Source of the DNA: Phycisphaerales bacterium
GTDB lineage: Bacteria; Planctomycetota; Phycisphaerae; Phycisphaerales; UBA1924
Direction of reading: 5' to 3'
NCBI GenBank assembly: GCA_029260345.1
Contig: JAJDDK010000007.1
Location: forward strand, 190,226-254,225
Length of the DNA stretch: 64,000 nt
Shown: piece by piece, positions 1 to 64,000 of the stretch
Numbering within the stretch: position 1 is the stretch's first letter
How the letters are laid out: each line of letters starts with the position of its first letter
The notes under the pieces: model-generated
What the model was told of the DNA's origin: nothing
What the model saw: only the letters and a program-made list of their open reading frames with translations
Database searches by the model: none
Program-made: the position numbers and the translations under genes

Positions 1-1467
1 CGATCTCCGCAAGACACGATCGACGATTTACTGGCGCGCTTGCGCATCGACCCGCGCGTGAGCTTTTCAACGCCGGTGTTCCGCGATCATTTTGGCGAAC
101 CATTGATTGTCACGCCGCACATACTTGTCAGATTTCATGACGACATTCCGCATGAACGAGCGCTCGACTTGATCGAAGCGTGCGGCGCCGGTGACATCGT
201 CGACCACGACTGGGGCGGTTTACGCAACGCGTTCCGAATTCGAAGCACTGAGATTGACGGCCTTGAGACACTTCGATGCGCAAATGAACTCGCCGAATTG
301 CCCGAAACGCTCTTTGCGGAGCCTGATTTCATTTTCAGCGGGCGCGGCGGACTGTTCCCAAACGATCCCGCATTCACTGCCGGCGACCTCTGGGGGCTCC
401 ACAACACCGGTCAGGGCGCCGGCGTCGCCAATGTCGATCTGGATGCGCCTGAAGCGTGGGATATTCAGACCGGTGATCCGAGTGTCATTGTGGTCGTCAT
501 TGACACCGGGGTTCAACACGATCATCCCGACTTGAACCTCATTCCAGGCGCTGATTTCACCAGTGATTTTTCGAGTCATCCCGGCGGCCCCGTGAATTCA
601 TTTGACAATCACGGCACGCCCGTCGCCGGATGCATCTCGGCGGTCTTCAACAATAATCTCGGCGTTGCCGGAATCGCGCCGAATTGCCGCGTGGCATCCG
701 CGAGACCATTCATCAGCAGCAATCCCAACGGCAATTGGACTACACAAGTCTCGTGGACTGTGACGGCGCTGGAATGGGCGTATTCAGTCGCTGGTTCACG
801 GATCACGAACAACAGCAATGGCTACGGATTCACGTCGTCGTCGATCGCCAACAAATATGCGTCAACGCTCCAGGACGGAATGATTCATTTCGCTTCCGCT
901 GGAAACGATGCGGTGACGACGCCGGGTTACCCTGCCAACCTCCCGTCGGTCCACGCCATTTCATCGATTGACAGCGACGGCGACCTGTCTTCATTCAGCA
1001 ACTCAGGTGACATTGCGTTCGCGGCCCCCGGTGCGGCCATCCTCACCACGGATCGAACCGGCCCCGACGGCTGGACGACGACCGATTACACCTACGCATG
1101 GGGAACCTCGTTCGCCTCGCCGTATGCCGCCGGCGTTGCAGCCCTGCTGCGGTCACAAGATCCATTCAGCTCACCCGAAGAGGTCGCCGCCTCCATCGGT
1201 GAAACCGCCAAACAACTTGGAAGTCAAAATGACTTTGGCGCGGGGCTTCCGTCCGCCTACGACGCCTTGCTGCATCTGACGAATTGCCTCAACGTTCCCG
1301 ATCTCAATGGCGACGGCGAGGTCAAGGAAGTCGACGTCGCGATCCTTCTTGCCGCATGGGGGCCAGCGGAGCCAGACCAACCGGAAGACCTGAACGATGA
1401 CGGGTTCGTCAATGGCGCCGATCTCGCGATGCTGCTTGCTCGCTGGGGCAACTGTCTCGGAATTTGA
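1..1467 (+). CDS. S8 subtilisin-like serine peptidase with C-terminal dockerin-like repeats (5' end cut)
   Basis: Secreted-type subtilase, 3' part only: the frame is open from base 1, so the true start lies outside the window, and the in-frame TTG at 40 is not a convincing start. The catalytic triad is visible: Asp at 502-504 in VVVIDTG, His at 610-612 in DNHGTPVAG, Ser at 1108-1110 in GTSFASP. After the protease domain come two short Ca-binding dockerin-like units, DLNGDGEVKEVDVAILLAAW and DLNDDGFVNGADLAMLLARW, a C-terminal arrangement common in exported planctomycete proteins. No signal peptide can be judged because the N-terminus is missing. The function (extracellular proteolysis) follows from the family; the role of the C-terminal repeats is not known from this window. 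Confidence 0.9.
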   Translation, partial: RSPQDTIDDLLARLRIDPRVSFSTPVFRDHFGEPLIVTPHILVRFHDDIPHERALDLIEACGAGDIVDHDWGGLRNAFRIRSTEIDGLETLRCANELAELPETLFAEPDFIFSGRGGLFPNDPAFTAGDLWGLHNTGQGAGVANVDLDAPEAWDIQTGDPSVIVVVIDTGVQHDHPDLNLIPGADFTSDFSSHPGGPVNSFDNHGTPVAGCISAVFNNNLGVAGIAPNCRVASARPFISSNPNGNWTTQVSWTVTALEWAYSVAGSRITNNSNGYGFTSSSIANKYASTLQDGMIHFASAGNDAVTTPGYPANLPSVHAISSIDSDGDLSSFSNSGDIAFAAPGAAILTTDRTGPDGWTTTDYTYAWGTSFASPYAAGVAALLRSQDPFSSPEEVAASIGETAKQLGSQNDFGAGLPSAYDALLHLTNCLNVPDLNGDGEVKEVDVAILLAAWGPAEPDQPEDLNDDGFVNGADLAMLLARWGNCLGI

Positions 1468-1482
1468 CGGCTTGGTTTGCGT

Positions 1483-2991
1483 TTACGGGAAGATGCCGCG
1501 CAGCGCGTAGACCTTGGCGATCTGGTCGAGCGCCGCGATGTACGCCGCCGTGCGCATGTCGCAATCGAATCGATGCTGAGCGAGTTGCGTGCGCCGCGCC
1601 GCCAGCACCATGTGTTTGTTCAGTGATGAGTCAACGCGTTCAATGTCCCATTGGATGGACTGCTTGTTCTGCACCCATTCGAAGTAGGACACGGTCACGC
1701 CGCCTGAGTTGCAAAGAATCGCGGGCAGCACTTCGATGCCGCGCTTCGTGAGCAGGCGATCGCCCATCGGCGTGGTCGGCGCATTGGCCGCCTCCGCGAC
1801 GACGCGGCACTCCAGCCAGCCGGCCTTCTCCTCGTTGATCATCTGTTCGAGGGCGGCGGGAATGAAAACGTCCACCGGTGTGCGATAGAACTCTTCTTCG
1901 CTGATCGCCTCGGCGCCGGCCTGCGTGTGCCGCCCGGTTCGCGTCGATCCGTGTTCGCTGCCGAAGCCAGCGACGCCACCGGTTTCCGCGACATGCTCCG
2001 CCAGACGGACGGGGTCGATGCCCTCGTCATTGCGGATGGCGCCGGTGTGGTCCATGACGGCGACCACGGTCGCGCCCTTTTCGGCGATGAGGCGGCCTGT
2101 CCAGGAGCCCACGTTGCCGTAGCCGAGCAGGCTGATTTTGGCGCCTTCGATCGGGATGCCCATGTCCGGCAGCAATTCCACGAGCACATCGACCACGCCC
2201 TGACCGGTCGCTTTTTCGCGGCCGAGCGAGCCGCCCATTTCCAGCGGCTTGCCCGTCACGACGCGCATCGCATCCTGACGCGAGACCGAACCGGAGATGT
2301 TCATGTAGGTGTCGGCGAACCACGCCATGGTTTGCGCGTTGGTGCCGACGTCCGGGGCGGGGATGTCCACATCCGGACCGATGACGTTGGAGATCGCCGC
2401 GATGAATCGGCGCGACACGCGCATCAATTCATCGCGATCGACGGCGCGCGGATCAACCTTGCAGCCGCCCTTGGCGCCGCCATACGGCACACGCACCAGC
2501 GAGCACTTCATCGTCATCAGCGCCGCGAGCGCCTTAACGTCGTCCAGGTGCACATCCGCATGAAAGCGGATGCCGCCCTTGTACGGCCCGAGGATGTTGT
2601 TGTGCTGCACGCGGTAGCCCTTGAACAGGCGATACTCGCCATCGTTCATGCGCACCGGGAAGTGCACCATGATCTCGTTCTTGGGCTGCGCGAGAATGAG
2701 CTGCAAGTGATGCGGGATCTCCAGATGCTCCGCGGCTTGAAGCACCGAATCGATCACCTGCAAATACAAATTGTTGGGATCGCGCTGCATTCCCAATTCG
2801 TCGAAGACACTGCTCTTCAGAAATTCTTCAGAGGTGCGGTCGGTTGGGGCGGCGATGCTGGCTTTGGCCATTTCGGATGCACTCAGCGTCTTCGCGGTAT
2901 CACGTCGCAGATTGGGCAATTCCGCCAGTGCGATCCACCCGCGCCGGGGAACGAAATTGATTCTTTCGCGACCGACCTTGGCCGCCGCCAT
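1483..2991 (-). CDS. gdhA: Glutamate dehydrogenase (Glu/Leu/Phe/Val family)
   Basis: Catalyses reversible oxidative deamination of glutamate to 2-oxoglutarate and ammonia, cytoplasmic. The substrate-binding region has LFKGYRVQHN, the catalytic lysine motif GGAKGG and PAPDVGTN (residues about 123-217); the Rossmann part has the LGYGNVGSW motif near residue 290. Start: ATG at 2991 is preceded by a strong Shine-Dalgarno (AAGGAGAGG). This gives an N-terminal extension of about 40 residues compared with an internal ATG at 2871 (MAKASIAAPT), which matches the usual family start better but has no clear ribosome site. The gene is head to head with the small pseudo-receiver gene, 35 bp away. It ends 15 bp from the convergent protease gene without an obvious terminator between them. 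Confidence 0.93.
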   Translation of the reverse strand: MAAAKVGRERINFVPRRGWIALAELPNLRRDTAKTLSASEMAKASIAAPTDRTSEEFLKSSVFDELGMQRDPNNLYLQVIDSVLQAAEHLEIPHHLQLILAQPKNEIMVHFPVRMNDGEYRLFKGYRVQHNNILGPYKGGIRFHADVHLDDVKALAALMTMKCSLVRVPYGGAKGGCKVDPRAVDRDELMRVSRRFIAAISNVIGPDVDIPAPDVGTNAQTMAWFADTYMNISGSVSRQDAMRVVTGKPLEMGGSLGREKATGQGVVDVLVELLPDMGIPIEGAKISLLGYGNVGSWTGRLIAEKGATVVAVMDHTGAIRNDEGIDPVRLAEHVAETGGVAGFGSEHGSTRTGRHTQAGAEAISEEEFYRTPVDVFIPAALEQMINEEKAGWLECRVVAEAANAPTTPMGDRLLTKRGIEVLPAILCNSGGVTVSYFEWVQNKQSIQWDIERVDSSLNKHMVLAARRTQLAQHRFDCDMRTAAYIAALDQIAKVYALRGIFP

Positions 2992-3026
2992 ACCATCCCT
3001 CTCCTTGAGCGAAGGTGGAAGCGACG

Positions 3027-3401
3027 ATGATAGTCTACGAAGCGGCCGATCTCATCTGGGCAACGCGCATAAAAGGAACGGCGGATGGGCTGGGCATCCC
3101 CTGCCGCCCGGTGCGGTCCCGCGACATGCTGCAAGCCCGGCTTCAGGACTCTGACGTCCGCGCCCTGATTGTGGACCTGGACCTGCCCGAAGTCGCAATT
3201 GACCTGATCCGCGCCGTCCGGGAATACGAACAAACCACGAGCGGCACACGCATCCGCGTGCTCGCATTCGGGCCACACGTTGCAAAGGATTTATTTCAGC
3301 AATCGCGCGACGCCGGGGCGGATGACGTCCTGCCCCGAGGGGCTTTCGACCGGTCGCTTCCGGAAATTCTTCTGAATTTGAGCGCCGGAGCGCCGGGCTG
3401 A
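3027..3401 (+). CDS. Small receiver-like (pseudo-receiver) protein
   Basis: About 124 residues with the alternating beta/alpha look of a CheY-like domain: a beta-3 like ALIVDLDLP and a beta-5/alpha-5 like GADDVLPRGAFDRSLPEIL. The acidic pair expected after beta-1 is missing (VYEAADLIW), and the conserved beta-5 lysine appears to be Arg or absent, so phosphorylation is doubtful. Start: ATG at 3027 has GAAGGTGGA just upstream; the in-frame GTG at 3015 overlaps that ribosome site. It is transcribed away from gdhA, sharing a 35-bp gap. The function is not known. The fold assignment rests on pattern only. Confidence 0.6.
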   Translation: MIVYEAADLIWATRIKGTADGLGIPCRPVRSRDMLQARLQDSDVRALIVDLDLPEVAIDLIRAVREYEQTTSGTRIRVLAFGPHVAKDLFQQSRDAGADDVLPRGAFDRSLPEILLNLSAGAPG

Positions 3402-3417
3402 AGAATGCCTCGCCTTG

Positions 3418-4101
3418 TCAGTTCGGCAGGCGCCGGATGTCTTTGTCGAACCCGGCGATCACCAGAACATCGTCCGCCGTCAGGCGGCTGGACGGCTGGG
3501 GCAAATCCACAACGCGCTCTTCAACCTCTTCGGCGCCGGACGCGCTGGCGGAGGGTGTTCGCCGCTTGATCGCGACGATGGTCACGTTGTGCTTGTTGCG
3601 AAGGTCGAGTTCCGAGAGCGTCCTGCCGCGCCACGCCTCGGGCGTCGGCATCTGCACAATCGCGTACCCCTCGCCAAGCTCCACGTGATCGATGATGAAC
3701 GGCGAGAGGAGCCGGTTCGTCCAGCGATCCGACGATTCATCCTCGGGGTTCACCACGTTGTCGGCGCCGATGCGGCTCAAAATCCGCGCCTGCATGTCAT
3801 TCGCTGACCGCGAAATCACTTTGTTGACGCGCAAGTTCTTCAGCAGCACCGTTGAAAGCGCGTTCGCCTCAAAATCGTGCCCCATGCAGACCACGGCGCA
3901 ATCGACCTGATCCACACCCTGCAATCGCAGCGCCTGCTCGTCGGTCGCATCAAGCGCAACGGCAAGTGTGACCTGATCGCGCAATTCCTCGACGATGCGC
4001 CGGTCACGGTCAATGGCGATGACTTCCGCCCCTTTGGCGGAAAGGTTGCGCGCCAGTCGCGAGCCGAAGCGGCCCAACCCGATGATTGCGAATCTTTCCA
4101 T
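3418..4101 (-). CDS. ktrA: KtrA/TrkA-type potassium channel regulatory subunit (RCK_N + RCK_C)
   Basis: Cytoplasmic NAD(H)/nucleotide-binding gating subunit of a K+ uptake system. The N-terminal Rossmann motif IIGLGRFGSRLA lies near residue 7 and is followed by an acidic D in VIAIDRDR at the end of beta-2; a TrkA_C domain follows from about residue 140 to 225. At about 227 residues it has one RCK unit, the KtrA layout rather than the doubled E. coli TrkA. The ATG at 4101 is preceded by GGGAG at a good distance; the alternative TTG at 4113 overlaps that site. It lies 46 bp downstream of the membrane subunit on the same strand, so the two probably form an operon. Confidence 0.92.
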   Translation of the reverse strand: MERFAIIGLGRFGSRLARNLSAKGAEVIAIDRDRRIVEELRDQVTLAVALDATDEQALRLQGVDQVDCAVVCMGHDFEANALSTVLLKNLRVNKVISRSANDMQARILSRIGADNVVNPEDESSDRWTNRLLSPFIIDHVELGEGYAIVQMPTPEAWRGRTLSELDLRNKHNVTIVAIKRRTPSASASGAEEVEERVVDLPQPSSRLTADDVLVIAGFDKDIRRLPN

Positions 4102-4147
4102 CTGCGCTCCCAAGCCTACCGGAGCGGCGCTGGTTGCGCCCTCCGCA

Positions 4148-5911
4148 TCAGTAGATCACGACATCCTCGACCGGATATTCGTAATTGGGCTGGCGGGCGC
4201 GGCCGATCGCGAACAGCGCCGCCATCACCGCCAGCGGACCGACGCGCCCAAGAAACATCGCGACTCCGATGGCGATCTTTCCCGGCACGCCAAGATCCGA
4301 CGTGATGCCCATGGACAGCCCGGTGGTCCCAAATGCGCTGGTCGCCTCAAACAAGTACGGCCCGAGCGTCGGTGATTCACCATTGCCTTCCGTCGCCACC
4401 AGCACACCCGTCACCAGCATGACCACCGCAAGCGACATGACAATCAGCGTGGCGCTCTTGCGCACCAGTTCATCCGGAATCGTGCGCCCAAACGCTTCCA
4501 CCCGCGGCTTGCCGCGCAGTGTGGACCACACCGTCAGCGCGAGCACCGCGAACACCATCATCTTGATGCCGCCCGCCACCGAGGCCGGCGAGCCTCCGAT
4601 GAACATCAGCAAAATCAGCGTCAATCGCGACAACAAACCCATGTCCTGCGGCGCGATGGTGTTAAACCCCGACGTGCGGTTAATCGTCATGAAGTGCGCA
4701 TCGAGCAGCACCGCATTCAGCGGCTGGTTGGTCTGTGTGCCTTCACCAATCAGAATCAAAATGAATCCGAGCAGATACACCGCCACTGTGGTGAAGAGCA
4801 CGATTTTGGTGTTCAGACTGAGCCGGATCAGCGAACCGTTGTAAGAACGAATACCGCGCACTTTCGCCCAGAACACGCGCCGCAAATTGTCGAGCACCGG
4901 AAAACCAATGCTTCCGAGCACGATGAGCCCGACAATCACGATCTGGCTCGTCCAGTTGAATCGAAGCCCTTCCATGCTGTTGGACGTCGTCGAAAACCCG
5001 GCGTTGCAGAAGGATGAAACCGAGAAAAACACCGCGTGATACAGGCGGTCCAGCGGCGTATGGGTCGGGTCGTTCGCCCACGGCGACCCCGGCCAGTTGT
5101 CCGGCCAGCCGATGAACAGCACCAGCGCGCCGATCGCCTCCACGAGATGCGTAATGACAATGATGAACACGACGAGGCGCTGCAACGAGAGCTGCCCCGT
5201 CCATCCCTGTTCAGTGCTTTCCGCCATCGTTTGCGTCGCGCGCAGGCCGAATGACGACCCGATCACTTGCGCGAGCAGCGCGCCGAACACCAAAATGCCC
5301 AGCGCCCCGACCTGAATCCAGATCAGAATGATGATTTGTCCGAATCGTGTGAATCCTTCACCAGTCGGACGCACGATCAGCCCGGTCTGACTGATGGCGC
5401 TCGTGATCGTGAACGATGCGTCCAGCACACCGATGGGCATGTCTGGGGGCGTCGCCGCCGGCAGCATCAGCCCCGCCGTTCCAACCGCGATCAACACCAC
5501 GAATGAACCGACAAACACCAAACCTGTGGAAATGTCCGTCTGGACCACCTGCAAGTACAGCTCAAGCAATTGGTGCAGCACCAACAGTCCAACGATGATC
5601 GACAGCGCCGATGGCGACCAAAAGAGGACGAGGCCGAGCAGCAGCACGATCGATTCATATGTGTGCGTCCGAAAGAGCGAACCAAACGTTCGCTTGGCCA
5701 TGCGGTTTGGAACGATGAGCAGGGCGGCGTACGCCACCAGCCCCACCATCTCTACCGCCACCAAGAAGGAAGCGCTCAGCAGCGGCTCATGCCACCCAAT
5801 GCGCAGAATGATCGCCAGGCCCGCAACCACCGCCGCCGCGAATCGTGACCATGCCCAGCCTCGAGTTTCAGACGTGCGGCCCTGAAGCCGCTGCGTCGAG
5901 CGCACTGCCAT
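4148..5911 (-). CDS. ktrB: TrkH/KtrB-type potassium uptake membrane subunit
   Basis: Integral membrane K+ translocating subunit, 587 residues. The four selectivity-filter loops can be picked out: SQTGL (about 174-178), CNAGF (302-306), RTSGF (412-416) and GTTGL (528-532), plus the family motif GGSPASVAGGIK near 439-450. The first about 130 residues are extra hydrophobic helices before the first pore repeat, so it is longer than a typical KtrB (about 450) and close to longer TrkH forms. It is followed by ktrA and preceded by the sigma-like gene with only 33 bp between them, so all may be cotranscribed. No Shine-Dalgarno is visible before the ATG. Confidence 0.92.
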   Translation of the reverse strand: MAVRSTQRLQGRTSETRGWAWSRFAAAVVAGLAIILRIGWHEPLLSASFLVAVEMVGLVAYAALLIVPNRMAKRTFGSLFRTHTYESIVLLLGLVLFWSPSALSIIVGLLVLHQLLELYLQVVQTDISTGLVFVGSFVVLIAVGTAGLMLPAATPPDMPIGVLDASFTITSAISQTGLIVRPTGEGFTRFGQIIILIWIQVGALGILVFGALLAQVIGSSFGLRATQTMAESTEQGWTGQLSLQRLVVFIIVITHLVEAIGALVLFIGWPDNWPGSPWANDPTHTPLDRLYHAVFFSVSSFCNAGFSTTSNSMEGLRFNWTSQIVIVGLIVLGSIGFPVLDNLRRVFWAKVRGIRSYNGSLIRLSLNTKIVLFTTVAVYLLGFILILIGEGTQTNQPLNAVLLDAHFMTINRTSGFNTIAPQDMGLLSRLTLILLMFIGGSPASVAGGIKMMVFAVLALTVWSTLRGKPRVEAFGRTIPDELVRKSATLIVMSLAVVMLVTGVLVATEGNGESPTLGPYLFEATSAFGTTGLSMGITSDLGVPGKIAIGVAMFLGRVGPLAVMAALFAIGRARQPNYEYPVEDVVIY

Positions 5912-5944
5912 GAATGGAGAAGGTACACGCGCGGAGCGATCGGG

Positions 5945-7573
5945 TCAGCGAGGAGACGTTTCGCGAATTCGCCGCAGCGCCGTCCGTTCGACCGCCCCAA
6001 CACGCCGCACGGTCACCGCGAGCTGGTCGGCGATGTCCTGAATCGTCATCGGAGCGTCGCCTTCCGCGCCCCAGCGCCGCACCATCACCGCTCGCTCCAG
6101 TTCGGTGAGACGATCCATCCCATGCAGCATTTGCGGCGGATATTCGATCCATGGTTGCCACGGCGCCAGTCGCTGCGTCCAATCGGACAGCGTGGCGCCA
6201 GCCGCCTTGGCCCGGCCACCCGTCGTCGGCAAATCCTGCGCCTGTCGATTCATCCATGACACCACGGCCCGATCGACCGCGATGCCCGTGACGGCGGCAA
6301 GTCGCCCTCCTTTGGAGCTGTTGAATCGCCATGCGGATTCGGCCGCGGCATCAAGAGCGGTCGCGTGCAGCGAGCGCAACGGGCCAGCTGGCAATTCCAA
6401 GAGGGGCCGATCCACGCGCGCTTCGATCGCGTTCAAAATGAACAGCCACTGCATTCGGACCAGTTTCGCGATGAGCCGCGTCACCCATCGCGCGTCCGTT
6501 TCGGCCCGGTCCAGCGACTCGGTGGTGGGCGTCGCACTTTCGTCGGCGCCGATGGCAACGATGCGCGTCAACAGTGCGCGCTGAGCGGCATTGATCGCGC
6601 GCTCCACTTCACGCGAGGGCGGCGCCGTGTTCTTCGCCGCCTCGACAAACTCCCCCGCCGTCGTCGCAACCGGCCACTGCAATCCCGATCGGACAATGTC
6701 CGCTTCCAGCGCCTGCTCGTCGAACGCGCGCATGAGTTGATCGCGCTGAATCCCAAGTTGCGCTATGCCGTTTCGCAGCGTCGCGGCTCGCTCCTGACGC
6801 AGGATGCGCCGAATCGTCGCCGGTGATTTCTCGTATTTTTCCGCAAGTCGACTGACTGTGGCCCCTGCGCGCGATGCACGGAGCGCCACGCGCCGGACAC
6901 GATCCTGCCGCGCAATGGCGGTCTTGGCGCCGCCGGCTTTGAGCAGCGTTTGCCGCACGCCCTCATGCGATCGATGTTCGCGCTCAGCAATGCGCCGCGC
7001 CACTTCATTCAGCGACCAGCCGAATCGTCGCCGAGCCCGATTGGCGAGCCGCACAAGTCGATCCCGATCGGACACGCTTAATCGCGTGACCGCGCCGGCG
7101 GATGCGATTTCACGCGTATGAGTGCGTTCGTATGCCTCGACCGAATCCAGCGGAAACACCAACCTGGTGCGGCCATTGTCGCGCACGCGCAGCGCGATCA
7201 ATCCCGCGCGCCGGTATCGCTCGATCGTGCGTGCGCTCACCGACCATCGTGATTCGAGGTCGCCAAGCGAAAGGAACGACATCTCGATCGATTCGGAATC
7301 AAGCCCGGCATGTTCACTGACATGCTCGGTAAATGCAGAAAGATCGCGGCGCAATGCTTCGCCGACGACGACCGCTGGTTCATCAATATCCGGCCGGTAT
7401 CCCGTAATGCGCTGGATCAGCCACTCTTCGGGGTAGAGCTGCGATGCATCAAGTTCTGCGGCGAGTTCAATCGCGCGTCCAAGCTGCTCGATTGTGCGCT
7501 TCTTGGGCGCATAGCGCAATTGCGATGCGAGATCGTTCAAGACACTCAGCCGCAGCGCGCTCAGTCGCGGCAC
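5945..7573 (-). CDS. Sigma-70-like / MerR-type multi-HTH DNA-binding protein
   Basis: 542 residues, predicted cytoplasmic DNA-binding protein. Visible parts: a MerR-type helix-turn-helix around 101-150 (SLGDLESRWSVSARTIERYR, then RAGLIALRV); two further HTH-like stretches near 185-212 and 236-262 (VSRLAEKYEKSPATIRRILR); a segment near 385-442 that resembles sigma region 2 (AWRFNSSKGGRLAAVTGIAV aligns with the usual KFDxxxGxxFSTYAxWWI pattern but lacks its aromatic residues); and a region-4-like C-terminus near 488-540 (LTELERAVMV, then IQDIADQLAVTVRRVGAVE). It starts 1 bp after mqnA ends and ends 33 bp before ktrB. It may be an unusual sigma factor or a regulator derived from one. Its targets cannot be inferred from sequence. 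Confidence 0.75.
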   Translation of the reverse strand: MPRLSALRLSVLNDLASQLRYAPKKRTIEQLGRAIELAAELDASQLYPEEWLIQRITGYRPDIDEPAVVVGEALRRDLSAFTEHVSEHAGLDSESIEMSFLSLGDLESRWSVSARTIERYRRAGLIALRVRDNGRTRLVFPLDSVEAYERTHTREIASAGAVTRLSVSDRDRLVRLANRARRRFGWSLNEVARRIAEREHRSHEGVRQTLLKAGGAKTAIARQDRVRRVALRASRAGATVSRLAEKYEKSPATIRRILRQERAATLRNGIAQLGIQRDQLMRAFDEQALEADIVRSGLQWPVATTAGEFVEAAKNTAPPSREVERAINAAQRALLTRIVAIGADESATPTTESLDRAETDARWVTRLIAKLVRMQWLFILNAIEARVDRPLLELPAGPLRSLHATALDAAAESAWRFNSSKGGRLAAVTGIAVDRAVVSWMNRQAQDLPTTGGRAKAAGATLSDWTQRLAPWQPWIEYPPQMLHGMDRLTELERAVMVRRWGAEGDAPMTIQDIADQLAVTVRRVGAVERTALRRIRETSPR

Positions 7574-7574
7574 G

Positions 7575-8429
7575 TCACGACATCCATGTGATGTGACGGT
7601 CGCATTCGATCAGGCGGGATTCCGCGCACTCGGCGCAAAAACGCTCTATTGAAGCGCGTTTGTGTTCGCAAAGCTCGGTGCAAATCGTTTTGTCGAGATA
7701 CACCTGCGCATCATGTGGCGTCCAGCCATGCGCCTCGGCGCAGTGGTGCGCCACCCAGCCGATGCGCGACCGGTTGTGCCGGCGCTGCCGATCGAGCAAT
7801 CGCGCGGCGCGCCGCACAACCTCGGCCTCTGCGCGCGACGACTGACAGACCCACGCGGCGAACACGAACGGCAGGCCCGTCCATTCTTTCCAGGCGCCGC
7901 CAAGATCGAGCACATGCGGAAATTCGCTCGCATCGGGCGCTCGGCGCTCTACTTTGTCACCGATCATCAGCACTGCGTCTTCGGTGATCCCGTCTTCCAA
8001 CATCGCAGTGATCGACTGCACCGCACGAGAGATTGTGGGCGAAGCGCCGTGAACGCGCGTCAAGAGAACCGTCGCCAGCGCCACACTTGTCTTGCTGTCC
8101 GGGTCGGCGACGAGATGTCGAATCTTGTTGAATGGCGCGCGGCTGAACACTTTGACGCTGCGAGTCGCGCCGTCAGACGCAATGCAGCCAACCGGCAAGA
8201 CCGCGAGCGGCTCGGGGGATTGCATCGCATCAAGAATCGGCGCCAGAGCGACATCCGCCCGTTCCTCCAGCAAGGCGCCGAGCAGTCGGCTCGGAACGTC
8301 AAAAGACAATTCGACGTCGCGGCACTTCTCCAGCCCCTCCACGAGAGGACGAGTGTTCAGATAGCTCACCGCCCCGATTCGCACCGGGCGTGTCTCAGTG
8401 GCGGGCTCTTGCATTGCAGTCGCGGTCAT
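7575..8429 (-). CDS. mqnA: Chorismate dehydratase MqnA (futalosine menaquinone pathway)
   Basis: Dehydrates chorismate to 3-enolpyruvylbenzoate, the first step of the futalosine route to menaquinone. Family hallmarks seen: RIGAVSYLNTRPL near the N-terminus, ELSFDVPSRL, ADVALAPI, and FVFAAWVC in the second lobe. The reading frame continues upstream to 8678, but the conserved part begins right after ATG 8429 (MTATAMQEPA), with ATG 8414 as an alternative. No good Shine-Dalgarno is seen at either. The length of about 284 residues fits the family. Other mqn genes are not in the window. The sigma-like gene follows after 1 bp, a strong sign of cotranscription. Confidence 0.92.
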   Translation of the reverse strand: MTATAMQEPATETRPVRIGAVSYLNTRPLVEGLEKCRDVELSFDVPSRLLGALLEERADVALAPILDAMQSPEPLAVLPVGCIASDGATRSVKVFSRAPFNKIRHLVADPDSKTSVALATVLLTRVHGASPTISRAVQSITAMLEDGITEDAVLMIGDKVERRAPDASEFPHVLDLGGAWKEWTGLPFVFAAWVCQSSRAEAEVVRRAARLLDRQRRHNRSRIGWVAHHCAEAHGWTPHDAQVYLDKTICTELCEHKRASIERFCAECAESRLIECDRHITWMS

Positions 8430-8547
8430 ATGGCAATCGTAGACATCTGCGCCGAAAAGCGTGTTTCGGTCGCATGACCGCCTCATCTCCGCGCGCACGC
8501 TGGACGCGTGACGCCTTCGCCGTGATGATGCGATGCAGGCACACCAC

Positions 8548-9171
8548 ATGGCTTCGCAAGACGATGGAATCTTGATTGTTGGGGGCGGCGGGCACGCACT
8601 GGTCGTGGCCGACGCCGCACTGGTGGCGGGAATGCCGGTGACCGGCTTTCTTGATGATCGCCCCGATGCGCGGCTCACCCACCGCCTGCAGCGGGTCGGC
8701 GGGTTTAGCCTCCTTCAACAGCGTGAACTCGGCCAGCAGCACCCGATGATTCTTGGCCTCGGCGACCTGTCGATGCGCCGTGAACTGATCAGTCGTCTCG
8801 AAGCGCGGCTCGCCACCGTCATCCACCCGACCGCCATCGTTTCTGAAACCGCGACCATCGGCGCCGGCGTCTACATCGGCCCCGGCGCGATCGTGCATGT
8901 CAGCGCGCGGATTGACGATCACGCGATCATCAACTCCGGCGCGATCGTCGAACACGACTGCATCGTCGGCGTCAATTCGCACGTGGCGCCCAACGCGACA
9001 CTTGGCGGGGACGTCACCATCGGGCATGACACACTCGTTGGCATCGGCTCGACCGTCCTGCCCGGCGTGCATGTCGGCGACCGATGCATTGTCGGTGCCG
9101 GGTCATCGGTGATTCATGATGTGGAATCGTCGCGCACCGTGGTCGGCGTGCCTGCTCGTGACCTTGAATAG
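8548..9171 (+). CDS. NeuD/PglD-type left-handed beta-helix sugar O/N-acyltransferase
   Basis: Acetyl- or acyl-transferase of the NeuD/PglD family, used in surface sugar or sialic-acid-like modification; the exact substrate is unknown. The N-terminal Rossmann-like domain opens with ILIVGGGGHALVVADA. The C-terminal half has hexapeptide repeats (ATIGAGVYIGPGAIVH, GAIVEHDCIVGVNSHVAP) and ends with VVGVPARDLE, typical for the family. ATG 8548 is preferred; ATG 8533 would add MQAHH. It diverges from mqnA. No glycan cluster surrounds it, so the pathway is open. Confidence 0.88.
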   Translation: MASQDDGILIVGGGGHALVVADAALVAGMPVTGFLDDRPDARLTHRLQRVGGFSLLQQRELGQQHPMILGLGDLSMRRELISRLEARLATVIHPTAIVSETATIGAGVYIGPGAIVHVSARIDDHAIINSGAIVEHDCIVGVNSHVAPNATLGGDVTIGHDTLVGIGSTVLPGVHVGDRCIVGAGSSVIHDVESSRTVVGVPARDLE

Positions 9172-9173
9172 GT

Positions 9174-9602
9174 TCACTGGGGCGGCGCGCTGGGCTCAAT
9201 CACTTCAACTTCAAAAACTTCATCACGCATGGTCCGGGCCCGTTCGAGCACACCATCCGGGTCGTATTCCGTCGGCGTCAATTCAAAGTGCCAATACACA
9301 TGATCTTTGATCGTTGAAGGCCATACGCCCGCAATAATGTCCAGCCCGGGAGCGGCGTGCAACGGCGCTTTCGCCACCGCCTTGGTCGATAACGGGTCGA
9401 ACCCGTCCTTCTCGATCAGCACGTCATACTCGCCGTACCACGTGTACTTCACCTCAACCGGCGTCACACCCACTTCGACATCATTGATGTGAACGAGTGC
9501 GCCCGTTGGCTCTGATGTGATGAAGAGTTTGCGTTCCACGCAACCGCTCAGCGCGATGGTCGTGCAAGCGAGAATCGGTGAATATCGCAGGAAGCGAAGC
9601 AT
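9174..9602 (-). CDS. PEGA-domain lipoprotein
   Basis: 142 residues with a lipoprotein signal peptide ending in the lipobox LSGC (Cys at about residue 21). The mature part begins with a PEGA-like unit (LFITSEPTGALVHINDVEVG, then TPVEVKYTWYGEYDVLIEKD), a small beta-domain found on surface or periplasmic proteins. The remainder (to EPSAPPQ) has no recognised domain. The gene begins 6 bp after lptB ends on the same strand, so it is very likely cotranscribed with it. A role in envelope biogenesis is a contextual guess. Confidence 0.8.
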   Translation of the reverse strand: MLRFLRYSPILACTTIALSGCVERKLFITSEPTGALVHINDVEVGVTPVEVKYTWYGEYDVLIEKDGFDPLSTKAVAKAPLHAAPGLDIIAGVWPSTIKDHVYWHFELTPTEYDPDGVLERARTMRDEVFEVEVIEPSAPPQ

Positions 9603-9608
9603 CGCGCG

Positions 9609-10400
9609 TCACGATACCGACTGCGCCGCCCGGGCGCCTTCGTCCGTCGCGGCGCTGGGGAGATGGTCAAATTCATCACCCTTGAACAGCGAACCGAGGT
9701 ACGTGCGGCGCACGATCGGGTCGTTGATGAGTTCGCGCGGCCCGCCCTGCCGCAGCACTTTGCCCTCGTCTATCACGTACGCACGATCGCACACCGCCAG
9801 CGTCTGCTGCACGTTGTGATCGGTGATGAGCACGGCGATGCCCATGTCCTTGAGATTGCGAATCTCGCGCTGCAGGTCCTCAACCGCCAGTGGGTCGACG
9901 CCGCTGAACGGTTCGTCGAGGAGCAGCAGCCGCGGGTTGGTGACCAGCGCGCGGGCGATTTCCAGCTTGCGGCGTTCACCGCCGGAGCAGGTGCGAGCGT
10001 GGTCTTTGCGTTTCTTGATCAGGTCGTATCGCTTCAGCAACTCTTCGCAGCGTTCGCGGCGCACCTTTCGGCGCATGCGGCGTGTCTCCAAAATCGCGAG
10101 CAGGTTGTCCTCAACGCTGAGCCGCTGAAAGATGCTCGGCTCCTGCGAGAGGTACCCCATCCCCCGCCGCGCCCTTCGGTACATCGGGAGGCGGGTGATA
10201 TCGCGACCGTCAAAGACCACGCGGCCGCTGTCGGCGTCAATCATGCCAATCGTCATACGAAAGGTGGTCGTCTTGCCGGCGCCGTTGCGTCCGAGAAGGC
10301 CAACGATCTCGTTGGGGTCGACGTGGTAGGACACATCGTTCACGACGGTGCGATCACCGTATCGCTTGTTGAGGTGTCGGCCTTCGAGGAGCGGCGGCAT
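9609..10400 (-). CDS. lptB: LPS export ABC transporter ATP-binding protein LptB
   Basis: Cytoplasmic ATPase that powers lipopolysaccharide extraction by LptFG. Walker A GRNGAGKTTTF, signature CSGGERRKLEIAR, Walker B LLLLDEPFSGVDP and the switch histidine in LITDHN are all present. The C-terminal part carries the LptB-like GGPRELINDPIVRRTYLG. The frame stays open upstream to 10520, but that stretch is translated repeat DNA (an AACCGC hairpin at 10416-10447), so the start is ATG 10400 (MPPLLEGRHL). No lptA, lptC or lptFG genes are in the window; its partner here is a PEGA lipoprotein. Confidence 0.92.
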   Translation of the reverse strand: MPPLLEGRHLNKRYGDRTVVNDVSYHVDPNEIVGLLGRNGAGKTTTFRMTIGMIDADSGRVVFDGRDITRLPMYRRARRGMGYLSQEPSIFQRLSVEDNLLAILETRRMRRKVRRERCEELLKRYDLIKKRKDHARTCSGGERRKLEIARALVTNPRLLLLDEPFSGVDPLAVEDLQREIRNLKDMGIAVLITDHNVQQTLAVCDRAYVIDEGKVLRQGGPRELINDPIVRRTYLGSLFKGDEFDHLPSAATDEGARAAQSVS

Positions 10401-10415
10401 TGGTGAAGTATAGGA

Positions 10416-10765
10416 ATCCGAACCGCGCCCGTAAGGAAGCGGTGTCGCGCAGGCAGTATGACGTTGCCCGTTTCGGTTCCCGTCATTTTTGTTGTTGAAG
10501 ATTGAACAGTCGGCCCTCATCTGTCACACCTCTCCCACTGGGAGAGGTCGGCGCAGCGAAGCGAAGCCGGGTGAGGGCCGTATTTGTCTTCAAGAAATCG
10601 CTGTCAACCATTTTCTTATAAGGAACACTCGACCCTCATCCGTCATCGCTGCGCGATGACACCTTCTCCCAGAGGGAGAAGGGAGTGGATCCGAACCGCG
10701 CCCGTAAAGAAGCGGTTTCGCGCCAGATTCACATCAAACGAGCGTGATCTCGCGACCTCAATCAG
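10416..10765. repeat. Intergenic repeat cluster upstream of lptB
   Basis: About 350 bp without a gene. It holds an AACCGC...GCGGTT hairpin (10416-10447), a full-length CTCTCCC-type element (10512-10580, framed by GGCCCTCA and TGAGGGCC), a second such element (10630-10682) whose inner stem is CATCGC/GCGATG around TGC, and a second AACCGC...GCGGTT hairpin (10687-10719). These are mobile-looking palindromic repeats, not coding sequence. Confidence 0.85.
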
Positions 10766-11182
10766 TCACGAAATAAACCGGAACGTCATCGGGTAGCGAT
10801 AGTACTCGCCTTTGTTCGCCGCGATGGCGCCGCGCACGCAGCCGACGACGCGCAAGATCGGAATGCCGAACCCAAGGATCAACGCACCGACGCCAAGCCC
10901 GGCTGTGACCACGCCAATCACTGCCCAAAGCAAAAGCGACAACTGAAAATTCATCGCCTCTTTCCCCTGGTCATCAAGGAATGGCGATTCATCTTTCCGC
11001 TTCGCCCACATGATCCACGTGACGATGAGCGAGATAATGCTCGTGATCCACTCCATCATGGAGAGCAATCCCACGAGGTGCAGGAACATCGTGTACGTGC
11101 GTTCGCTTTCCGTAGCGCCAGGATCGTGCACGCGATAGTCGGTCTTGTTCATCGCAGGATTCATTGTCGCGGCCCCGACCAT
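10766..11182 (-). CDS. DUF4870 membrane protein (second of a tandem pair)
   Basis: 138 residues, three to four hydrophobic segments, with the DUF4870 hallmark ESPFLDDQGKEAMNFQLSLL. The start at ATG 11182 has a clear GAGGTGA Shine-Dalgarno that overlaps the end of the preceding paralogue; the two genes are separated by 4 bp. The C-terminus GAIAANKGEYYRYPMTFRFI matches the paralogue's ending. Function unknown; the family is an inner-membrane protein family often next to Tic20-like proteins. Confidence 0.85.
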   Translation of the reverse strand: MVGAATMNPAMNKTDYRVHDPGATESERTYTMFLHLVGLLSMMEWITSIISLIVTWIMWAKRKDESPFLDDQGKEAMNFQLSLLLWAVIGVVTAGLGVGALILGFGIPILRVVGCVRGAIAANKGEYYRYPMTFRFIS

Positions 11183-11186
11183 GATG

Positions 11187-11603
11187 TCACCTCAAGAGCC
11201 TCAGGCACAGTGGATAACGGTAGTACTCGCCCTTGCTCGCCGCGACGCTGGCCATGATGCCGACGATCAGCCGCACCACCCACAGCCCAATCGCAAGCGG
11301 CACAATGACGATAATGGCAACCCCCAATGTCATGAGCAGGGTCACCCCCGCGATCACGGCGTAGATGAGAAGGCTGAGCTGAAAGTTCACCGCCTCACGG
11401 GCGTGATCCGCGACATATTCAGAATCGTTGCGGCCGGTCAGATAGACGGCGAGCGTTCCGATGAGCCCCAGAATGAACATGTCCACCAGGCCGAGCATGC
11501 CCAGCAAGTGCGCCAGCATGGCGCGGTTGCGTTCGTCGGAACTCGCTGATTCATCAACGAGTCGCGATTGTGCATTGGGATTGAACATGGTCGCTGACAT
11601 CAT
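11187..11603 (-). CDS. DUF4870 membrane protein (first of a tandem pair)
   Basis: About 138 residues, paralogous to its downstream neighbour: the same order of segments (RAMLAHLLGMLGLVDMFILG, then VADHAREAVNFQLSLLIYAV) and the same ASKGEYYRYPLCLRLL ending. The likely start is ATG 11603; upstream in-frame codons to 11681 and a later ATG (11588, MFNPN) are alternatives and none has a clear ribosome site. Function unknown. Confidence 0.82.
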   Translation of the reverse strand: MMSATMFNPNAQSRLVDESASSDERNRAMLAHLLGMLGLVDMFILGLIGTLAVYLTGRNDSEYVADHAREAVNFQLSLLIYAVIAGVTLLMTLGVAIIVIVPLAIGLWVVRLIVGIMASVAASKGEYYRYPLCLRLLR

Positions 11604-11730
11604 TCGCCATCGGTTGTGAGAGACCTGGACCTCCACCCCTTCGGGAGTCCTCGCCCACTTGTTCGAGTTTCGCCCCAGCAAGTTTCACCGCCAGCCGCGC
11701 CGATCGCGGCTGGTGAGCTAGGATTGCCCT

Positions 11731-12822
11731 ATGAGCGGCGACCCCGCCAATTCGAACCCCGAATCGCTGCCGACGATCGCGGTCTCCATGGGCGATCCGA
11801 TGGGGATCGGTCCGGAAATCGTGGTCAAGGCTCTGGCAGACCCGAATCTTCGCCGTCAGGCGCGATTCGTCGTGTACGGCATGGCCGAGCCCATGCACTA
11901 CGCCGCCGACCTTGCGGAAATCGTCCCCTTCTGGCGGCGCGTGCAGCATGATTCGCCCGTCGCGGACACGGCCGTCGGGTCCGGCGTGACCGTGCTCGAT
12001 TACGACGAATACACCATGCCGGGTGCGCCCGGCGGACGGACGGCGTCCGGGCCCAGCCGCCTCGGCGGTCATTCCTCATTCCGCTTTGTCGAAGATGCGC
12101 TGATTGACTCCACCCGGCCCGCGACTGATCCCATGCGCGTCGAAGGGATCGTCACCGCGCCCATCAGCAAGCAATCATGGGCGATGGCCGGTCGCGGCAA
12201 ATATCCGGGGCACACCGAACTGCTCGCGACACGCCTCCGCGCCCGCCGCTTTGCGATGATGTTTGTCTCGCCCAAGCTCAACGTCGTGCTCGTCTCCACG
12301 CATGTGCCGCTGATGGAGCTTCGCAACATCCTCACCATCGGGCGCATCTTCGACCCCATCGACCTCGGCGCCGATGCGATGAAGGAACTTGGTTTCGAGC
12401 ACCCGCGTATCGGCGTCTGCGGCTTGAACCCGCACGCCGGCGAGGGCGGCCTCTTCGGCGATGAAGAAACGCGGCTCATTGAACCGGCCATTCGCGCCCT
12501 CAACGAAGCGGGCATCGACGCACGCGGCCCGTACGCCGCCGACACGATTTTCAATCGCGCGATGGATGGCGAATTCGACCTCGTCGCCGCGATGTACCAC
12601 GATCAGGGTCTTATCCCGGTGAAACTGCTCGCGTGGAAAGACGCGGTCAACGTCACGCTCGGTCTTCCCATTGTGCGAACCAGCCCTGATCACGGGACCG
12701 CATTTGATATTGCGGGGAAGAATGTCGCTGATGATTCCAGCATGCGAGCCGCGCTGGATCTCGCAATTCGCATGACGCTCGGACGTCGCGCGCAAGCGGA
12801 CGCGACCACGATCACTCGGTGA
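11731..12822 (+). CDS. pdxA: 4-hydroxythreonine-4-phosphate dehydrogenase PdxA
   Basis: NAD-dependent oxidation of 4-phosphohydroxy-L-threonine in the DXP-dependent pyridoxal 5'-phosphate pathway, cytoplasmic. Motifs: VSMGDPMGIGPEI at the N-terminus, APISKQ, PGHTE, the GLNPHAGEGGLFG loop, and AMYHDQGLIPVKL with metal-binding His/Asp residues. The length (363) is slightly above the usual 330. It overlaps the convergent DUF5658 gene by 11 bp at the 3' ends. No other vitamin B6 genes lie nearby. Confidence 0.95.
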   Translation: MSGDPANSNPESLPTIAVSMGDPMGIGPEIVVKALADPNLRRQARFVVYGMAEPMHYAADLAEIVPFWRRVQHDSPVADTAVGSGVTVLDYDEYTMPGAPGGRTASGPSRLGGHSSFRFVEDALIDSTRPATDPMRVEGIVTAPISKQSWAMAGRGKYPGHTELLATRLRARRFAMMFVSPKLNVVLVSTHVPLMELRNILTIGRIFDPIDLGADAMKELGFEHPRIGVCGLNPHAGEGGLFGDEETRLIEPAIRALNEAGIDARGPYAADTIFNRAMDGEFDLVAAMYHDQGLIPVKLLAWKDAVNVTLGLPIVRTSPDHGTAFDIAGKNVADDSSMRAALDLAIRMTLGRRAQADATTITR

Positions 12823-13276
12823 TCGCTATCCATCGATGATCAATCAGCGCCGACTCGGCCAAAATGGTCGGGCCGATTTTCTCCGCGTTCTGGATGTAAT
12901 TCACCCAGTGCAAACTAAGCAGCACCAGCGCCGCGAGGCTGATCCAGGCGCAGCGCTCGGCGCCCGGGCGCCGGCGAATCAAATACAGCAGCCCGCTCGA
13001 GAGCGCGATCGTGAGCAGCTTGAATCGCACCAGTTGCCCGGCGCCGCCGACGGCGATCATGAATCGCGCCAGTGGGTTCAGTTCCACCATGCCCGTCGAT
13101 TGCAGATACGTCAGCGTGTAGGCGAGGTCGAACAGCCCCAGCAACGCCGTCGCCAGCACCAGCACCGTGACGCGGCGAGCGCGGCGATCCGCCTCAGATT
13201 CGCACGCCGCAGCGGAAGCGCGTCCAAATCGCACCCCGGCGCCTATCCCGCCGATAAAACTCAAGGATCGCGACAT
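12812..13276 (-). CDS. DUF5658-like membrane protein
   Basis: About 154 residues. After a short N-terminal tail there are three to four hydrophobic helices with the pattern LLGLFDLAYTLTYLQSTGMV followed by ELNPLARFMI, which resembles the DUF5658 family. The frame is open upstream to 13591 only because the divergent gene's start region lacks stops; ATG 13276 (MSRSLSFIGG) is the natural start. Function unknown. The 3' end overlaps pdxA by 11 bp. Confidence 0.65.
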   Translation of the reverse strand: MSRSLSFIGGIGAGVRFGRASAAACESEADRRARRVTVLVLATALLGLFDLAYTLTYLQSTGMVELNPLARFMIAVGGAGQLVRFKLLTIALSSGLLYLIRRRPGAERCAWISLAALVLLSLHWVNYIQNAEKIGPTILAESALIDHRWIAITE

Positions 13277-13405
13277 CGTGGGTTCGGCCCTCCGGAAGTC
13301 GCATATCGGCGGGGAAATCGGTCGGCATAAGCCCTCTGAAGGACCACAAAGCCGTACAGTCATTTGGTGGCGGCACGTTCGGCGCCGCCAGATCAGGAGG
13401 CCCGC

Positions 13406-16400
13406 ATGGATGGCAGGAGGCTCATATTGAACGCGCGACGCACATCCGTTCTCGGACGAACGGGACCATTCTGGATCGGCGTCGCCGCTTTCGCCGTCGT
13501 CATCGTCGCGGCGCCCACCGCCGTCGCTCAGAATGTGACCAACCCGGTCTACGTGGATGACTCCACCGCCGCGGCGGACGCCATCGCACAAGCACGCTCG
13601 CGCATTCTTTCAAACGATCTCAGCGAAGCGGTCCGACTCATCCAGAATGTGATCGTCTCCGACGGCCACCGCCTGCTTGCTTCCGTCGATGACCCTGAAA
13701 TCTTCGTGACCGCGGCGGATCGCCTGCTTGCGTTTCTTTTGGGCAACGAACAATTGCTGGCCCGCTATCGCGAACTGCTCGGCCCGGTCGCGCAAGCCCG
13801 CCTTGATGAAGGCGCGGCGGCCATGGTTGCAAGGGATTATCTCCTGACCGAAGCCGGGTTCGAAGCGACCTTGCAGGTCGCTGAACGTCGTCTTGAGCGC
13901 GCGCAGTTCAACGCCGCGTGGCGCACGCTTGCCATGATCGACCGCCATCCGGATCGGCGCGGCCCGCGCGCCGAGCGCGCCATGCGACTCCTCGTGCGCA
14001 TTCTTCGGTACACCAACGCGATCGGCGCCGAAAAACTCGCCGCATCATGGCGCGTCGAGCTTGGCATCGCGCCAATCCCCGAAGCGCCAATCGACGGCCC
14101 GAACACACTCGAAGGGCGCAGCACGCTCGACCCCGGACCGCCGGTGAATCTCAACGAACTCGTCGCTCAACCTTTGGCGTCGCAATCCATCGTGCTGCCG
14201 GTGGATCGCGTGATCGGCAATCGCAACAGCCGCAACCAGCAGCAGCGCGCCAATGCGCGCACGCCATTGAATTACATGCTCCCGACGGTCGCGGGCGATC
14301 TGATCTATGTGAATGATGGACGAACGTTTTCCGCGTGGGAGCGTTTCACACTGCAACCGGTCTGGACGCATCATTACGTGCATGTGGAAGACGCCAGCGG
14401 ACGGTCGCACACCTCCAGCGGTCGCACCGCGATTGAGGATCTGGCCACGATTTCGGTCAGCGGTCACTGGGCCGTCGGCGTCGGCGGCATCGCGATCGCA
14501 GGCGCCCGCGAAGATGACGATGGCGTCCATGCGGTGGACGCAACCAGCGGCGTCCCGCGCTGGACAATGCGCCTGTCCGCGATTGATCCGACGTTTGCGG
14601 AAGGATCATTCCGAGGCCCGGCGCTCATTGACGAAGGCGTCGTGGTCGTCGGTGTGCTCAAGTCAATCAAAGAACGCCGCCTCTTGAGTTTTCACGCCGC
14701 TGGTCTCGATCTGCACACCGGCGAACCGCTGTGGTCGCGCCCGCTCGCCAGTTCCGGCACGCTTCCTTATGGCGCCAACCCCAAGATTGCGGACATTCCC
14801 GCAATTTCTGACGGCCTTATTTTCCAACTCGATTCGCTCGGCTTCATCTGCGCGGTCGAAACGGTCACCGGCCGCGTGCAGTGGCTGCGCCGAATGCCGT
14901 TGCAAAGCATTGTTTCACCCTCTCTGCGCACGTGGGAAGGCTCAAGCATCGTTGTGCGCGATGGTCTCGTGTACTTCATCACGCCTGATCGGCGCAACAT
15001 CTATGCGCTCGACGGCGAGACGGGCGCCTTGGTCGCATCGCGCTCCACCGTTGATTTTCGCGATCCGGAGTACCTCTTGAACGCGGGGGATCATCTGGTC
15101 TCCGTCGCCGAGACCCGCGTCGCGGCGATTCCTTTCGCATCATTTGACGACCCCGGCGAAATTCCCACGGTCATCCTCGACGCCGGCGACACGTCGCTGG
15201 ACGGTCGCGTCGCCGTCGCGGGCAATCGCGTTCTTGCGCCCGTGCCCGACGGCGTTCGCGTCGCCAATGTGAACGCGGCGAACTCCGCCAGCGTCACCCT
15301 TTCTTCGCTGGATCACCCGGGCAACCTTGTGGCGCTCGAAAGTGAACTCATCGTCGCCGACGAATCGGACCTGCACACTTATCTGTTGTGGGACGTAGCG
15401 GAAAAAGTTCTGACTGATCGCATGAAGGCGGCGCCGCTTGATCCGGCGCCTGCAGCGACGTTCGTCGATCTCGCCTATCGGGCCGGTCGCCCGGAGCGCA
15501 TCATCCCCGCTGTGGACACCGCTCTGTCGGCGATCGAGCGCGATCCGCTCAGCGATCACAACCGGCAGGTGCGATCGCGCCTTTTCAATTCCCTGTGGAC
15601 CATCGTCTCGATGGATCGCCGGCGCGCCGAAGCGCGCCCCATCGACCGAGAGATGCGCGGCGAACTCATTGACCGCCTCGGGCGCGCCGCTGGCGCCCCC
15701 GAGGAGCGCGTGCGTCACCTCCTCGCCGAAGGCTCCTATTACGAAGCGATCGATGAGCCGCGCCGCGCCGTGGACTCCTATCAACAAATACTCGACAGCA
15801 CGGCGCTCTCGCAAACCCGATTTGATTCGTCCGGGGTCGCTGCCCACGCCGACATCGAAGCGACCAAGGGACTCAAGCGCATTGTGCGCCGATTCGGGCC
15901 GCGCGTGTACGACATTCAGGATGCGCAGGCACAGCGGGCGCTCGCCGCGCTCGCCGATTCGCAAGACCCAAACGCATTTGCGGAATTGGCGCGCCGTTAC
16001 CCCGTCTCGCAAACCGCTGCTCGCGCGTGGCTGCTCGCCGGTGAACGATTCGAACGACAGGGCCGCATGCGCCGGGCGCTCGCGGCTCTCGAGGACGGTC
16101 TCGCCGCTGCCGACGACGCACTCGTCGATGATCCAGCCCTCGTCGGCGAACTCGCGGGGCGTCTTATTACGTCGCTGATTGACGCCGGGCGTCTTGAAAC
16201 CGCCGCCGGCGCGATCACTTCGATCCGCGAGAAAAGACCGAATCTCGTTCTGACGCGGTCCGGTCAAACGTTGGCGCATGAAACACTTGAAGCCCAGGTC
16301 AGCGATCTGATTTCGGTCGCGCAGCGTCGAGCCACCGTCGGTCTTCTTGGGGACAATCCCGGCGCGCAACTGCTCATCGGTTGGCGACTTGATCGACCGC

Positions 16401-17593
16401 TGCTGCATGCAGACAGCAAGATGTCCACCGAGTCCATCGTGATGCGATTCGACGGCGCGATCGGTCTCTGGCAGATCAACCCGGCGGGCGGCGTACGCGA
16501 AATCTGGCGCACTGCCATCGAAGAAGGCACGCTGCTGGTCGCGACCACATGGGACGCCATCTATTTGCTTGAGCCAGGGCCCATCGGGCGCACCTTCGCG
16601 CGGCTCGACCGCGCTGATGGCAGTCTGCAATGGCGCAGCGCCCCACTGACCGACATCATGCCCGCCGGCGCTGATCGTGCCGAGGGCCTTGCAACGTTTC
16701 TCGCGATGGACCATCGAACGATCGCAGCCGTGCGCACCGATGGCGCCGCAGCGGCGTTTGATTTGGAAACAGGTCAGGAGCTGTGGAAGTCGCAAAGAAT
16801 TCTGCCGGTCGTCGCCGACATCGCCGCCGATTCTGAAACACTGCTCATCGTTGGCGATCGCACCACGCCAAATCCGCAGATTCCGGGGCTTGTGCCGGCG
16901 CCAACCATGTGGGCGGTTGATCTGCGCACGGGCAATGTGGTCAAGAGGCACGACCTCAGTGTCGGGCAGGCCCGCTGGGCGCGGCTCACCTCCGATGCGC
17001 TCGCCATCGTCGGTGGTGATCTTGGCGTGCTTGCGTTCGACCTGCTGCGCGACCGTCAAATCTGGGTCGCCGATGAACTCGCCGGAGTGCGCACGATTGA
17101 CGCATGGACCTTCGCAGATCGTGTGCTCATTCTTGATGCGGACGCCCGGCTGTGGCAGATTTCGCTCGGCGAAGATCGACCGGAATCGCGCGAACTCAAC
17201 ACGGAAGGCAAGCTGGCGACAACGGTGGCGATGAACCTGCCCATTCGCGCCGAGGCGTCCGGCGATCATGTAGCGATCACGTCCTACACCGGCTTAATCG
17301 TGCTGGACGGCGACGGTGAACTTGTCGGCATCGATCGTCGCGGCGATGACTCGGATGTCGTGCCGGCCGCGTTCGGCGCCGAGCATCTCATTACGGTTTC
17401 CATGGCGCCGGCCTTCGTCGACAACGAAGCGAAATGGCACGACCTGTTCTATTTCCGCGCCCCGGACGGCGCGCTGATGCAGCGCCGTTTGATCGAATTG
17501 AACGCCGCGCCGGATGACATCGCACTGCTCGACGGACGCATCCTCATCACCGCGGGCAAAGCAACACTCGTGCTTGATGCGAACCCGGATTGA
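13406..17593 (+). CDS. Large exported PQQ-like beta-propeller and helical-repeat protein
   Basis: 1395 residues. The start at ATG 13406 has AGGAGG 6 bp upstream. A membrane anchor/signal peptide (TGPFWIGVAAFAVVIVAAPT then AVAQ) lies near residues 19-43. After an alpha-helical segment come PQQ/Trp-type propeller blades (about 290-640, e.g. VTGRVQWLRRMP and TPDRRNIYALDGETGALVAS), then a TPR-like helical region (about 690-960, e.g. AIDEPRRAVDSYQQILDST), then a second propeller (about 1000-1395, e.g. DLETGQELWKSQ). It probably acts outside the cytoplasmic membrane as a scaffold. No enzymatic motif is seen. A long TAA-free frame on the opposite strand is a shadow. Confidence 0.85.
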   Translation: MDGRRLILNARRTSVLGRTGPFWIGVAAFAVVIVAAPTAVAQNVTNPVYVDDSTAAADAIAQARSRILSNDLSEAVRLIQNVIVSDGHRLLASVDDPEIFVTAADRLLAFLLGNEQLLARYRELLGPVAQARLDEGAAAMVARDYLLTEAGFEATLQVAERRLERAQFNAAWRTLAMIDRHPDRRGPRAERAMRLLVRILRYTNAIGAEKLAASWRVELGIAPIPEAPIDGPNTLEGRSTLDPGPPVNLNELVAQPLASQSIVLPVDRVIGNRNSRNQQQRANARTPLNYMLPTVAGDLIYVNDGRTFSAWERFTLQPVWTHHYVHVEDASGRSHTSSGRTAIEDLATISVSGHWAVGVGGIAIAGAREDDDGVHAVDATSGVPRWTMRLSAIDPTFAEGSFRGPALIDEGVVVVGVLKSIKERRLLSFHAAGLDLHTGEPLWSRPLASSGTLPYGANPKIADIPAISDGLIFQLDSLGFICAVETVTGRVQWLRRMPLQSIVSPSLRTWEGSSIVVRDGLVYFITPDRRNIYALDGETGALVASRSTVDFRDPEYLLNAGDHLVSVAETRVAAIPFASFDDPGEIPTVILDAGDTSLDGRVAVAGNRVLAPVPDGVRVANVNAANSASVTLSSLDHPGNLVALESELIVADESDLHTYLLWDVAEKVLTDRMKAAPLDPAPAATFVDLAYRAGRPERIIPAVDTALSAIERDPLSDHNRQVRSRLFNSLWTIVSMDRRRAEARPIDREMRGELIDRLGRAAGAPEERVRHLLAEGSYYEAIDEPRRAVDSYQQILDSTALSQTRFDSSGVAAHADIEATKGLKRIVRRFGPRVYDIQDAQAQRALAALADSQDPNAFAELARRYPVSQTAARAWLLAGERFERQGRMRRALAALEDGLAAADDALVDDPALVGELAGRLITSLIDAGRLETAAGAITSIREKRPNLVLTRSGQTLAHETLEAQVSDLISVAQRRATVGLLGDNPGAQLLIGWRLDRPLLHADSKMSTESIVMRFDGAIGLWQINPAGGVREIWRTAIEEGTLLVATTWDAIYLLEPGPIGRTFARLDRADGSLQWRSAPLTDIMPAGADRAEGLATFLAMDHRTIAAVRTDGAAAAFDLETGQELWKSQRILPVVADIAADSETLLIVGDRTTPNPQIPGLVPAPTMWAVDLRTGNVVKRHDLSVGQARWARLTSDALAIVGGDLGVLAFDLLRDRQIWVADELAGVRTIDAWTFADRVLILDADARLWQISLGEDRPESRELNTEGKLATTVAMNLPIRAEASGDHVAITSYTGLIVLDGDGELVGIDRRGDDSDVVPAAFGAEHLITVSMAPAFVDNEAKWHDLFYFRAPDGALMQRRLIELNAAPDDIALLDGRILITAGKATLVLDANPD

Positions 17594-17991
17594 TCCGCTT
17601 CAGAGCCCCGAGCGCCAGCGAGGGGTCGCGGTTGTGTGATTGCGCCTAGTGCGTTCGACAACATCGTTGTGGGGCATCAAGGGATCAAGGCATCGATGCA
17701 TCGAGGGCCGCGGCGCGGCGCCCGCAAAACCGAACTACGACCGTAAGGGAGTGGCTTCACACCTTCGTCGTTGAATTCACGCTTGTTCGCATTTCCAAAT
17801 CCCTTCTCCCCATGGGAGAAGGTGATCCGCCACAGGCGGATCGGATGAGGGCCGAGGGTTTGGCGCTTGATCGATTCTCGCGCAGTTTCAGAGGAACAGA
17901 TTCAGCGAAAAAGTTTCGGCCCTCACCCGGCTCCGCTTCGCTCCGCCGACCTCTCCCAAGGGGAGAGGTGGGAGCGCGGTACACTCCCCCC
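17594..17991. repeat. Repeat-rich intergenic region
   Basis: About 400 bp without a gene. Holds a CAGAGCCCCGAGCGCCAGCG element (17599-17632), a CTTCTCCC-type element (17802-17855) whose inner stem is GATCCGCC/GGCGGATC around ACA, and another (17917-17969) of the CCCGGCTCCGCTTCGC type in the opposite orientation. Bases 17640-17800 show nothing recognisable apart from a degenerate AACCG element near 17728. Confidence 0.75.
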
Positions 17992-18360
17992 ATGCCGCCC
18001 GATCAGGAATCACACGTCCAGAGCGATCGCATCGAGCGCCTGCGCGGCTACCGCGTTTACAAACCCCGCGTGCGCGATCTCGCCGGCGATTTCGCGCTGA
18101 TGGCGAAAAACCTGCAACGCACGAAGCGATCGATCGGCAGCGCCAGCCGCGCGTGGGCGGCGTGCTGCCCCGACAAACTCCTCGCGCGCACCGCCGTCGT
18201 CTCCATGACCCGCGGCGTCCTCACCATCAGCGCCGACGACAGCTCTACAAGATTTGAACTCGACCGCTGGCTCCGCTCCGGCGGCGAACACGAGTTAATC
18301 ACTTCAGCGACGACATCAATCCGAAAAATCAAGATCGTAGTGCGCGCAAAGGGGCGCTAA
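17992..18360 (+). CDS. DUF721 (DciA-like) protein
   Basis: About 122 residues. The C-terminal 85 residues look like a DUF721/DciA domain: SRAWAACCPDKLLARTAVVS, then GVLTISADDSSTRFELDRWL. DciA proteins are the ancestral loaders of the replicative helicase DnaB in bacteria lacking DnaC/DnaI. ATG 17992 (MPPDQESHVQ) directly follows a repeat element; upstream in-frame codons translate that repeat. No replication genes are adjacent, so the role is family-based. Confidence 0.7.
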   Translation: MPPDQESHVQSDRIERLRGYRVYKPRVRDLAGDFALMAKNLQRTKRSIGSASRAWAACCPDKLLARTAVVSMTRGVLTISADDSSTRFELDRWLRSGGEHELITSATTSIRKIKIVVRAKGR

Positions 18361-18388
18361 ACCAATGGCGCCGAGTTTCCAACGGTGC

Positions 18389-18415
18389 CGTGGTCTACCG
18401 CCCCGGTAGGCCACG
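18389..18415. repeat. CGTGG/CCACG hairpin, inner stem CTACCG/CGGTAG
   Basis: Intergenic palindrome: outer CGTGG (18389-18393) and CCACG (18411-18415), inner stem CTACCG/CGGTAG around CCC. A member of the interspersed family with variable inner stems. Confidence 0.85.
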
Positions 18416-18491
18416 CGTTGAGTGACAATCCATCATGCCCACGCAAGCAATCTGAGCGAACCACGAGCCTCAGTGAAGCGAACAACAAGCC

Positions 18492-18950
18492 ATGACGGAC
18501 TCTGAACTACTCCGAGCATACCTCGCCAGCCACGACGCAAACTGCGCAAGTTGCAAATACCAGCTTCGTGGCGTTGACGGTCACGTTTGCCCTGAATGTG
18601 GCGATCGTATTGAACTGGAAATAAAGTCCTACGGGCCGCGGTTGGCTCCATGGTTGTTTGCACTTCTATTCACTGCCGCATTCGGCGGCTTCCATTGGCT
18701 TATGCTGATCTCTTTTAGCGTCAGCGCCTTGTTTTACTATGTGGGATCGTTTAGTTGGCTCGACGACTCGTTCATGTATTTGATTGGATCGCTTCCCTTC
18801 ACAATCACACTACCCCTTCTTCTTTTTCGGCGGCGCGCGTTTTTGCGCCGACCCAGGCGCCGACAATGGGTTTGGGCGACGCTTCTTGTGGGCGCCTACG
18901 TCGTATTTGAGTCACTATGGATGTGGATGATGTTTGGGCTTGCCTGGTGA
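18492..18950 (+). CDS. Zinc-ribbon membrane protein (CxxCxYxLRG...CPECG)
   Basis: 152 residues. The N-terminus carries a treble-clef/zinc-ribbon of the form CASCKYQLRG...CPECG (residues about 17-37), followed by four hydrophobic helices. The next gene encodes the same ribbon and overlaps it by 4 bp, so the two are probably translationally coupled. Similar ribbons recur in a third gene at 47497-48096. Base composition is lower in GC than the neighbours. Function unknown. Confidence 0.75.
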   Translation: MTDSELLRAYLASHDANCASCKYQLRGVDGHVCPECGDRIELEIKSYGPRLAPWLFALLFTAAFGGFHWLMLISFSVSALFYYVGSFSWLDDSFMYLIGSLPFTITLPLLLFRRRAFLRRPRRRQWVWATLLVGAYVVFESLWMWMMFGLAW

Positions 18951-19477
18951 AACCGACCCATCCAACCCGAAAGCGTCGGCTGACTGAGTTTCAACAAACT
19001 CGCTTGCGTCGCTATCTCGCAGATCGCGACGTTCCCTGCCCGCGCTGCGAATACAACCTTCGTGGCCTCAAATCCGACACCTGCCCTGAGTGTGGCGAGC
19101 CCCTCAGCTACACGAAAGTCAAACGCGGCCTGCCGCGCCCAAATGACGCCTCGATGGACGCCACGGAGCTGAGCCTCGAAGTCATCCGAGGCATTGCGTC
19201 ACTAATTAGTCTTGAACTGGTCTTTGCGTTCATCCTCATGTTGATCGCATTCTTCCTGCGGAAGGGTGTTTCCACAATTGCGGTATGGGGATTCGGAGCC
19301 GCGGTAGCAGTCGCACTCTTCGCTCGCATCGCCTCAACCCGATTTCTCTTGCAGATCGAGCGCCGACCGCACCAATTTTCCGAACTGCCGCGAAGTGCAA
19401 AATGGACGATCGCCGTCACCGCTGTCGTTGTAGCGCTCGCCGTGCTGGTTGCGGTCACCATTGCCTGGATTTCCTAA
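18947..19477 (+). CDS. Zinc-ribbon membrane protein (second of a coupled pair)
   Basis: About 176 residues: N-terminal ribbon CPRCEYNLRGLKSDTCPECG, then a charged linker and three hydrophobic segments. The proposed start is GTG 18947, overlapping the previous stop as GTGA; ATG 18917, inside the upstream gene, is an alternative adding ten residues. Cysteine spacing (CxxC...CxxC) suggests one Zn site. Function unknown. Confidence 0.72.
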   Translation: MKPTHPTRKRRLTEFQQTRLRRYLADRDVPCPRCEYNLRGLKSDTCPECGEPLSYTKVKRGLPRPNDASMDATELSLEVIRGIASLISLELVFAFILMLIAFFLRKGVSTIAVWGFGAAVAVALFARIASTRFLLQIERRPHQFSELPRSAKWTIAVTAVVVALAVLVAVTIAWIS

Positions 19478-19509
19478 GAATCGCCGCAATCCAAGAATTA
19501 ACGCACAAC

Positions 19510-19543
19510 CGTGGCTCTTCCCGGCGCGCCGGGACGAACCACG
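19510..19543. repeat. CGTGG/CCACG hairpin, inner stem TCCCGGC/GCCGGGA
   Basis: Outer CGTGG 19510-19514 and CCACG 19539-19543; the inner palindrome is TCCCGGC GC GCCGGGA. Same family as 18389-18415 with a different inner stem. Confidence 0.85.
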
Positions 19544-19577
19544 CCACCCCATCTCTGATATTCAAATTCTCCCTCCT

Positions 19578-19617
19578 CCACCCCCCCTCCGTCTTCCCCC
19601 GCGTTCAATCTCTCCCC
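19578..19617. repeat. CCTCCGTCTTCC-CCGCGTTCAATCTCTC dispersed repeat
   Basis: A pyrimidine-rich stretch that recurs almost unchanged at 21891-21938. It lies directly before the SpoVR gene, and a shorter inverted relative lies just after it (about 21247-21272). Confidence 0.65.
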
Positions 19618-19684
19618 CTCTTCAAACGACCCATTTCCGCAACGTCTCAACCCTCCCCCGCCCCTCTGACCGATACCATTGACC

Positions 19685-21238
19685 ATGACCGTCCGCAGCA
19701 ACACGGACCTGTCCGCCGTTCTTCGCGATCACATGGTCGCGATCAAGGCCAAGGCCACCGAATATGGCCTCGACTTCTTCGAGGTCGTCTTCGAAGTTCT
19801 TGACTTCGACACCATGAACCAGATCGCGGCGTTCGGGGGCTTCCCCATCCGCTACCCGCACTGGCGCTGGGGGATGGAGTACGAAAAACTCCGCAAGCGC
19901 GACGCCTACGGCATGGGCCGCATTTACGAGATGGTCATCAACAACGACCCCTCGTACGCCTACCTCCAGGAATCCAACTCCGTCACTGATCAGAAGCTGG
20001 TCATGGCCCACGTCTACGGCCACTCGGATTTCTTCAAGTGCAACGCATGGTTCAGCCAGACCAACCGGCGCATGATGGACGAGATGGCCAACCACGCGAC
20101 GCGCGTGCGGAGGCACATCGAACGCCAAGGCGCGGAGAACGTCGAACGCTTCATTGATCTGTGCCTTTCGGTTGAACATCTCATCGATCCGCACTCCATG
20201 TTCGTGCGCCGCGAAGACCGGCGCGGCGGGCCCGAACCCCACAACCGCCGGCGCACCGATCAGGATCGCTACGAGGGCGAACGCTATCCCGCGAAGTCCT
20301 ACATGGACCCTTTCATCAATCCGCGCGAAAAACTCGAAGAAGAGAAACGCGCCAAAGCCGAAGCCGCCGAAGCCAAACGGCAGAAATTCCCGCACGAACC
20401 CGCGCGCGATGTGCTGCTCTTTCTGCTGCGCCACGCACCGCTGGAAGCATGGCAGGTGGACATCCTCTCGATCATCCGCGATGAGGCGTACTACTACGCC
20501 CCGCAGGGCATGACGAAGATCATGAACGAGGGCTGGGCGACCTACTGGCACTCCAAACTCATGACGAGCCACTTCCTGCACGCCAGCGAGATCATCGACT
20601 ACGCGCAGCAGCACTCCGGCGTGCTCGCCATGCAGCCCGGCGGCTTCAACCCGTACAAAATCGGCGTCGAGCTCTTCAAAGACATTGAACGGCGCTGGAA
20701 CACCGGCCAGCACGGGCACGAGTGGGAGCGCCTGGACTCCATCGGCGCCAAGATGGCCTACGACGACAAGTCTATGCAGGGGCGCGACAAAATCTTCGAA
20801 GTGCGGCGGATCTACAACGACGTCAACTTCGTCGATGAGTTCCTCACCGAAGAATTTGCGCACGAACACAAACTCTTCGTCTCGCGCCCGGACCGGTCCA
20901 CGGGAGAGCAGCGGATCGCGAGCCGCGACTTTGAGCAGATCAAGCAGACGCTGCTCTACCGCCTCTCCAACATGGGCCAGCCGATCCTCTACGTCGTCGA
21001 CGCCAACTACCTCAATCGCGGCGAGCTCTACCTCGCCCACCAATGGAACGGCCTCGACATGGAGATCGCAACGGCGGTCGAAGTGCTGAAAAACCTCCGC
21101 CTCCTCTGGGGCCGCCCCGTCCACCTCCAGGCCCGAATCGACGACGACCAGCGCCTCTTCACCTGCGCCGACCCCGACGAACAGCCGAAGCAGGAGAAGA
21201 TCACGGAGGAAACTCCGGCGCCGGCGCATGGGGTGTGA
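19685..21238 (+). CDS. SpoVR family protein
   Basis: About 517 residues, the usual length for SpoVR/YcgB. Family stretches: GLDFFEVVFEVLD, MNQIAAFGGFPIRYPHWRWG, AYLQESNSVTDQKLVMAHVY, VYGHSDFFKCNAWF, and NEGWATYWHSKLM. Start ATG 19685 is preferred over TTG 19679. In many bacteria spoVR sits beside yeaH/DUF444 and the PrkA kinase in a stress operon; neither partner is in this window. Cytoplasmic; biochemical function unresolved. Confidence 0.93.
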   Translation: MTVRSNTDLSAVLRDHMVAIKAKATEYGLDFFEVVFEVLDFDTMNQIAAFGGFPIRYPHWRWGMEYEKLRKRDAYGMGRIYEMVINNDPSYAYLQESNSVTDQKLVMAHVYGHSDFFKCNAWFSQTNRRMMDEMANHATRVRRHIERQGAENVERFIDLCLSVEHLIDPHSMFVRREDRRGGPEPHNRRRTDQDRYEGERYPAKSYMDPFINPREKLEEEKRAKAEAAEAKRQKFPHEPARDVLLFLLRHAPLEAWQVDILSIIRDEAYYYAPQGMTKIMNEGWATYWHSKLMTSHFLHASEIIDYAQQHSGVLAMQPGGFNPYKIGVELFKDIERRWNTGQHGHEWERLDSIGAKMAYDDKSMQGRDKIFEVRRIYNDVNFVDEFLTEEFAHEHKLFVSRPDRSTGEQRIASRDFEQIKQTLLYRLSNMGQPILYVVDANYLNRGELYLAHQWNGLDMEIATAVEVLKNLRLLWGRPVHLQARIDDDQRLFTCADPDEQPKQEKITEETPAPAHGV

Positions 21239-21334
21239 GGGGACTGGTTTGGACGCGGAGGTAGACGGAGGGGATCTAAGAGTTATCACAAACCCGCGCG
21301 AACCATTCAGGTCCTTGATCGTCTAATTCGCCGA

Positions 21335-21775
21335 ATGATCCATATACGCTTGTGGGCCATCTTGTTCATGGTTGTCCTGCTTGGAACCGCCGCCGGATTG
21401 TATTCATTCAGCCGCTGGACGAGCAGCGGTCCAACTCCCGCAATCTATGGAAGCGGGATGTGGGAAACAGTGAATCTTGGGCCACGCGAAGATCTTGGCG
21501 CCGATGACTTGATTGCATCCACGGAACGCGCGGTCGAATTAGCGAAGAAATTCTTCGACACAAGGAATCTTGTCGGCTTGACCTCTGATCAGGTTCGGCA
21601 AGTCGTCGGACAACCGAAGTCTTGGAATACTTCATACGCCTTTCCGTTCTACGGGCACGATCATCCCAGTTCAATCGTGTATCGATTTGATACCGGCGCA
21701 TTTGGCTGGGAGTTCGAAATTGTCTTTGACAACGAAGGCAAGTCGACGAATGTTGTACACAAGCCAATTGAATGA
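21335..21775 (+). CDS. Small membrane-anchored protein, possibly BamE/SmpA-like fold
   Basis: 146 residues with an N-terminal transmembrane/signal segment (LWAILFMVVLLGTAAGLYSF). The C-terminal half (NLVGLTSDQVRQVVGQPKSW ... YRFDTGAFGWEFEIVFDNEG) resembles the helix-then-sheet pattern of SmpA/OmlA (BamE-like) domains, where a GxTxxQVxxxxGxP motif is typical. No lipobox cysteine is present. This is a weak fold suggestion. Function unknown. Confidence 0.55.
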   Translation: MIHIRLWAILFMVVLLGTAAGLYSFSRWTSSGPTPAIYGSGMWETVNLGPREDLGADDLIASTERAVELAKKFFDTRNLVGLTSDQVRQVVGQPKSWNTSYAFPFYGHDHPSSIVYRFDTGAFGWEFEIVFDNEGKSTNVVHKPIE

Positions 21776-21806
21776 ATCGTGTAATACGCTGTGCGCTTTA
21801 GGGTGG

Positions 21807-21830
21807 CATGCCCACGTCTTCGTGGGCATG
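21807..21830. repeat. Perfect 10-bp hairpin CATGCCCACG/CGTGGGCATG
   Basis: Ten-base perfect stem around a TCTT loop. A nearly identical stem with a GGGA loop is at 39948-39971. Confidence 0.85.
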
Positions 21831-21890
21831 GTTGCGCGCCCATTGCAGAATTGCGCGCCGAACTGAATACTAAGTGCGCCCGGCGTCACT

Positions 21891-21986
21891 CCCCCCACTC
21901 CACCACCTCCGTCTTCCTCCGCGTTCAATCTCTCTCCCAGACCAGCGACGAACCATGCCCACGTCCGCCTGCGGCGGATGGGCATG
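21891..21986. repeat. CTCCGTCTTCCTCCGCGTTC repeat and nested hairpin
   Basis: Second copy of the 19578 repeat (21891-21938), then a nested hairpin at 21954-21986: outer CATGCCCA/TGGGCATG, inner TCCGCC/GGCGGA around TGC. Confidence 0.75.
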
Positions 21987-22035
21987 CCACCCGATTGTTG
22001 TTCAATCGCGGCGCCGCTTCCCCTACAATCTCCGC

Positions 22036-22299
22036 ATGACCTGTTGCGGCGGGCCGCGGAATGCGCCCGATCTTGATCCTGACTTTGAAGGCCCGAGCGA
22101 CGCGGATATCGATCGCTTCAGCGATGAAACGCGCGTCTGCCCCTCCTGCAAGACCGAAGTGTGGGACGACGCGTCCATCTGCCCGTCCTGCGGCCTCGTG
22201 CTTGATGACGCGACCAGTCGCAGCGGTTTCAAAGGCGCCGTCATCACCGCCGGCCTTATCGCTGGAGGGGTCGCGTTTTTCCTGGTGTTCGTGCTCTGA
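22036..22299 (+). CDS. Small zinc-ribbon protein with C-terminal membrane anchor
   Basis: 87 residues from ATG 22036 (MTCCGGPRNA). A two-knuckle zinc ribbon VCPSCKTEVWDDASICPSCG in the middle is followed by a single hydrophobic helix at the extreme C-terminus (VITAGLIAGGVAFFLVFVL), so it is a tail-anchored-like topology. Upstream in-frame codons to 21874 translate repeat DNA. Function unknown. Confidence 0.65.
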   Translation: MTCCGGPRNAPDLDPDFEGPSDADIDRFSDETRVCPSCKTEVWDDASICPSCGLVLDDATSRSGFKGAVITAGLIAGGVAFFLVFVL

Positions 22300-22472
22300 T
22301 CAGAGCCGCGAGCGCAAGCGACCGGTCGGGACAGTGTGTGTCAAGTCGGTGAACGCCGGACTGACGGCGCGCGTCGAACTCGAACAATCGAAATCGCACG
22401 TTCTAATTCAGTCGATTGCGACGGTGTTGAATGGCGTCGCCGCGACCCCGCGCTTGCGCTTGGGGCTCTGAT
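22297..22472. mobile_element. Candidate MITE-like element with 22-bp inverted ends
   Basis: The left end ATCAGAGCCGCGAGCGCAAG and the reverse complement of the right end ATCAGAGCCCCAAGCGCAAG match over about 22 bp with two differences, enclosing about 130 bp of noncoding sequence. It begins at the stop codon region of the preceding gene. It could instead be two oppositely oriented copies of a short repeat, since one lone copy occurs at 17599-17632. Confidence 0.45.
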
Positions 22473-22475
22473 TCT

Positions 22476-22745
22476 CCTCTCCCTCTGGGAGAGGATGTCA
22501 TTGCGCAGCAATGACAGGTGAGGGCCGAGTGTTGTGCGCGGGGATCATGTTGTAGATGATTGAAGGAAGAGACTCGGCCCTCATCCGTCGATGCTTCGCA
22601 TCGCCACCTTCTCCCAAGGGGAGAAGGAAATTTGGCCCTCATCCGTCAATGCTTTGCATTGACACCTTCTCCCAATTGGAGAAGGGAATGCAGGCCCTCA
22701 CCCGTCGACGCTTTGCGTCGCCACCCTCTCCCAGAGGGAGAGGGG
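22476..22745. repeat. CTCTCCC-type repeat cluster, including three tandem copies
   Basis: One element at 22476-22530 (inner stem GTCATTGC/GCAATGAC) and three in tandem at 22574-22627, 22633-22686 and 22692-22745, each about 59 bp apart. Inner stems are CGATGC/GCATCG, GTCAATGC/GCATTGAC and CGACGC/GCGTCG, each around a three-base loop; the outer stem varies between CTTCTCCC/GGGAGAAG and CCTCTCCC/GGGAGAGG. No gene. Confidence 0.85.
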
Positions 22746-24248
22746 TTATTCCTGCTCGAACAAACTCGCCATCAGCAGCACGCCCCAGCCGTTGGGGAGG
22801 TTGCCTGCGTACGGGCCTGATTCACAGTCGTAATTGTGCACGCCGGCGATGTCGAGGTGGCACCACGGTGTGCCCTCTTTCACGAAGTAGCTCAGGAACG
22901 CCGCGCCCTGGATCGGGTGCGCCTTGCGGTTCGGGTTCGAATTCAGGATGTCCGCGATGGGGCTCTTCATCATGTCGCAGTATTCGGGATGGTGCGGCAA
23001 GCGCCAAACGCGCTCGCCGCTCTCCTCTGCCGCGGTTTCGAAGCGGGCGCGCAGGGCGTCGTCTTCGCACCACAAACCTGCATACGTCGAGCCGAGCGCC
23101 GTCACGACGCCGCCGGTCAGCGTGGCCATATCCACAATGAATCCCGGCTTTTCCTTGTCGCACGCCCAGCACAGCGCATCGGCCATGACAAGGCGGCCTT
23201 CCGCATCCGTGTTCGTCACTTCAACCGTCACGCCGTTACGGAAGGTGAGAACGTCGTCCGGGCGGTACGCGTTGTTCGACACACTGTTCTCCGCCGCGGC
23301 GAGCAAGCACACGACCGGGCGCTTTGGCTTGACCACCGTTGCAATCGCGTGCATCGCCGCGAGAGCCGCGCATCCACCGTCTTTGTCCTCTTTCATGCCC
23401 TTCATCGAGTTGGACGGCTTCAGTGAGAGGCCGCCGGTGTCATACGTGATCGTCTTGCCAACGATCACGGCGGGCGTCGCGCCCTTCTTCGCCTGCTTTG
23501 GCTTGTATTCAATCCGAATGAGGCACGCGGCGTTCTCGCTCGCTTTGCCGACATTGATCAGACCGGTGAGTTTTTCTTTTTCGAGTTCCGCGCCTTTGAT
23601 GACGCGCACGGAGAGCGTGTCCACGCCGCGCGAAATACGCCGAGCTTCACTTGCCATCCATTCCGGCGTCGCAATATTCGGCGGTGTGTTCGCCCACGTG
23701 CGGCACAGGTTCGCCGACTCCGCAAGTCCCAGCCCGCGCGTCATACCCTTTTCAAATGCCTTGTCGCTGGAACGAAGCTGAATCTTCGGCTTCTTCTGAT
23801 CTTTGCCGTTGCCGTTGGCGCTGCCCTTGAAGGTCTTCGTATCCCATGCGAGCAGACCGAAGCATTCGCCAGCTGCAACGCCCGCGCGCAGGGCGTCGGC
23901 TTTGGCTTCCTTGAGAGGCCCGGAAAGTTCAATCGCAATGCGCTCGTCCTTCGTCGCCGCAAATCGCTTGGCGGCGCCGGCTAGCGCATTGCGCACGCCG
24001 CGCGCTTTGAATTTCTTCTTGTCGCCAAGCCCAACGATCAAAATGCGCACGTCGCCGGCAAATGTCTCAACCACGGAGCCGAATTCACCCGTGCATTCCG
24101 GTCGCTTGCACGCCTTGGCGATGTCATTGCCGCCTTTGAGCTTCTTCGTCGCGGCGTCAGGCGTCACGTCGCCCTTTTCTGGCTTGAAAACGCCGACAAT
24201 CATCGCCTGCACATCACCACGACTCGACACACGCACGGATTCGAACAT
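22746..24248 (-). CDS. pepA: Leucyl aminopeptidase (M17, PepA)
   Basis: Cytosolic two-metal aminopeptidase, 500 residues. The catalytic C-terminal half contains GKTITYDTGGLSLKPS (metal-binding Lys/Asp and second Lys), MKEDKDGG (Asp) and the signature NTDAEGRLVMADAL (Asp, Glu, Arg). The N-terminal regulatory/DNA-binding-like half is typical. The first residue of the signature loop is T instead of the frequent G (GKT vs GKG), a minor change. It ends directly at the three tandem repeats. Confidence 0.95.
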   Translation of the reverse strand: MFESVRVSSRGDVQAMIVGVFKPEKGDVTPDAATKKLKGGNDIAKACKRPECTGEFGSVVETFAGDVRILIVGLGDKKKFKARGVRNALAGAAKRFAATKDERIAIELSGPLKEAKADALRAGVAAGECFGLLAWDTKTFKGSANGNGKDQKKPKIQLRSSDKAFEKGMTRGLGLAESANLCRTWANTPPNIATPEWMASEARRISRGVDTLSVRVIKGAELEKEKLTGLINVGKASENAACLIRIEYKPKQAKKGATPAVIVGKTITYDTGGLSLKPSNSMKGMKEDKDGGCAALAAMHAIATVVKPKRPVVCLLAAAENSVSNNAYRPDDVLTFRNGVTVEVTNTDAEGRLVMADALCWACDKEKPGFIVDMATLTGGVVTALGSTYAGLWCEDDALRARFETAAEESGERVWRLPHHPEYCDMMKSPIADILNSNPNRKAHPIQGAAFLSYFVKEGTPWCHLDIAGVHNYDCESGPYAGNLPNGWGVLLMASLFEQE

Positions 24249-24535
24249 TCGGGAGGCTCCTTTGGATCAGTAGTCTGATGTGCGAGGGTACCGAGTGCGC
24301 CGCGCCGCGTTTCTCCCTCTTTTTGGATCTTCTTCACTCGCTCTCCCACCGGGAGAGGGCCGGGGTGAGGGGCTACACACTCCGCGGCGCCTACGTGAAC
24401 GACACATGCAAGCGAATGAATGAGGGAACACCGGAGACCCCTCGCCCGCCACCGCTGCGCGGCGTCGACCTCTCCCGTGGGGAGAGGTGGGGATCGCTGC
24501 TCCTCCGCGTTGTTTGATCCCGCTACGCTGTCTGC
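24249..24535. repeat. Intergenic region with two CTCTCCC-type repeats
   Basis: Divergent gap between pepA and the HIT gene. Holds a partial repeat (24338-24371, CTCTCCCACCGGGAGAG) and a fuller one (24436-24488, ending CTCTCCCGTGGGGAGAG). No other feature recognised. Confidence 0.75.
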
Positions 24536-25117
24536 ATGCCTGATGGATCGCAACGACCGCCGCGCGATACGGACCCCATGGCGCTGCACGCGCCGTGGCG
24601 CGATCAGTACATGCAGGATCTCTCCGACGAGAGCAAACGCTCTGAATCGGTGTCGCTCCCCGATTTTCTCAGCGACTATTGGTCGAAGCCGCACGACGAT
24701 GAGAAGAATCTCGTGGTGCTGCGCGCCGGTGAAGGCGACTGTGGCGGCATGGTGCTCCTCAACAAATATCCGTACGCCAGTGGTCATCTCATGGCGGCGC
24801 TGGGCGAAGCTCGCCCGCGATTGCTGGATTATTCAGCCGACCAGCGTGCCGCACTGTGGCGCCTGACGGACATCGCCGTGCAACTCGTCGAGAAGACGCT
24901 TGAGCCGCAAGGTGTGAATTTCGGCGTGAATCAGGGGTCGGCCGCCGGCGCCGGTTTGCCCGGCCATTTGCACGTCCACATCGTTCCCCGCTGGGGCGGT
25001 GATGTGAATTTCATGGCCGTGGTCGGGCGCGTGCGCGTGATACCGTCCGCGCTGGAGACGATGGCGTGCCGTTATCGCGACACCTGGGCGCGGCTCGGCG
25101 CTTCCCCACCTCGCTGA
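24536..25117 (+). CDS. HIT-domain hydrolase/phosphorylase
   Basis: 193 residues; histidine-triad motif GHLHVHIVPRW near the C-terminal third, preceded by LLNKYPYASGHLM, the pattern of Ap4A phosphorylase-like HIT proteins. Acts on nucleotides bearing an alpha-phosphate leaving group; the exact substrate is unknown. The start may be ATG 24536 or ATG 24578 (MALHAPWRDQ), the latter closer to usual family length. Confidence 0.9.
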   Translation: MPDGSQRPPRDTDPMALHAPWRDQYMQDLSDESKRSESVSLPDFLSDYWSKPHDDEKNLVVLRAGEGDCGGMVLLNKYPYASGHLMAALGEARPRLLDYSADQRAALWRLTDIAVQLVEKTLEPQGVNFGVNQGSAAGAGLPGHLHVHIVPRWGGDVNFMAVVGRVRVIPSALETMACRYRDTWARLGASPPR

Positions 25118-25188
25118 ACCAACGCACGAGCATTCACTCGTGCGTTGAAGCAAGGCAAGGAAGCATTCCTGTGGTTTGAAAGTCAGTT

Positions 25189-25545
25189 TCAGGCGGCGCG
25201 CCGGCGCTCAAATGCGAGCGCCACGCGGTATCCGCATCCGGCAGGCGTGCAACGGACGACTCGTCCATCGCACCAGACGCCCGTCGCCGGGCAAGTGCGC
25301 ACTCGGAGGTGCGCTCCTGGCGCCATCGGCGCATCGGAAAGAGCAGCGAGCCCCCCCGCGCTCTCATCCAAGAGGTGCAGCCGCACCACGACCGGCGCTT
25401 TCATGCCGTCGCATTGCATCGCTTCGAGCGTTCCAATGGCCGGATGACGCTCGCAGGAACGACGCTCAAATCGGAGCGGCGCCGGCGGGTCGGCCAGTTC
25501 CTTGGGCAACGAAGCGGGTTTCTGCGACCGGGAGACGACGTTCAT
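25189..25545 (-). CDS. PilZ-like protein (candidate c-di-GMP binding)
   Basis: About 118 residues from ATG 25545, which has an excellent GGAGG Shine-Dalgarno. Contains FERRSCERHP (RxxxR-type element) and LLDESAGGLAALS, corresponding to the D/NxSxxG part of PilZ domains that bind cyclic di-GMP. The remainder forms short beta-strands (HLRVRTCPATGVWCDGRVVR). Stand-alone PilZ proteins regulate motility or envelope functions; flagellar genes lie 3 kb away but in another operon. Confidence 0.7.
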   Translation of the reverse strand: MNVVSRSQKPASLPKELADPPAPLRFERRSCERHPAIGTLEAMQCDGMKAPVVVRLHLLDESAGGLAALSDAPMAPGAHLRVRTCPATGVWCDGRVVRCTPAGCGYRVALAFERRRAA

Positions 25546-25669
25546 GTCGCCCTCCTTTGCATTGATTGTGCCACGCATCCATGCGCGGCGACCATCCGTA
25601 TCGGGCCTGCAAAGGTCCGACTTCACTGCGCGATCGTCAGAGTCTGAAAAAAATCGAGGTGGACTGCGC

Positions 25670-27040
25670 TCAGGCGCCGCCGATACGCCGCGCGATGTGG
25701 AACGCCAGCTCCATCGCCTGCTGGTAATTCAAACGTGGATCGCACAGCGATGTGTAGTTCCGCGTGAGGTCATCCTCGTGCACGCCCGCAGCGCCGCCGA
25801 CGCACTCCGTCACATCTTCGCCGGTCATTTCGAAGTGAACGCCGCCGAGGTACGTCCCCATCCGATTATGAATGTCGAACGTGCGCTCGAGCTCGGCGAG
25901 AATCGCGTCAAAGTCGCGTGTCTTGATGCCGCTCTTGGTGCGCATGCCGTTGCCGTGCATGGGGTCGCACATCCAGAGCACGCGCGGTCCGGCCTGCTGC
26001 ACACCGTCGATGAGTTTCGGCAGTGAAGCGTCGATGCGATCCGCTCCCATGCGCACAATCAGCGAGATGCGCCCCGACTCGTTGGCCGGGTTGAGAATCT
26101 TCACGAGATCGACGACGTCCTCCGCCTTCGCGTCAGGACCGATTTTGACGCCCAGCGGATTGCGCACGCCGCGGAAGAACTCGACGTGAGCGCCATCGAC
26201 ATTGCGCGTGCGTTCACCGATCCACGGCATGTGCGTGGTGAGGTCATAGTGCCCTTCACGGCGGGGCACGGTGCGCGTCTGGGCGGATTCGTACAGCAGA
26301 TTCAGCCCTTCGTGACTGGTGAAAAACTCGACGCGCGTCAGTTCGTCAATGCTGGTCTCGCCCAGCGCTTCCATGAATCGCAAGGCCTCGGCGAGTTGCG
26401 CGCTGGCCTGCTGATATTCCGCACGCACCTGGTCCGGCAGTCCGGCATGGCGCAGGAACTGCAAGTCCCAGTATTCGGGATGGTGCAGATCCGCGAAGCC
26501 GCCCGCGACGAGCGCACGAATGAAATTCAGCGTCATCGCGGCGTGCTGGTACGCAATCAGCATCAGTTCCGGGTCGGCTCGGCGCGCTTCGGCCGTGAAG
26601 TCCGCCCGGTTCACAAGGTCGCCGAAATAGCTCGGCAGTTCGACCGACTGCCCGTTCGGCCCCGGTCGCGATTCCGTCTGGCTCGAGCGCGGCTTGGCGT
26701 ATTGCCCGGCGAACCGACCGATGCGCACGACCGGGCGCTTGGCGCCGTGGACCAGCACCAGCGACATCTGGAGCAGGATTTTTAGTTTGTTCGTGATGGT
26801 CTGAGGCGTGCAGTCCGCCAGCGTCTCAGCGCAGTCGCCCCCCTGAACGACGAACCGGCGCCCCTCCTGCGCTTCGGCCAGCATGCCGCGCAACCGCTCA
26901 ATCTCCCACGACGTCACCAAGGGCGGCAGCGCGTGCAGTCGCTCAACCACCGCGTTCAGCGCCGCGGCGTCGTCGTACGGCGCCTGATGCGCGGCGGGGC
27001 GCTTCGTCCAGGATTGAGGCGACCAGGAGGCGAGTGACAT
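25670..27040 (-). CDS. Class II 3-deoxy-7-phosphoheptulonate (DAHP) synthase
   Basis: First step of the shikimate pathway (phosphoenolpyruvate + erythrose 4-phosphate), cytoplasmic, about 456 residues as usual for the plant/mycobacterial-type enzyme. Family stretches: VQGGDCAETL, KRPVVRIGRFAGQYAKPRS, TSHEGLNLLYE, WIGERTRNVDGAHVEFFRGV, VLWMCDPMHGNG, GGVHFEMTGEDVTECVGG. ATG 27040 (MSLASWSPQS) is preferred, with GGAG upstream; the frame stays open to 27169. It diverges from the histone-like gene. Confidence 0.95.
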   Translation of the reverse strand: MSLASWSPQSWTKRPAAHQAPYDDAAALNAVVERLHALPPLVTSWEIERLRGMLAEAQEGRRFVVQGGDCAETLADCTPQTITNKLKILLQMSLVLVHGAKRPVVRIGRFAGQYAKPRSSQTESRPGPNGQSVELPSYFGDLVNRADFTAEARRADPELMLIAYQHAAMTLNFIRALVAGGFADLHHPEYWDLQFLRHAGLPDQVRAEYQQASAQLAEALRFMEALGETSIDELTRVEFFTSHEGLNLLYESAQTRTVPRREGHYDLTTHMPWIGERTRNVDGAHVEFFRGVRNPLGVKIGPDAKAEDVVDLVKILNPANESGRISLIVRMGADRIDASLPKLIDGVQQAGPRVLWMCDPMHGNGMRTKSGIKTRDFDAILAELERTFDIHNRMGTYLGGVHFEMTGEDVTECVGGAAGVHEDDLTRNYTSLCDPRLNYQQAMELAFHIARRIGGA

Positions 27041-27378
27041 GAGAACTCCGAACATCGGCGCGCCAGTGCGCACGCGCGAGTGAACCTTACGACATGCATG
27101 CGCTTCGTCGAGCGCGAGATGTTGGAATGATGTCGCAAAAGTGGTCCAATAACGTGTTCGCTTGAGCACTATTTGAACTTTTTTTCGAAAAGTACCACCT
27201 GTTCTTTAGGCGCAAGGTGTGCGTGTCCGATTGCGGACCGGTTGGACGGCCCTATATCGCCGCATGGAGGCGGGAGGGTCATGTCTGGGAGGCCGGCCGT
27301 AGGGCGGTCCGACCCCCTTCGGAAATCCGGCCCGGGCCGCGACTGGCCTGCGCCTCTGTGGAAATGGAGTCAGTACTT
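27041..27378. promoter_or_regulatory. Divergent intergenic region between DAHP synthase and histone-like gene
   Basis: 338 bp. It contains an AT-rich island at about 27150-27212 (TTTGAACTTTTTTTCGAAAA), unusual in this GC-rich window and the likely promoter area, followed by a GC-rich stretch of about 165 bp before the histone start. An ATG with a good GGGAGGG ribosome site at 27281 lies in another frame. No exact promoter boxes could be assigned. Confidence 0.4.
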
Positions 27379-28233
27379 ATGCCCACGAAGAGAAACACAC
27401 CGCGTAAGAGCACCTCGAGTGCTCGCAAGAGCAAGACGCGCAAGACAGTCCGTCACAGCGCGTCGACCCGCAAGCCCAAGAAGACAGCCCGCGCCTCGGG
27501 CGGCAGCGCCACACCGAAGAAGCGCACCGCCAAGAAGAGCACCGCGAAGAAGACGGCCAAGCCGACCGCTCGCAAGAAGGCCACCGGCGCCAAGGCCAAG
27601 ACCACGAAGCGCACAACGGCGAAGAAGAGCCCCAAGACGACCGCCAAGAAGTCGTCCACAGGCCGCAAGCGCACCACGGTCCGCAAGAGCACCGCAAAGC
27701 GCACGCCGAGCAAGACCACCGGTCGTAAGCGCACCACGGCGAAGAAGACCACGACGCCCAAGGCGACCAAGAGCGCTCCCAAGAAGCGCACGACCGCCAA
27801 GAAGACGACGGGTCCCAAGACGCGCAAGAGCACGGCCAAGAAGACCGGCACGACCGGCACGGCCAAGAAGCGCACCGCCACGCGCAAGCGCACCACCGTC
27901 AAGAAGAGCGCCGCGAGCAAGACGACCGGCCGCAAGCGCACGACCGCTCGCAAGAGCACCGCGAAGCGCACGCCGAGCAAGACCGCCGCTCGCAAGCGCA
28001 CGACGGCCAAGAAGAGCCCGGCCAAGCGCACGACCGCGAAGAAGAACACGCGGACGAGCACGACGAGCCGCAAGCGATCCACCGCCAAGAAGACGACCGC
28101 CCCGAAGGCCCGCAAGAGCGTGAAGCGCGTCACCAAGCGCACCAGCTCGCCCAAGCTGCGCCTCGTCGGCGGCTCCGGCAAGACCACGCGTCGCGCCAAC
28201 ACCCGCGGCCGCGCGATCCGTCGCGCCGCCTGA
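27379..28233 (+). CDS. Histone H1-like Lys/Arg/Thr-rich DNA-binding protein
   Basis: 284 residues made almost entirely of repeats such as RKRTTAKKST and KRTPSKTTGR, without acidic residues until the C-terminus. This is the composition of eukaryotic H1 C-terminal tails and of chlamydial Hc2-like and planctomycete H1-like proteins, which condense DNA. The start ATG 27379 follows GGAG by 9 bp. It ends 28 bp before a strong terminator. The repetitive DNA keeps other frames open for nearly 1 kb, which are not genes. Repeat number is likely to vary between strains. Confidence 0.85.
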   Translation: MPTKRNTPRKSTSSARKSKTRKTVRHSASTRKPKKTARASGGSATPKKRTAKKSTAKKTAKPTARKKATGAKAKTTKRTTAKKSPKTTAKKSSTGRKRTTVRKSTAKRTPSKTTGRKRTTAKKTTTPKATKSAPKKRTTAKKTTGPKTRKSTAKKTGTTGTAKKRTATRKRTTVKKSAASKTTGRKRTTARKSTAKRTPSKTAARKRTTAKKSPAKRTTAKKNTRTSTTSRKRSTAKKTTAPKARKSVKRVTKRTSSPKLRLVGGSGKTTRRANTRGRAIRRAA

Positions 28234-28260
28234 GGCTGCTGACCACGACGATTTGTGAAG

Positions 28261-28288
28261 GACCGCGGCAAAGAAGCCGCGGTTTTTT
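28261..28288 (+). terminator. Rho-independent terminator of the histone-like gene
   Basis: Stem ACCGCGGC / GCCGCGGT around AAAGAA, directly followed by six T residues. Placed 28 bp after the stop codon. Confidence 0.92.
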
Positions 28289-28415
28289 CATGCGCCGATC
28301 ACGCCAACGTCCGCAAGAAAATCTGTTCCGAGAACTCGTCTCCTGCGAAAGTCGCCCCCCAATGCCGCCGATGCACCCCTCCGGAGAGAGCCCGCCCGTG
28401 CGGGTCCACGCGGGG

Positions 28416-28622
28416 ATGGAGCATCGAATCGTGAATGACTACACGATCCTCTTCGAACCGGAACGAGCCCTCGCCGAGGCGCGAGGCATGTTCCAGCGTT
28501 ACCTCACCGGATGGGCCATGGATGCGCTTTACCTGCGCAAGCATGGCCTGGACACGCCCACCTGGCGTGAGCCGCTCGATGAGGACGAAGCGATCGAGCA
28601 GTTTTTCCGCGATGCCGCGTGA
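28416..28622 (+). CDS. Small hypothetical protein upstream of fliD
   Basis: About 68 residues if ATG 28416 (MEHRIVNDYT) is used; the frame extends to 28290, with ATG 28362 possible. Sequence NDYTILFEPERALAEARGMF and a C-terminal acidic stretch LDEDEAIEQFFRDAA, no membrane segment or known motif. Its position 71 bp before fliD suggests a possible flagellar link. Start and function uncertain. Confidence 0.5.
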   Translation: MEHRIVNDYTILFEPERALAEARGMFQRYLTGWAMDALYLRKHGLDTPTWREPLDEDEAIEQFFRDAA

Positions 28623-28654
28623 CGCCTGACTGGCGCCTCGCTTGCGGGTAGCTC

Positions 28655-28690
28655 CCCGTTCCGTCCGATAGAGGAGAGAGAGGACGACAC
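28655..28690 (+). promoter_or_regulatory. Possible sigma28-like -10 box and ribosome site before fliD
   Basis: GTCCGATA at 28663-28670 resembles the FliA-type -10 GCCGATAA; no convincing TAAA -35 is at the right distance. A purine-rich Shine-Dalgarno GAGGAGAGAGAGG follows at 28672-28684 before ATG 28694. The same GTCCGATA octamer lies 12 bp before fliS. Confidence 0.3.
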
Positions 28691-28693
28691 GCG

Positions 28694-31507
28694 ATGAGCG
28701 GCATCACCACCGGTATCGGCATCTTCAGCGGCATTGACACCGCATCGCTGATCAATCAGCTGATTGCGATCGAATCGCGCCCCAAGGCCGCGGCTCAGAT
28801 CCGCCTCACCCAGCTTCAGAATCAGCAGGCGGCAGTGCTGGACATCAACACGCGCCTGCTGAACCTCGGCACGGCCGCGAAATCGCTGCGCCAGAACAAC
28901 ATTTTCAAATCCGCCAAGGCGACGACCTCGAACGGTGATGTCCTCAACGCCACCGCAGGCATCAACGCCACGCTTGGGTCGTTCAACTTCATTGTGAACC
29001 GCCTCGTCAGCACGCATCAGCAGATCAGCAAGGGCTTCACGAACAAGGACACCTCCGGCGTCGGCGCCACCGAATTCACATTCGAAGTCGGCGGCGGACG
29101 CGTGGACTCTTCGACGAAGCTCAGCGCGCTCAACGGCGGCCTCGGCATTGATCGCGGCAAGATCGAAATCACAGACGCCGACGGCGAAACCGCGACCGTG
29201 GATCTCTCGACCGCTGCGACCGTGGACGACGTGATCAACGCGATCAACTCCGCCGGCTCCATCAACGTCACCGCCAGCGCCGATGGCTACGGCCTGCAGC
29301 TTGACAACGTGCAGAGCGTCTCGAACGTGTTTGGTTCGGAAACGGCTTCATCGCTTGGCATCGCGAAGACGGCGGTCGGCAATGTGATCGAAGGCGATCA
29401 GATTCATGCGCTCAGTGAGAACACGCCGCTGTCGTTGCTGCGTGATGGGAACGGCGTTTCGTTTGTCGAGAAAGCTGGCCTTCAAGGAAGCACGGTTGCT
29501 GATTTTGTGATCAATGTCGCCGGCGGCGGAAGCCACTCCATTGTGCTCGGCGAGATCACGGTTGATGATCCCGATCCTGAAGCGGAGCCCACAGCGACCA
29601 TCGTCACTCAGAATGCGGCCGCCACGCTCGGCGACATTTTCAACATCATCGAAACAAAGAGCGGCGGCGAAGTGACCGGCGCCATCAGCGCCGACGGAAC
29701 GCGCATCGAACTCACCAGCGGGGTCGGCGATGTCAGTGTGACGGCCGGACCTTCAAATCGCCCCACGGCCTCGCATCTCGGCTTGCTCGGACAACCCGCG
29801 GCGCCGACGCTGACAAGTACGCGCCTGCTTTCCGGCCTCAATTCCACGCTTGTCTCAAACCTCAACGGCGGCAGCGGTCTCACCGCCACCGATCTTGACA
29901 TCACCACGCGCGACGGCTCGCTGTTCAACATCACGCTGGACGCCGATGGTTCGCTTTCCGATCTCATCGCCACCATCAACGCCGACACCGGAGGCGCCAT
30001 TACGGCGGCGCTCAACAAAACCGGCAATGGCATCAAGCTGACAGACAACACGGTCGGCGCCGGTTCACTCAATGTCTCCGGCGGCGCGGCGGACGACCTC
30101 AGCCTCACCGGCACATTTGCGGGCGGTGTCTCAGATTCCGGCAACTTGCAGTCGCGCTACATCTCCGAAGCCACACTGCTCTCAAGCTTGCGCGGCGGCG
30201 ACGGCATCGGCACCGGCTCGTTCACCGTCACCGACTCCAACGGCTCACTTTCCACGATCAACATCGGCAGCGGTGACAAGTCCGTCTTCGACATCATTCG
30301 AAAGTTCAGCAACATCTCCGGCGTGAACGCACGCATCAACGACACGGGCGACGGCATCGTGCTTGAAGACGTCGCCGGCGGTTCGCTCGGCCTGAAAGTC
30401 GCCGACTCCTCCGGCCGCGTGGCCCGCAACCTGAACCTCGTCGGCGAAGGCGATCCTCTCGGCGACAACAGCGTTGACGGCTCGTTCGAGCGCACCGTCG
30501 AGTTCAACGCGACGGACACGCTTCAACAGGTCGCCGACAAGGTGAATTCCGCCGGTGTCGGCGTCAGCGCCTCCATCATCAACGATGGCTTCGGCGCCAA
30601 CCCGTTCCGTCTCGTCTTCACGTCACAATCCTCCGGCACGATCGGGCGCACGACGATTGACACGCAGGGGTTTGATCTCGGTTTGACGCAGCTCACCGCC
30701 GCGCAGGACTCGGTCGTCTTCTTTGGCTCGACCAATCCTGCTGACGCGATCCTGCTGACCAGCTCCAGCAACACGCTCGACAATGTCATCAGCGGCGTGT
30801 CGATCAACCTGAACACGACGAGCACGCAGCCCGTCGAAGTCAACATTTCGCGTGACACCGCCGCGATCGAGACGGCGATCACCGAATTCGTCGAATCGTT
30901 CAACAACGTCCTCGATCGCGTCAAATTCCACGGCCGTTTCAATCGCGAAACGGAAGAGCGCGGCGCCCTGCTCGGCGATGGTCTCCTGCAAAACGTCGAA
31001 CGCTCCCTGCGCACCACGATCCAGGGCGAAGGCCAGAACGTGCAGAGCGAATTCAGTTTCCTCTTCCAGGCCGGCATCAGCATCGGCGATGGCGGCAAGG
31101 TGGAGTTCGACAGCGAGAAGTTCCGCACCGCCTACGAGCAAGACCCCGCGGGCGTCGCCGAACTCTTCTCCGGCTTCAAGCAAGAGCCCAACGAGCCGAC
31201 TGAGCTCTCCCCCGGCGTGACCGTGGCGAACACCGACGAAATCTTCAGCAAGCTCGGCGTGCTGGAAGTGCTCGCGCAGCTCACCAGCAGCTTCACCGAT
31301 TCGATCGATGGCGTGCTGACCCGGCGCAAGCAGACGTTCGACAGCCAGATTCAGCTCCAGCGAGGCCGCATCACGCAATTCGACGTGCAGCTTGAGCAGA
31401 AGCGGGGCCGCCTCGAGCAGCAATTCTTCGCCATGGAGCAGGCGCTGGCGCAACTGCAAGCGCAACAATCGGCGCTCGGATCCCTGGGCGCAGGATTGGC
31501 CGGCTGA
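28694..31507 (+). CDS. fliD: Flagellar filament cap protein FliD (enlarged)
   Basis: Hook-associated protein 2, exported through the flagellum to cap the filament and fold flagellin. The N-terminal GIGIFSGIDTASLINQLIAI and the C-terminal region with a coiled-coil end (TQFDVQLEQKRGRLEQQFFA) match FliD_N and FliD_C. At 937 residues it is about twice the E. coli size: the middle holds several flagellin-IN-like repeats (LSDLIATINADTGGAITAAL, VFDIIRKFSNISGVNARIND, LQQVADKVNSAGVGVSASII). Followed by its usual partner fliS. Confidence 0.92.
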   Translation: MSGITTGIGIFSGIDTASLINQLIAIESRPKAAAQIRLTQLQNQQAAVLDINTRLLNLGTAAKSLRQNNIFKSAKATTSNGDVLNATAGINATLGSFNFIVNRLVSTHQQISKGFTNKDTSGVGATEFTFEVGGGRVDSSTKLSALNGGLGIDRGKIEITDADGETATVDLSTAATVDDVINAINSAGSINVTASADGYGLQLDNVQSVSNVFGSETASSLGIAKTAVGNVIEGDQIHALSENTPLSLLRDGNGVSFVEKAGLQGSTVADFVINVAGGGSHSIVLGEITVDDPDPEAEPTATIVTQNAAATLGDIFNIIETKSGGEVTGAISADGTRIELTSGVGDVSVTAGPSNRPTASHLGLLGQPAAPTLTSTRLLSGLNSTLVSNLNGGSGLTATDLDITTRDGSLFNITLDADGSLSDLIATINADTGGAITAALNKTGNGIKLTDNTVGAGSLNVSGGAADDLSLTGTFAGGVSDSGNLQSRYISEATLLSSLRGGDGIGTGSFTVTDSNGSLSTINIGSGDKSVFDIIRKFSNISGVNARINDTGDGIVLEDVAGGSLGLKVADSSGRVARNLNLVGEGDPLGDNSVDGSFERTVEFNATDTLQQVADKVNSAGVGVSASIINDGFGANPFRLVFTSQSSGTIGRTTIDTQGFDLGLTQLTAAQDSVVFFGSTNPADAILLTSSSNTLDNVISGVSINLNTTSTQPVEVNISRDTAAIETAITEFVESFNNVLDRVKFHGRFNRETEERGALLGDGLLQNVERSLRTTIQGEGQNVQSEFSFLFQAGISIGDGGKVEFDSEKFRTAYEQDPAGVAELFSGFKQEPNEPTELSPGVTVANTDEIFSKLGVLEVLAQLTSSFTDSIDGVLTRRKQTFDSQIQLQRGRITQFDVQLEQKRGRLEQQFFAMEQALAQLQAQQSALGSLGAGLAG

Positions 31508-31562
31508 TTCTTTCAACCATGGGTGAAGGGTCGCCGCCGTTCGTCCGATACCTCGTATCGCC

Positions 31563-32018
31563 ATGAAACAAGATTCGTCAAACCAATATCTCCGGACCAA
31601 GGTGATGACGGCCAGCCCCGCCGAGCTGCGGCTGATGCTCATCGAAGGCGCGATCCGTTTTTGCGGGCAAGGGCGCGAAGGCCTCGCCACCAAAAACTAC
31701 GAACAATCGTTCGAAGGCCTCACGCAGGCCAAGGCGATCATCATGGAGTTGATCAACGGCTTACGCCCGGAGATCGACGCGGAACTGTGCGCTCGCCTCA
31801 GTTCGCTGTACACCTTCATGTACACGCGGCTCATCGAGGCTAACCTCGAAAAAGCGCCGGAGATGATTGACGAAGTCATCAAGCTGCTCGACTACGAGCG
31901 TGAGACGTGGACTCTCCTCATCGAGAAACTCGCCGAGGAGCGCAAGAGCGGCGCCGTTTCTGCAAACAGCGCCGAACCGAAGCCGCACGCGATGTCCACA
32001 CTCAGCGTCGAAGGCTAA
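31563..32018 (+). CDS. fliS: Flagellar export chaperone FliS
   Basis: Cytosolic four-helix chaperone for flagellin, 151 residues. Typical start NQYLRTKVMTASPAELRLML and GAIRF, then LYTFMYTRLIEANLEKAPEM and a helix ending in EETW-like ERETWTLLIE. It lies 55 bp downstream of fliD on the same strand, the usual fliD-fliS order. No flagellin gene is in the window. Confidence 0.92.
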   Translation: MKQDSSNQYLRTKVMTASPAELRLMLIEGAIRFCGQGREGLATKNYEQSFEGLTQAKAIIMELINGLRPEIDAELCARLSSLYTFMYTRLIEANLEKAPEMIDEVIKLLDYERETWTLLIEKLAEERKSGAVSANSAEPKPHAMSTLSVEG

Positions 32019-32058
32019 GCACAACCGGGCGCCATGGTTCGCCAAAAATCCGGGGTGC

Positions 32059-32089
32059 CATGGTTCGCTCGCGCAGCGAGCGAACCATG
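32059..32089. repeat. Perfect 14-bp stem hairpin between fliS and holB
   Basis: CATGGTTCGCTCGC and its exact complement around a GCA loop, in the gap between two convergent genes. No T-run follows on either strand, so it is not a classical intrinsic terminator; it may still insulate the genes. A shorter CATGGTTCGCC copy precedes it (32033-32044). Confidence 0.85.
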
Positions 32090-32152
32090 AAAAAGCGAAC
32101 ATTCCATTGACACTCCGTCGCACTCCCCTTCGGGCTATACGACGCCACCCGA

Positions 32153-33202
32153 TTATCGTGCAAGCTGCGCTGACAAATTCTCAAAAGCCAGCTTCAAATT
32201 CACATTGGCATTCACATGCCACTGTGTCTGCGCAATGAGATCAATGTCGCGCATCGCGCGTTCACTCTCAGCGGACCCCGGCTCAGTTTGCCACAGCCGC
32301 TGACGTGCCCGCTCACTTACAAGATCCAGCACGCGGGCGGCGCCGACTTTGTTTGCTGCATCCTTGCTGGGGTTGTCGTCTTTGTGACGCTCGACCCAGC
32401 CGGTGGCCCATGCATCCACAAGTTCATTGAGCGCCGGCCCAAGCTCGATGGCGTAGACGCCGCGCTCCGCCGCGACGAGCAATGGCTCCAGCTTCTGCGC
32501 GCCCGCCGCGAATCCCGCTTCACGCGTTTGCAGCAGCAGCCCCGGTGAGCCGCGCGAGAAATCGATCAACCAGTTCAATTCCGCCGGCGGCGCCTCAATC
32601 GCCTCCTGCCGCACCCAGTCGCGCATCGATTCTGCATCCAGCGTGCCGAACGCCACGCGCTGGCAGCGACTGCGAATCGTCGCGAGCAACCGATCCTCAC
32701 TCGAGGTGACCAGAATGATCACCGTCCCCGCAGGCGGCTCTTCCAGTGTCTTGAGCACGGCGTTCTGCGCGATGTTGTTGAGCAGTTCCGCTTCATCGAC
32801 AATGAAAACCTTTTTCGCGATCGACGGCGCATTCACCGTCGGCGCCAGCGCGGCGGGCGTCAGCAACCGCTCAACAATCACTTCCTTCGGGATCGATTGA
32901 AGTTTCTGATTGCGCACGCGGGCTTCTTCGGAGTGCCGCGCCAATTCCTTTGTGATGACGTGCAGATCAGAATGCTGAAACGTCCCCGGCGCCCGATCCG
33001 GCCCGATGACTTGTCCGGTTTCAACCTTGACTCCCGGCGTCAGCAGCGCTTCGCCAAACGCGCGCGCCGTCGTGAATTTGCCAACACCAAATGGCCCATG
33101 AAAAATCCACGCATGATGCAGGCGGCCTGAATCAATCGCGCCGGCCTGCACGTCGATGGCGTGATCCTGCCCCACGATGTGTTCGAACAAACGCCGCGTC
33201 AT
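32153..33202 (-). CDS. holB: DNA polymerase III delta-prime subunit HolB
   Basis: Clamp-loader AAA+ subunit, 349 residues. Walker A-like GPFGVGKFTTA, FIVDEAELLNNIAQNAVLKT, LEEPPAGTVIILVTS and the SRC motif IRSRCQRVAF. Begins with FEHIVGQDHAIDVQ, standard for HolB/DnaX-like proteins. The ATG overlaps the stop of the upstream SDR gene by 4 bp (ATGA), so it is translationally coupled to it. Confidence 0.92.
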   Translation of the reverse strand: MTRRLFEHIVGQDHAIDVQAGAIDSGRLHHAWIFHGPFGVGKFTTARAFGEALLTPGVKVETGQVIGPDRAPGTFQHSDLHVITKELARHSEEARVRNQKLQSIPKEVIVERLLTPAALAPTVNAPSIAKKVFIVDEAELLNNIAQNAVLKTLEEPPAGTVIILVTSSEDRLLATIRSRCQRVAFGTLDAESMRDWVRQEAIEAPPAELNWLIDFSRGSPGLLLQTREAGFAAGAQKLEPLLVAAERGVYAIELGPALNELVDAWATGWVERHKDDNPSKDAANKVGAARVLDLVSERARQRLWQTEPGSAESERAMRDIDLIAQTQWHVNANVNLKLAFENLSAQLAR

Positions 33203-34128
33203 TGCTGATGCTCTCGAATCCAGGCGATCGACTCCGCCAAACCGACATCATACGACGTGACCGGCCACTCACCGACCAGCATTCGCGTGTCCACATCATC
33301 AAACGTCGCCGGCGCATTGTAAATCGGGTAGACCTGCGCAAACTCGCGCACGTCCGGCCGCAGCTTCGCCGCCATCTTCATCGCAAAGGGTGTGATCATT
33401 TTGAGCCGCAGTGGCTTTTCCGCCAGGCGCGCCGCTTCCGTGAGCAGCGACGCCGGCGTCATCGCCCCGGAGCCTGCAATGATCCACCGCCCGCCGAGCG
33501 CGCGTTCGTTCTGCGCCAGCCGCACGACGGGTTCGGCAACGTCCGGCACATACACAAAATCGCGCAAATGCTCGGTGTTCCCCGGCCACAAGACTTTCTC
33601 GCCTTTGAGAATCGCTTTGAGCGCATCGTCCAGCACACCATGCGTGCGCGGCCCGTAGAAATCCGGCAACACGACCGACACGCCGCCCGCATCGCGAATG
33701 ATCGTTTCCTGCTCCAGCCGAATCTTCGACTTCGGATTCGACGGATTCGGCTCTGTCTGGTTTGACATCACCTCATCGCGGCCTGCGAGGAACCAGTATC
33801 CCGTAATCAGAACAACGCCCGCATCCGTCGCGCGGCTCGCATCCGCAATCGACCGCGCCATCGTCACGTGCTGATCAAACTTTGCCATCGGCACGCCGAT
33901 GCAATTGAACACCGTGTCGCAGTCCGCCATCGCAGCGCGGCATTCATCCGGATTCGCAACGTCCGCTACGACGTGCGTGACGGGCGCTTCGCCGTACGCG
34001 TCGACCAGATGCGCCGCGTTGCGCGACACCACGCGCACCTGCGCGCCCAAATCAAGCAGCGCGTTCACCATCACACGTCCCGTCGCGCCAGTGGCGCCGA
34101 GCACCGCGACTCGCTGAAGATCGCGCAT
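33199..34128 (-). CDS. NAD(P)-binding SDR/NmrA-type oxidoreductase
   Basis: 309 residues, Rossmann motif VLGATGATGRVMV at the N-terminus, then VADVANPDEC and a KxxxE-like SKIRLEQETIIRDAG. This is the atypical/extended SDR or NmrA-like pattern (NAD(P)-dependent epimerase or regulator). A catalytic YxxxK is not obvious. It sits between an aminotransferase (2 bp gap) and holB (4 bp overlap) in one operon. Substrate unknown. Confidence 0.82.
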   Translation of the reverse strand: MRDLQRVAVLGATGATGRVMVNALLDLGAQVRVVSRNAAHLVDAYGEAPVTHVVADVANPDECRAAMADCDTVFNCIGVPMAKFDQHVTMARSIADASRATDAGVVLITGYWFLAGRDEVMSNQTEPNPSNPKSKIRLEQETIIRDAGGVSVVLPDFYGPRTHGVLDDALKAILKGEKVLWPGNTEHLRDFVYVPDVAEPVVRLAQNERALGGRWIIAGSGAMTPASLLTEAARLAEKPLRLKMITPFAMKMAAKLRPDVREFAQVYPIYNAPATFDDVDTRMLVGEWPVTSYDVGLAESIAWIREHQQ

Positions 34129-34130
34129 GA

Positions 34131-35339
34131 TTACGCCCCCTCATTCAGCAGCGTGCGGATTGCGTCGCTCAGTCGCTCGTACTGTTCGATGGAGTTGTAA
34201 AGTTGCGCGCTGAGCCGCACGAGGCGCTTCGGAGGCGCCGGCCACGGCGGAATGGGAACTTCAATCCCCCACCGCTCGAGCAGTTTCTCCTGCATCGGAT
34301 CGGCATACAGCGCCGAAGCGCCCGGCTCGTCGGATCCGTCAGGAAGCGGAATCGACGCCATGCAGCCGATCATGTCATCCGGCGCGGGCTGTGGCAGATC
34401 AAGAGCGCTCAGCACCACATCGCGCCCTGCCTGCGCAAGCTCACGATTGCGCTGCATCACTTCAGTCCAGCCACCGGGAAGCATCGACCCAACCACCCGA
34501 ATCGCGTGCGGCACACTCAACCACGCGCTCGGATCCGTCGTCCCCGTCCAGTCAAAGAGCAGACGAAATGGTGAACGATCCGTGCGCATCGAATTGGCGC
34601 CGTGACTGATCGAGAGCGGCGCGATCCGATCCTGCCGATCTTGGCGCACGTGCAGGAACGCGGCGCCCTTCGGCGCGCACACCCACTTGTGCAGATTGCC
34701 GGTGTAGTACGCCGCCCCGAGGGCATCGATGTTAAGCGGAAGCATCCCCGGCGCGTGCGCGCCGTCGACCAGCACGTCCACACCGCGGGATTGCAGCTCG
34801 CGCACCAATCGTTCAATTGGAAAAATCAGCGCCGTCGGACTGGTCACATGATCGAGCAGCGCAATCTTCGTGCGCGGCGTCACCCGTTCCATCACCGCAT
34901 CGAAAACTTGATCTGGCGAATTGATCGGAAACGGAACATCGACAATCACCGGGACGGCGCCGCTGCGCTCCGCGACATAGCGCAGCGCATTGGCGCACGC
35001 GTTGTATTCATGATTCGTTGTCAGCAGCTCATCGCCCGGCTCGAACCGCAACGACCGCAGGACGGTGTTCACGCCCGCCGTCGCGTTATGCAGGAACGCA
35101 AGGTCATCCGGCGAAGCGCCGAGAAACGCCCCCACCTCCGCCCGCGCTTCATCCATCAACCCTTCCCAGTCGCGCGCGAAGAACTGCACGGGCTGCCGCT
35201 CCATGCGGGCGCGGATTTCCTGCTGAGCCGCGAGGACATCGGACGGGACGCCGCCGAAGGAGCCGTGGTTGAGGTGCGCGATGTCAAGGTCCAGCGACCA
35301 CCGCGCCGCCAGCGCTGAGCCGGTGTGGGTCTGTGTCAT
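34131..35339 (-). CDS. Class V aminotransferase (isopenicillin-N-epimerase-like)
   Basis: PLP enzyme, 402 residues. LNHGSFGGVP at the N-terminus, FLHNATAGVNTVLRSL (phosphate-binding loop region), VDGAHAPGMLPLNIDALG with the cofactor-binding Asp/His, and the PLP lysine in TGNLHKWVCAPKG. This set matches CefD/NifS-like epimerase/lyase enzymes of unknown physiological substrate. First gene of the run aminotransferase-SDR-holB. Confidence 0.9.
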   Translation of the reverse strand: MTQTHTGSALAARWSLDLDIAHLNHGSFGGVPSDVLAAQQEIRARMERQPVQFFARDWEGLMDEARAEVGAFLGASPDDLAFLHNATAGVNTVLRSLRFEPGDELLTTNHEYNACANALRYVAERSGAVPVIVDVPFPINSPDQVFDAVMERVTPRTKIALLDHVTSPTALIFPIERLVRELQSRGVDVLVDGAHAPGMLPLNIDALGAAYYTGNLHKWVCAPKGAAFLHVRQDRQDRIAPLSISHGANSMRTDRSPFRLLFDWTGTTDPSAWLSVPHAIRVVGSMLPGGWTEVMQRNRELAQAGRDVVLSALDLPQPAPDDMIGCMASIPLPDGSDEPGASALYADPMQEKLLERWGIEVPIPPWPAPPKRLVRLSAQLYNSIEQYERLSDAIRTLLNEGA

Positions 35340-35366
35340 GAATGCAAGGATAAGGGTTCAGCCGAA

Positions 35367-35675
35367 TCAGCCGGTCACGTCAACGCGGCGGCCAACCTGC
35401 ATCACTGTCGCTGCGGCGTTCTGGTCTTCCGGGCGGCGGTAGAACGACAGGCTGTTTGCACTTGGCTTCGCCTGGCCATCCTGAAAATCAATCCCGCCGG
35501 GAACCACGCCCGCGACCAGGCGCGACGCCCGCGTATTGAGCGTTCGCTCGGTCTGATTGACCTTCTCAATGCGGCCGGCGGATTCCGTCGCCCGCACCGG
35601 CGCCGGGCGCGTAGGCTGGGCGGCGCCGTAGAGGCGCGCGATCTGGCTCGGATTGGGTCCACCGGTGATCTGCAT
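35367..35675 (-). CDS. Small hypothetical protein
   Basis: 102 residues, no membrane segment; proline/arginine-rich N-terminus (QITGGPNPSQIARLYGAAQP) and RLVAGVVPGGIDFQDGQAKP near the middle, ending GRRVDVTG. I do not recognise the family. A GTCCGATA octamer like those before fliD and fliS lies upstream on its strand (35728-35735). A 10-bp palindrome ATCACGTGAT (35691-35700) sits just ahead of the start. Confidence 0.55.
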   Translation of the reverse strand: MQITGGPNPSQIARLYGAAQPTRPAPVRATESAGRIEKVNQTERTLNTRASRLVAGVVPGGIDFQDGQAKPSANSLSFYRRPEDQNAAATVMQVGRRVDVTG

Positions 35676-35690
35676 GAGGCCGGAAGAGTA

Positions 35691-35700
35691 TCACGTGATC
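35691..35700. promoter_or_regulatory. Palindrome ATCACGTGAT upstream of the small ORF
   Basis: Perfect 10-bp palindrome 15 bp from the ATG at 35675, flanked by TC/CA bases; possible operator, otherwise unproven. Confidence 0.3.
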
Positions 35701-35744
35701 AAGGGTCGGTCGCGAACTATTTCTTTGTATCGGACCTTCACCAA

Positions 35745-35828
35745 TGCGGGCGAGAGGGGTCGAACCTCCACGTCCTTTCGGACACAGGAACCTAAATCCT
35801 GCGCGTCTGCCAGTTCCGCCACGCCCGC
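35745..35828 (-). tRNA. tRNA-Leu (anticodon UAG)
   Basis: 84 nt. Acceptor stem GCGGGCG/CGCCCGC, D-arm with TGGCGGAACTGGCAGACGC, anticodon stem CAGGA/TCCTG with loop TTTAGGT giving anticodon TAG, a long variable arm (class II) GTCCGAAAGGAC, and TPsiC arm GGAGGTTCGACCCCTC. No CCA is encoded (TTG follows). Reads CUN/CUA leucine codons. Confidence 0.95.
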
Positions 35829-36045
35829 GTTGTAAGTCGGCGAATGCTCCCCCTGTTGCGGCCGTTGGTCAACACAAATGGCGTGTGGTGTTCGAAAACG
35901 GACCATTTCCGCACTTCGGAGCGTTCGCCGGTTACGATAGGTCTTGAAATGGCCTTCCCTCGGGATCGGAAAGAGATTCGGGGAAGCTGCGGCTGAGCCG
36001 CAATCACGATCTTTGACCTGCAACAGGGCGGCGGAGGAATCAGAC

Positions 36046-36873
36046 ATGCTCGTACGGGAACGAATGGGACTTGGTGTGCCGCCGCTGCTGCTCCGACTCA
36101 CGATCGCGGCCACCTTCATCTGGGCGGGTTCAGGCAAGTTCCTCGCACCCATGGCCGTCTCTCCCGAAGAAGAAGCCACGATTCAAATGATTGAATCTGG
36201 CAAGACGCCCGCCGACGCGGCGCCAGATCCCGACGCCGAAGAGATTGACGCCATTGGCGAGCCGGTCGCGCTTGGCGATGGTTTTCAGGTGATCCTCACG
36301 CAGGATGGCGATGCGAATGACGACACCGCCGCGGCGCCGGATGCGAACGCCGCACCCATTGACACCGTGAAGAAACGCACGGGGCAGGATCGCCTCGCCA
36401 TCAGCATCTATTCGATGGCGAGGCCGAACGAAGACGGCAAAGCATTGCTGCCGGCGTTCATGGGGAAGGGAAAGTGGCCGATCTGGATCGCCTTTGCGGT
36501 CGGCATGACCGAACTCGTCGGCGGCATTCTCATTCTGATTGGACTGCTGACGCGGTTCGCGGCGTTCATGCTGGCGGGCATCATGGTCGGCGCGATCTGG
36601 ATGACCACGATCGGGCCGGTGATGATCTTCAATCAACCGGGCTGGCCGAGCTTTCTGCACATCCTTCCTGCGATTGATTACTCATCGCCGGATCAAGCGA
36701 TGCAGACTTTTCAAGCGTGGCAGTCGTGGATGTTCCAGTTCGCGATGCTCATGGGCTCGCTCTCACTCGTCTGTCTCGGCGCCGGGCCACTGAGCGTCGA
36801 TCGCTTCGCCTTCGGCAAGCCCGGCGCAGTCGTCGAAGTAGATGACGACGACGGCGACGGCCTCGACGACTAA
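36046..36873 (+). CDS. DoxX-like membrane protein with acidic insertion
   Basis: About 275 residues from ATG 36046, preceded by GGAGG. The first helix (LLLRLTIAATFIWAGSGKFL) and later helices (WIAFAVGMTELVGGILILIG, LTRFAAFMLAGIMVGAIWMT) follow the DoxX/DoxD four-helix pattern with the GxxKF-like motif. An extra acidic loop of about 85 residues (residues about 35-115) lies between helices 1 and 2, and an acidic tail (EVDDDDGDGLDD) closes the protein. Function unknown. Precedes the VWA gene by 9 bp, so possibly the first gene of that operon. Confidence 0.75.
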   Translation: MLVRERMGLGVPPLLLRLTIAATFIWAGSGKFLAPMAVSPEEEATIQMIESGKTPADAAPDPDAEEIDAIGEPVALGDGFQVILTQDGDANDDTAAAPDANAAPIDTVKKRTGQDRLAISIYSMARPNEDGKALLPAFMGKGKWPIWIAFAVGMTELVGGILILIGLLTRFAAFMLAGIMVGAIWMTTIGPVMIFNQPGWPSFLHILPAIDYSSPDQAMQTFQAWQSWMFQFAMLMGSLSLVCLGAGPLSVDRFAFGKPGAVVEVDDDDGDGLDD

Positions 36874-36882
36874 GCTGCCCGT

Positions 36883-37938
36883 ATGGAGCGCCGAACATCG
36901 CGCACTCGTCGGCGTCGTGGTTCACGCACGCAGCGCGCGTGGTGGGCTGCGACCGCTCTTTGGCGAAGCGATCGCACCCATCGCACGCTTCCGTGGCTGT
37001 TCTCCCTCGCCCTGCACGCGGCGCTCATCATCAGCGCCGCGTTCATCGTGTGGCGCATTCGCGAATCGCACACGGACACGCCGCCCATGGTGGTGAGTTT
37101 TGAAGAGCCCGCGATCGCGCCCGCCATGGCTAAGCCCCCGGCGCCACTGCCGGAGCCGGACCCCGCTGAAGCGCTGGATCAGATCCTCGCACAACCGACT
37201 GACGCAATGCCCTTTGAAGCGCCCGCGCTGCCGGCCATGCCGGAGCCGCCGCCACTGGACATTCCCGAGACGCAGACGTTCGAGCAACCCGTGCTCGAAG
37301 ACACGTCCGCACTTCAGGTTGAGTTCTCCGGCCTCGGCGCCAGTGATGCCCGCGACATCGTGTACGTCGTCGATGCCTCCGGCTCAATGATCACATCGCT
37401 GCCAGATGTGCTGAACGAGTTGCGCCGGTCCATCGCGCGGCTTCACCCGGTGCAGCGCTTTCAAGTCCTCTTAATCCAGTCGCCGCGCGATCCGGCGAGC
37501 AAAGAATCTGCGTTCACCTGGACGACCGTCCCGCCGGGGCTGAAGCGCCCGGTGTTGATCGACGCGACACGGGCGAACAAACAGGCCGTCTATGACTGGC
37601 TCAACACGATTCCTGCGCAGCGCGCGTCCAACATCATTCCGGCTTTGGAAGCGGCGCTTCGATTGCGCCCGGACGCGGTGTTCCTCTTATCCAGCGGCGG
37701 GACGGACCCGGCGCTTTTGGGGATGTCGCCCGACGCCGCGCTGTCGCGGCTGGATCAGCTCAACCCGCGTCACGCCAGTGGCGATCGCAGCGTCGTGATT
37801 CGAACAATTCAAGTGCTTGAGGCCGACCCGATCGATTTGCTCCGCCGCATCGCACAGGCGCACGGCGGCGAATCGGGGTACAAGTTCATCAGCCGGGACG
37901 AGATCGCCCGGCGCTTTAGCCAGGATGGCGACCGATGA
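36883..37938 (+). CDS. Membrane-anchored VWA protein with TonB-like proline-rich linker
   Basis: 351 residues: a basic N-terminus, one membrane helix (LPWLFSLALHAALIISAAFI, about 36-57), a proline/acid-rich linker like TonB (KPPAPLPEPDPAEALDQILA), then a von Willebrand A domain beginning VYVVDASGSM, which has the MIDAS DxSxS. There is no TonB C-terminal domain. Followed by exbB and two exbD genes, so it likely couples to a proton-driven ExbBD motor. The task of the VWA head (periplasmic ligand or protein binding) is inferred, not shown. Confidence 0.8.
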   Translation: MERRTSRTRRRRGSRTQRAWWAATALWRSDRTHRTLPWLFSLALHAALIISAAFIVWRIRESHTDTPPMVVSFEEPAIAPAMAKPPAPLPEPDPAEALDQILAQPTDAMPFEAPALPAMPEPPPLDIPETQTFEQPVLEDTSALQVEFSGLGASDARDIVYVVDASGSMITSLPDVLNELRRSIARLHPVQRFQVLLIQSPRDPASKESAFTWTTVPPGLKRPVLIDATRANKQAVYDWLNTIPAQRASNIIPALEAALRLRPDAVFLLSSGGTDPALLGMSPDAALSRLDQLNPRHASGDRSVVIRTIQVLEADPIDLLRRIAQAHGGESGYKFISRDEIARRFSQDGDR

Positions 37939-38219
37939 AAGAACGAACGCAGCGAAAAGAAGACAAAAGCACCGGGTGGCGTGGTTCGCCCGCCAAAAGT
38001 GGGAGAGCCACAGTTGAGCATCCCCAAAGGAATCGCTTTCCGAGGTGGCACAGTTCTCCGAGCTGTGCGCTGAGCGCCAAGATTGAAACGGAAGCGCAGA
38101 GAATTACAGGTGATTGGGGCAAGCGAATCATCGAGGACGCCGCGCCTGAGCGAAGCGAAGTCGCGGATTTATTGAGCGCCGGACCGTCGCAAGTCTTCGA
38201 ATCGATTTTCGCACGCATC
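37939..38219. repeat. Inter-cistronic leader with degenerate hairpin
   Basis: About 280 bp between the VWA stop and the exbB start. A hairpin-like stretch of the GTGG...CCAC family lies at 37978-38012. The frame is open but codes for an unlikely N-terminus; no other feature is recognised. Confidence 0.55.
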
Positions 38220-38966
38220 ATGAATCGATCAATAATCGCGATCGCCGCATCGAGCGCTTTCCTCTGGACGCCAATCGCCAGCGCTCAGGATGCCGCCGCC
38301 GGGGGCGCCAACGTCTCGCTCCTTCAAGCGTTCTTCATCCAGCGCAATCCGCGGTCCGGCGAAATCGAAATCCTGGGCAGCTTGATCGTCTGGCTCTTGC
38401 TCGCGATGTCCGTCGCCTCGATCGCACTCATCGGTGTGTTCCTGCGCGAGAATCGGCGCGAAGCGGTGATTCCGCCGCACCTGGTTAAAGAAGTGCGGGC
38501 GCTGGCCAAAGGCGGGAACAAGGAAGCGGTGCTGCGCTTTTCAAGCGAAGAGAATTCCTACCTTGCCAAAGTGTTGCGTTCGACGCTTGCTGAATCTGAA
38601 TTCGGTCGTGCCGCGATGCTTCGCGCGCTCGAACGGTCCAGCGAGGAATACACGGCGGAACGATTGCGCCGCGTCGAGACGCTGAACATCTTCGGGTCCG
38701 TCGCGCCGATGATTGGCCTCTTCGGCACGGTGTATGGCATGATTCTCGCCTTCAGCGAGATCGTCGCGTCCGGCGGCTCGCCGGATCCGGTCGGACTCGC
38801 GGCGGGCATCGGCACAGCGCTGACAACCACCTTCTGGGGATTGGTCGTCGCCATTCCGGCGCTCTCCGGATACGCCTTCATTCGCAATGGCGTTGATGCA
38901 CTGACAAGTGAAGCGTCGCTGCTTGTGGACGATCTCGTGAATCACATGCGCTCCGGCCGGGAGTAA
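38220..38966 (+). CDS. exbB: MotA/TolQ/ExbB proton-channel protein
   Basis: Inner-membrane proton channel subunit. The proposed start ATG 38220 gives a clean signal-like N-terminus (MNRSIIAIAASSAFLWTPIA); the frame is open to 37935, but those 95 residues resemble translated repeat DNA. Three helices follow, with the family stretch NIFGSVAPMIGLFGTVYGMI near the middle and IGTALTTTFWGLVVAIPALS near the end. Adjacent to two exbD genes. Powers an envelope machine with the VWA protein. Confidence 0.9.
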   Translation: MNRSIIAIAASSAFLWTPIASAQDAAAGGANVSLLQAFFIQRNPRSGEIEILGSLIVWLLLAMSVASIALIGVFLRENRREAVIPPHLVKEVRALAKGGNKEAVLRFSSEENSYLAKVLRSTLAESEFGRAAMLRALERSSEEYTAERLRRVETLNIFGSVAPMIGLFGTVYGMILAFSEIVASGGSPDPVGLAAGIGTALTTTFWGLVVAIPALSGYAFIRNGVDALTSEASLLVDDLVNHMRSGRE

Positions 38967-38969
38967 TGC

Positions 38970-39425
38970 ATGGCCTCGCGCGCCCGTCACAAACCAGGGA
39001 TTCAACCGAACCTCACGCCGATGGTGGACGTGGTGTTTCTCCTCATCGTTTTCTTCATCGTTGTCGCGCAGATCACCACGAATGAGCGGCTTGAGCTCAT
39101 CCTCCCGAAACTGTTCGAAGCGCGCACGGTGGATCCGGGTGAGGAACGCCGCATTGTGGTGAACGTGGTGCCGCAGGCGGAAATCGCTGAGATCGGCGGC
39201 GCCTTCCTGATGTCCGGCGATGTGTTTGCAGACGACAATGCAGGCGTCGGCGCCTTGATCGACCGGCTCAGCGCCATCCGCGCGCGCGATCCCGGCATCT
39301 CCGTCTCCGTGCGCGCCGATCGTGTCGAGCATTACGACCGGGTGCATACCGCTCTGCGCGCTTGCGCCGAAGCTGGCATGGCCCGCGTAAACCTCATCGC
39401 CGAGCGCATGGACGTCGCGCGATGA
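38970..39425 (+). CDS. exbD: ExbD/TolR biopolymer transport protein 1
   Basis: 151 residues, single N-terminal transmembrane helix with the family motif NLTPMVDVVFLLIVFFIVVA, carrying the proton-path Asp. A periplasmic domain follows (VSVRADRVEHYDRVHTALRA). Starts 3 bp after exbB. A second ExbD follows with a 4-bp ATGA overlap. Confidence 0.92.
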   Translation: MASRARHKPGIQPNLTPMVDVVFLLIVFFIVVAQITTNERLELILPKLFEARTVDPGEERRIVVNVVPQAEIAEIGGAFLMSGDVFADDNAGVGALIDRLSAIRARDPGISVSVRADRVEHYDRVHTALRACAEAGMARVNLIAERMDVAR

Positions 39426-39907
39426 ATGAGAACGAATCCATCACGAGTGGACGACGCGCCTTGCGTCGCGGGCCGGCGCGGCTCACCGTCACGTTCACGC
39501 CGCTGATCGACATCGTGTTTCTCTTGCTGCTGTACTTCATGCTCGTCGCGCAGTTCAAAACCAAAGAAGAGATGTTCCAGCTTGACCTGCCCCGCGAGGG
39601 ACAGAGCGAAACGGTGGTTGATCCGTTTGCGCTGCCGTCCGAACCGATTCGCCTGCGTGTGCATTCCACCGGCAATGGCGCGACGGACCTAGTGATCGAA
39701 TCCGACGATCCCGTCATCGGATCGCCGCCGTCTGTTGACGCGCTTGCTGCGGCGGCGGAACAGGCGCGCGGCTCACATCTCGGCACGGATCAGCTTTTCT
39801 TGGTTCAGCCTTCAACGACGACGAACTGGGAGCATGCGCTCGCGGTGGTGAATGCGATCAAACGAGCCGGCCTCCTGCGCGTGCACCTGCTGGAGCCGGA
39901 GGCGTGA
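39422..39907 (+). CDS. exbD: ExbD/TolR biopolymer transport protein 2
   Basis: About 161 residues from ATG 39422, overlapping the previous stop (ATGA). Helix motif VTFTPLIDIVFLLLLYFMLV with the conserved Asp. The periplasmic part is shorter on obvious motifs (FLVQPSTTTNWEHALAVVNA). A frame up to 39362 is open but the coupled start is preferred. Two ExbD partners suggest a heteromeric motor. Confidence 0.9.
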   Translation: MNENESITSGRRALRRGPARLTVTFTPLIDIVFLLLLYFMLVAQFKTKEEMFQLDLPREGQSETVVDPFALPSEPIRLRVHSTGNGATDLVIESDDPVIGSPPSVDALAAAAEQARGSHLGTDQLFLVQPSTTTNWEHALAVVNAIKRAGLLRVHLLEPEA

Positions 39908-39947
39908 TGGAGTGGATTGAATTGATTCTTCGAAGTGTGCGCGAAAC

Positions 39948-40046
39948 CATGCCCACGGGGACGTGGGCATGCCAGCCGAGAAGTGGCGCCGTTCCCGAAC
40001 ATGCGATGAATGCACGGAGACCGGTGGGACGGGCGACTCGCCCGTC
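39948..40046. repeat. Two perfect hairpins in the leader of the TPR gene
   Basis: CATGCCCACG/CGTGGGCATG with GGGA loop (39948-39971) and GACGGGCG/CGCCCGTC with ACT loop (40028-40046). They separate exbD2 from the next start. Confidence 0.88.
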
Positions 40047-40056
40047 TGTAGCGCGG

Positions 40057-42282
40057 ATGCTTATCCCGGCGCTTTTCGCCTTGTGCTTCTCAATCGCAGC
40101 GCACGCTCAAACGCCGCGCATCGACGAACTCAAAGCACAGATCGCCGCGAATCCCGATTCGTACGAACTCGGCGCGTGGCAGGTGGAGCTCGCGGAGCAA
40201 TTGCTCGCGACGTTGAGCGTCGACAGCGCTGACACTTCTGTGCTTTACGGCATTCCAACGAATGCGCAACAAGCTCGAGTGACCAAGACTGCTTTGGAAG
40301 CGGTGACACTCGCGCAGCGAAGTAGACCGGTTCTTGCACGTGGAATTGACACGATCGCAAGTCTTCCGGAATTTGCTGACGACCGTGAGCTTCAGGATCT
40401 TCGAAGCCAACTGGCGGTCGAGTACATGATGATTCGCCGTCCGCTCGCACACGCGCGTGCGATAGCACTCATTCACGCTACTCAACAAGTCGAGGTAACC
40501 CCAAACAACAAGGTTCAAGTATTCGAGCAAACGCGAAGCATCGATCCGGTGTCTCCAATGATTCAAGCACGAATATTCAATATTCTTGCCGCGCACCGAA
40601 TCGACGGTGTGCCTGCGAATGAGCTCAATCAGTTCGCAATCGACAGCGTGACTTCGAAAATTCGTGAACAATCGGAGCATGTTTGGCGCGAACTCATACT
40701 GGCGCGATCTCGTGAAATGAATTCAACTGACGCAAGAAGGCTGCTGGAGACCGAATTGATTGAAAAAGGATCTGCAAGCCCATTAAACGAAATGGCGGCG
40801 CGAGAAATGCTTGTGTGGCGCCAATTTGGCAACCCCTATGCAGGGCCGCGTAGCATTGCTCCAATATTGATGAGCGATGCATCACGAGCGAATTCCGCCC
40901 TCGCTGAGCTTGTGATCGAAAAGTGCCGCCGCACGGCATATCAGAATTCAGATGCCGTAAATCTACATCCTGTTGATCTCATCGCGCTCGGCCGAAACAA
41001 AATTGATGCACAGGAATGGGATGCCGCGATTAGTGCATTGCAAGATTCCTGGGAGACTCTCGCCGAATCCGACCATCTATTCAAACGCCTCTGCGGCTGG
41101 GACCTCGCTCGCGCTTTGCGAGAACGAGGCTCGCCGCAAGACATCGCCGACGCAGGCGCTGTGCTGCTTGAACTCGCACAATTCCCCGACGAGCCAAACG
41201 CCGAACAAGCGCTTGCATCCTCCATTCAACTTCTGCAATGGTCCGACCGCGCGCTGGCGCAGCAAGGCGCCGATCGCTCCAATGTTGGCGCCGCACTGAG
41301 ACAGGCGCTGCGCCTCGGTCTTGCCAAGTGGCCCAAAACTGAATCCGCCGATGAGTGGCGACTCGCACTGGCCAATGTTGTCAGTGGCGCTGAGCAGCGT
41401 GATCTCTTGGAATCCATCACGGCGCGCAGCGGTGCATTCCCGCGGGCGCGCCTGGCGCTGGCGTGGCTCACGTACGCCAGTCTTTCGAAAGCGCCGAGCG
41501 ATGCGCAGCGCGAAGCCGAGGCATTCACCATGCTTCAATTCGCCGATCAGGCCCGCGCTGCCGCCGAACAATCAGCGGGTGATGAATTTGCTTCACTCGG
41601 CGCCTCCATCGATCAGGCCCGCGCGATCGCACTCGCGGAGCTGCGCCGTTTTGAGCCGGCGGCGGAAGCCGCAATCGCATGGGACGACGCGGGGGGCGCC
41701 GGGCAGCCGGACGCCATTGACCTCGTGCGCCGGCGAGCCGGTGAAGCGCTGCGAGAGTCACTGTTAATTCGTGACGAGGAGCGAGCCGCTGCCATCGGCG
41801 CCCTGCTCGATCCGCTGTGCATTCGACTCGCCGATCGCATCAAGGCGCGAAAGGCGGATCGCGCATTGATCGACGCCGTTGCCATTGACCTCAACGACGC
41901 GATGGTCGCAAAGAATCAAGCGACTGAACTGCTGGCCATCGCGCAGGACTGGTCAACCTCCTTCGGCGTCACGCGCGGCGTCGGCATCGCACTTGCCACC
42001 GGCTTGCGCGCGAGCGGCGACAATGCCGCCGCGTTTCAGACGTGCCGCGATGTAGTGGATGCGTCGCGCGTGCTCGACGTCAGCGACGATCTCTACTGGC
42101 GGGCCTGGGCGGGAATGCTCGAAATTCTCGAGGATCAAAACGAAGGTGGCGCCCGCAGCGAATCCATCACGCGACAAATCGCACGCCTGCGCGCGGAGGA
42201 CAACACCCTCGGCGGCGATCTCATCAAACGCCGCATCGAAGCCGTCGAGCGCAAGGCAAAGCTCGAGCGCCCGGCGCCGTGA
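40057..42282 (+). CDS. Exported TPR-like helical repeat protein
   Basis: About 741 residues. ATG 40057 gives a signal peptide (MLIPALFALCFSIAAHAQ); ATG 40006 or GTG 39904 would put two repeat hairpins into the coding sequence, so I prefer 40057. The body is Ala-rich alpha-helical repeats (LRDEERAAAIGALLDPLCIR-type) with no catalytic motif. Last gene of the VWA-ExbBD run; likely periplasmic scaffold. Codon use in 40200-41000 is less GC-rich than its neighbours. Confidence 0.7.
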   Translation: MLIPALFALCFSIAAHAQTPRIDELKAQIAANPDSYELGAWQVELAEQLLATLSVDSADTSVLYGIPTNAQQARVTKTALEAVTLAQRSRPVLARGIDTIASLPEFADDRELQDLRSQLAVEYMMIRRPLAHARAIALIHATQQVEVTPNNKVQVFEQTRSIDPVSPMIQARIFNILAAHRIDGVPANELNQFAIDSVTSKIREQSEHVWRELILARSREMNSTDARRLLETELIEKGSASPLNEMAAREMLVWRQFGNPYAGPRSIAPILMSDASRANSALAELVIEKCRRTAYQNSDAVNLHPVDLIALGRNKIDAQEWDAAISALQDSWETLAESDHLFKRLCGWDLARALRERGSPQDIADAGAVLLELAQFPDEPNAEQALASSIQLLQWSDRALAQQGADRSNVGAALRQALRLGLAKWPKTESADEWRLALANVVSGAEQRDLLESITARSGAFPRARLALAWLTYASLSKAPSDAQREAEAFTMLQFADQARAAAEQSAGDEFASLGASIDQARAIALAELRRFEPAAEAAIAWDDAGGAGQPDAIDLVRRRAGEALRESLLIRDEERAAAIGALLDPLCIRLADRIKARKADRALIDAVAIDLNDAMVAKNQATELLAIAQDWSTSFGVTRGVGIALATGLRASGDNAAAFQTCRDVVDASRVLDVSDDLYWRAWAGMLEILEDQNEGGARSESITRQIARLRAEDNTLGGDLIKRRIEAVERKAKLERPAP

Positions 42283-42307
42283 ATACACCATTCATATCGA
42301 GCTTAGA

Positions 42308-42793
42308 TCAACCGCTGTGCGTCGGCGCGGGCGCGATCGGTCGCGTACGCACAATCAAGCCGCGCGGCGGTTCGCCACCACGACGGTCCTGCACGGTGCG
42401 CAAGAGGCCGATGAGAGCGCTGATGGCTTCGCGCACCTCGTTCTCGTCCACTTCCGTGATCTCGCCATCGCTGATCGCGGCGATCGCTTCGGCGGATTCG
42501 CGCACGGCGGTCGCGGCGGCAGTGTCCAGTTCGCCTTCTTCCTTGACGAAGTAGCCGCCCGCTTCCTGGCAGATGTAGCTCAGCGTCTCATCGCCAATTT
42601 CCGCCTCACAGCATTGCAGACTGCGAATGATCCGCTCCACCGGATTCGGTTGAGCGCCGGACAGCATCCGGTTGATCTGGCGGGTGGACAATTCCATGTC
42701 CGACGCGAATCGCTTCACGCCGACACTGTCAACCATGCGGCGGAACCGCTGGGACGACTGCACATTCAAATCATCGGGTTCGATCGGACCCAC
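42308..42793 (-). CDS. CII-like HTH DNA-binding protein
   Basis: 161 residues; N-terminal HTH (GVKRFASDMELSTRQINRML then SGAQPNP) followed by EIGDETLSYICQEAGGYFV, which resembles the phage CII/CP76 regulatory family (VKRxAxxLxxSxxxxxxxLxP). The C-terminal half (LDTAAATAVRESAEAIAAIS) is helical. No other phage genes are nearby, so it is probably a domesticated regulator. Target unknown. Confidence 0.7.
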   Translation of the reverse strand: MGPIEPDDLNVQSSQRFRRMVDSVGVKRFASDMELSTRQINRMLSGAQPNPVERIIRSLQCCEAEIGDETLSYICQEAGGYFVKEEGELDTAAATAVRESAEAIAAISDGEITEVDENEVREAISALIGLLRTVQDRRGGEPPRGLIVRTRPIAPAPTHSG

Positions 42794-43015
42794 TGGCTGC
42801 TCCCCTCACTCACCAATGCCGAGCCGACCGGACCCGGCGAATCTTTCCCCTGCACAGGACCCTCCCGACGAGGTTCCTACACCCACCTTACCCATCGAAC
42901 TGCCAACTCGGAACGCGATTCCACCCAGATTGCCACCAACTCTTCTCTCCGCGCCCGGCTGAACGTCCCAGTCCCTAAAGACCGATCATTTCCCGCCTTG
43001 CGTAGGACACGTCAG

Positions 43016-45055
43016 CTACGCCGTCGCCGCGACCACCGCCCGACCGGGGCGAGCCGCCGCCTCTTTCGCATCGGCCTTCACAGGCGTGTGCGTGGCTGAG
43101 AAATCCTCCCCAAACCGGATCAGGCGGAACGAGTTTCCGATGACGAAAACATCGCCGATGACGTGATAAAAAGCCGCAAAAAGCAGCCCCAGTGACCCTG
43201 TCGCGGCCAGCCCCAGCCCGATCGCCGCGATGATGATCGACGCCGCCAGATTCTGGCCGACCACACCGCGCGTCTTGCGGGCAAGCTCAATCAGGAACGG
43301 AACGCGCGACAGGTCGTCATTCACGAGCGCCACGCCGGCGGAGTTCGTCGCAATATCGGACCCTGACAGCCCCATCGCGACGCCGACATCTGCGACGGCC
43401 AGTGACGGGCCGTCGTTGATGCCGTCACCGACCATCAGCACGCGCCGGCCCTGGTCGCCCATGGCTCGCACGATTTCGTGCTTCTCTTCCGGCAGGCATT
43501 CCGCTTCGACGACGTCCACACCAACCGTCTTGCCGACGCGTTTGGCCACTTCAAGCCGGTCGCCCGTGAGGATGACCACACGCCGCACGCCAAGTTCACG
43601 CAAACGCGCCACCACGCCCTTGGCGTTGGGGCGCAGCGCATCAGCAAGGCCCACAGCGCCGAGATACTTGCCATCGCGCATCACATGCACGCCGGTCATG
43701 CCTTCGAGTTTTTCTTCTACTGCTTCGACCTGCGGCTTGATCGATGAATTCATCTCCATCAGCCATGCCGCACGACCGGCCAGCGTTTCACCACTGGCGC
43801 TCTTGGCGCGCACGCCGCGGCCGTGCACTTCTTCGAACGACGTCAGCGTCACCGGCTTGAGGCGCGCATCCGTCGCCGTCTTCATGATCGATCGGGCCAG
43901 CGGGTGATTTGATTGCTGTTCCGCATCCGCCGCGGCTTGCAGAAGCACCGCGCCTTCGATGCCATCAGCCGGCGCCAAACGGCTCACCGCAAACACACCC
44001 GTCGTCAGCGTGCCCGTTTTATCAAGCACAACCGTGTCAATATTGCTGGCGGCTTCGAGGTAATTCGTCTGCTTGATCATGATGCCGAGGCGCGCCGCCG
44101 ACGCGAACGCCGCAACCATCGCCGTCGGACTGGAAAGCAACAGCGCCGACGGGCACATCACCACGAGCACCGTAATCGCCGTGATCGTCGCGTTGCTGGC
44201 GACTTCTTCCGACGGCGACTGGCTCATGAAGTACCACACCAAACCCGCAACCGTGATCGCCAGCGGCACGAAGTACGCCGCGACCTGTTCGATGAGCATC
44301 TGCTTGGGCGACTTGGAAGACTCCGCCTCGCGAATCAGTTCCGTCACCTTGCCGATCGTGGACTCAGCGCCGACGCCCGTCACTTTCACTTCGAGTGTGC
44401 CGGTGAGGTTCGTCGTGCCTGCATAAACAGACGACTTCGACTGCACTTCAACGGGAACGGACTCACCCGTCAGGCTCGCCTGATTCACCGTGGATTCGCC
44501 GCTGATCACCGTGCCGTCAACCGGGAGATTTTCACCCGGGCGCACGCGAACGACCATGCCGACCGCGACCTGCTCAATCGGAACTTCGCGCTCGGAACCA
44601 TTCTCCAGCAGGCGGGCCCGTTTTGGCGTCAACCGAACGAGCTGTTCGATCGCGCGCTGCGCGCCCCACGCCGTCCGCCGCACGACTTGCTCGGCCAGAA
44701 GCAGAATGAACGCCAGGAACCCGGCCGTCTCATAATTCCCCGTCGCCATCGCCGCGATGATCGCGAGAGCCGCCAGCGTTGCGTTGGTCGGCTTTCCGAC
44801 GCGAAGCTCCCTGGCCGCACTGATGAACAGCGGCAAGCCCAGGAAAAACGCGCCGATCGCCGCCGGCACCATCGCCAGGTCGCGCGGCACAATATTGAAC
44901 GCCTTCATGATCGTCGTGGACAGGATCAAAACCCCACACGTGAGGTAGATCATGATCCAGTTTTCGATCCGGCGTTCGCTGCGCTCGCTGGCGGCGGATT
45001 GCTCCAGCGGCTGAGGCTGCAGGGTCGGTGTCTGCTCGGTGGCGAGGCTAGTCAT
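43016..45055 (-). CDS. P1B-type heavy metal translocating ATPase with CPS motif
   Basis: 679 residues, ion-pumping membrane ATPase. Actuator TGES in QASLTGESVPVE, membrane metal site VLVVMCPSALLLSSPTAM, phosphorylation site VVLDKTGTLTTG, HP-like motif NHPLA, nucleotide/hinge VGDGINDGPSLAVADVGVAM. The membrane motif is CPS, not the more frequent CPC or SPC, so metal preference is unclear. No N-terminal metal-binding (HMA) domain; helices start near residue 33. No metalloregulator lies next to it, and the nearest HTH gene (42308-42793) is on the same strand downstream. Confidence 0.9.
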   Translation of the reverse strand: MTSLATEQTPTLQPQPLEQSAASERSERRIENWIMIYLTCGVLILSTTIMKAFNIVPRDLAMVPAAIGAFFLGLPLFISAARELRVGKPTNATLAALAIIAAMATGNYETAGFLAFILLLAEQVVRRTAWGAQRAIEQLVRLTPKRARLLENGSEREVPIEQVAVGMVVRVRPGENLPVDGTVISGESTVNQASLTGESVPVEVQSKSSVYAGTTNLTGTLEVKVTGVGAESTIGKVTELIREAESSKSPKQMLIEQVAAYFVPLAITVAGLVWYFMSQSPSEEVASNATITAITVLVVMCPSALLLSSPTAMVAAFASAARLGIMIKQTNYLEAASNIDTVVLDKTGTLTTGVFAVSRLAPADGIEGAVLLQAAADAEQQSNHPLARSIMKTATDARLKPVTLTSFEEVHGRGVRAKSASGETLAGRAAWLMEMNSSIKPQVEAVEEKLEGMTGVHVMRDGKYLGAVGLADALRPNAKGVVARLRELGVRRVVILTGDRLEVAKRVGKTVGVDVVEAECLPEEKHEIVRAMGDQGRRVLMVGDGINDGPSLAVADVGVAMGLSGSDIATNSAGVALVNDDLSRVPFLIELARKTRGVVGQNLAASIIIAAIGLGLAATGSLGLLFAAFYHVIGDVFVIGNSFRLIRFGEDFSATHTPVKADAKEAAARPGRAVVAATA

Positions 45056-45242
45056 GCCGCTGTGGCTCCGAGTCGTCTGGTGGAGGAAGTGCGAGAGAGA
45101 TCACACGAGCGGCGTCGGACCGGGAAAACGCCCGAGATACCGCGAGTCGGCCCGATTCTACGCTTTGGGACGGAGGTCGGTTCGCAGAGATCGAATCATG
45201 CGCTGACGCCGCTCCGGAATCGCCCCCCTATCCTCTGCCCCA

Positions 45243-46058
45243 ATGCGTTTCCTCTTCCTCGGCACCGGCACCAGTGCGGGCATTCCCGTCATCGCCTGCG
45301 ATTGCGCGGCGTGCACCTCTACAGACCCGCGCGATCGGCGCACGCGCACCGGCGCCGCGGTTCAGTGGACTGACCCCGACGGGCACGAACGCATCGCCCT
45401 CCTCGACGCGACGCCCGACCTGCGCCTCCAGGCACTGCGGCACAACCTCCGGCGCTGCGACGCGATCTTTTTCACCCACAACCACGTCGATCACATCTTC
45501 GGGCTGGATGAGGTCCGCCGCTTCAACGCCGTCATGCAGGCGCCGATTGACATTTTCGCTGATGCACACACGATGGAATCACTGCGGCGGGTCTACAAGC
45601 ACGTCTTCGACGCAGCCGTGAACGTGAACAAGTCCTTCGTCGCGACGCTGATCGCGCAGGAGATCCGGCCCGGCTCACCGATCGACCTGCACGGCCTGCG
45701 CTTCACACCGTTCACGGTGATGCACGGCAAACTGCCGATCCTCGGTTTCCGCATCGACGCGACGTCGAAGAAAACACAGGCGCCGTGGCTTCCGCTGGCG
45801 TACTGCACGGACACGTCCGCCATCCCGCCGGATACATGGCCGACACTCAGCGGCGTCAACACACTCGTCCTCGACGCCCTCCGCCACCGCCATCACCCGA
45901 CGCACTTCACAATCGGCCAGGCCGTCAGCGTCGCCCAGGAAGTCGGCGCGGCTCAGACCTACTTCATCCACATGGGGCATGAAGTGGTTCATGCAGAGGT
46001 GGATTCGGAGTTACCCGAGCGGATGAGCCTTGCGTACGATGGGATGGAATTGAAATAG
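45243..46058 (+). CDS. MBL-fold hydrolase (PhnP-like)
   Basis: 271 residues, cytoplasmic metal-dependent phosphodiesterase-like protein. FLFLGTGTSAGIPVIACDC at the N-terminus with paired Cys, FFTHNHVDHIFGLDEVR (HxHxDH metal motif), and late His FIHMGHEV. This pattern fits the PhnP/ lipoyl-like MBL family. Substrate not clear. ATG 45243 is the first ATG and matches the family start. Confidence 0.9.
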   Translation: MRFLFLGTGTSAGIPVIACDCAACTSTDPRDRRTRTGAAVQWTDPDGHERIALLDATPDLRLQALRHNLRRCDAIFFTHNHVDHIFGLDEVRRFNAVMQAPIDIFADAHTMESLRRVYKHVFDAAVNVNKSFVATLIAQEIRPGSPIDLHGLRFTPFTVMHGKLPILGFRIDATSKKTQAPWLPLAYCTDTSAIPPDTWPTLSGVNTLVLDALRHRHHPTHFTIGQAVSVAQEVGAAQTYFIHMGHEVVHAEVDSELPERMSLAYDGMELK

Positions 46059-46535
46059 CTGCGACTATGTCAAAAGACCGGGTGCCGTGGTACGGCCGCT
46101 GAAAGCGGCAGTGCCACGACGAATCGTTGAAACACACTTAACCGTGGCACTGGCCTGCGGCCCGAACCACGCCATCCGATTCAATGAGTCAGTTGACGTG
46201 TGCCACTGCTCCTCGAGCAGTGCGAATTCAAAGCCCCCTCCCGTTTCCACTGCTCAAGAGCAGTGGCACACATTCCCCCTCCCCCGCCTCGCGGGGGAGG
46301 ACACAGGAGGGGGCTACTCCGGCTACCTCTTCTCCAAGCCTCGAACGTGATCAGTGGGATGAGGTCAAGTAGAAGGGAGTAGCTCTATAGCCCTCCCCCT
46401 GCCCCCTCCCGCAAGGCGGGAGGGGAGTCACTTACGTGGCACTGGCCTGCGGCACGTACCACGCCACCCCCACCACTTTTCATTCCGTCGCCCCTTTTTT
46501 GCCTCCCCCCGTCCCCTCGCTACACTCTCCGTCCC
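46059..46535. repeat. Composite block of several repeat families (copy 1)
   Basis: About 475 bp without a gene before atpG. In order: CGTGG/CCACG hairpin with inner GCCGCT/AGCGGC (46086-46118); a second with GGCC/GGCC (46143-46171); a GTGTGCCACTGCTC...GAGCAGTGGCACAC element (46198-46272); a CTCCCCCGCCTCGCGGGGGAGG plus GGAGGGGGCTACTCCG stretch (46278-46330); CCCTCCCGCAAGGCGGGAGGG (46405-46426); a third hairpin (46435-46463). Nothing else is recognised in the gap. The same series recurs at 52611-53031. Confidence 0.85.
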
Positions 46536-47399
46536 ATGGCTCAGATCCGCGAGATTAAGACCCGCATGAAGGCGGTCGCGAACATCCGCCGCATCACCAA
46601 AACGATGCAGATGATCGCGACCAGTAAATTCGCCCGCGCCGAGCAAAAAGCCGTCGCGGCTCGCCCCTACACGCTGGGCGTCTTCGATCTCGTGCGCGAA
46701 CTGGCCGCCACTGCCGGCGATGTCGAGCACCCGCTCATTCAGGGCGTCCCCGCCGGCGCGGACAAACCCGAACTCATCCTGATCCTCACCTCTGATCGCG
46801 GCCTCTGCGGCCCCTACAACGGCGGCGTGCTGCGTGCCGCGATGGAAGTGATCAAGAACGCGCCCTCCAACCCCACGATCGAACTCGTCGGCAAGAAGGG
46901 CGTCGCGTTTCTGAAGTTCAAGGAAATCCCCGTCGCCAAGCGGCACACCGAATTCGGCGACAACCCGAAGCGCGAAGATGTCGATCGCCTCGCGCAGCAA
47001 TACATGGACCGCTTCATCGCCGGTGAAATCAGCGGCGTGCGCGTCATCTCCATGCGCTACATCTCGGCTGGCAAGCAGAAGGCTGAGTCACTTCAGCTTC
47101 TGCCGCTCAAGCCGCCCGCGACGGAAAACGCCGGCCCCGGCGTGTCATACGAATTCAGCCCGCCCGCGGAAGAACTGCTCTCCGAGCTTCTCCCCGTGAC
47201 GGTGAAGACCACGCTGAACCAGCTCTTCAATGAGGCAGCAGTGTCCGAACACGTCGCGCGCATGATCGCGATGAAGTCCGCAACGGACAACGCCGGCAAG
47301 ATGGGCGACCGCCTGAAGCGCACCTTCAACCGCGCCCGCCAGGCGATGATCACGACGGAGCTGACCGAAATCATCTCCGGCGCCGCGGCACTCGAATAA
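46536..47399 (+). CDS. atpG: ATP synthase F1 gamma subunit (solitary)
   Basis: 287 residues, central rotor shaft of F-type ATP synthase. N-terminal IKTRMKAVANIRRITKTMQM and C-terminal MKSATDNAGKMGDRLKRTFN are standard. No other atp gene is within the window on either side, so this is a displaced single subunit gene or part of a scattered set. It is preceded by the repeat block and followed by a zinc-ribbon protein and tyrS. Confidence 0.95.
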   Translation: MAQIREIKTRMKAVANIRRITKTMQMIATSKFARAEQKAVAARPYTLGVFDLVRELAATAGDVEHPLIQGVPAGADKPELILILTSDRGLCGPYNGGVLRAAMEVIKNAPSNPTIELVGKKGVAFLKFKEIPVAKRHTEFGDNPKREDVDRLAQQYMDRFIAGEISGVRVISMRYISAGKQKAESLQLLPLKPPATENAGPGVSYEFSPPAEELLSELLPVTVKTTLNQLFNEAAVSEHVARMIAMKSATDNAGKMGDRLKRTFNRARQAMITTELTEIISGAAALE

Positions 47400-47424
47400 T
47401 CAGAGAGCACATTTCCGATGGTGC

Positions 47425-47447
47425 CGTGGTCTTGCCGCAAGGCCACG
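47425..47447. repeat. CGTGG/CCACG hairpin, inner stem CTTG/CAAG
   Basis: Intergenic hairpin downstream of atpG: CGTGG t CTTG ccg CAAG g CCACG, same frame as 18389-18415 with a different inner stem. Confidence 0.85.
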
Positions 47448-47496
47448 ATTCAGCGCTCGATCTCCACATTCATCATATTTCTTACGATGATGCGCC

Positions 47497-48096
47497 ATGA
47501 GCGACATCATCTATCGCTTCAGTCTCTGGAAACCGCTCGCGATCGCCGCAATGTGGCTCATCGCCGGCCCCTTTGTATTCGTTGGCGCGTTGATTCTTGG
47601 CGCGCCGCTCTTCCAAAACGTCCCGCGAGGCTGGGTCCCGTATTTCGTTTTCATCCTGCTCGGACTATTGCTCTTCAAAAGCATTCATTGGATCGTGCGC
47701 GGCGCCTTCGCGTCCGGCCGCGGGCTCTCGGGCCGACAATCAGTCAGGATCACATCGGAACTCCTTGAATACGAGAGCGCATTCGGCGCCAAGTATTCCG
47801 TCCCGATTGGTGAAATCACACGAGTCGAATTAATGAACATCGGGCCGATTCGATTCGGCCTGCGCGTTGAAGTCGGTTCCGAGTCCATCCTCATTCGCGA
47901 TCCACTCAACGTCAGCTTCCGACAGGCCGGCATGGCCATTGCAAGTGCCGCAACTTGCAGCCTTATTAAAGGAAGGCTCCTTCGGATCGCCCTCGCTCCG
48001 CAGGACCGGACGCTCGCGCGTCGTTGCAAGTCGTGCGACTACGAGTTGACCGGCCTTAACACCGACCGCTGCCCCGAATGCGGACGATGGAACTGA
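47497..48096 (+). CDS. Membrane protein with C-terminal zinc ribbon
   Basis: 199 residues: two N-terminal helices (PLAIAAMWLIAGPFVFVGAL, WVPYFVFILLGLLLFKSIHW), a beta-rich middle (PH-like), and a C-terminal ribbon CKSCDYELTGLNTDRCPECG. The same ribbon signature is at the N-terminus of the 18492-18950 and 18947-19477 proteins. Function unknown. Confidence 0.72.
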   Translation: MSDIIYRFSLWKPLAIAAMWLIAGPFVFVGALILGAPLFQNVPRGWVPYFVFILLGLLLFKSIHWIVRGAFASGRGLSGRQSVRITSELLEYESAFGAKYSVPIGEITRVELMNIGPIRFGLRVEVGSESILIRDPLNVSFRQAGMAIASAATCSLIKGRLLRIALAPQDRTLARRCKSCDYELTGLNTDRCPECGRWN

Positions 48097-48133
48097 CCGC
48101 GAACATCACGCCTCCCGCTATCCTCACCTATCC

Positions 48134-49483
48134 ATGCCCGACCTCATCAACGAACTCAAATGGCGCGGCCTCTTCCACCAGGCCACGGACGAAAACGCGC
48201 TGCGCGAACACCTGTCCCAGCCGCGACGCGTCTACGCCGGGTTCGACCCCACCGCGGACAGCCTCACCGTCGGCAATCTCGTGCCGATCATGCTGCTCAA
48301 GCACTTCCAGCAAGCCGGGCACACGCCCGTCGTCGTCATGGGCGGCGGGACGGGCCTCATCGGCGACCCCTCCGGCAAGGAGGCGGAGCGCCAGCTGCGC
48401 ACGCCCGAAGAGATCGAATCCAACATCGCCGGGCAGCGGCCCATCTTCGAGGGGATTCTGAGTTTCGAGGGTGAGAACGCCGCGACGATCGTGAACAACC
48501 ACGACTGGCTCGGGAAGCTCAGCTACATCGAGGCGCTGCGCGACATCGGCAAACACTTCTCGGTGAACATGATGATTCAGAAGGAGTCGGTGAAGAACCG
48601 ACTCGAAGGCCGCGAGCAGGGCATCAGCTACACCGAGTTCAGCTACATGATTTTGCAGGCGTATGACTTTTTGCGCTTGTATGAAGACGAACAAGTCACG
48701 GTGCAGGTTGGTGGGTCGGATCAGTGGGGGAATATTGTTGCGGGCAACGACCTTATTCGTCGAACGCACTACGTATCGCGCGTCGCGCTTGTTGGAACGA
48801 CGAAAGATGGTGATCAGGTGGAGGTTGGTGAACAGATCGTGACACAACAAGTGTCATTTGGCCTCACCGCCCCACTCGTCACCAAATCCGACGGCGGCAA
48901 GTTCGGCAAAACCGAGAGCGGCGCCATCTGGCTCACTGCGGATCGCACCAGCCCGTACGCCTTCTACCAGTTCTGGCTGAACGCTTCGGACGACGATGCG
49001 CACCGATACATGAAGCTGTTCACTCTGTTGCCGCAGGATGAAATTGCGTCGATCATCGAAGCGCACACGCAGAACCCCGGCGCGCGCGAAGCGCAGCGCC
49101 GACTCGCGCAGGAGATTACGAAGCTCGTTCACGGTGAGGATGGTTTGCAGCGCGCCGAAGCCGCGACGCAGGCGCTCTTCTCCGGCGATGTGTCATCCCT
49201 CGATGAAGCGACGCTCAATGAAGTCTTCGCCGATGTCGCATCGACTGAGCACAGCAAGAACGAACTCGCCGGCGAAGGCGTTGCGCTGGTTGACTTGCTT
49301 CCTTTGACTTCACTCGCCAAGAGCAAACGCGAAGCGCGCGAGTTTCTTTCCAACGGCGGCGTCTCCGTGAACGGAGAAAAAGTCGGCCTAGAAGATCGCC
49401 TCACCGCGACTCAACTCCTGCACAACTCCGTCGCCCTCCTCAAGCGCGGCAAGAAAACCTGGCACGTGACAAGATGGAAATAA
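48134..49483 (+). CDS. tyrS: Tyrosyl-tRNA synthetase
   Basis: Class I aminoacyl-tRNA synthetase, 449 residues. HIGH-like DSLTVGNLVP, GDPSGK, tyrosine-recognition GGSDQWGNIVAG, KMSKS-like KFGKTESG, and a C-terminal S4 domain (REFLSNGGVSVNGEKV). An insertion of roughly 25 residues (RTHYVSRVALVGTTKDGDQV to FGL) separates the QWGN and KMSKS parts compared with typical bacterial TyrS. Bases 48650-48860 are less GC-rich than the rest of the gene. Confidence 0.95.
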   Translation: MPDLINELKWRGLFHQATDENALREHLSQPRRVYAGFDPTADSLTVGNLVPIMLLKHFQQAGHTPVVVMGGGTGLIGDPSGKEAERQLRTPEEIESNIAGQRPIFEGILSFEGENAATIVNNHDWLGKLSYIEALRDIGKHFSVNMMIQKESVKNRLEGREQGISYTEFSYMILQAYDFLRLYEDEQVTVQVGGSDQWGNIVAGNDLIRRTHYVSRVALVGTTKDGDQVEVGEQIVTQQVSFGLTAPLVTKSDGGKFGKTESGAIWLTADRTSPYAFYQFWLNASDDDAHRYMKLFTLLPQDEIASIIEAHTQNPGAREAQRRLAQEITKLVHGEDGLQRAEAATQALFSGDVSSLDEATLNEVFADVASTEHSKNELAGEGVALVDLLPLTSLAKSKREAREFLSNGGVSVNGEKVGLEDRLTATQLLHNSVALLKRGKKTWHVTRWK

Positions 49484-50083
49484 CCCCTCTCCCCCTGGGA
49501 GAGGGCGGCCGAGCGAAGCGAGGTCGGGTGAGGGCCGAGTATTTCGCGCGAGAATTGCAGAGAGGATTCGACCCTCACCTGTGATGACTTCGTCATGACA
49601 TCCTCTCCCAATGGGAGAGGAAGGATCCCTTCTCCCTCTGGGAGAAGGTGGCATCGCGTAAGCGATGACGGATGAGGGCCGAGTGTTGTCCGGCCCTACT
49701 TCGGATGGATTCGACCCTCACCCGGCTGCGCTATGCTCCGCCGACCTCTCCCAGAGGGAGAGGTGGGAGCACCCTCCCCCTAGCCCCCTCCCGCAAGGCG
49801 GGAGGGGAGGGATCCGAACCGCGCCCGTGAGGAAGCGGTTTCCACCTACCACGCCCAACCGTGGCACTGCCGCGGCGGCCGTACCACGCCACCCCGTCTC
49901 GGGCATTCTAAATCACTCATTAGCAGATACTTACGACTTTTTCACCCCGATTTTTCTGGAAATCCACCAATTCCATGGGACAATCACCCGTGGTGGAGAG
50001 GGCGGCAGGGACGTCGTCAAGGAAGTGGCCGGAACTGGTTCGGCATTCGCGGCGTCCGATCGGTATCGCCACGGAGGCTTCCT
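49484..50083. repeat. 600-bp repeat-rich intergenic region
   Basis: Four CTCTCCC-type elements (49487-49540; 49569-49620 with ATGAC/GTCAT; 49627-49684 with CATCGC/GCGATG; 49712-49763), then CCCTCCCGCAAGGCGGGAGG (49788-49808), an AACCGC hairpin (49811-49843), a CGTGG/CCACG hairpin (49860-49888, inner GCCG/CGGC). Bases 49900-50083 hold no gene I recognise; the CBS gene's ribosome site area is GGAGGCTTCCT. Confidence 0.82.
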
Positions 50084-50530
50084 ATGCCACGCGCCAACGA
50101 CATCCTGAACGAAAAGTCACGTCACTCCAAGGGCGAACTCGCAACGATTGATCCGCTTGCGACGGTGGTTGACGCCGCCAAGCTCATGAACGAGCGGCAC
50201 ATCGGCGCTCTGGTGGTGCTCGACGACTCCGGGCGACTCGTCGGCATGTTCACCGAACGCGACGTCCTCACGCGCGTCGTCGGCCAGGAGCGCAACCCGC
50301 GCGAAACCCGCGTCGGCGACGTCATGACGAAACAGGTCATCGCGTGCCGCCCTGATACACCCAATGAAGAGCTGCGCGCGATCATGCGCGAGAAGCGCAT
50401 CCGCCACGTCCCCGTTGTCGAAGACGGCCGAGTCGTCGGCATGGTCTCTATCGGCGATCTCAACACCGCCGATGTCCGCGTGATGACGGAGACGATCAGC
50501 TACCTCGAGCAGTACATGTATTCGGCGTGA
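50084..50530 (+). CDS. Two-CBS-domain protein
   Basis: 148 residues, two CBS motifs in tandem: DPLATVVDAAKLMNERHIGA then VVLDDSGRLVGMFTERDV, and VIACRPDTPNEELRAIMREK then IRHVPVVEDGRVVGMVSIGD. Stand-alone CBS pairs bind adenine nucleotides and act as energy sensors. ATG 50084 is preceded by GGAGGCTTCC. No partner effector is next to it. Confidence 0.9.
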   Translation: MPRANDILNEKSRHSKGELATIDPLATVVDAAKLMNERHIGALVVLDDSGRLVGMFTERDVLTRVVGQERNPRETRVGDVMTKQVIACRPDTPNEELRAIMREKRIRHVPVVEDGRVVGMVSIGDLNTADVRVMTETISYLEQYMYSA

Positions 50531-50558
50531 GTGACGCCAGAAGATCGGGTCAAGTTCT

Positions 50559-51092
50559 TCAATTCGATTCAACGCCGACCGATGGAATCTCTATTCCGAG
50601 ATTCTTCAAGTCGTCGTCATCGGTCGGGTAGAAAGGCATCGATTCTTTTTCTGGTTCGAGACGCATGTGAATGAGAAAATCGGGCCACCATTCCCAGTGT
50701 GCCCAGATTGGAAGTTCGCCTGAATCCAGATCAATGCCTGGATCAACGATGACAAGAGCAACCTCCCCACTATTGAGCGCCTCAAAGTCAACTGAGTAGG
50801 CTCTTTGAGCGCCCTTCGGGCGAAACAGGAGATTTGCAGCGCTGATGTCGGTGTGCAACCACTCCTCGTTGTCTTGCGGAAAACGGCCTAATTCTTCCTT
50901 GACTCGCATTAGAGAAAAAACTATTTCATCCATGTGCTCGCGCCGCTCGGCCACAAGCGTCAACATGATCGCATTTGTGCGAGATCGCTTGAACATCGGA
51001 ATGAATGTCTGCGCGAGCAAAAACACGATCAGGAGGCACACCACCACAATGATGATGCGATCGGTTCGGCATGCGATCAGAAACCTATTCAC
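50559..51092 (-). CDS. Membrane-anchored hypothetical protein (paralogue 1)
   Basis: 177 residues, N-terminal helix IIIVVVCLLIVFLLAQTFIP. The body FPQDNEEWLHTDISAANLLF, AYSVDFEALNSGEVALVIVD PG aligns with the next gene's [40 protein letters not shown]. Lower GC than neighbours. No known domain or catalytic motif. The two genes are adjacent and same-stranded, so a tandem duplication that has diverged. Confidence 0.7.
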   Translation of the reverse strand: MNRFLIACRTDRIIIVVVCLLIVFLLAQTFIPMFKRSRTNAIMLTLVAERREHMDEIVFSLMRVKEELGRFPQDNEEWLHTDISAANLLFRPKGAQRAYSVDFEALNSGEVALVIVDPGIDLDSGELPIWAHWEWWPDFLIHMRLEPEKESMPFYPTDDDDLKNLGIEIPSVGVESN

Positions 51093-51154
51093 GCGATTTG
51101 TTCGCCTCCCTTACTCACCCGGTTCCCGGATTCCACTGAGCGATCAATTACAAA

Positions 51155-51682
51155 TCACAATGGCTGTTCCGAACTGTTCACAACACCAAATGTATTCAAT
51201 CGCTCACCCTCCGTCATCATCCGAAACGGGTAATTCCCACCCGGGAAATAGGACATGTGCGCGCCCACACGTTCGCGAATATCTTCTGGCATTCGCAGCA
51301 GTTTGCGCCCCGGATCAAAAATGAGGATGACGAGCGTCTCACTTTGGAACGCGTCAAATCTGACCGCATATGGCCGCGAAGCACCGTGCGGCGTCTCCAA
51401 GAGTTCCCCTGCTTGCGGCGAAACACTCAACCACTGTTCCATTGAATCCGGGTAATGACCAAGCAATTCTCTTGCTGACTCGAGTGATTCACCAATCGCC
51501 TTGTAGTCCGCACGCCGCTCATTCATTAACTCAGCAATGACACCTTCGACTCTCCATCGATCCATTGCGGACAATGTTGAGAGTGAAATAAGTGCGACGA
51601 ATATCGCAATACATGTACCTGCAACAATAAAGACTGAACGCGGAAATGCTTCCCTCAGTGGTATCGACTTCACATCGATCAC
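51155..51682 (-). CDS. Membrane-anchored hypothetical protein (paralogue 2)
   Basis: About 175 residues, N-terminal helix [20 protein letters not shown], then helical [20 protein letters not shown] and the paralogous middle described in the neighbouring gene. Start: GTG 51682 overlaps the HNH stop as GTGA, suggesting coupling; ATG 51700 would overlap it by 22 bp. Function unknown. Confidence 0.7.
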
Positions 51683-52413
51683 TTCAGTTCCACACTCCAA
51701 TACGCCTCATCCAGGAACGCCTTCCATGACTGATAGCGCTCCTGCCCGAGCCGCGCCATGATCAGTGGGTGGCGGCGTGGGCGCACCGGCTTCTTGATGA
51801 GTTTCATGTGCGCCTGGTCGGGCGTTCTGCCGCCCTTGCGCGCGTTGCACTTGATGCACGCGCACACGAGATTCTCCCACGTGTCGCCCCCGCCTTGCGC
51901 GCGCGGCGTCACGTGATCGATCGACAGTTCACTCGTCGAGAACGATTTGCCGCAATATTGGCAGCGGTTGCGATCGCGCGAGAACAAGTTCCGCCGGTTC
52001 AGCTTCACACTCTGTTGCGGCAGGCGGTCATACCCGAGCAAGCGAATCACTTTCGGCACCGCGACGGAGAATCGCACCGTGCGCACCCAGTCGTGGCGCT
52101 CCGGCTCGAACTGCTGCTGCAATTCGCTGATCTCCGTCCACGATGCGAAGTCGTAATTCAGATACTGGCCGTTATCGATGTGAATGACTTCGGCGAGCTC
52201 GCGCACGAGCAGGCTGAAAGCACGCCGCGCGGAGATGACGCGCACCGCCATGTAGAGCTTGTTGAGAACGAGGACTTTGGCGTCCAGCCCCCCGCCGAGC
52301 GTCAGCGCCGCGGCGCCTCCGCTGAGCGAGTTCAACCCCGCCACGGAGAGGTCGTCCTCCGCAGGTGTGTGGCGCGAGTCGCGCCGCTCGGGTTGGTCGG
52401 CTCCTGCACGCAT
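51679..52413 (-). CDS. HNH endonuclease
   Basis: 244 residues. The HNH core is [20 protein letters not shown] then [20 protein letters not shown] (CxxC...DHxxPxxxGG...N...CxxCN), a metal-dependent nuclease fold common in stand-alone bacterial proteins of unknown physiological role. The N-terminal 100 residues include [20 protein letters not shown], typical of this subfamily. Followed by the two paralogous membrane proteins. Confidence 0.9.
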
Positions 52414-52610
52414 GTCGCTTCAGGATCCGGCCCGGGACCGTCCAATCGCCCGGACTCGCCGGATCGTCATGCAACAGTATCGGCGCAAACGCCGCGCTTC
52501 AATCGTCTTGGCGAATTCCTTGCGCGATTGGGCCTGGGCTGGGAAACTCCCGGACGGGGACAGAATCGAGAGTCCCGGTTATCGGGTGACAACGCACAAG
52601 CGGCGGGTGG

Positions 52611-53183
52611 CGTGGTACGGCCGCCGCGGCAGCGCCACGATTTGACATTGTGATTCACGGCCAACAGTGGCGCCCCGACTTGCGGTCGGCGTACTACATC
52701 ACTCGGCACAAGAGTCGTTTGACGTGTGCCACTGCTCTTGAGCAGTGAGATTCCAAAGTGATGCACCGATTCCACTGCTCGAGAGCAGTGGCACACCTTC
52801 CCTCCTCCCCCGCCTCGCGGGGGCGGAAACAGGAGGGGGCTACTCCGCCTACCTCTCCTTCATGCCTCGAACGTGAATAGCGCAACGAGGCGCGGAGGAG
52901 GGAGTAGATCAGTAGCCCTCCCCCAACCCCCTCCCGCAAGGCGGGAGGGAAGGGATCCGAACCGCGCCCTTCAGGAAGCGGTTTCCACCATTCGCGCCCA
53001 ATCGTGGCACTGGCCTGCGGCCCGTACCACGGCGCCCGAACAAGAGAGCCTTTGGACGTGTGCCACTGCTCTTGAGCAGTGCGTTTCCAAAGCAAATACA
53101 AAACTCCAATGCTCAAAAGCAGTGGCACACAGTGAATTCCGTAACAAGCTCAACCGTGGCACTGCCGGAGCGGCCGTACCACG
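52611..53183. repeat. Composite block of several repeat families (copy 2)
   Basis: Within the 800-bp gene-free gap 52414-53212. In order: CGTGG/CCACG hairpin (52611-52639); GTGTGCCACTGCTC element (52725-52797); CCCCGCCTCGCGGGGGCGG and GGAGGGGGCTACTCCG (52803-52855); CCCTCCCGCAAGGCGGGAGGG (52929-52950); AACCGC hairpin (52957-52990); hairpin GGCC/GGCC (53003-53031); second CACTGCTC element (53056-53131); hairpin GCCG/CGGC (53155-53183). The order matches 46086-46463. Bases 52414-52610 show no feature. Confidence 0.85.
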
Positions 53184-53212
53184 CCATCCGGTCCCTTTGA
53201 TTCAATACGGTC

Positions 53213-54814
53213 TTAGTGCCGGAAGTGCCGCACGCCGGTGGTCAGGCAGGTGACGCCGCGCTTTTCGCAGAGGTCGGACGTTTCCTGATCGCGTTTTGAG
53301 CCGCCGGGATGCACGATCGCGCGCACGCCGGCGTTGATCAAAATCTCAGGCCCGTCGGGGAACGGGAAGAACGCATCGCTCACCGCAATGGCGCCCTTCG
53401 CTTTGTCACCGGCTTTCTCAGCCGCGAGCCGCGCGGCGCTCACACGATCGACCAGTCCCGCGCCCATGCCAAAGAGCCGCACCGGCGCCTCGCCAGCGCC
53501 ATCGCGCCCGGCAATCGCCACCGCGTTGCTCTTGAGATGTTTCACCATTGTCCACGCGATTCCCGCTTCACTCAGCAACGCTTCACTCGGCTTCGGACCC
53601 GCAGCGCACGTCCACTGGTCCGGTGACGCCGTGCGCGTGTCTCGGTCCTGCACGAGCATGCCTCCGGGGACTGAAGCGAAGTCAACTTTGCGCGCCGACG
53701 AACCCGCCCGATCCCCTACGGCTAGCAAGCGAACGTTGCTCCAGCGTTCTTTCAAATGATTCAGCGCTTCATCATCAAAGCTCGGCGCGATGATCACTTC
53801 AAGAAACACACCATCGCGGCAAATGCGCCGAGCCGCGACGCCGTCCATCGGACGGTTCACCGCCAAAATGCCGCCAAACGCCGCGACCGGGTCGCCCGCC
53901 AGAGCCGCATCCACCGCCATCGCGCATTCGCCCGCCACCGCAACGCCGCAGGCATTGGTGTGCTTCACGACGCAGGCGCCGATGCGCTCGCCATCCAATC
54001 GGCGCAAGTCCTTCACCAGTTCCAAGGCCGCGGAAGCGTCATTGATGTTGTTGTAGCTCAGCGGCTTTCCGTGAAGCTGCTGCGCATTCACGATTGTCGG
54101 CCCGGTGGACGCCGGGTCGCGATACAGCGCGGCGTCCTGATGCGGATTCTCGCCGTACCGCAAATCATCCACCTTCAGGTAGTTGATGCGCAACGTGTCG
54201 GGGAAAGCCGGCGCCGTGCGGCGCGAAAGGAACGACGCAATCGCCGCGTCATACTCCGCCGTGCGCGCGAACGCGACGGCCGCGAACTCAGCGCGCAAGC
54301 GCCGGTCCGTTGCGCCGTCGTGCTCCTGCAAATTCGTAATCACCTTGTCGTACTGGCGCGGCGTCGTCACCACCGTCACAAACTCAAAGTTCTTCGCCGC
54401 CGAGCGCAGCATCGAAGGCCCGCCAATGTCGATCTGCTCAATCGCTTCAAGCTCGGCAACACCCGGCGTCGAAACCGTGCGCTCAAACGGATAGAGATTC
54501 ACGCAGACCAAATCGATCGGCGTGATGTCGTGCTCTTTCATCGCGGACGCGTGGCCGGGGTCGTCGCGCAAGCCGAGCAAACCGCCGTGAATCTTCGGGT
54601 GCAGCGTCTTGACGCGACCGCTGAGCATCTCGGGGAAGCCGGTGACATCCTCGATGCTGGTGACGGGCACACCGGCTTCGATGAGCTTCGCGGCGGTTCC
54701 GCCGGTGGAAATGATCTCCACGCCCCGCGAGACGAGCGCTCGCGCAAACGGCGCCAGATCCGTCTTGTCGGACACACTCAGAAGCGCGCGGCGGATGGAA
54801 ACGAGATCGGGCAT
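53213..54814 (-). CDS. purH: Bifunctional AICAR transformylase/IMP cyclohydrolase
   Basis: Last two steps of de novo IMP synthesis, 533 residues. N-terminal MGS-like half: STGGTAAKL, VKTLHPKIHGG, IDIGGPSMLRSAAKN. C-terminal transformylase: LRYGENPHQ, SYNNINDASAAL, CVVKHTNACGVAV (catalytic Lys-His), ending ILINAGVRAIVHPGGSKRDQ. ATG 54814 (MPDLVSIRRA) chosen because upstream in-frame codons to 55015 read through the neighbouring gene's antisense. Confidence 0.95.
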   Translation of the reverse strand: MPDLVSIRRALLSVSDKTDLAPFARALVSRGVEIISTGGTAAKLIEAGVPVTSIEDVTGFPEMLSGRVKTLHPKIHGGLLGLRDDPGHASAMKEHDITPIDLVCVNLYPFERTVSTPGVAELEAIEQIDIGGPSMLRSAAKNFEFVTVVTTPRQYDKVITNLQEHDGATDRRLRAEFAAVAFARTAEYDAAIASFLSRRTAPAFPDTLRINYLKVDDLRYGENPHQDAALYRDPASTGPTIVNAQQLHGKPLSYNNINDASAALELVKDLRRLDGERIGACVVKHTNACGVAVAGECAMAVDAALAGDPVAAFGGILAVNRPMDGVAARRICRDGVFLEVIIAPSFDDEALNHLKERWSNVRLLAVGDRAGSSARKVDFASVPGGMLVQDRDTRTASPDQWTCAAGPKPSEALLSEAGIAWTMVKHLKSNAVAIAGRDGAGEAPVRLFGMGAGLVDRVSAARLAAEKAGDKAKGAIAVSDAFFPFPDGPEILINAGVRAIVHPGGSKRDQETSDLCEKRGVTCLTTGVRHFRH

Positions 54815-54875
54815 GACGTGCTCAGAAAATGGTGACTTGGAAAGAAGTGAATCGAAAGGGTTCGGATTGGCCGCA

Positions 54876-56057
54876 TCAGAATCGCGGAGTGAACTTGCCC
54901 ACCACGCCTTGTGGCGACACGGCGAAGAGATCGCCGTCCACGTTCGGGACCATGCGCATCCGCTCCACATTGTTGAGTTCGATCGTCGCGGTGATGTCGC
55001 CGCGCTCCGGATCAATGCGATACGCCTTCTGGCGCTCGCGGCTGAACACGATCAGCTCTTCGTTCTGCATACCGACGAGTACGCCTGAGACGTCCTCACT
55101 CGTCCATATCCGCTCGCCGCCGTACGCCGGATCCAGCGCGGCGAAGCCTTCACCGGGAATATCCACGTACAGCACGTCATCGAGCAGCGCCGGTTGGGAC
55201 GAGAGCGGCTGTTGCGCCCGCACGCGCCAGTCCCATGAAGAGCCGCGCGTCGCGAAACCGTAAATCGACTGATCAAGCGAAGCGACGTACATGGCGTCGT
55301 CACTGGCGACGGGAACATTCGAAAGGCCGCCAAAGATGCGCGCCCGCATGGTGGATGAACCGGTGCGTGTGTCAATGATGATGGTGTCGCCATTCTGGCT
55401 GACGACGCCGGCGAGGTCCTGACCGATGCGCACCGGGCGAGCCGTGATGGAGCCGCGCAGTTTGTAGCCCCACAGTTTGAAACCGGTCTGCAGGTTGTGA
55501 CCCAGCACTTCGCCCCCGCCGGATCCGAACACCACGATCGGCCAGATCACGCGAGGCGGCGTTGACACCACCACGGCCAGGCCATGCTTGTCCGTGATCT
55601 CGCCGGTGCGCGGATCGAGGATGAACAGTTCGTTGTCGCTCGCCACCATCAACTGACTGTTGTCTGTCGTGTTGCCGACGAATGTCTCAAGCGGCTGACC
55701 GATCTGACGCACCCAGCGATTGGCGCCGGTGGTGAGCTCCATAAACGTGATCGAATTCGACATGCTATGGACCACGATGCCTTCGTCGAACACATCAAAG
55801 AAGCGCACCGAACTGCTGTCGCCCAGCACGGGGAAACCCTGCCAGACCAAGCGGTAACCCAGTCGCGCGTATTCGTCGTGATTGATTCCGCCCTGAATAG
55901 ATCGGCGCGGCGTGTCATATGAAGCGCCGGTCCCGGCGCTGGACGAGCGCTTCGAGCCGCAGCCATTGACCATGGCGATCGCCACAAGGGCGACGGACAC
56001 GCCAATCAGCGAGCGACGGAAACGGTCGGAACGAATCAAACGCGTGCAATTCAGCAT
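54876..56057 (-). CDS. PQQ-like beta-propeller lipoprotein (BamB-like)
   Basis: About 393 residues. Signal peptide with lipobox VNGC, then repeated propeller blades (DPRTGEITDKHG, NLQTGFKLWGYKLRGSITAR, DPAYGGERIWTSEDVSGVLV). This is the BamB-type architecture, though outer-membrane assembly function is only suggested. Start ATG 56057 (MLNCTRLIRS) preferred over 56168. It is followed by purH after 61 bp on the same strand. Confidence 0.85.
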   Translation of the reverse strand: MLNCTRLIRSDRFRRSLIGVSVALVAIAMVNGCGSKRSSSAGTGASYDTPRRSIQGGINHDEYARLGYRLVWQGFPVLGDSSSVRFFDVFDEGIVVHSMSNSITFMELTTGANRWVRQIGQPLETFVGNTTDNSQLMVASDNELFILDPRTGEITDKHGLAVVVSTPPRVIWPIVVFGSGGGEVLGHNLQTGFKLWGYKLRGSITARPVRIGQDLAGVVSQNGDTIIIDTRTGSSTMRARIFGGLSNVPVASDDAMYVASLDQSIYGFATRGSSWDWRVRAQQPLSSQPALLDDVLYVDIPGEGFAALDPAYGGERIWTSEDVSGVLVGMQNEELIVFSRERQKAYRIDPERGDITATIELNNVERMRMVPNVDGDLFAVSPQGVVGKFTPRF

Positions 56058-56191
56058 TGGTGCAATCCTGCCGTGGAACGATCGTCGAGGCGACCCCGCC
56101 GCGAAATTCGGCGAATTCCCGCCTCCGACGGGGAGCGGGAGTATCAGCGCCCCTATGGGCGCGGTCAACCGTGCGCCCCTATGCTCGGGAC

Positions 56192-56791
56192 ATGTTTACG
56201 GGATTGGTGCAATCCATGGGTTCAATCCGCGATCTTTCTCCTACGGAGACGGGGCGGCGATTGATCGTCCACGCCCCCGGCTGGAGCCACCATCCCAGCG
56301 CCGGCGACTCAATTTCGGTGTCGGGATGCTGCCTGACCGTCGCTGAGCCGCCGCAGAATGGAGATCTCGCCTTCGATGTGGTGACCGAGACTTTGCGCCG
56401 AACGACGCTGGGAGAGCGAGCGGCCGGTGATTGCGTCAATCTCGAACACGCCTCCCGAGCTGACACGCTGCTTGGCGGCCACATCGTCCAGGGACATATC
56501 GACGGTGTCGCGGAAGTCCTCACGGTGACCAAGGGCGAGGACTGGCGCGTGCGACTGAAGCCCCCGGCGGACCTGATCGCGCTGATCCCGCCCAAAGGCT
56601 CCATCGCCATCGAAGGCGTGTCGCTGACAATTGCCGAAGTCGGCGACGACTGGTTTGAGATCGCGCTGATCCCGACGACGTTGCGCGAGACGACACTTGG
56701 CGAGCTGCGCGCCGGGATGCGATGCAATCTTGAGACCGACATTCTTGCGCGCACCGTGGCGCACTGGCTCGAGCGCACCGGGCGCTCATGA
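56192..56791 (+). CDS. ribE: Riboflavin synthase alpha chain
   Basis: Dismutates 6,7-dimethyl-8-ribityllumazine to riboflavin, about 199 residues with two internally repeated lumazine-binding domains. First: MFTGLVQSMGSIRDL, DSISVSGCCLTVAE, GHIVQGHIDGVAEV; second: IAIEGVSLTIAEV, LETDILARTV. ATG 56192 gives the standard MFTGL start; the open frame to 56057 belongs to the divergent gene's leader. No FMN riboswitch is seen upstream. Confidence 0.95.
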   Translation: MFTGLVQSMGSIRDLSPTETGRRLIVHAPGWSHHPSAGDSISVSGCCLTVAEPPQNGDLAFDVVTETLRRTTLGERAAGDCVNLEHASRADTLLGGHIVQGHIDGVAEVLTVTKGEDWRVRLKPPADLIALIPPKGSIAIEGVSLTIAEVGDDWFEIALIPTTLRETTLGELRAGMRCNLETDILARTVAHWLERTGRS

Positions 56792-56793
56792 AC

Positions 56794-56826
56794 CAAAAAA
56801 CAGGACGGCAATGAGCCGTCCTGTTC
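56794..56826 (-). terminator. Terminator (minus strand) between helicase and riboflavin synthase
   Basis: Inverted repeat ACAGGACGGC/GCCGTCCTGT around AATGA; on the minus strand it is followed by TTTTTT. Serves the helicase gene, and the stem may also stop ribE reading. Confidence 0.88.
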
Positions 56827-56862
56827 GTTGAACATTTTCGATTGTGTATCCGCGCGCCGGAC

Positions 56863-58482
56863 TCAGTCTTCATCGGGCGGCAGCGGCGCCACACCGAGCG
56901 ACGATCGCGACGTGCGCACGCGCCCGCCAATCGTGCGGGGCGGCATCTTGGCCGGAACCAATCCGCCCGGGAAACGATTCGGGTCCGCCTTCGCGCTCGA
57001 GGGCGGCGGCGAAGACGCAATGTTCTTTGACGTCGGCTTGGGTGCAGTCGCGGCAAGCTGCTCACGTCGCACCTGCTTCTCGCGCACGCTGTGCGGAATG
57101 TCGCCCGGTTTGAAGTCCGGGTATTCAAGACGCGGAATCTCAATGTTGGCGAGCTTTTCAACCGCGGTGAGCAGGCGACCTTCTTCGGACGACACAAACG
57201 TCCAGGCGACACCTTCCTGACCAGCGCGCGCCGTGCGCCCGATGCGGTGGACGTAAATTTCGGGGTCTTCGGGAATGTCGTAATTCACGACGTGACTGAT
57301 GCCTTCCACATCCAGCCCGCGAGCCGCGACGTCTGACGCGACGACCACGCCCAGCGTGCCGGAGCGGAAGTGCTTCATCACCGCATTGCGCTTGCTTTGC
57401 GGCATGTCGCCGTGAATCGCCCGCGTGTCAATTCCCTTGTCGTTCAGGAATTTCGCGAGGTCATCCACCATGCGCTTCGTCGAGCAGAAAACCAGCGTCA
57501 AATCAGGGTCTTCGTGCGTCAGCAAATGCACGAGCAGCCGCTTCTTATCCCACCGTTCCACCGGCAGGTAATGCTGCTTCACCATCTCAACGGTGAGGGC
57601 GCCGGCGACGGACGTGATGCGCACCGGGTTTTCCATAAACCGGTTGGCGAGCTTTTCAATCTCATCGCTGATCGTCGCGGACACAAACACGGTCTGGTGA
57701 TCCGTCTTGATCTGTCCGAGGATCTTGCGAATGTCATCGCGGAAACCGATGTCGAGCATGCGGTCCACTTCGTCAAGCACGACGAATCGCACGTGCTTGA
57801 GGTGCAGGTCGCCGCGCTCAACGAGGTCCATCAATCGACCGGGCGTCGCCACGATGATCTCGGGATCATTGGCAAGCTCCGCCTGCTGCTTGCGGACGGA
57901 TTCACCGCCGTAAATCGCAGTCACGCGAATCGGCGTGTGCTTGCCGAAGTTTGTCAGCTCGTTGGCAATCTGAATCGCCAGTTCGCGCGTTGGCACCAGC
58001 ACGATGGACTGGAACGCCAAGGCTCGCTGCGCCATATGAAAGAGCGGCAAACCGAACGCCGCGGTCTTGCCGCTGCCGGTGCGGGCCTGACCCAGCACGT
58101 CGTTGCCTTCAAGCACCACGGGAATCAATTGCGACTGAATGTGCGTCGGCGCTTTGTAGCCTTGCCCCTCCACACCCTTGAGCACACTGTTGCGCAGTCC
58201 AAGCTCCGCAAATGAAGACTCTGAAAAGAGATGCTTCGCGGAACTTGGATCAATCGCCTTGGCGCCGCCACGTCGACGGGTTGAATCCCGAGGATCGCGC
58301 GCAGCGCCTTCGCTCTTGGCTTGTGAATTCGATTCGGGCGTGCCGCCTTCACCATCGCCCTTGCGACGACGCCGGCGACGCTTCCGCTTGCGCGGCTGCT
58401 TCTCGCCGGACTCATTTGACTCTTGATTGTCAGAAACTTGCACTTCAACCGCTTCGCTTGACGCGACTGTCTCATCGGACAT
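56863..58482 (-). CDS. DEAD-box RNA helicase (DEVD variant)
   Basis: 539 residues. Q-motif region YKAPTHIQSQLIP, Walker A ARTGSGKTAA, PTRELAIQIANE, Walker B DEVD (in VVLDEVDRML instead of DEAD), SAT, CSTKRMVDDL and HRIGRTARAGQ. Flanked by a very basic N-terminal tail (RKRKRRRRRRKG) and a Pro/Arg C-terminal tail, so an RhlE-like RNA remodeller. Start ATG 58482 with GAGGATG upstream. Not next to a ribosomal gene. Confidence 0.92.
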   Translation of the reverse strand: MSDETVASSEAVEVQVSDNQESNESGEKQPRKRKRRRRRRKGDGEGGTPESNSQAKSEGAARDPRDSTRRRGGAKAIDPSSAKHLFSESSFAELGLRNSVLKGVEGQGYKAPTHIQSQLIPVVLEGNDVLGQARTGSGKTAAFGLPLFHMAQRALAFQSIVLVPTRELAIQIANELTNFGKHTPIRVTAIYGGESVRKQQAELANDPEIIVATPGRLMDLVERGDLHLKHVRFVVLDEVDRMLDIGFRDDIRKILGQIKTDHQTVFVSATISDEIEKLANRFMENPVRITSVAGALTVEMVKQHYLPVERWDKKRLLVHLLTHEDPDLTLVFCSTKRMVDDLAKFLNDKGIDTRAIHGDMPQSKRNAVMKHFRSGTLGVVVASDVAARGLDVEGISHVVNYDIPEDPEIYVHRIGRTARAGQEGVAWTFVSSEEGRLLTAVEKLANIEIPRLEYPDFKPGDIPHSVREKQVRREQLAATAPKPTSKNIASSPPPSSAKADPNRFPGGLVPAKMPPRTIGGRVRTSRSSLGVAPLPPDED

Positions 58483-58819
58483 GTGCGAAACCATCCTCAA
58501 CTCGTGGCGCCCACGGTTCCTCAGGCGCGAGCCCGGGTGGATGACTTGCGTAGATGGCAGGACGAAGCGTCATGCCGCCGGCGCGAAACATCCGGACCCG
58601 CCGCGCCCTTGGGCGATCGGCGCCGATTCTGCGATCCATGCACGAGGCGAGCCGCCGCGCCTCGCGCGAATTCCTCAATCTGGCGGCTCCACAGTGTGGC
58701 CTTTCCCGACCACTCCTATCCGTTGATCGTAGCGCAGGCGGCTCGCCGATACAAGAGAGATCGTCCCATCAATGTGGACGGTACGCTTTCCCCCTTCACC
58801 CCCGGGAGCCCTCAGAGCC
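58483..58819. promoter_or_regulatory. Divergent intergenic region between helicase and alr
   Basis: About 335 bp. No gene. A TTGATC (58723-58728) with a GATAC-like -10 18-19 bp downstream is the best promoter candidate for alr, but it is weak. No repeat family recognised here. Confidence 0.25.
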
Positions 58820-60055
58820 ATGACCGCCACAAGCCGCATCGAGATCGATCTCTCCGCGGTCGAGCGCAACGTCACGACGCTCAGACGGGCCCTTTCCGCC
58901 GGTTCGCCGGGGAAACACGTGGGAATCTGCGCTGTTTTGAAAGCAGACGCTTACGGCCTGGGCGCCCCAAGAATCGCCAAACGCCTTGAAATCGCCGCGG
59001 TGGACCTCATCGCCGTCTACACGCCGGATCAGGCCCGATCTCTGATCGAAGCCGCTATCCGCACCCCGATCCTCATTCTGATGCCCACCAACGGCGTCAC
59101 CCGCGTGGACACGCTCTTCCGGGCCGCGTCCACCGGGCGCCTGCATTTCACGGTCCATCAGCGCGAACAGCTCATGAGTCTGGCTGCCCTCTCAGATCAG
59201 CTCGGGATCATGCTCCCGCTGCATTTCGAAGTGGACTCCGGCCTCCATCGCGGCGGATCAATGCCGGAAGAAGCCGCCAAGCTCGTCCAGATCGCGGCGG
59301 AACACCCGCGACTGCGCGTCGCAGGGCTCACCACCCATTTCGCCAGCGCCGATTGCGATCCCGATCAGGTCGCGCGCCAAATTGCATGTTTCGACAATTG
59401 GCTCGCTGCCGTCGAACGGTTCGCGGCGCCGGACTGCATCGTTCACGTCGCCAACAGCTGCGCCACGTTTCGTCATCAATCACTTCACCGTGACATGGTG
59501 CGCGTCGGCCTCGCGCTCTACGGCGGCGTGGCGGATCGATTCCGCGATCCCGAGAGTTGCGAACTCATCGACGATTGCCGAGACCTTGAGCCCGCCGTGC
59601 GCTGGACCAGCCAGATCGTGCACCTCATGGACGTCGCCGAAGGTGAACCCATCGGCTACGGCGGCACGTGGCGCGCCGATCGACCGACACGCCTGGCGCT
59701 GATTCCCGTCGGCTTTGCGGACGGCTATCCCCTCGGACTCTCCAATCGCGGCGCCGTTGGTGTTGAACTCCCCGATGGCTCACTCACGTATTGCCCCGTC
59801 GCCGGACGTGTCAGTATGGATCAGATCACAATTGATGTGACGGATACGCCGCGCGAAGACATCACACTTGGGTCGCGCGTCGAGTTGATTGGTCGTGACC
59901 CAAGTGCGCCCAATCATCTGCCCGCGCTGGCTCGCGCCGCAACGTCCAGTGTGCATGAGATGCTGTCGCGCCTCGGCGCTCGTGTGCCGCGCGTGTATCG
60001 CGCCGCCGCCGAGCAATCCGAGCCTGTCTCCGTCGCCTCCACCATGGCGCGATGA
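58820..60055 (+). CDS. alr: Alanine racemase
   Basis: PLP-dependent L/D-alanine racemase supplying peptidoglycan D-Ala, about 411 residues. PLP lysine motif AVLKADAYGLG, HFEVDSGLHRGG, the conserved GYGGTWRA loop with the catalytic tyrosine, and the RVSMDQITIDVT dimer-interface motif. ATG 58820 (MTATSRIEID) preferred; the frame extends upstream to 58772. No ddl or mur genes are nearby. It is followed at 28 bp by the DASS transporter. Confidence 0.93.
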   Translation: MTATSRIEIDLSAVERNVTTLRRALSAGSPGKHVGICAVLKADAYGLGAPRIAKRLEIAAVDLIAVYTPDQARSLIEAAIRTPILILMPTNGVTRVDTLFRAASTGRLHFTVHQREQLMSLAALSDQLGIMLPLHFEVDSGLHRGGSMPEEAAKLVQIAAEHPRLRVAGLTTHFASADCDPDQVARQIACFDNWLAAVERFAAPDCIVHVANSCATFRHQSLHRDMVRVGLALYGGVADRFRDPESCELIDDCRDLEPAVRWTSQIVHLMDVAEGEPIGYGGTWRADRPTRLALIPVGFADGYPLGLSNRGAVGVELPDGSLTYCPVAGRVSMDQITIDVTDTPREDITLGSRVELIGRDPSAPNHLPALARAATSSVHEMLSRLGARVPRVYRAAAEQSEPVSVASTMAR

Positions 60056-60083
60056 TTCTCGCTGAAGCTGACCGAACAACCAC

Positions 60084-61616
60084 ATGACCGGTTCTTCCGA
60101 CACAATCCACGCTCCGTCACGAGCCGAATTCGCCATCGGCTGGGCGGGGCGCCTGGGCGCGCCGCTGCTTGCGCTGCTTGTTTATTTGCTTCTTGGAATG
60201 TCGTCGCTTGAAGAGCCGGCCCGCGCCACCGCCGCGATCGGCGTGCTCATGGCCATTCTTTGGATGACCGAAGCCATCCCCCTTCCCGCGACGTCACTGC
60301 TGCCAATCGTCTTGTTCCCGCTCGCCAACGTCGCGCCAATCCGCGACGCCACGTCGCCATACGCCAATGAACTCATTTTCCTCTTCATGGGCGGGTTCAT
60401 GCTGGCGCTGGCAATGGAACGTTGGAATCTGCACAAACGCATTGCGCTGCTCATCGTGCGATGCGTCGGCACCAAACCAACGCGCCTCATCGGCGGCTTC
60501 ATGATCGCCTCCGCCGTGCTGTCCATGTGGATCAGCAATTCCGCAACGGCCGTGATGATGCTGCCCATCGGCGCCAGCGTGATCACGCTCGTCGAAGCGC
60601 GCATGCGCGAGGAACAGTCGCACAGCGCCGAAGCGCAGAAATCCATCGATCGCTTCGGCGTCTGTCTGATGCTCGGTCTGGCGTACGCCGCGAGCATTGG
60701 CGGCGTGGCGACCATCATCGGCACACCTCCCAACGTGTTCATGGTTGGGTTTCTGGAAGAGCGCTACGACATCGAGATCGGCTTCGGCACGTGGATGATG
60801 ATCGGCGTCCCGTTCTCCGCCGTATTCCTGGTCGTCGCGTGGGTCTTGCTGACGCGCGTGCTGCACCGGGTCACGATGGACCGCATCCCCGGCGGGCGCG
60901 AACTCATTCGCGATGAGCTGCGCGCCCTCGGCCCCATTTCCCGCGGCGAGTGGACCGCCTTCGCCGTCTTCATGATCACCGCGACGCTGTGGATCGTGCG
61001 CGAGCCGCTTTCCAACTGGGTGTGGTTCACCGATCGCCTGCCATTCATCACGCGATGGAGCGATCCCGGCATCGCCATCTTCGCGGCGGTCCTGCTCTTT
61101 GCGATTCCAGTGGATCTGAAGAAGGGCGTGTTTGCGCTGGACTGGAAGACTGCTTCGAAACTTCCGTGGGGCGTTCTACTGCTCTTTGGCGGCGGGCTCA
61201 GCCTTGCAAGCGCCGTTGGCGCCACCGGCCTGGACTCATGGATCGGGTCGCAAGTGTCCGGCCTCGAAGCGCTACCAATGGTCGTCATCGTCGGCGCCGT
61301 GGTGACACTCGTGATCTTTCTGACTGAACTCACGAGCAACACCGCGACCGCCGCAACGTTTCTACCAATTCTCGCTGGAGTCGCGGTCGGGATCGGCGCG
61401 GAGGTCACGACGCTGGTCATCCCCGCCGCAATCGCGGCAAGCTGCGCCTTCATGATGCCCGTCGCGACGCCGCCCAACGCGATCGTGTTTGGCTCAGACC
61501 GCATTCGCATCGGGCACATGATGAAAGCCGGCATCATCCTGAACATCGTCGGCATTGGGCTCATCACACTTATGGCGTTCACGCTCGACAAATGGGCGCT
61601 GTCGCTCGGTTCCTGA
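60084..61616 (+). CDS. DASS (SLC13) sodium/anion symporter
   Basis: 510 residues, about 11-12 hydrophobic helices. The DASS signatures SNSATAVMMLPI (first SNT-like motif) and ELTSNTATAATFLPI (second) are visible, and the N-terminal WMTEAIPLPATSLLP. Usually imports di/tricarboxylates or sulfate; substrate not inferable here. 28 bp downstream of alr and 35 bp before mutY. Confidence 0.9.
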   Translation: MTGSSDTIHAPSRAEFAIGWAGRLGAPLLALLVYLLLGMSSLEEPARATAAIGVLMAILWMTEAIPLPATSLLPIVLFPLANVAPIRDATSPYANELIFLFMGGFMLALAMERWNLHKRIALLIVRCVGTKPTRLIGGFMIASAVLSMWISNSATAVMMLPIGASVITLVEARMREEQSHSAEAQKSIDRFGVCLMLGLAYAASIGGVATIIGTPPNVFMVGFLEERYDIEIGFGTWMMIGVPFSAVFLVVAWVLLTRVLHRVTMDRIPGGRELIRDELRALGPISRGEWTAFAVFMITATLWIVREPLSNWVWFTDRLPFITRWSDPGIAIFAAVLLFAIPVDLKKGVFALDWKTASKLPWGVLLLFGGGLSLASAVGATGLDSWIGSQVSGLEALPMVVIVGAVVTLVIFLTELTSNTATAATFLPILAGVAVGIGAEVTTLVIPAAIAASCAFMMPVATPPNAIVFGSDRIRIGHMMKAGIILNIVGIGLITLMAFTLDKWALSLGS

Positions 61617-61651
61617 CGCCGCGCTCGCGCCCCGCCGTACACTGCGGCTCA

Positions 61652-62713
61652 ATGTCAGACGCACGACGCGACAATGCGTTTGTTGAACGACTCGCGCAGT
61701 GGTTCCGCGCCTCCGCGCGCGATCTGCCGTGGCGCGCCACTGACGCACAAGGCCGGCGCAACCCGTATTTCTCGCTTGTTTCAGAAACAATGCTGCAACA
61801 AACGCAAGTCGCCCGCGTCATCGAAAAATTCGACGAGTTCACGACGCGATTCCCTACCATCGAATCACTGGCAAGGGCCCGCGAATCATCAGTCCTCGCG
61901 GCGTGGTCCGGCCTCGGCTATTACCGGCGCGCTCGTCATCTGCACGGCGCTGCGAAAGAGATTGCGAAGAGCCACCAAGGCCAAGTGCCGCACGACATTG
62001 ATGACCTGATCGCGCTGCCCGGTGTCGGCCGCTACACCGCTGGCGCGATCGCCAGCATCGTGTTCGACCAGCCCGCGCCGATCGTGGATGGCAACGTCGC
62101 GCGCGTGCTGCTCCGCATCGAAGGCAACACCATCGATCCGCGATCGACTGACGGCTCACGCTGGCTCTGGAATCGCGCAGCGCAACTCGCACAGCGCGCT
62201 TCGCACACCTCGGACGTCGCCGCGTTCAACGAAGGCATGATGGAGCTCGGAGCCACGATCTGCACGCCGCGCTCGCCCAAGTGCGGCCAGTGCCCCGTCG
62301 CCTCCCTCTGCCGCGCGCGCCGCGATGGTCTCACCGGCACAATCCCGCCCACAAAGAAACCAGCCCGCGTCACCACCATCCACCATGACTGCCTTCTCTT
62401 CGTCGACGCTCGCGGCCGCCGTCTCGTACGGCAGCGATCAGACGACGGTCTCTGGGCGGGCATGTGGCAGCCGCCGACGCTCGAAGGCAACGGCAAACCC
62501 GCCACCAAAAAACAAATCGAAACCTGGCTCGGCGCCCCGGTCAGCCGCGTCGCGGCGTTTGAACACCTCACCAGCCACCGGCGCGTGAAATTCCGCATCT
62601 GGCGCCCACAAACGTCACAAGACACGTCACTGCCCGGCGACTGGCGCACCGCTCGCCAGATCGAACGCCTCGCGCTCTCCAACCCGCACCGCCGCATTCT
62701 GCTTGAGCTCTAA
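61652..62713 (+). CDS. mutY: A/G-specific adenine glycosylase MutY
   Basis: Base excision repair of 8-oxoG:A mismatches, about 353 residues. Catalytic Glu in SETMLQQTQV, HhH-GPD LPGVGRYTAGAIASIVFDQ with catalytic Asp in VDGNVARVL, 4Fe-4S Cys cluster CTPRSPKCGQCPVASLC, and a C-terminal NUDIX-like domain. ATG 61652 chosen; the frame to 61592 overlaps the transporter's 3' end. Followed by the rpsA leader. Confidence 0.94.
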   Translation: MSDARRDNAFVERLAQWFRASARDLPWRATDAQGRRNPYFSLVSETMLQQTQVARVIEKFDEFTTRFPTIESLARARESSVLAAWSGLGYYRRARHLHGAAKEIAKSHQGQVPHDIDDLIALPGVGRYTAGAIASIVFDQPAPIVDGNVARVLLRIEGNTIDPRSTDGSRWLWNRAAQLAQRASHTSDVAAFNEGMMELGATICTPRSPKCGQCPVASLCRARRDGLTGTIPPTKKPARVTTIHHDCLLFVDARGRRLVRQRSDDGLWAGMWQPPTLEGNGKPATKKQIETWLGAPVSRVAAFEHLTSHRRVKFRIWRPQTSQDTSLPGDWRTARQIERLALSNPHRRILLEL

Positions 62714-62960
62714 CAAACTTTTTTCAGGCAGGATTTGCCGATCGCTCTGGTGTAGGTAGACTGGGCGGTTCGCCGCTTGAAGAGACGGCGACTCCACAAC
62801 CGGCGGCCTGTCTGCGAACGAATCGGGCATGTGGCTCGATCGCGGGTCGTCTGTGACACTCGAACCGCCCCATTGGGGCCGGCGGCCGGCAGTTCCCGGT
62901 TGTCGTCAGGGATGCGGGCGGGCAAGGCTCGAACCGTTCCCCGGAAAGGCCAACGAAAAC
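62714..62960 (+). promoter_or_regulatory. rpsA promoter candidate and long structured leader
   Basis: 247 bp. TTGCCG (62735-62740) and TAGACT (62757-62762) with 16 bp between form a fair sigma70-type promoter. The about 190-nt leader after it is GC-rich with GCCCCATTGGGGC and GCCGGCGGCCGGC palindromes, which could hide regulatory structure (S1 often autoregulates translation). Confidence 0.4.
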
Positions 62961-64000
62961 ATGATCGATGAAACACTGATTGCGTCATTGGGCGCATCGG
63001 AGTCTGAGGTTGATGCGCTTCTGCGCGATGCGTTCGGCAGCGAAATCGCCGCCGGCGACATGGACCCGCTGCTGGAAGGCGCGATTCAGGACTTCGAGCC
63101 CGGCTCGCTCATTGAGGGCGAGATCGTCGGTTACGCCGGCGATGATGTGGTCATTGAAGCAGGTCTCAAGTCCGAAGGCCTCATCCCCAAGGATGAGTTC
63201 GACGACCCCGCAGACATCAAAGTCGGCGAAAAGATCACGGTGCTCCTCGAGAGCATCGACGAAGACGGCAGCATTTCGCTCTCCAAGCGCAAGGCGGATC
63301 GCATCCTCAACTGGAAGCGGATCCTCGAAACGCACAAAGAAGGCGACATCATCGAGGGCATCGCGACCCGCAAGATCAAGGGCGGCTTGCTCGTCGACAT
63401 CGGCGTGCCGGCGTTCCTTCCCGCGTCGCAGGTCGACATCCGTCGCCCGCACGACATCGGCGAATACATCGGCCGCAAGGTGCGCGCTGAAATCCTGAAG
63501 ATCGACGAAGAGCGGCGCAACATCGTCGTCTCCCGCCGCAAGCTCATCGAAGCGGAGCGCGAGGACGCGAAGAAGCGTCTGCTCTCGACGCTCACCGAGG
63601 GCGACATCGTCAAGGGCGTCGTCAAGAACATCGCGGACTTCGGCGCCTTCGTCGATCTCGGCGGCATCGACGGCCTCTTGCACATCACGGATATGTCGTG
63701 GGGCCGCGTGAATCACCCGTCCGAAGTCGTGCGCTACGGCCAGGACATCGAGGTCAAAGTCCTCAACATCGATCTCGAGAAAGAGAAGATCGCGCTTGGC
63801 CTCAAGCAGAAGGAAGTCAGCCCGTGGGAAGAGATCGAAGGGAAGTACCCGGTCGGCTCCCGCGTCAACGGCAAAGTCGTCAACATCGTCTCCTACGGCG
63901 CCTTTGTGCAGCTTGAGGAAGGCATCGAAGGCCTCGTCCACATCTCCGAGATGTCATGGACGCGCCGCCTGAATCATCCGTCCGAGATGGTCAACGGCGG
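62961..64000 (+). CDS. rpsA: 30S ribosomal protein S1 (3' end cut)
   Basis: N-terminal about 347 residues visible; the frame is open to the window end. ATG 62961 (MIDETLIASL). Several S1 (OB-fold) domains can be traced: about residues 52-110 (GSLIEGEIVGYAGDDVVIEA), 128-195 (EGDIIEGIATRKIKGGLLVD), 212-285 (EGDIVKGVVKNIADFGAFVD) and 297-347 (GSRVNGKVVNIVSYGAFVQL), joined by a charged linker. S1 binds mRNA on the 30S subunit. Only the first four domains are inside the window. Confidence 0.95.
   Translation, partial: MIDETLIASLGASESEVDALLRDAFGSEIAAGDMDPLLEGAIQDFEPGSLIEGEIVGYAGDDVVIEAGLKSEGLIPKDEFDDPADIKVGEKITVLLESIDEDGSISLSKRKADRILNWKRILETHKEGDIIEGIATRKIKGGLLVDIGVPAFLPASQVDIRRPHDIGEYIGRKVRAEILKIDEERRNIVVSRRKLIEAEREDAKKRLLSTLTEGDIVKGVVKNIADFGAFVDLGGIDGLLHITDMSWGRVNHPSEVVRYGQDIEVKVLNIDLEKEKIALGLKQKEVSPWEEIEGKYPVGSRVNGKVVNIVSYGAFVQLEEGIEGLVHISEMSWTRRLNHPSEMVNG

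Follow-up and report, generated by a model that had tools for sequence, protein, structure and literature searches.

The window, that is, the whole 64,000 nucleotide stretch of Phycisphaerales DNA that was analysed, carries a gene whose predicted product joins an N-terminal array of helix-turn-helix (HTH) units to a C-terminal half related to sigma70-family factors (Table 1). An earlier note had placed the limits of this gene correctly, as judged by the open reading frame listing, and had not stated the strand, which is minus. The gene spacings it gave are also correct: 1 bp separates the gene from the mqnA-like open reading frame, which ends at 7575, and 33 bp from ktrB, which starts at 5911.

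Table 1. Features at the locus, with positions numbered along the window and residues along each protein.
Feature	Position	Strand	Remarks
HTH-sigma-derived protein	5945..7573	minus	542 aa, GTG start; dN/dS under 1
N-terminal domain (N-domain), residues 1-95	7289..7573	minus	RxTGxR at residues 55-60 conserved in the order
HTH1 (HTH_17/MerR-like winged HTH), residues 98-152	7118..7282	minus	Pfam score below cut-off, AF2 model, residue table
HTH2, residues 163-215	6929..7087	minus	AF2 model; R207 in nearly all rows
HTH3 (homeodomain/resolvase-like), residues 223-268	6770..6907	minus	Pfam, AF2 model
Degenerate sigma 1.2-2 domain, residues 304-446	6236..6664	minus	Predicted fold kept (AF2); melting aromatics and D/E-G-N lost
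Sigma region 4, residues 483-538	5960..6127	minus	Predicted fold kept; four of the five 4.2 positions compared are replaced
mqnA-like gene (Pfam VitK2_biosynth)	7575..8678	minus	Directly upstream; first ~80 codons probably non-coding
ktrB (TrkH)	4148..5911	minus	Downstream; linked in few relatives only
ktrA (TrkA_N/TrkA_C)	3418..4113	minus	Pfam

A MerR-type HTH had been proposed for the front of the protein. An HTH can be placed there, at residues 102-150, and in the AF2 model it is followed by two strands and then by further HTHs. The MerR-type assignment itself stays under the Pfam cut-offs in the window protein (HTH_17, 21.3 versus a cut-off of 27; MerR_1, 13.7 versus 21.6; MerR, 10.5 versus 28.2). 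A relative from the same order, L045, clears the cut-offs of MerR models. The additional HTHs that had been suspected are indeed present; there are two, at about residues 163-268. Residues R119, G124 and L125 of HTH1 are found in all 71 rows compared, and R207, R256 and R262 are kept in most of them. A profile of HTH2-HTH3 matches PDB entry 2lvs (E 4.3e-6), and the profile search of the PDB with the N-terminal half gave matches at the level of HTHs only. A search for DNA motifs near the operon produced weak repeats only, and no DNA target was found.

A sigma factor is the component with which RNA polymerase begins the transcription of genes. The D/E-G-N motif of region 2.2 has a role in binding to core polymerase and the aromatic residues of region 2.3 have a role in promoter melting. 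Residues R584, E585, R588 and Q589 of Escherichia coli are taken here to be the readers of the -35 element in region 4.2. In the window protein, the region 4 reported in the earlier note proves genuine, with a Pfam Sigma70_r4 score of 35.4 bits against a cut-off of 24.1 over residues 486-538. The same model has 30 matches in the host genome, including one in an RpoD-like gene (L001) that passes the RpoD C-terminal model; because the host holds this gene, the window protein is not the primary sigma factor. Region 2 of the window protein has no Pfam match. The NCBIfam models with matches to the window protein are sigma models, which have their best stretch in region 4 and lie far under their cut-offs. 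TIGR02937, taken as the test for an ECF sigma, scores 25.7 against a cut-off of 42.9. This model is passed by the canonical relatives L097 (105.8) and L113 (122.6), both of which also bear a 1.2-like segment.

At the amino acid level, the residues expected of a functional sigma factor are absent from the window protein. Residues T-A-L stand at the positions of the 2.2 D/E-G-N motif, and L, V and I at those of the melting F, Y and W, in agreement with the earlier reading of a region 2 layout without melting aromatics. In region 4.2, the five positions compared are V, R, R, G and A, versus K, E, R, R and Q in 17 of 17 rows from outside the order. The four reader positions are thus V, R, G and A, and the neighbouring R586 is retained. 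The changes at the 2.2 motif and in region 4.2 had escaped the earlier note.

The sigma half has the predicted fold of a sigma factor. Structure prediction had been set beforehand as a check on the sigma assignment, with the lack of a sigma2/sigma4 fold as a refuting outcome. This outcome did not arise, and residues 304-446 were modelled as a sigma 1.2-2 fold. The full-length AF2 model, built with 75 rows, has a pLDDT of 93.2, and 135 residues within 304-446 superimpose on E. coli sigma70 (7n4e) at 2.6 Å with a Z of 10.9. A control model of residues 300-542, built with 54 rows (pLDDT 92.7, pTM 0.89), places 133 residues on residues 96-447 of E. coli sigma70 (9ynp) at 2.5 Å with a Z of 13.6; Z values in VIA-align can reach about 13 between unrelated helical bundles. 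With both models, all 50 matches listed in each of the Foldseek and VIA-align tables are entries with a sigma factor, and the best Foldseek E values are modest (1e-3 and 5.5e-4 for the two models). These fold tables bear on the sigma half and not on the N-terminal half. The restriction of the listed fold matches to sigma entries, together with homology through relatives, is a stronger argument than the fold scores.

For the control, seven canonical and two partial relatives were removed, which left 65 trimmed rows; 53 of these and the window protein were used. No row among the 54 has two or more melting aromatics, and the D/E-G pair is found in none. Recovery of the same fold from this canonical-free control argues against AF2 having merely copied canonical relatives in the alignment, although AF2 was trained on solved sigma structures and the control model is not independent of these. 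Sigma ancestry of the window protein is thus supported by homology and by the predicted fold. Kinship with transposases or with unrelated regulators, which the earlier note had named as a refuting outcome, is ruled out by relatives that bear sigma regions 2 and 4 and by the sigma entries of the fold tables.

Of 200 genomes from the host's family and order, 190 have a relative of the gene, mostly as a single match. Internal TGA codons occur in two of the listed matches (G046 and G091). A wider search with a profile of residues 1-268, the N-terminal part, gave matches in 110 of the 118 class genomes from outside the order and in 121 of the 392 phylum genomes. Scoring in the phylum search was limited to six candidates in each genome; strong genes may therefore have escaped it, and its last matches are weak. 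The usual architecture, in a set from which ten duplicate or partial loci were dropped before counting, consists of the N-domain, three HTHs, a linker, a 1.2-like segment, region 2 and region 4. No region 3 is seen between the last two. A Phycisphaerales-type member beside an mqnA-like gene is also found in a genome titled 'Cyanobacteria bacterium CYA' (L174), and this record or bin looks mislabelled.

The sigma features are lost in a graded manner among these relatives. Pfam Sigma70_r2 matches 31 of the 32 relatives from outside the order and 5/5 members of family f5. The corresponding figures are 1/9 in f6 (E 0.0013), 0/12 in f2-f4 and at most 1/40 in f1, the host's family (25 of 29 families listed). 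The melting F, Y and W occur together in 28/32 outside rows and in 5/5 f5 rows, and D/E-G-N is also found in 28/32 outside rows. The outside group of 17 rows was chosen from 26, and the remaining 9, with 6 same-class rows, complete these 32. Family f5 is imperfect at the 2.2 motif, with D/E-G in 4/5 rows and N in 2/5. The 28 rows of f1 have a single F and no Y or W at the melting positions, with G of the 2.2 motif in 3 rows and N in none. The nine f6 rows show F in 7, W in 3, G in 6 and N in 1, and all nine f6 proteins examined end shortly past region 2, without region 4. In f1-f4 the 4.2 readers are mostly replaced, with f3 and f4 represented by one row each in the residue tables. The melting loop of f1 is itself a conserved L-A-A-P-like stretch, in which F has changed to L in 23/28 rows and Y to P in 16/28. 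Because the replacement stretch is conserved, this loop looks reshaped and not the product of noise.

The pattern of conservation is reversed between the two groups. Among the 17 outside rows, sigma2 and sigma4 are the best-kept parts (mean identities of 66% and 62%, versus 41% for the N-domain). Among the 28 f1 rows they are the least-kept (35% and 31%, versus 43%), and sigma2 is about as conserved as HTH2-HTH3 (36%).

Pfam counts for Sigma70_r4 (32/40 in f1, 6/12 in f2-f4 and 3/9 in f6) include matches to the N-terminal HTHs; for example, L115, which has no region 4, still obtains a Sigma70_r4 score at residues 243-269. The presence of region 4 was therefore judged by residue tables and protein ends. 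L115, a member of family f84 with no close short sigma, has lost region 4. No region 4 is seen in L119 and L120, but their contigs end there and they were left out of the region 4 counts. In family f97, four of seven complete members (L263, L265, L267 and L268) do not have the melting Y and W and have an intact region 4.

A quick tree of the N-terminal part, calculated without 11 f1 rows, places f5 between f6 and f1-f4 (support 83). A single clade of all degenerate rows is not rejected (p-AU 0.70), and even scored higher than this tree, in a topology test from which 7 more long or odd rows were omitted, so that the order may have seen one decay or two. Loss of region 4 requires two changes on the tree, one in f6 and one in L115. 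Of five pairs run for dN/dS, the two closest gave 0.19 and 0.30; the other three (0.39, 0.87 and 0.31) are too distant to be trusted. By part, the two closest pairs gave 0.23 and 0.18 for sigma2, 0.26 and 0.50 for region 4, and 0.14 and 0.20 for the N-terminal part.

A second, shorter protein has to be considered together with the long one. The host genome encodes a sigma of 357 aa (L229; C6:768239-769309) with the 1.2-2-4 layout and no HTH module, and with Pfam scores of 44.5 bits for region 2 and 58.1 bits for region 4. Its melting set retains F and Y and has R in place of W. It also retains a stretch like the linker that joins HTH3 to region 1.2 in the HTH-sigmas, and six short sigmas of family f7, which lies in the same class outside the order, likewise retain a linker-like stretch. 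At E<=1e-50 the short sigma is found in 193 of 200 order genomes, and 185 of the 200 have both the long and the short gene. At E<=1e-41 it is found in 42/43 order genomes of the phylum sample and in 1/349 others, this one being of f7; within the class outside the order, it is present in 11/13 f7 genomes and 0/105 others. In 19 of 20 outside genomes that are not f7, the best match to the short sigma is the HTH-sigma gene itself, and several genomes outside the order have weaker short-sigma-like genes of about 80-106 bits. A second short sigma, 42-48% identical to that of the host, is found in G122, G124, G126, G132, G136, G147, G150 and G155.

The short sigmas form one clade (100/100) on a long stem among the HTH-sigmas (fork 93/91), in a tree that carries a long-branch warning and from which degenerate rows were left out, so that the placement is weak. 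Uniting them with f5 is not rejected (p-AU 0.24). The short sigma appears to share ancestry with the HTH-sigmas and is likely to be the paralogue that relieved the long protein. Since f5 and L122, the one f7 member examined, hold both a recognisable HTH-sigma and a short sigma, the order of events suggested is duplication first and loss second. Decay is, as far as these comparisons go, not strictly tied to the short sigma. The f97 members that have lost Y and W are in genomes without a short sigma at E<=1e-41. Six of the order genomes without a short sigma are f1 (G031 and G071 are 93% and 95% complete), and some f1 genomes with a decayed copy, such as G031, are among them. These genomes, with f97 and L115, indicate that loss can occur without the paralogue, or that the paralogue was itself lost or missed.

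The earlier note had also linked the gene in one transcription unit with mqnA and ktrBA. The mqnA part of this linkage extends across the order. Of 107 order loci, 81 have the mqnA-like gene immediately upstream, and in 74 of these the gap is approximately -28 to 50 bp. Loci with less than 1.5 kb of upstream sequence, duplicates and six loci from outside the order were excluded from the count, and protein starts are approximate. The linkage is common to families with recognisable, stripped and region-4-less proteins. Outside the order, an mqnA-like gene was within reach in none of 32 loci examined. Linkage to ktrBA is local only: among 145 loci, which include duplicates and differ in length, ktrB was seen in 9.

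The identity of the mqnA-like gene is by Pfam only, as it has no NCBIfam match at 1e-4. Two VitK2_biosynth genes are found in each of the eight genomes checked (six from the order and two from outside), except that G140, one of the order genomes, has three. In the six order genomes the linked copy scores under the best one; in the host the linked copy (G000:C7:197845-198606) has 141.6 bits, versus 231.1 bits for the other (G000:C4:322352-323155). Because it is the lower-scoring copy and is unnamed by NCBIfam, the linked gene need not be a plain MqnA enzyme. About 80 extra N-terminal residues of its open reading frame overlap a divergent gene at 8533-9171. The true start is probably near 8430, which would leave a short promoter region shared with the divergent gene. 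Outside the order, no non-antisense cluster is a common neighbour in more than 6 of 30 loci. A same-strand gene that is presumably tuf, named from its start, is found 2-4 kb downstream in 5/30 of these (L110, L117, L133, L134 and L136).

The interpretation that we judge most probable is that the window protein was once a sigma70-family factor. Its short paralogue would probably have taken over that role, and the long protein would have been retained, in one operon with the mqnA-like gene, as a regulator that binds DNA. This interpretation draws on sequence comparison and models: the ancestry, the predicted fold, the residue losses, the conserved DNA-binding half, the short sigma, the gene order and the low dN/dS. 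The ancestor would have carried an N-domain and three HTHs ahead of sigma regions 1.2, 2 and 4, with region 3 lacking, and proteins of this kind persist in other planctomycetes. A short stand-alone sigma, apparently of the same ancestry, is present in the Phycisphaerales-type order and in family f7. Across most of the order, the long protein would have shed features that a sigma is taken to need: region 4 in f6, and in f1-f4 the melting aromatics, the 2.2 motif and the majority of the -35 readers. It would no longer programme RNA polymerase alone. Instead it may act as a DNA-binding regulator through the N-domain and HTHs, perhaps with the reshaped sigma-fold half as a platform for protein contacts or dimerisation. 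Possible targets are its own operon or those of the short sigma. A regulator built on a retired sigma seems the most economical reading of the window protein's role.

The earlier note had offered two options, a sigma factor that needs another melting factor or a repurposed regulator. The sigma ancestry common to both stands, by homology and fold, and the losses extend beyond melting and favour repurposing, since they also take in the 2.2 motif, most of the 4.2 readers and, in the f6 proteins examined, the whole of region 4. At the same time, region 4 of the window protein passes Pfam and sigma2 in f1 is about as conserved as HTH2-HTH3, which indicates that the sigma half retains some function and leaves room for a sigma whose residues have changed. 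A working sigma with shifted residues and specificity, aided by a separate melting factor, would agree with this, with the intact predicted sigma folds and with the sigma2 dN/dS values of the two closest pairs. Such a sigma would nevertheless have to function with replacements at the 2.2 motif, at every melting aromatic and at four of the five 4.2 positions compared. The host also has a short sigma whose regions 2 and 4 score well, the short sigma is present in nearly all order genomes, and the f6 relatives have no region 4. A working sigma appears very doubtful. Plain decay of a functionless gene on its way out would account for the graded loss of sigma features and for the internal TGA codons of G046 and G091; the near-universal retention of the gene in the order, dN/dS well under 1 in close pairs, invariant HTH residues and the conserved gene order make it extremely unlikely.

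Two other readings give the sigma half a partner. The long protein may act as a sigma mimic, its sigma half binding an anti-sigma shared with the short sigma and thereby freeing the latter, and its N-terminal half serving as a sensor or DNA anchor. A sigma2-sigma4 fold that is kept and constrained after loss of the core and promoter residues would suit this role, as would a short sigma that appears to be of shared ancestry, and a described precedent is PhyR, a sigma mimic that acts in the general stress response of alphaproteobacteria (PMC4598750). However, inspection, without a family search, of the open reading frames beside the gene and within 1.5 kb of the host short sigma disclosed no obvious anti-sigma, Pfam gives no receiver match in the window protein at E up to 1, and the f6 proteins without region 4 would weaken mimicry of a full sigma. 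We consider mimicry quite improbable. The other is a sigma split by duplication, in which polymerase binding and promoter melting fall to the short sigma, and the long protein, with the ancestral DNA-reading array, uses its sigma-fold surface to recruit or steer this partner. This reading seems rather unlikely; it would amount to a two-protein sigma with promoter-address and melting parts on separate genes across a bacterial order.

The retired-sigma interpretation can be set beside known systems. With the sigma70 alternative factors (regions 1.2, 2 and 4) the window protein shares ancestry, domain order and the predicted sigma1.2-2 and sigma4 folds. It differs in the added N-domain and three HTHs, with no region 3 seen, and f1-f4 differ further in having no 2.2 motif or melting aromatics and in the replacement of most 4.2 readers. 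The likeness to PhyR is in a sigma2-sigma4-like part retired from sigma use and fused to another module, as predicted for the window protein; the difference is that PhyR has a receiver domain and the window protein has a DNA-binding array. HTH1 with its two strands resembles the MerR/HTH_17 units, whose models L045 passes, but in the window protein it is under the cut-off, is one of three HTHs and is joined to a sigma fold. The short planctomycete sigma (L229) resembles the window protein in its linker and shares the 1.2-2-4 layout; it has no N-terminal module, and its regions 2 and 4 are good by Pfam. No description of the HTH-sigma family, and no experiment on it, was found in the open-licence literature, as covered by titles and the starts of abstracts and by passages of PMC10632474, PMC6461901 and PMC4598750, and prior mention is possible.

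The family offers a graded series within one phylum, from a recognisable sigma (most members outside the order, and f5), through a stripped sigma2 (f1-f4), to the absence of region 4 (f6). To our knowledge, intermediates on the way from sigma factors to non-sigma proteins are rarely seen. The series allows tests of which sigma features vanish first after a second copy arises, and of the later uses of the sigma fold, and the likely relieving paralogue, the short sigma, can be named. A change at the other end of the protein is seen in two relatives of 370 aa from family f53 (L127:2621-3733 and L128:2280-3392), in which the N-domain is joined straight to the sigma part. As the whole three-HTH block is absent from both, gain or loss of the HTH array can take place in one piece.
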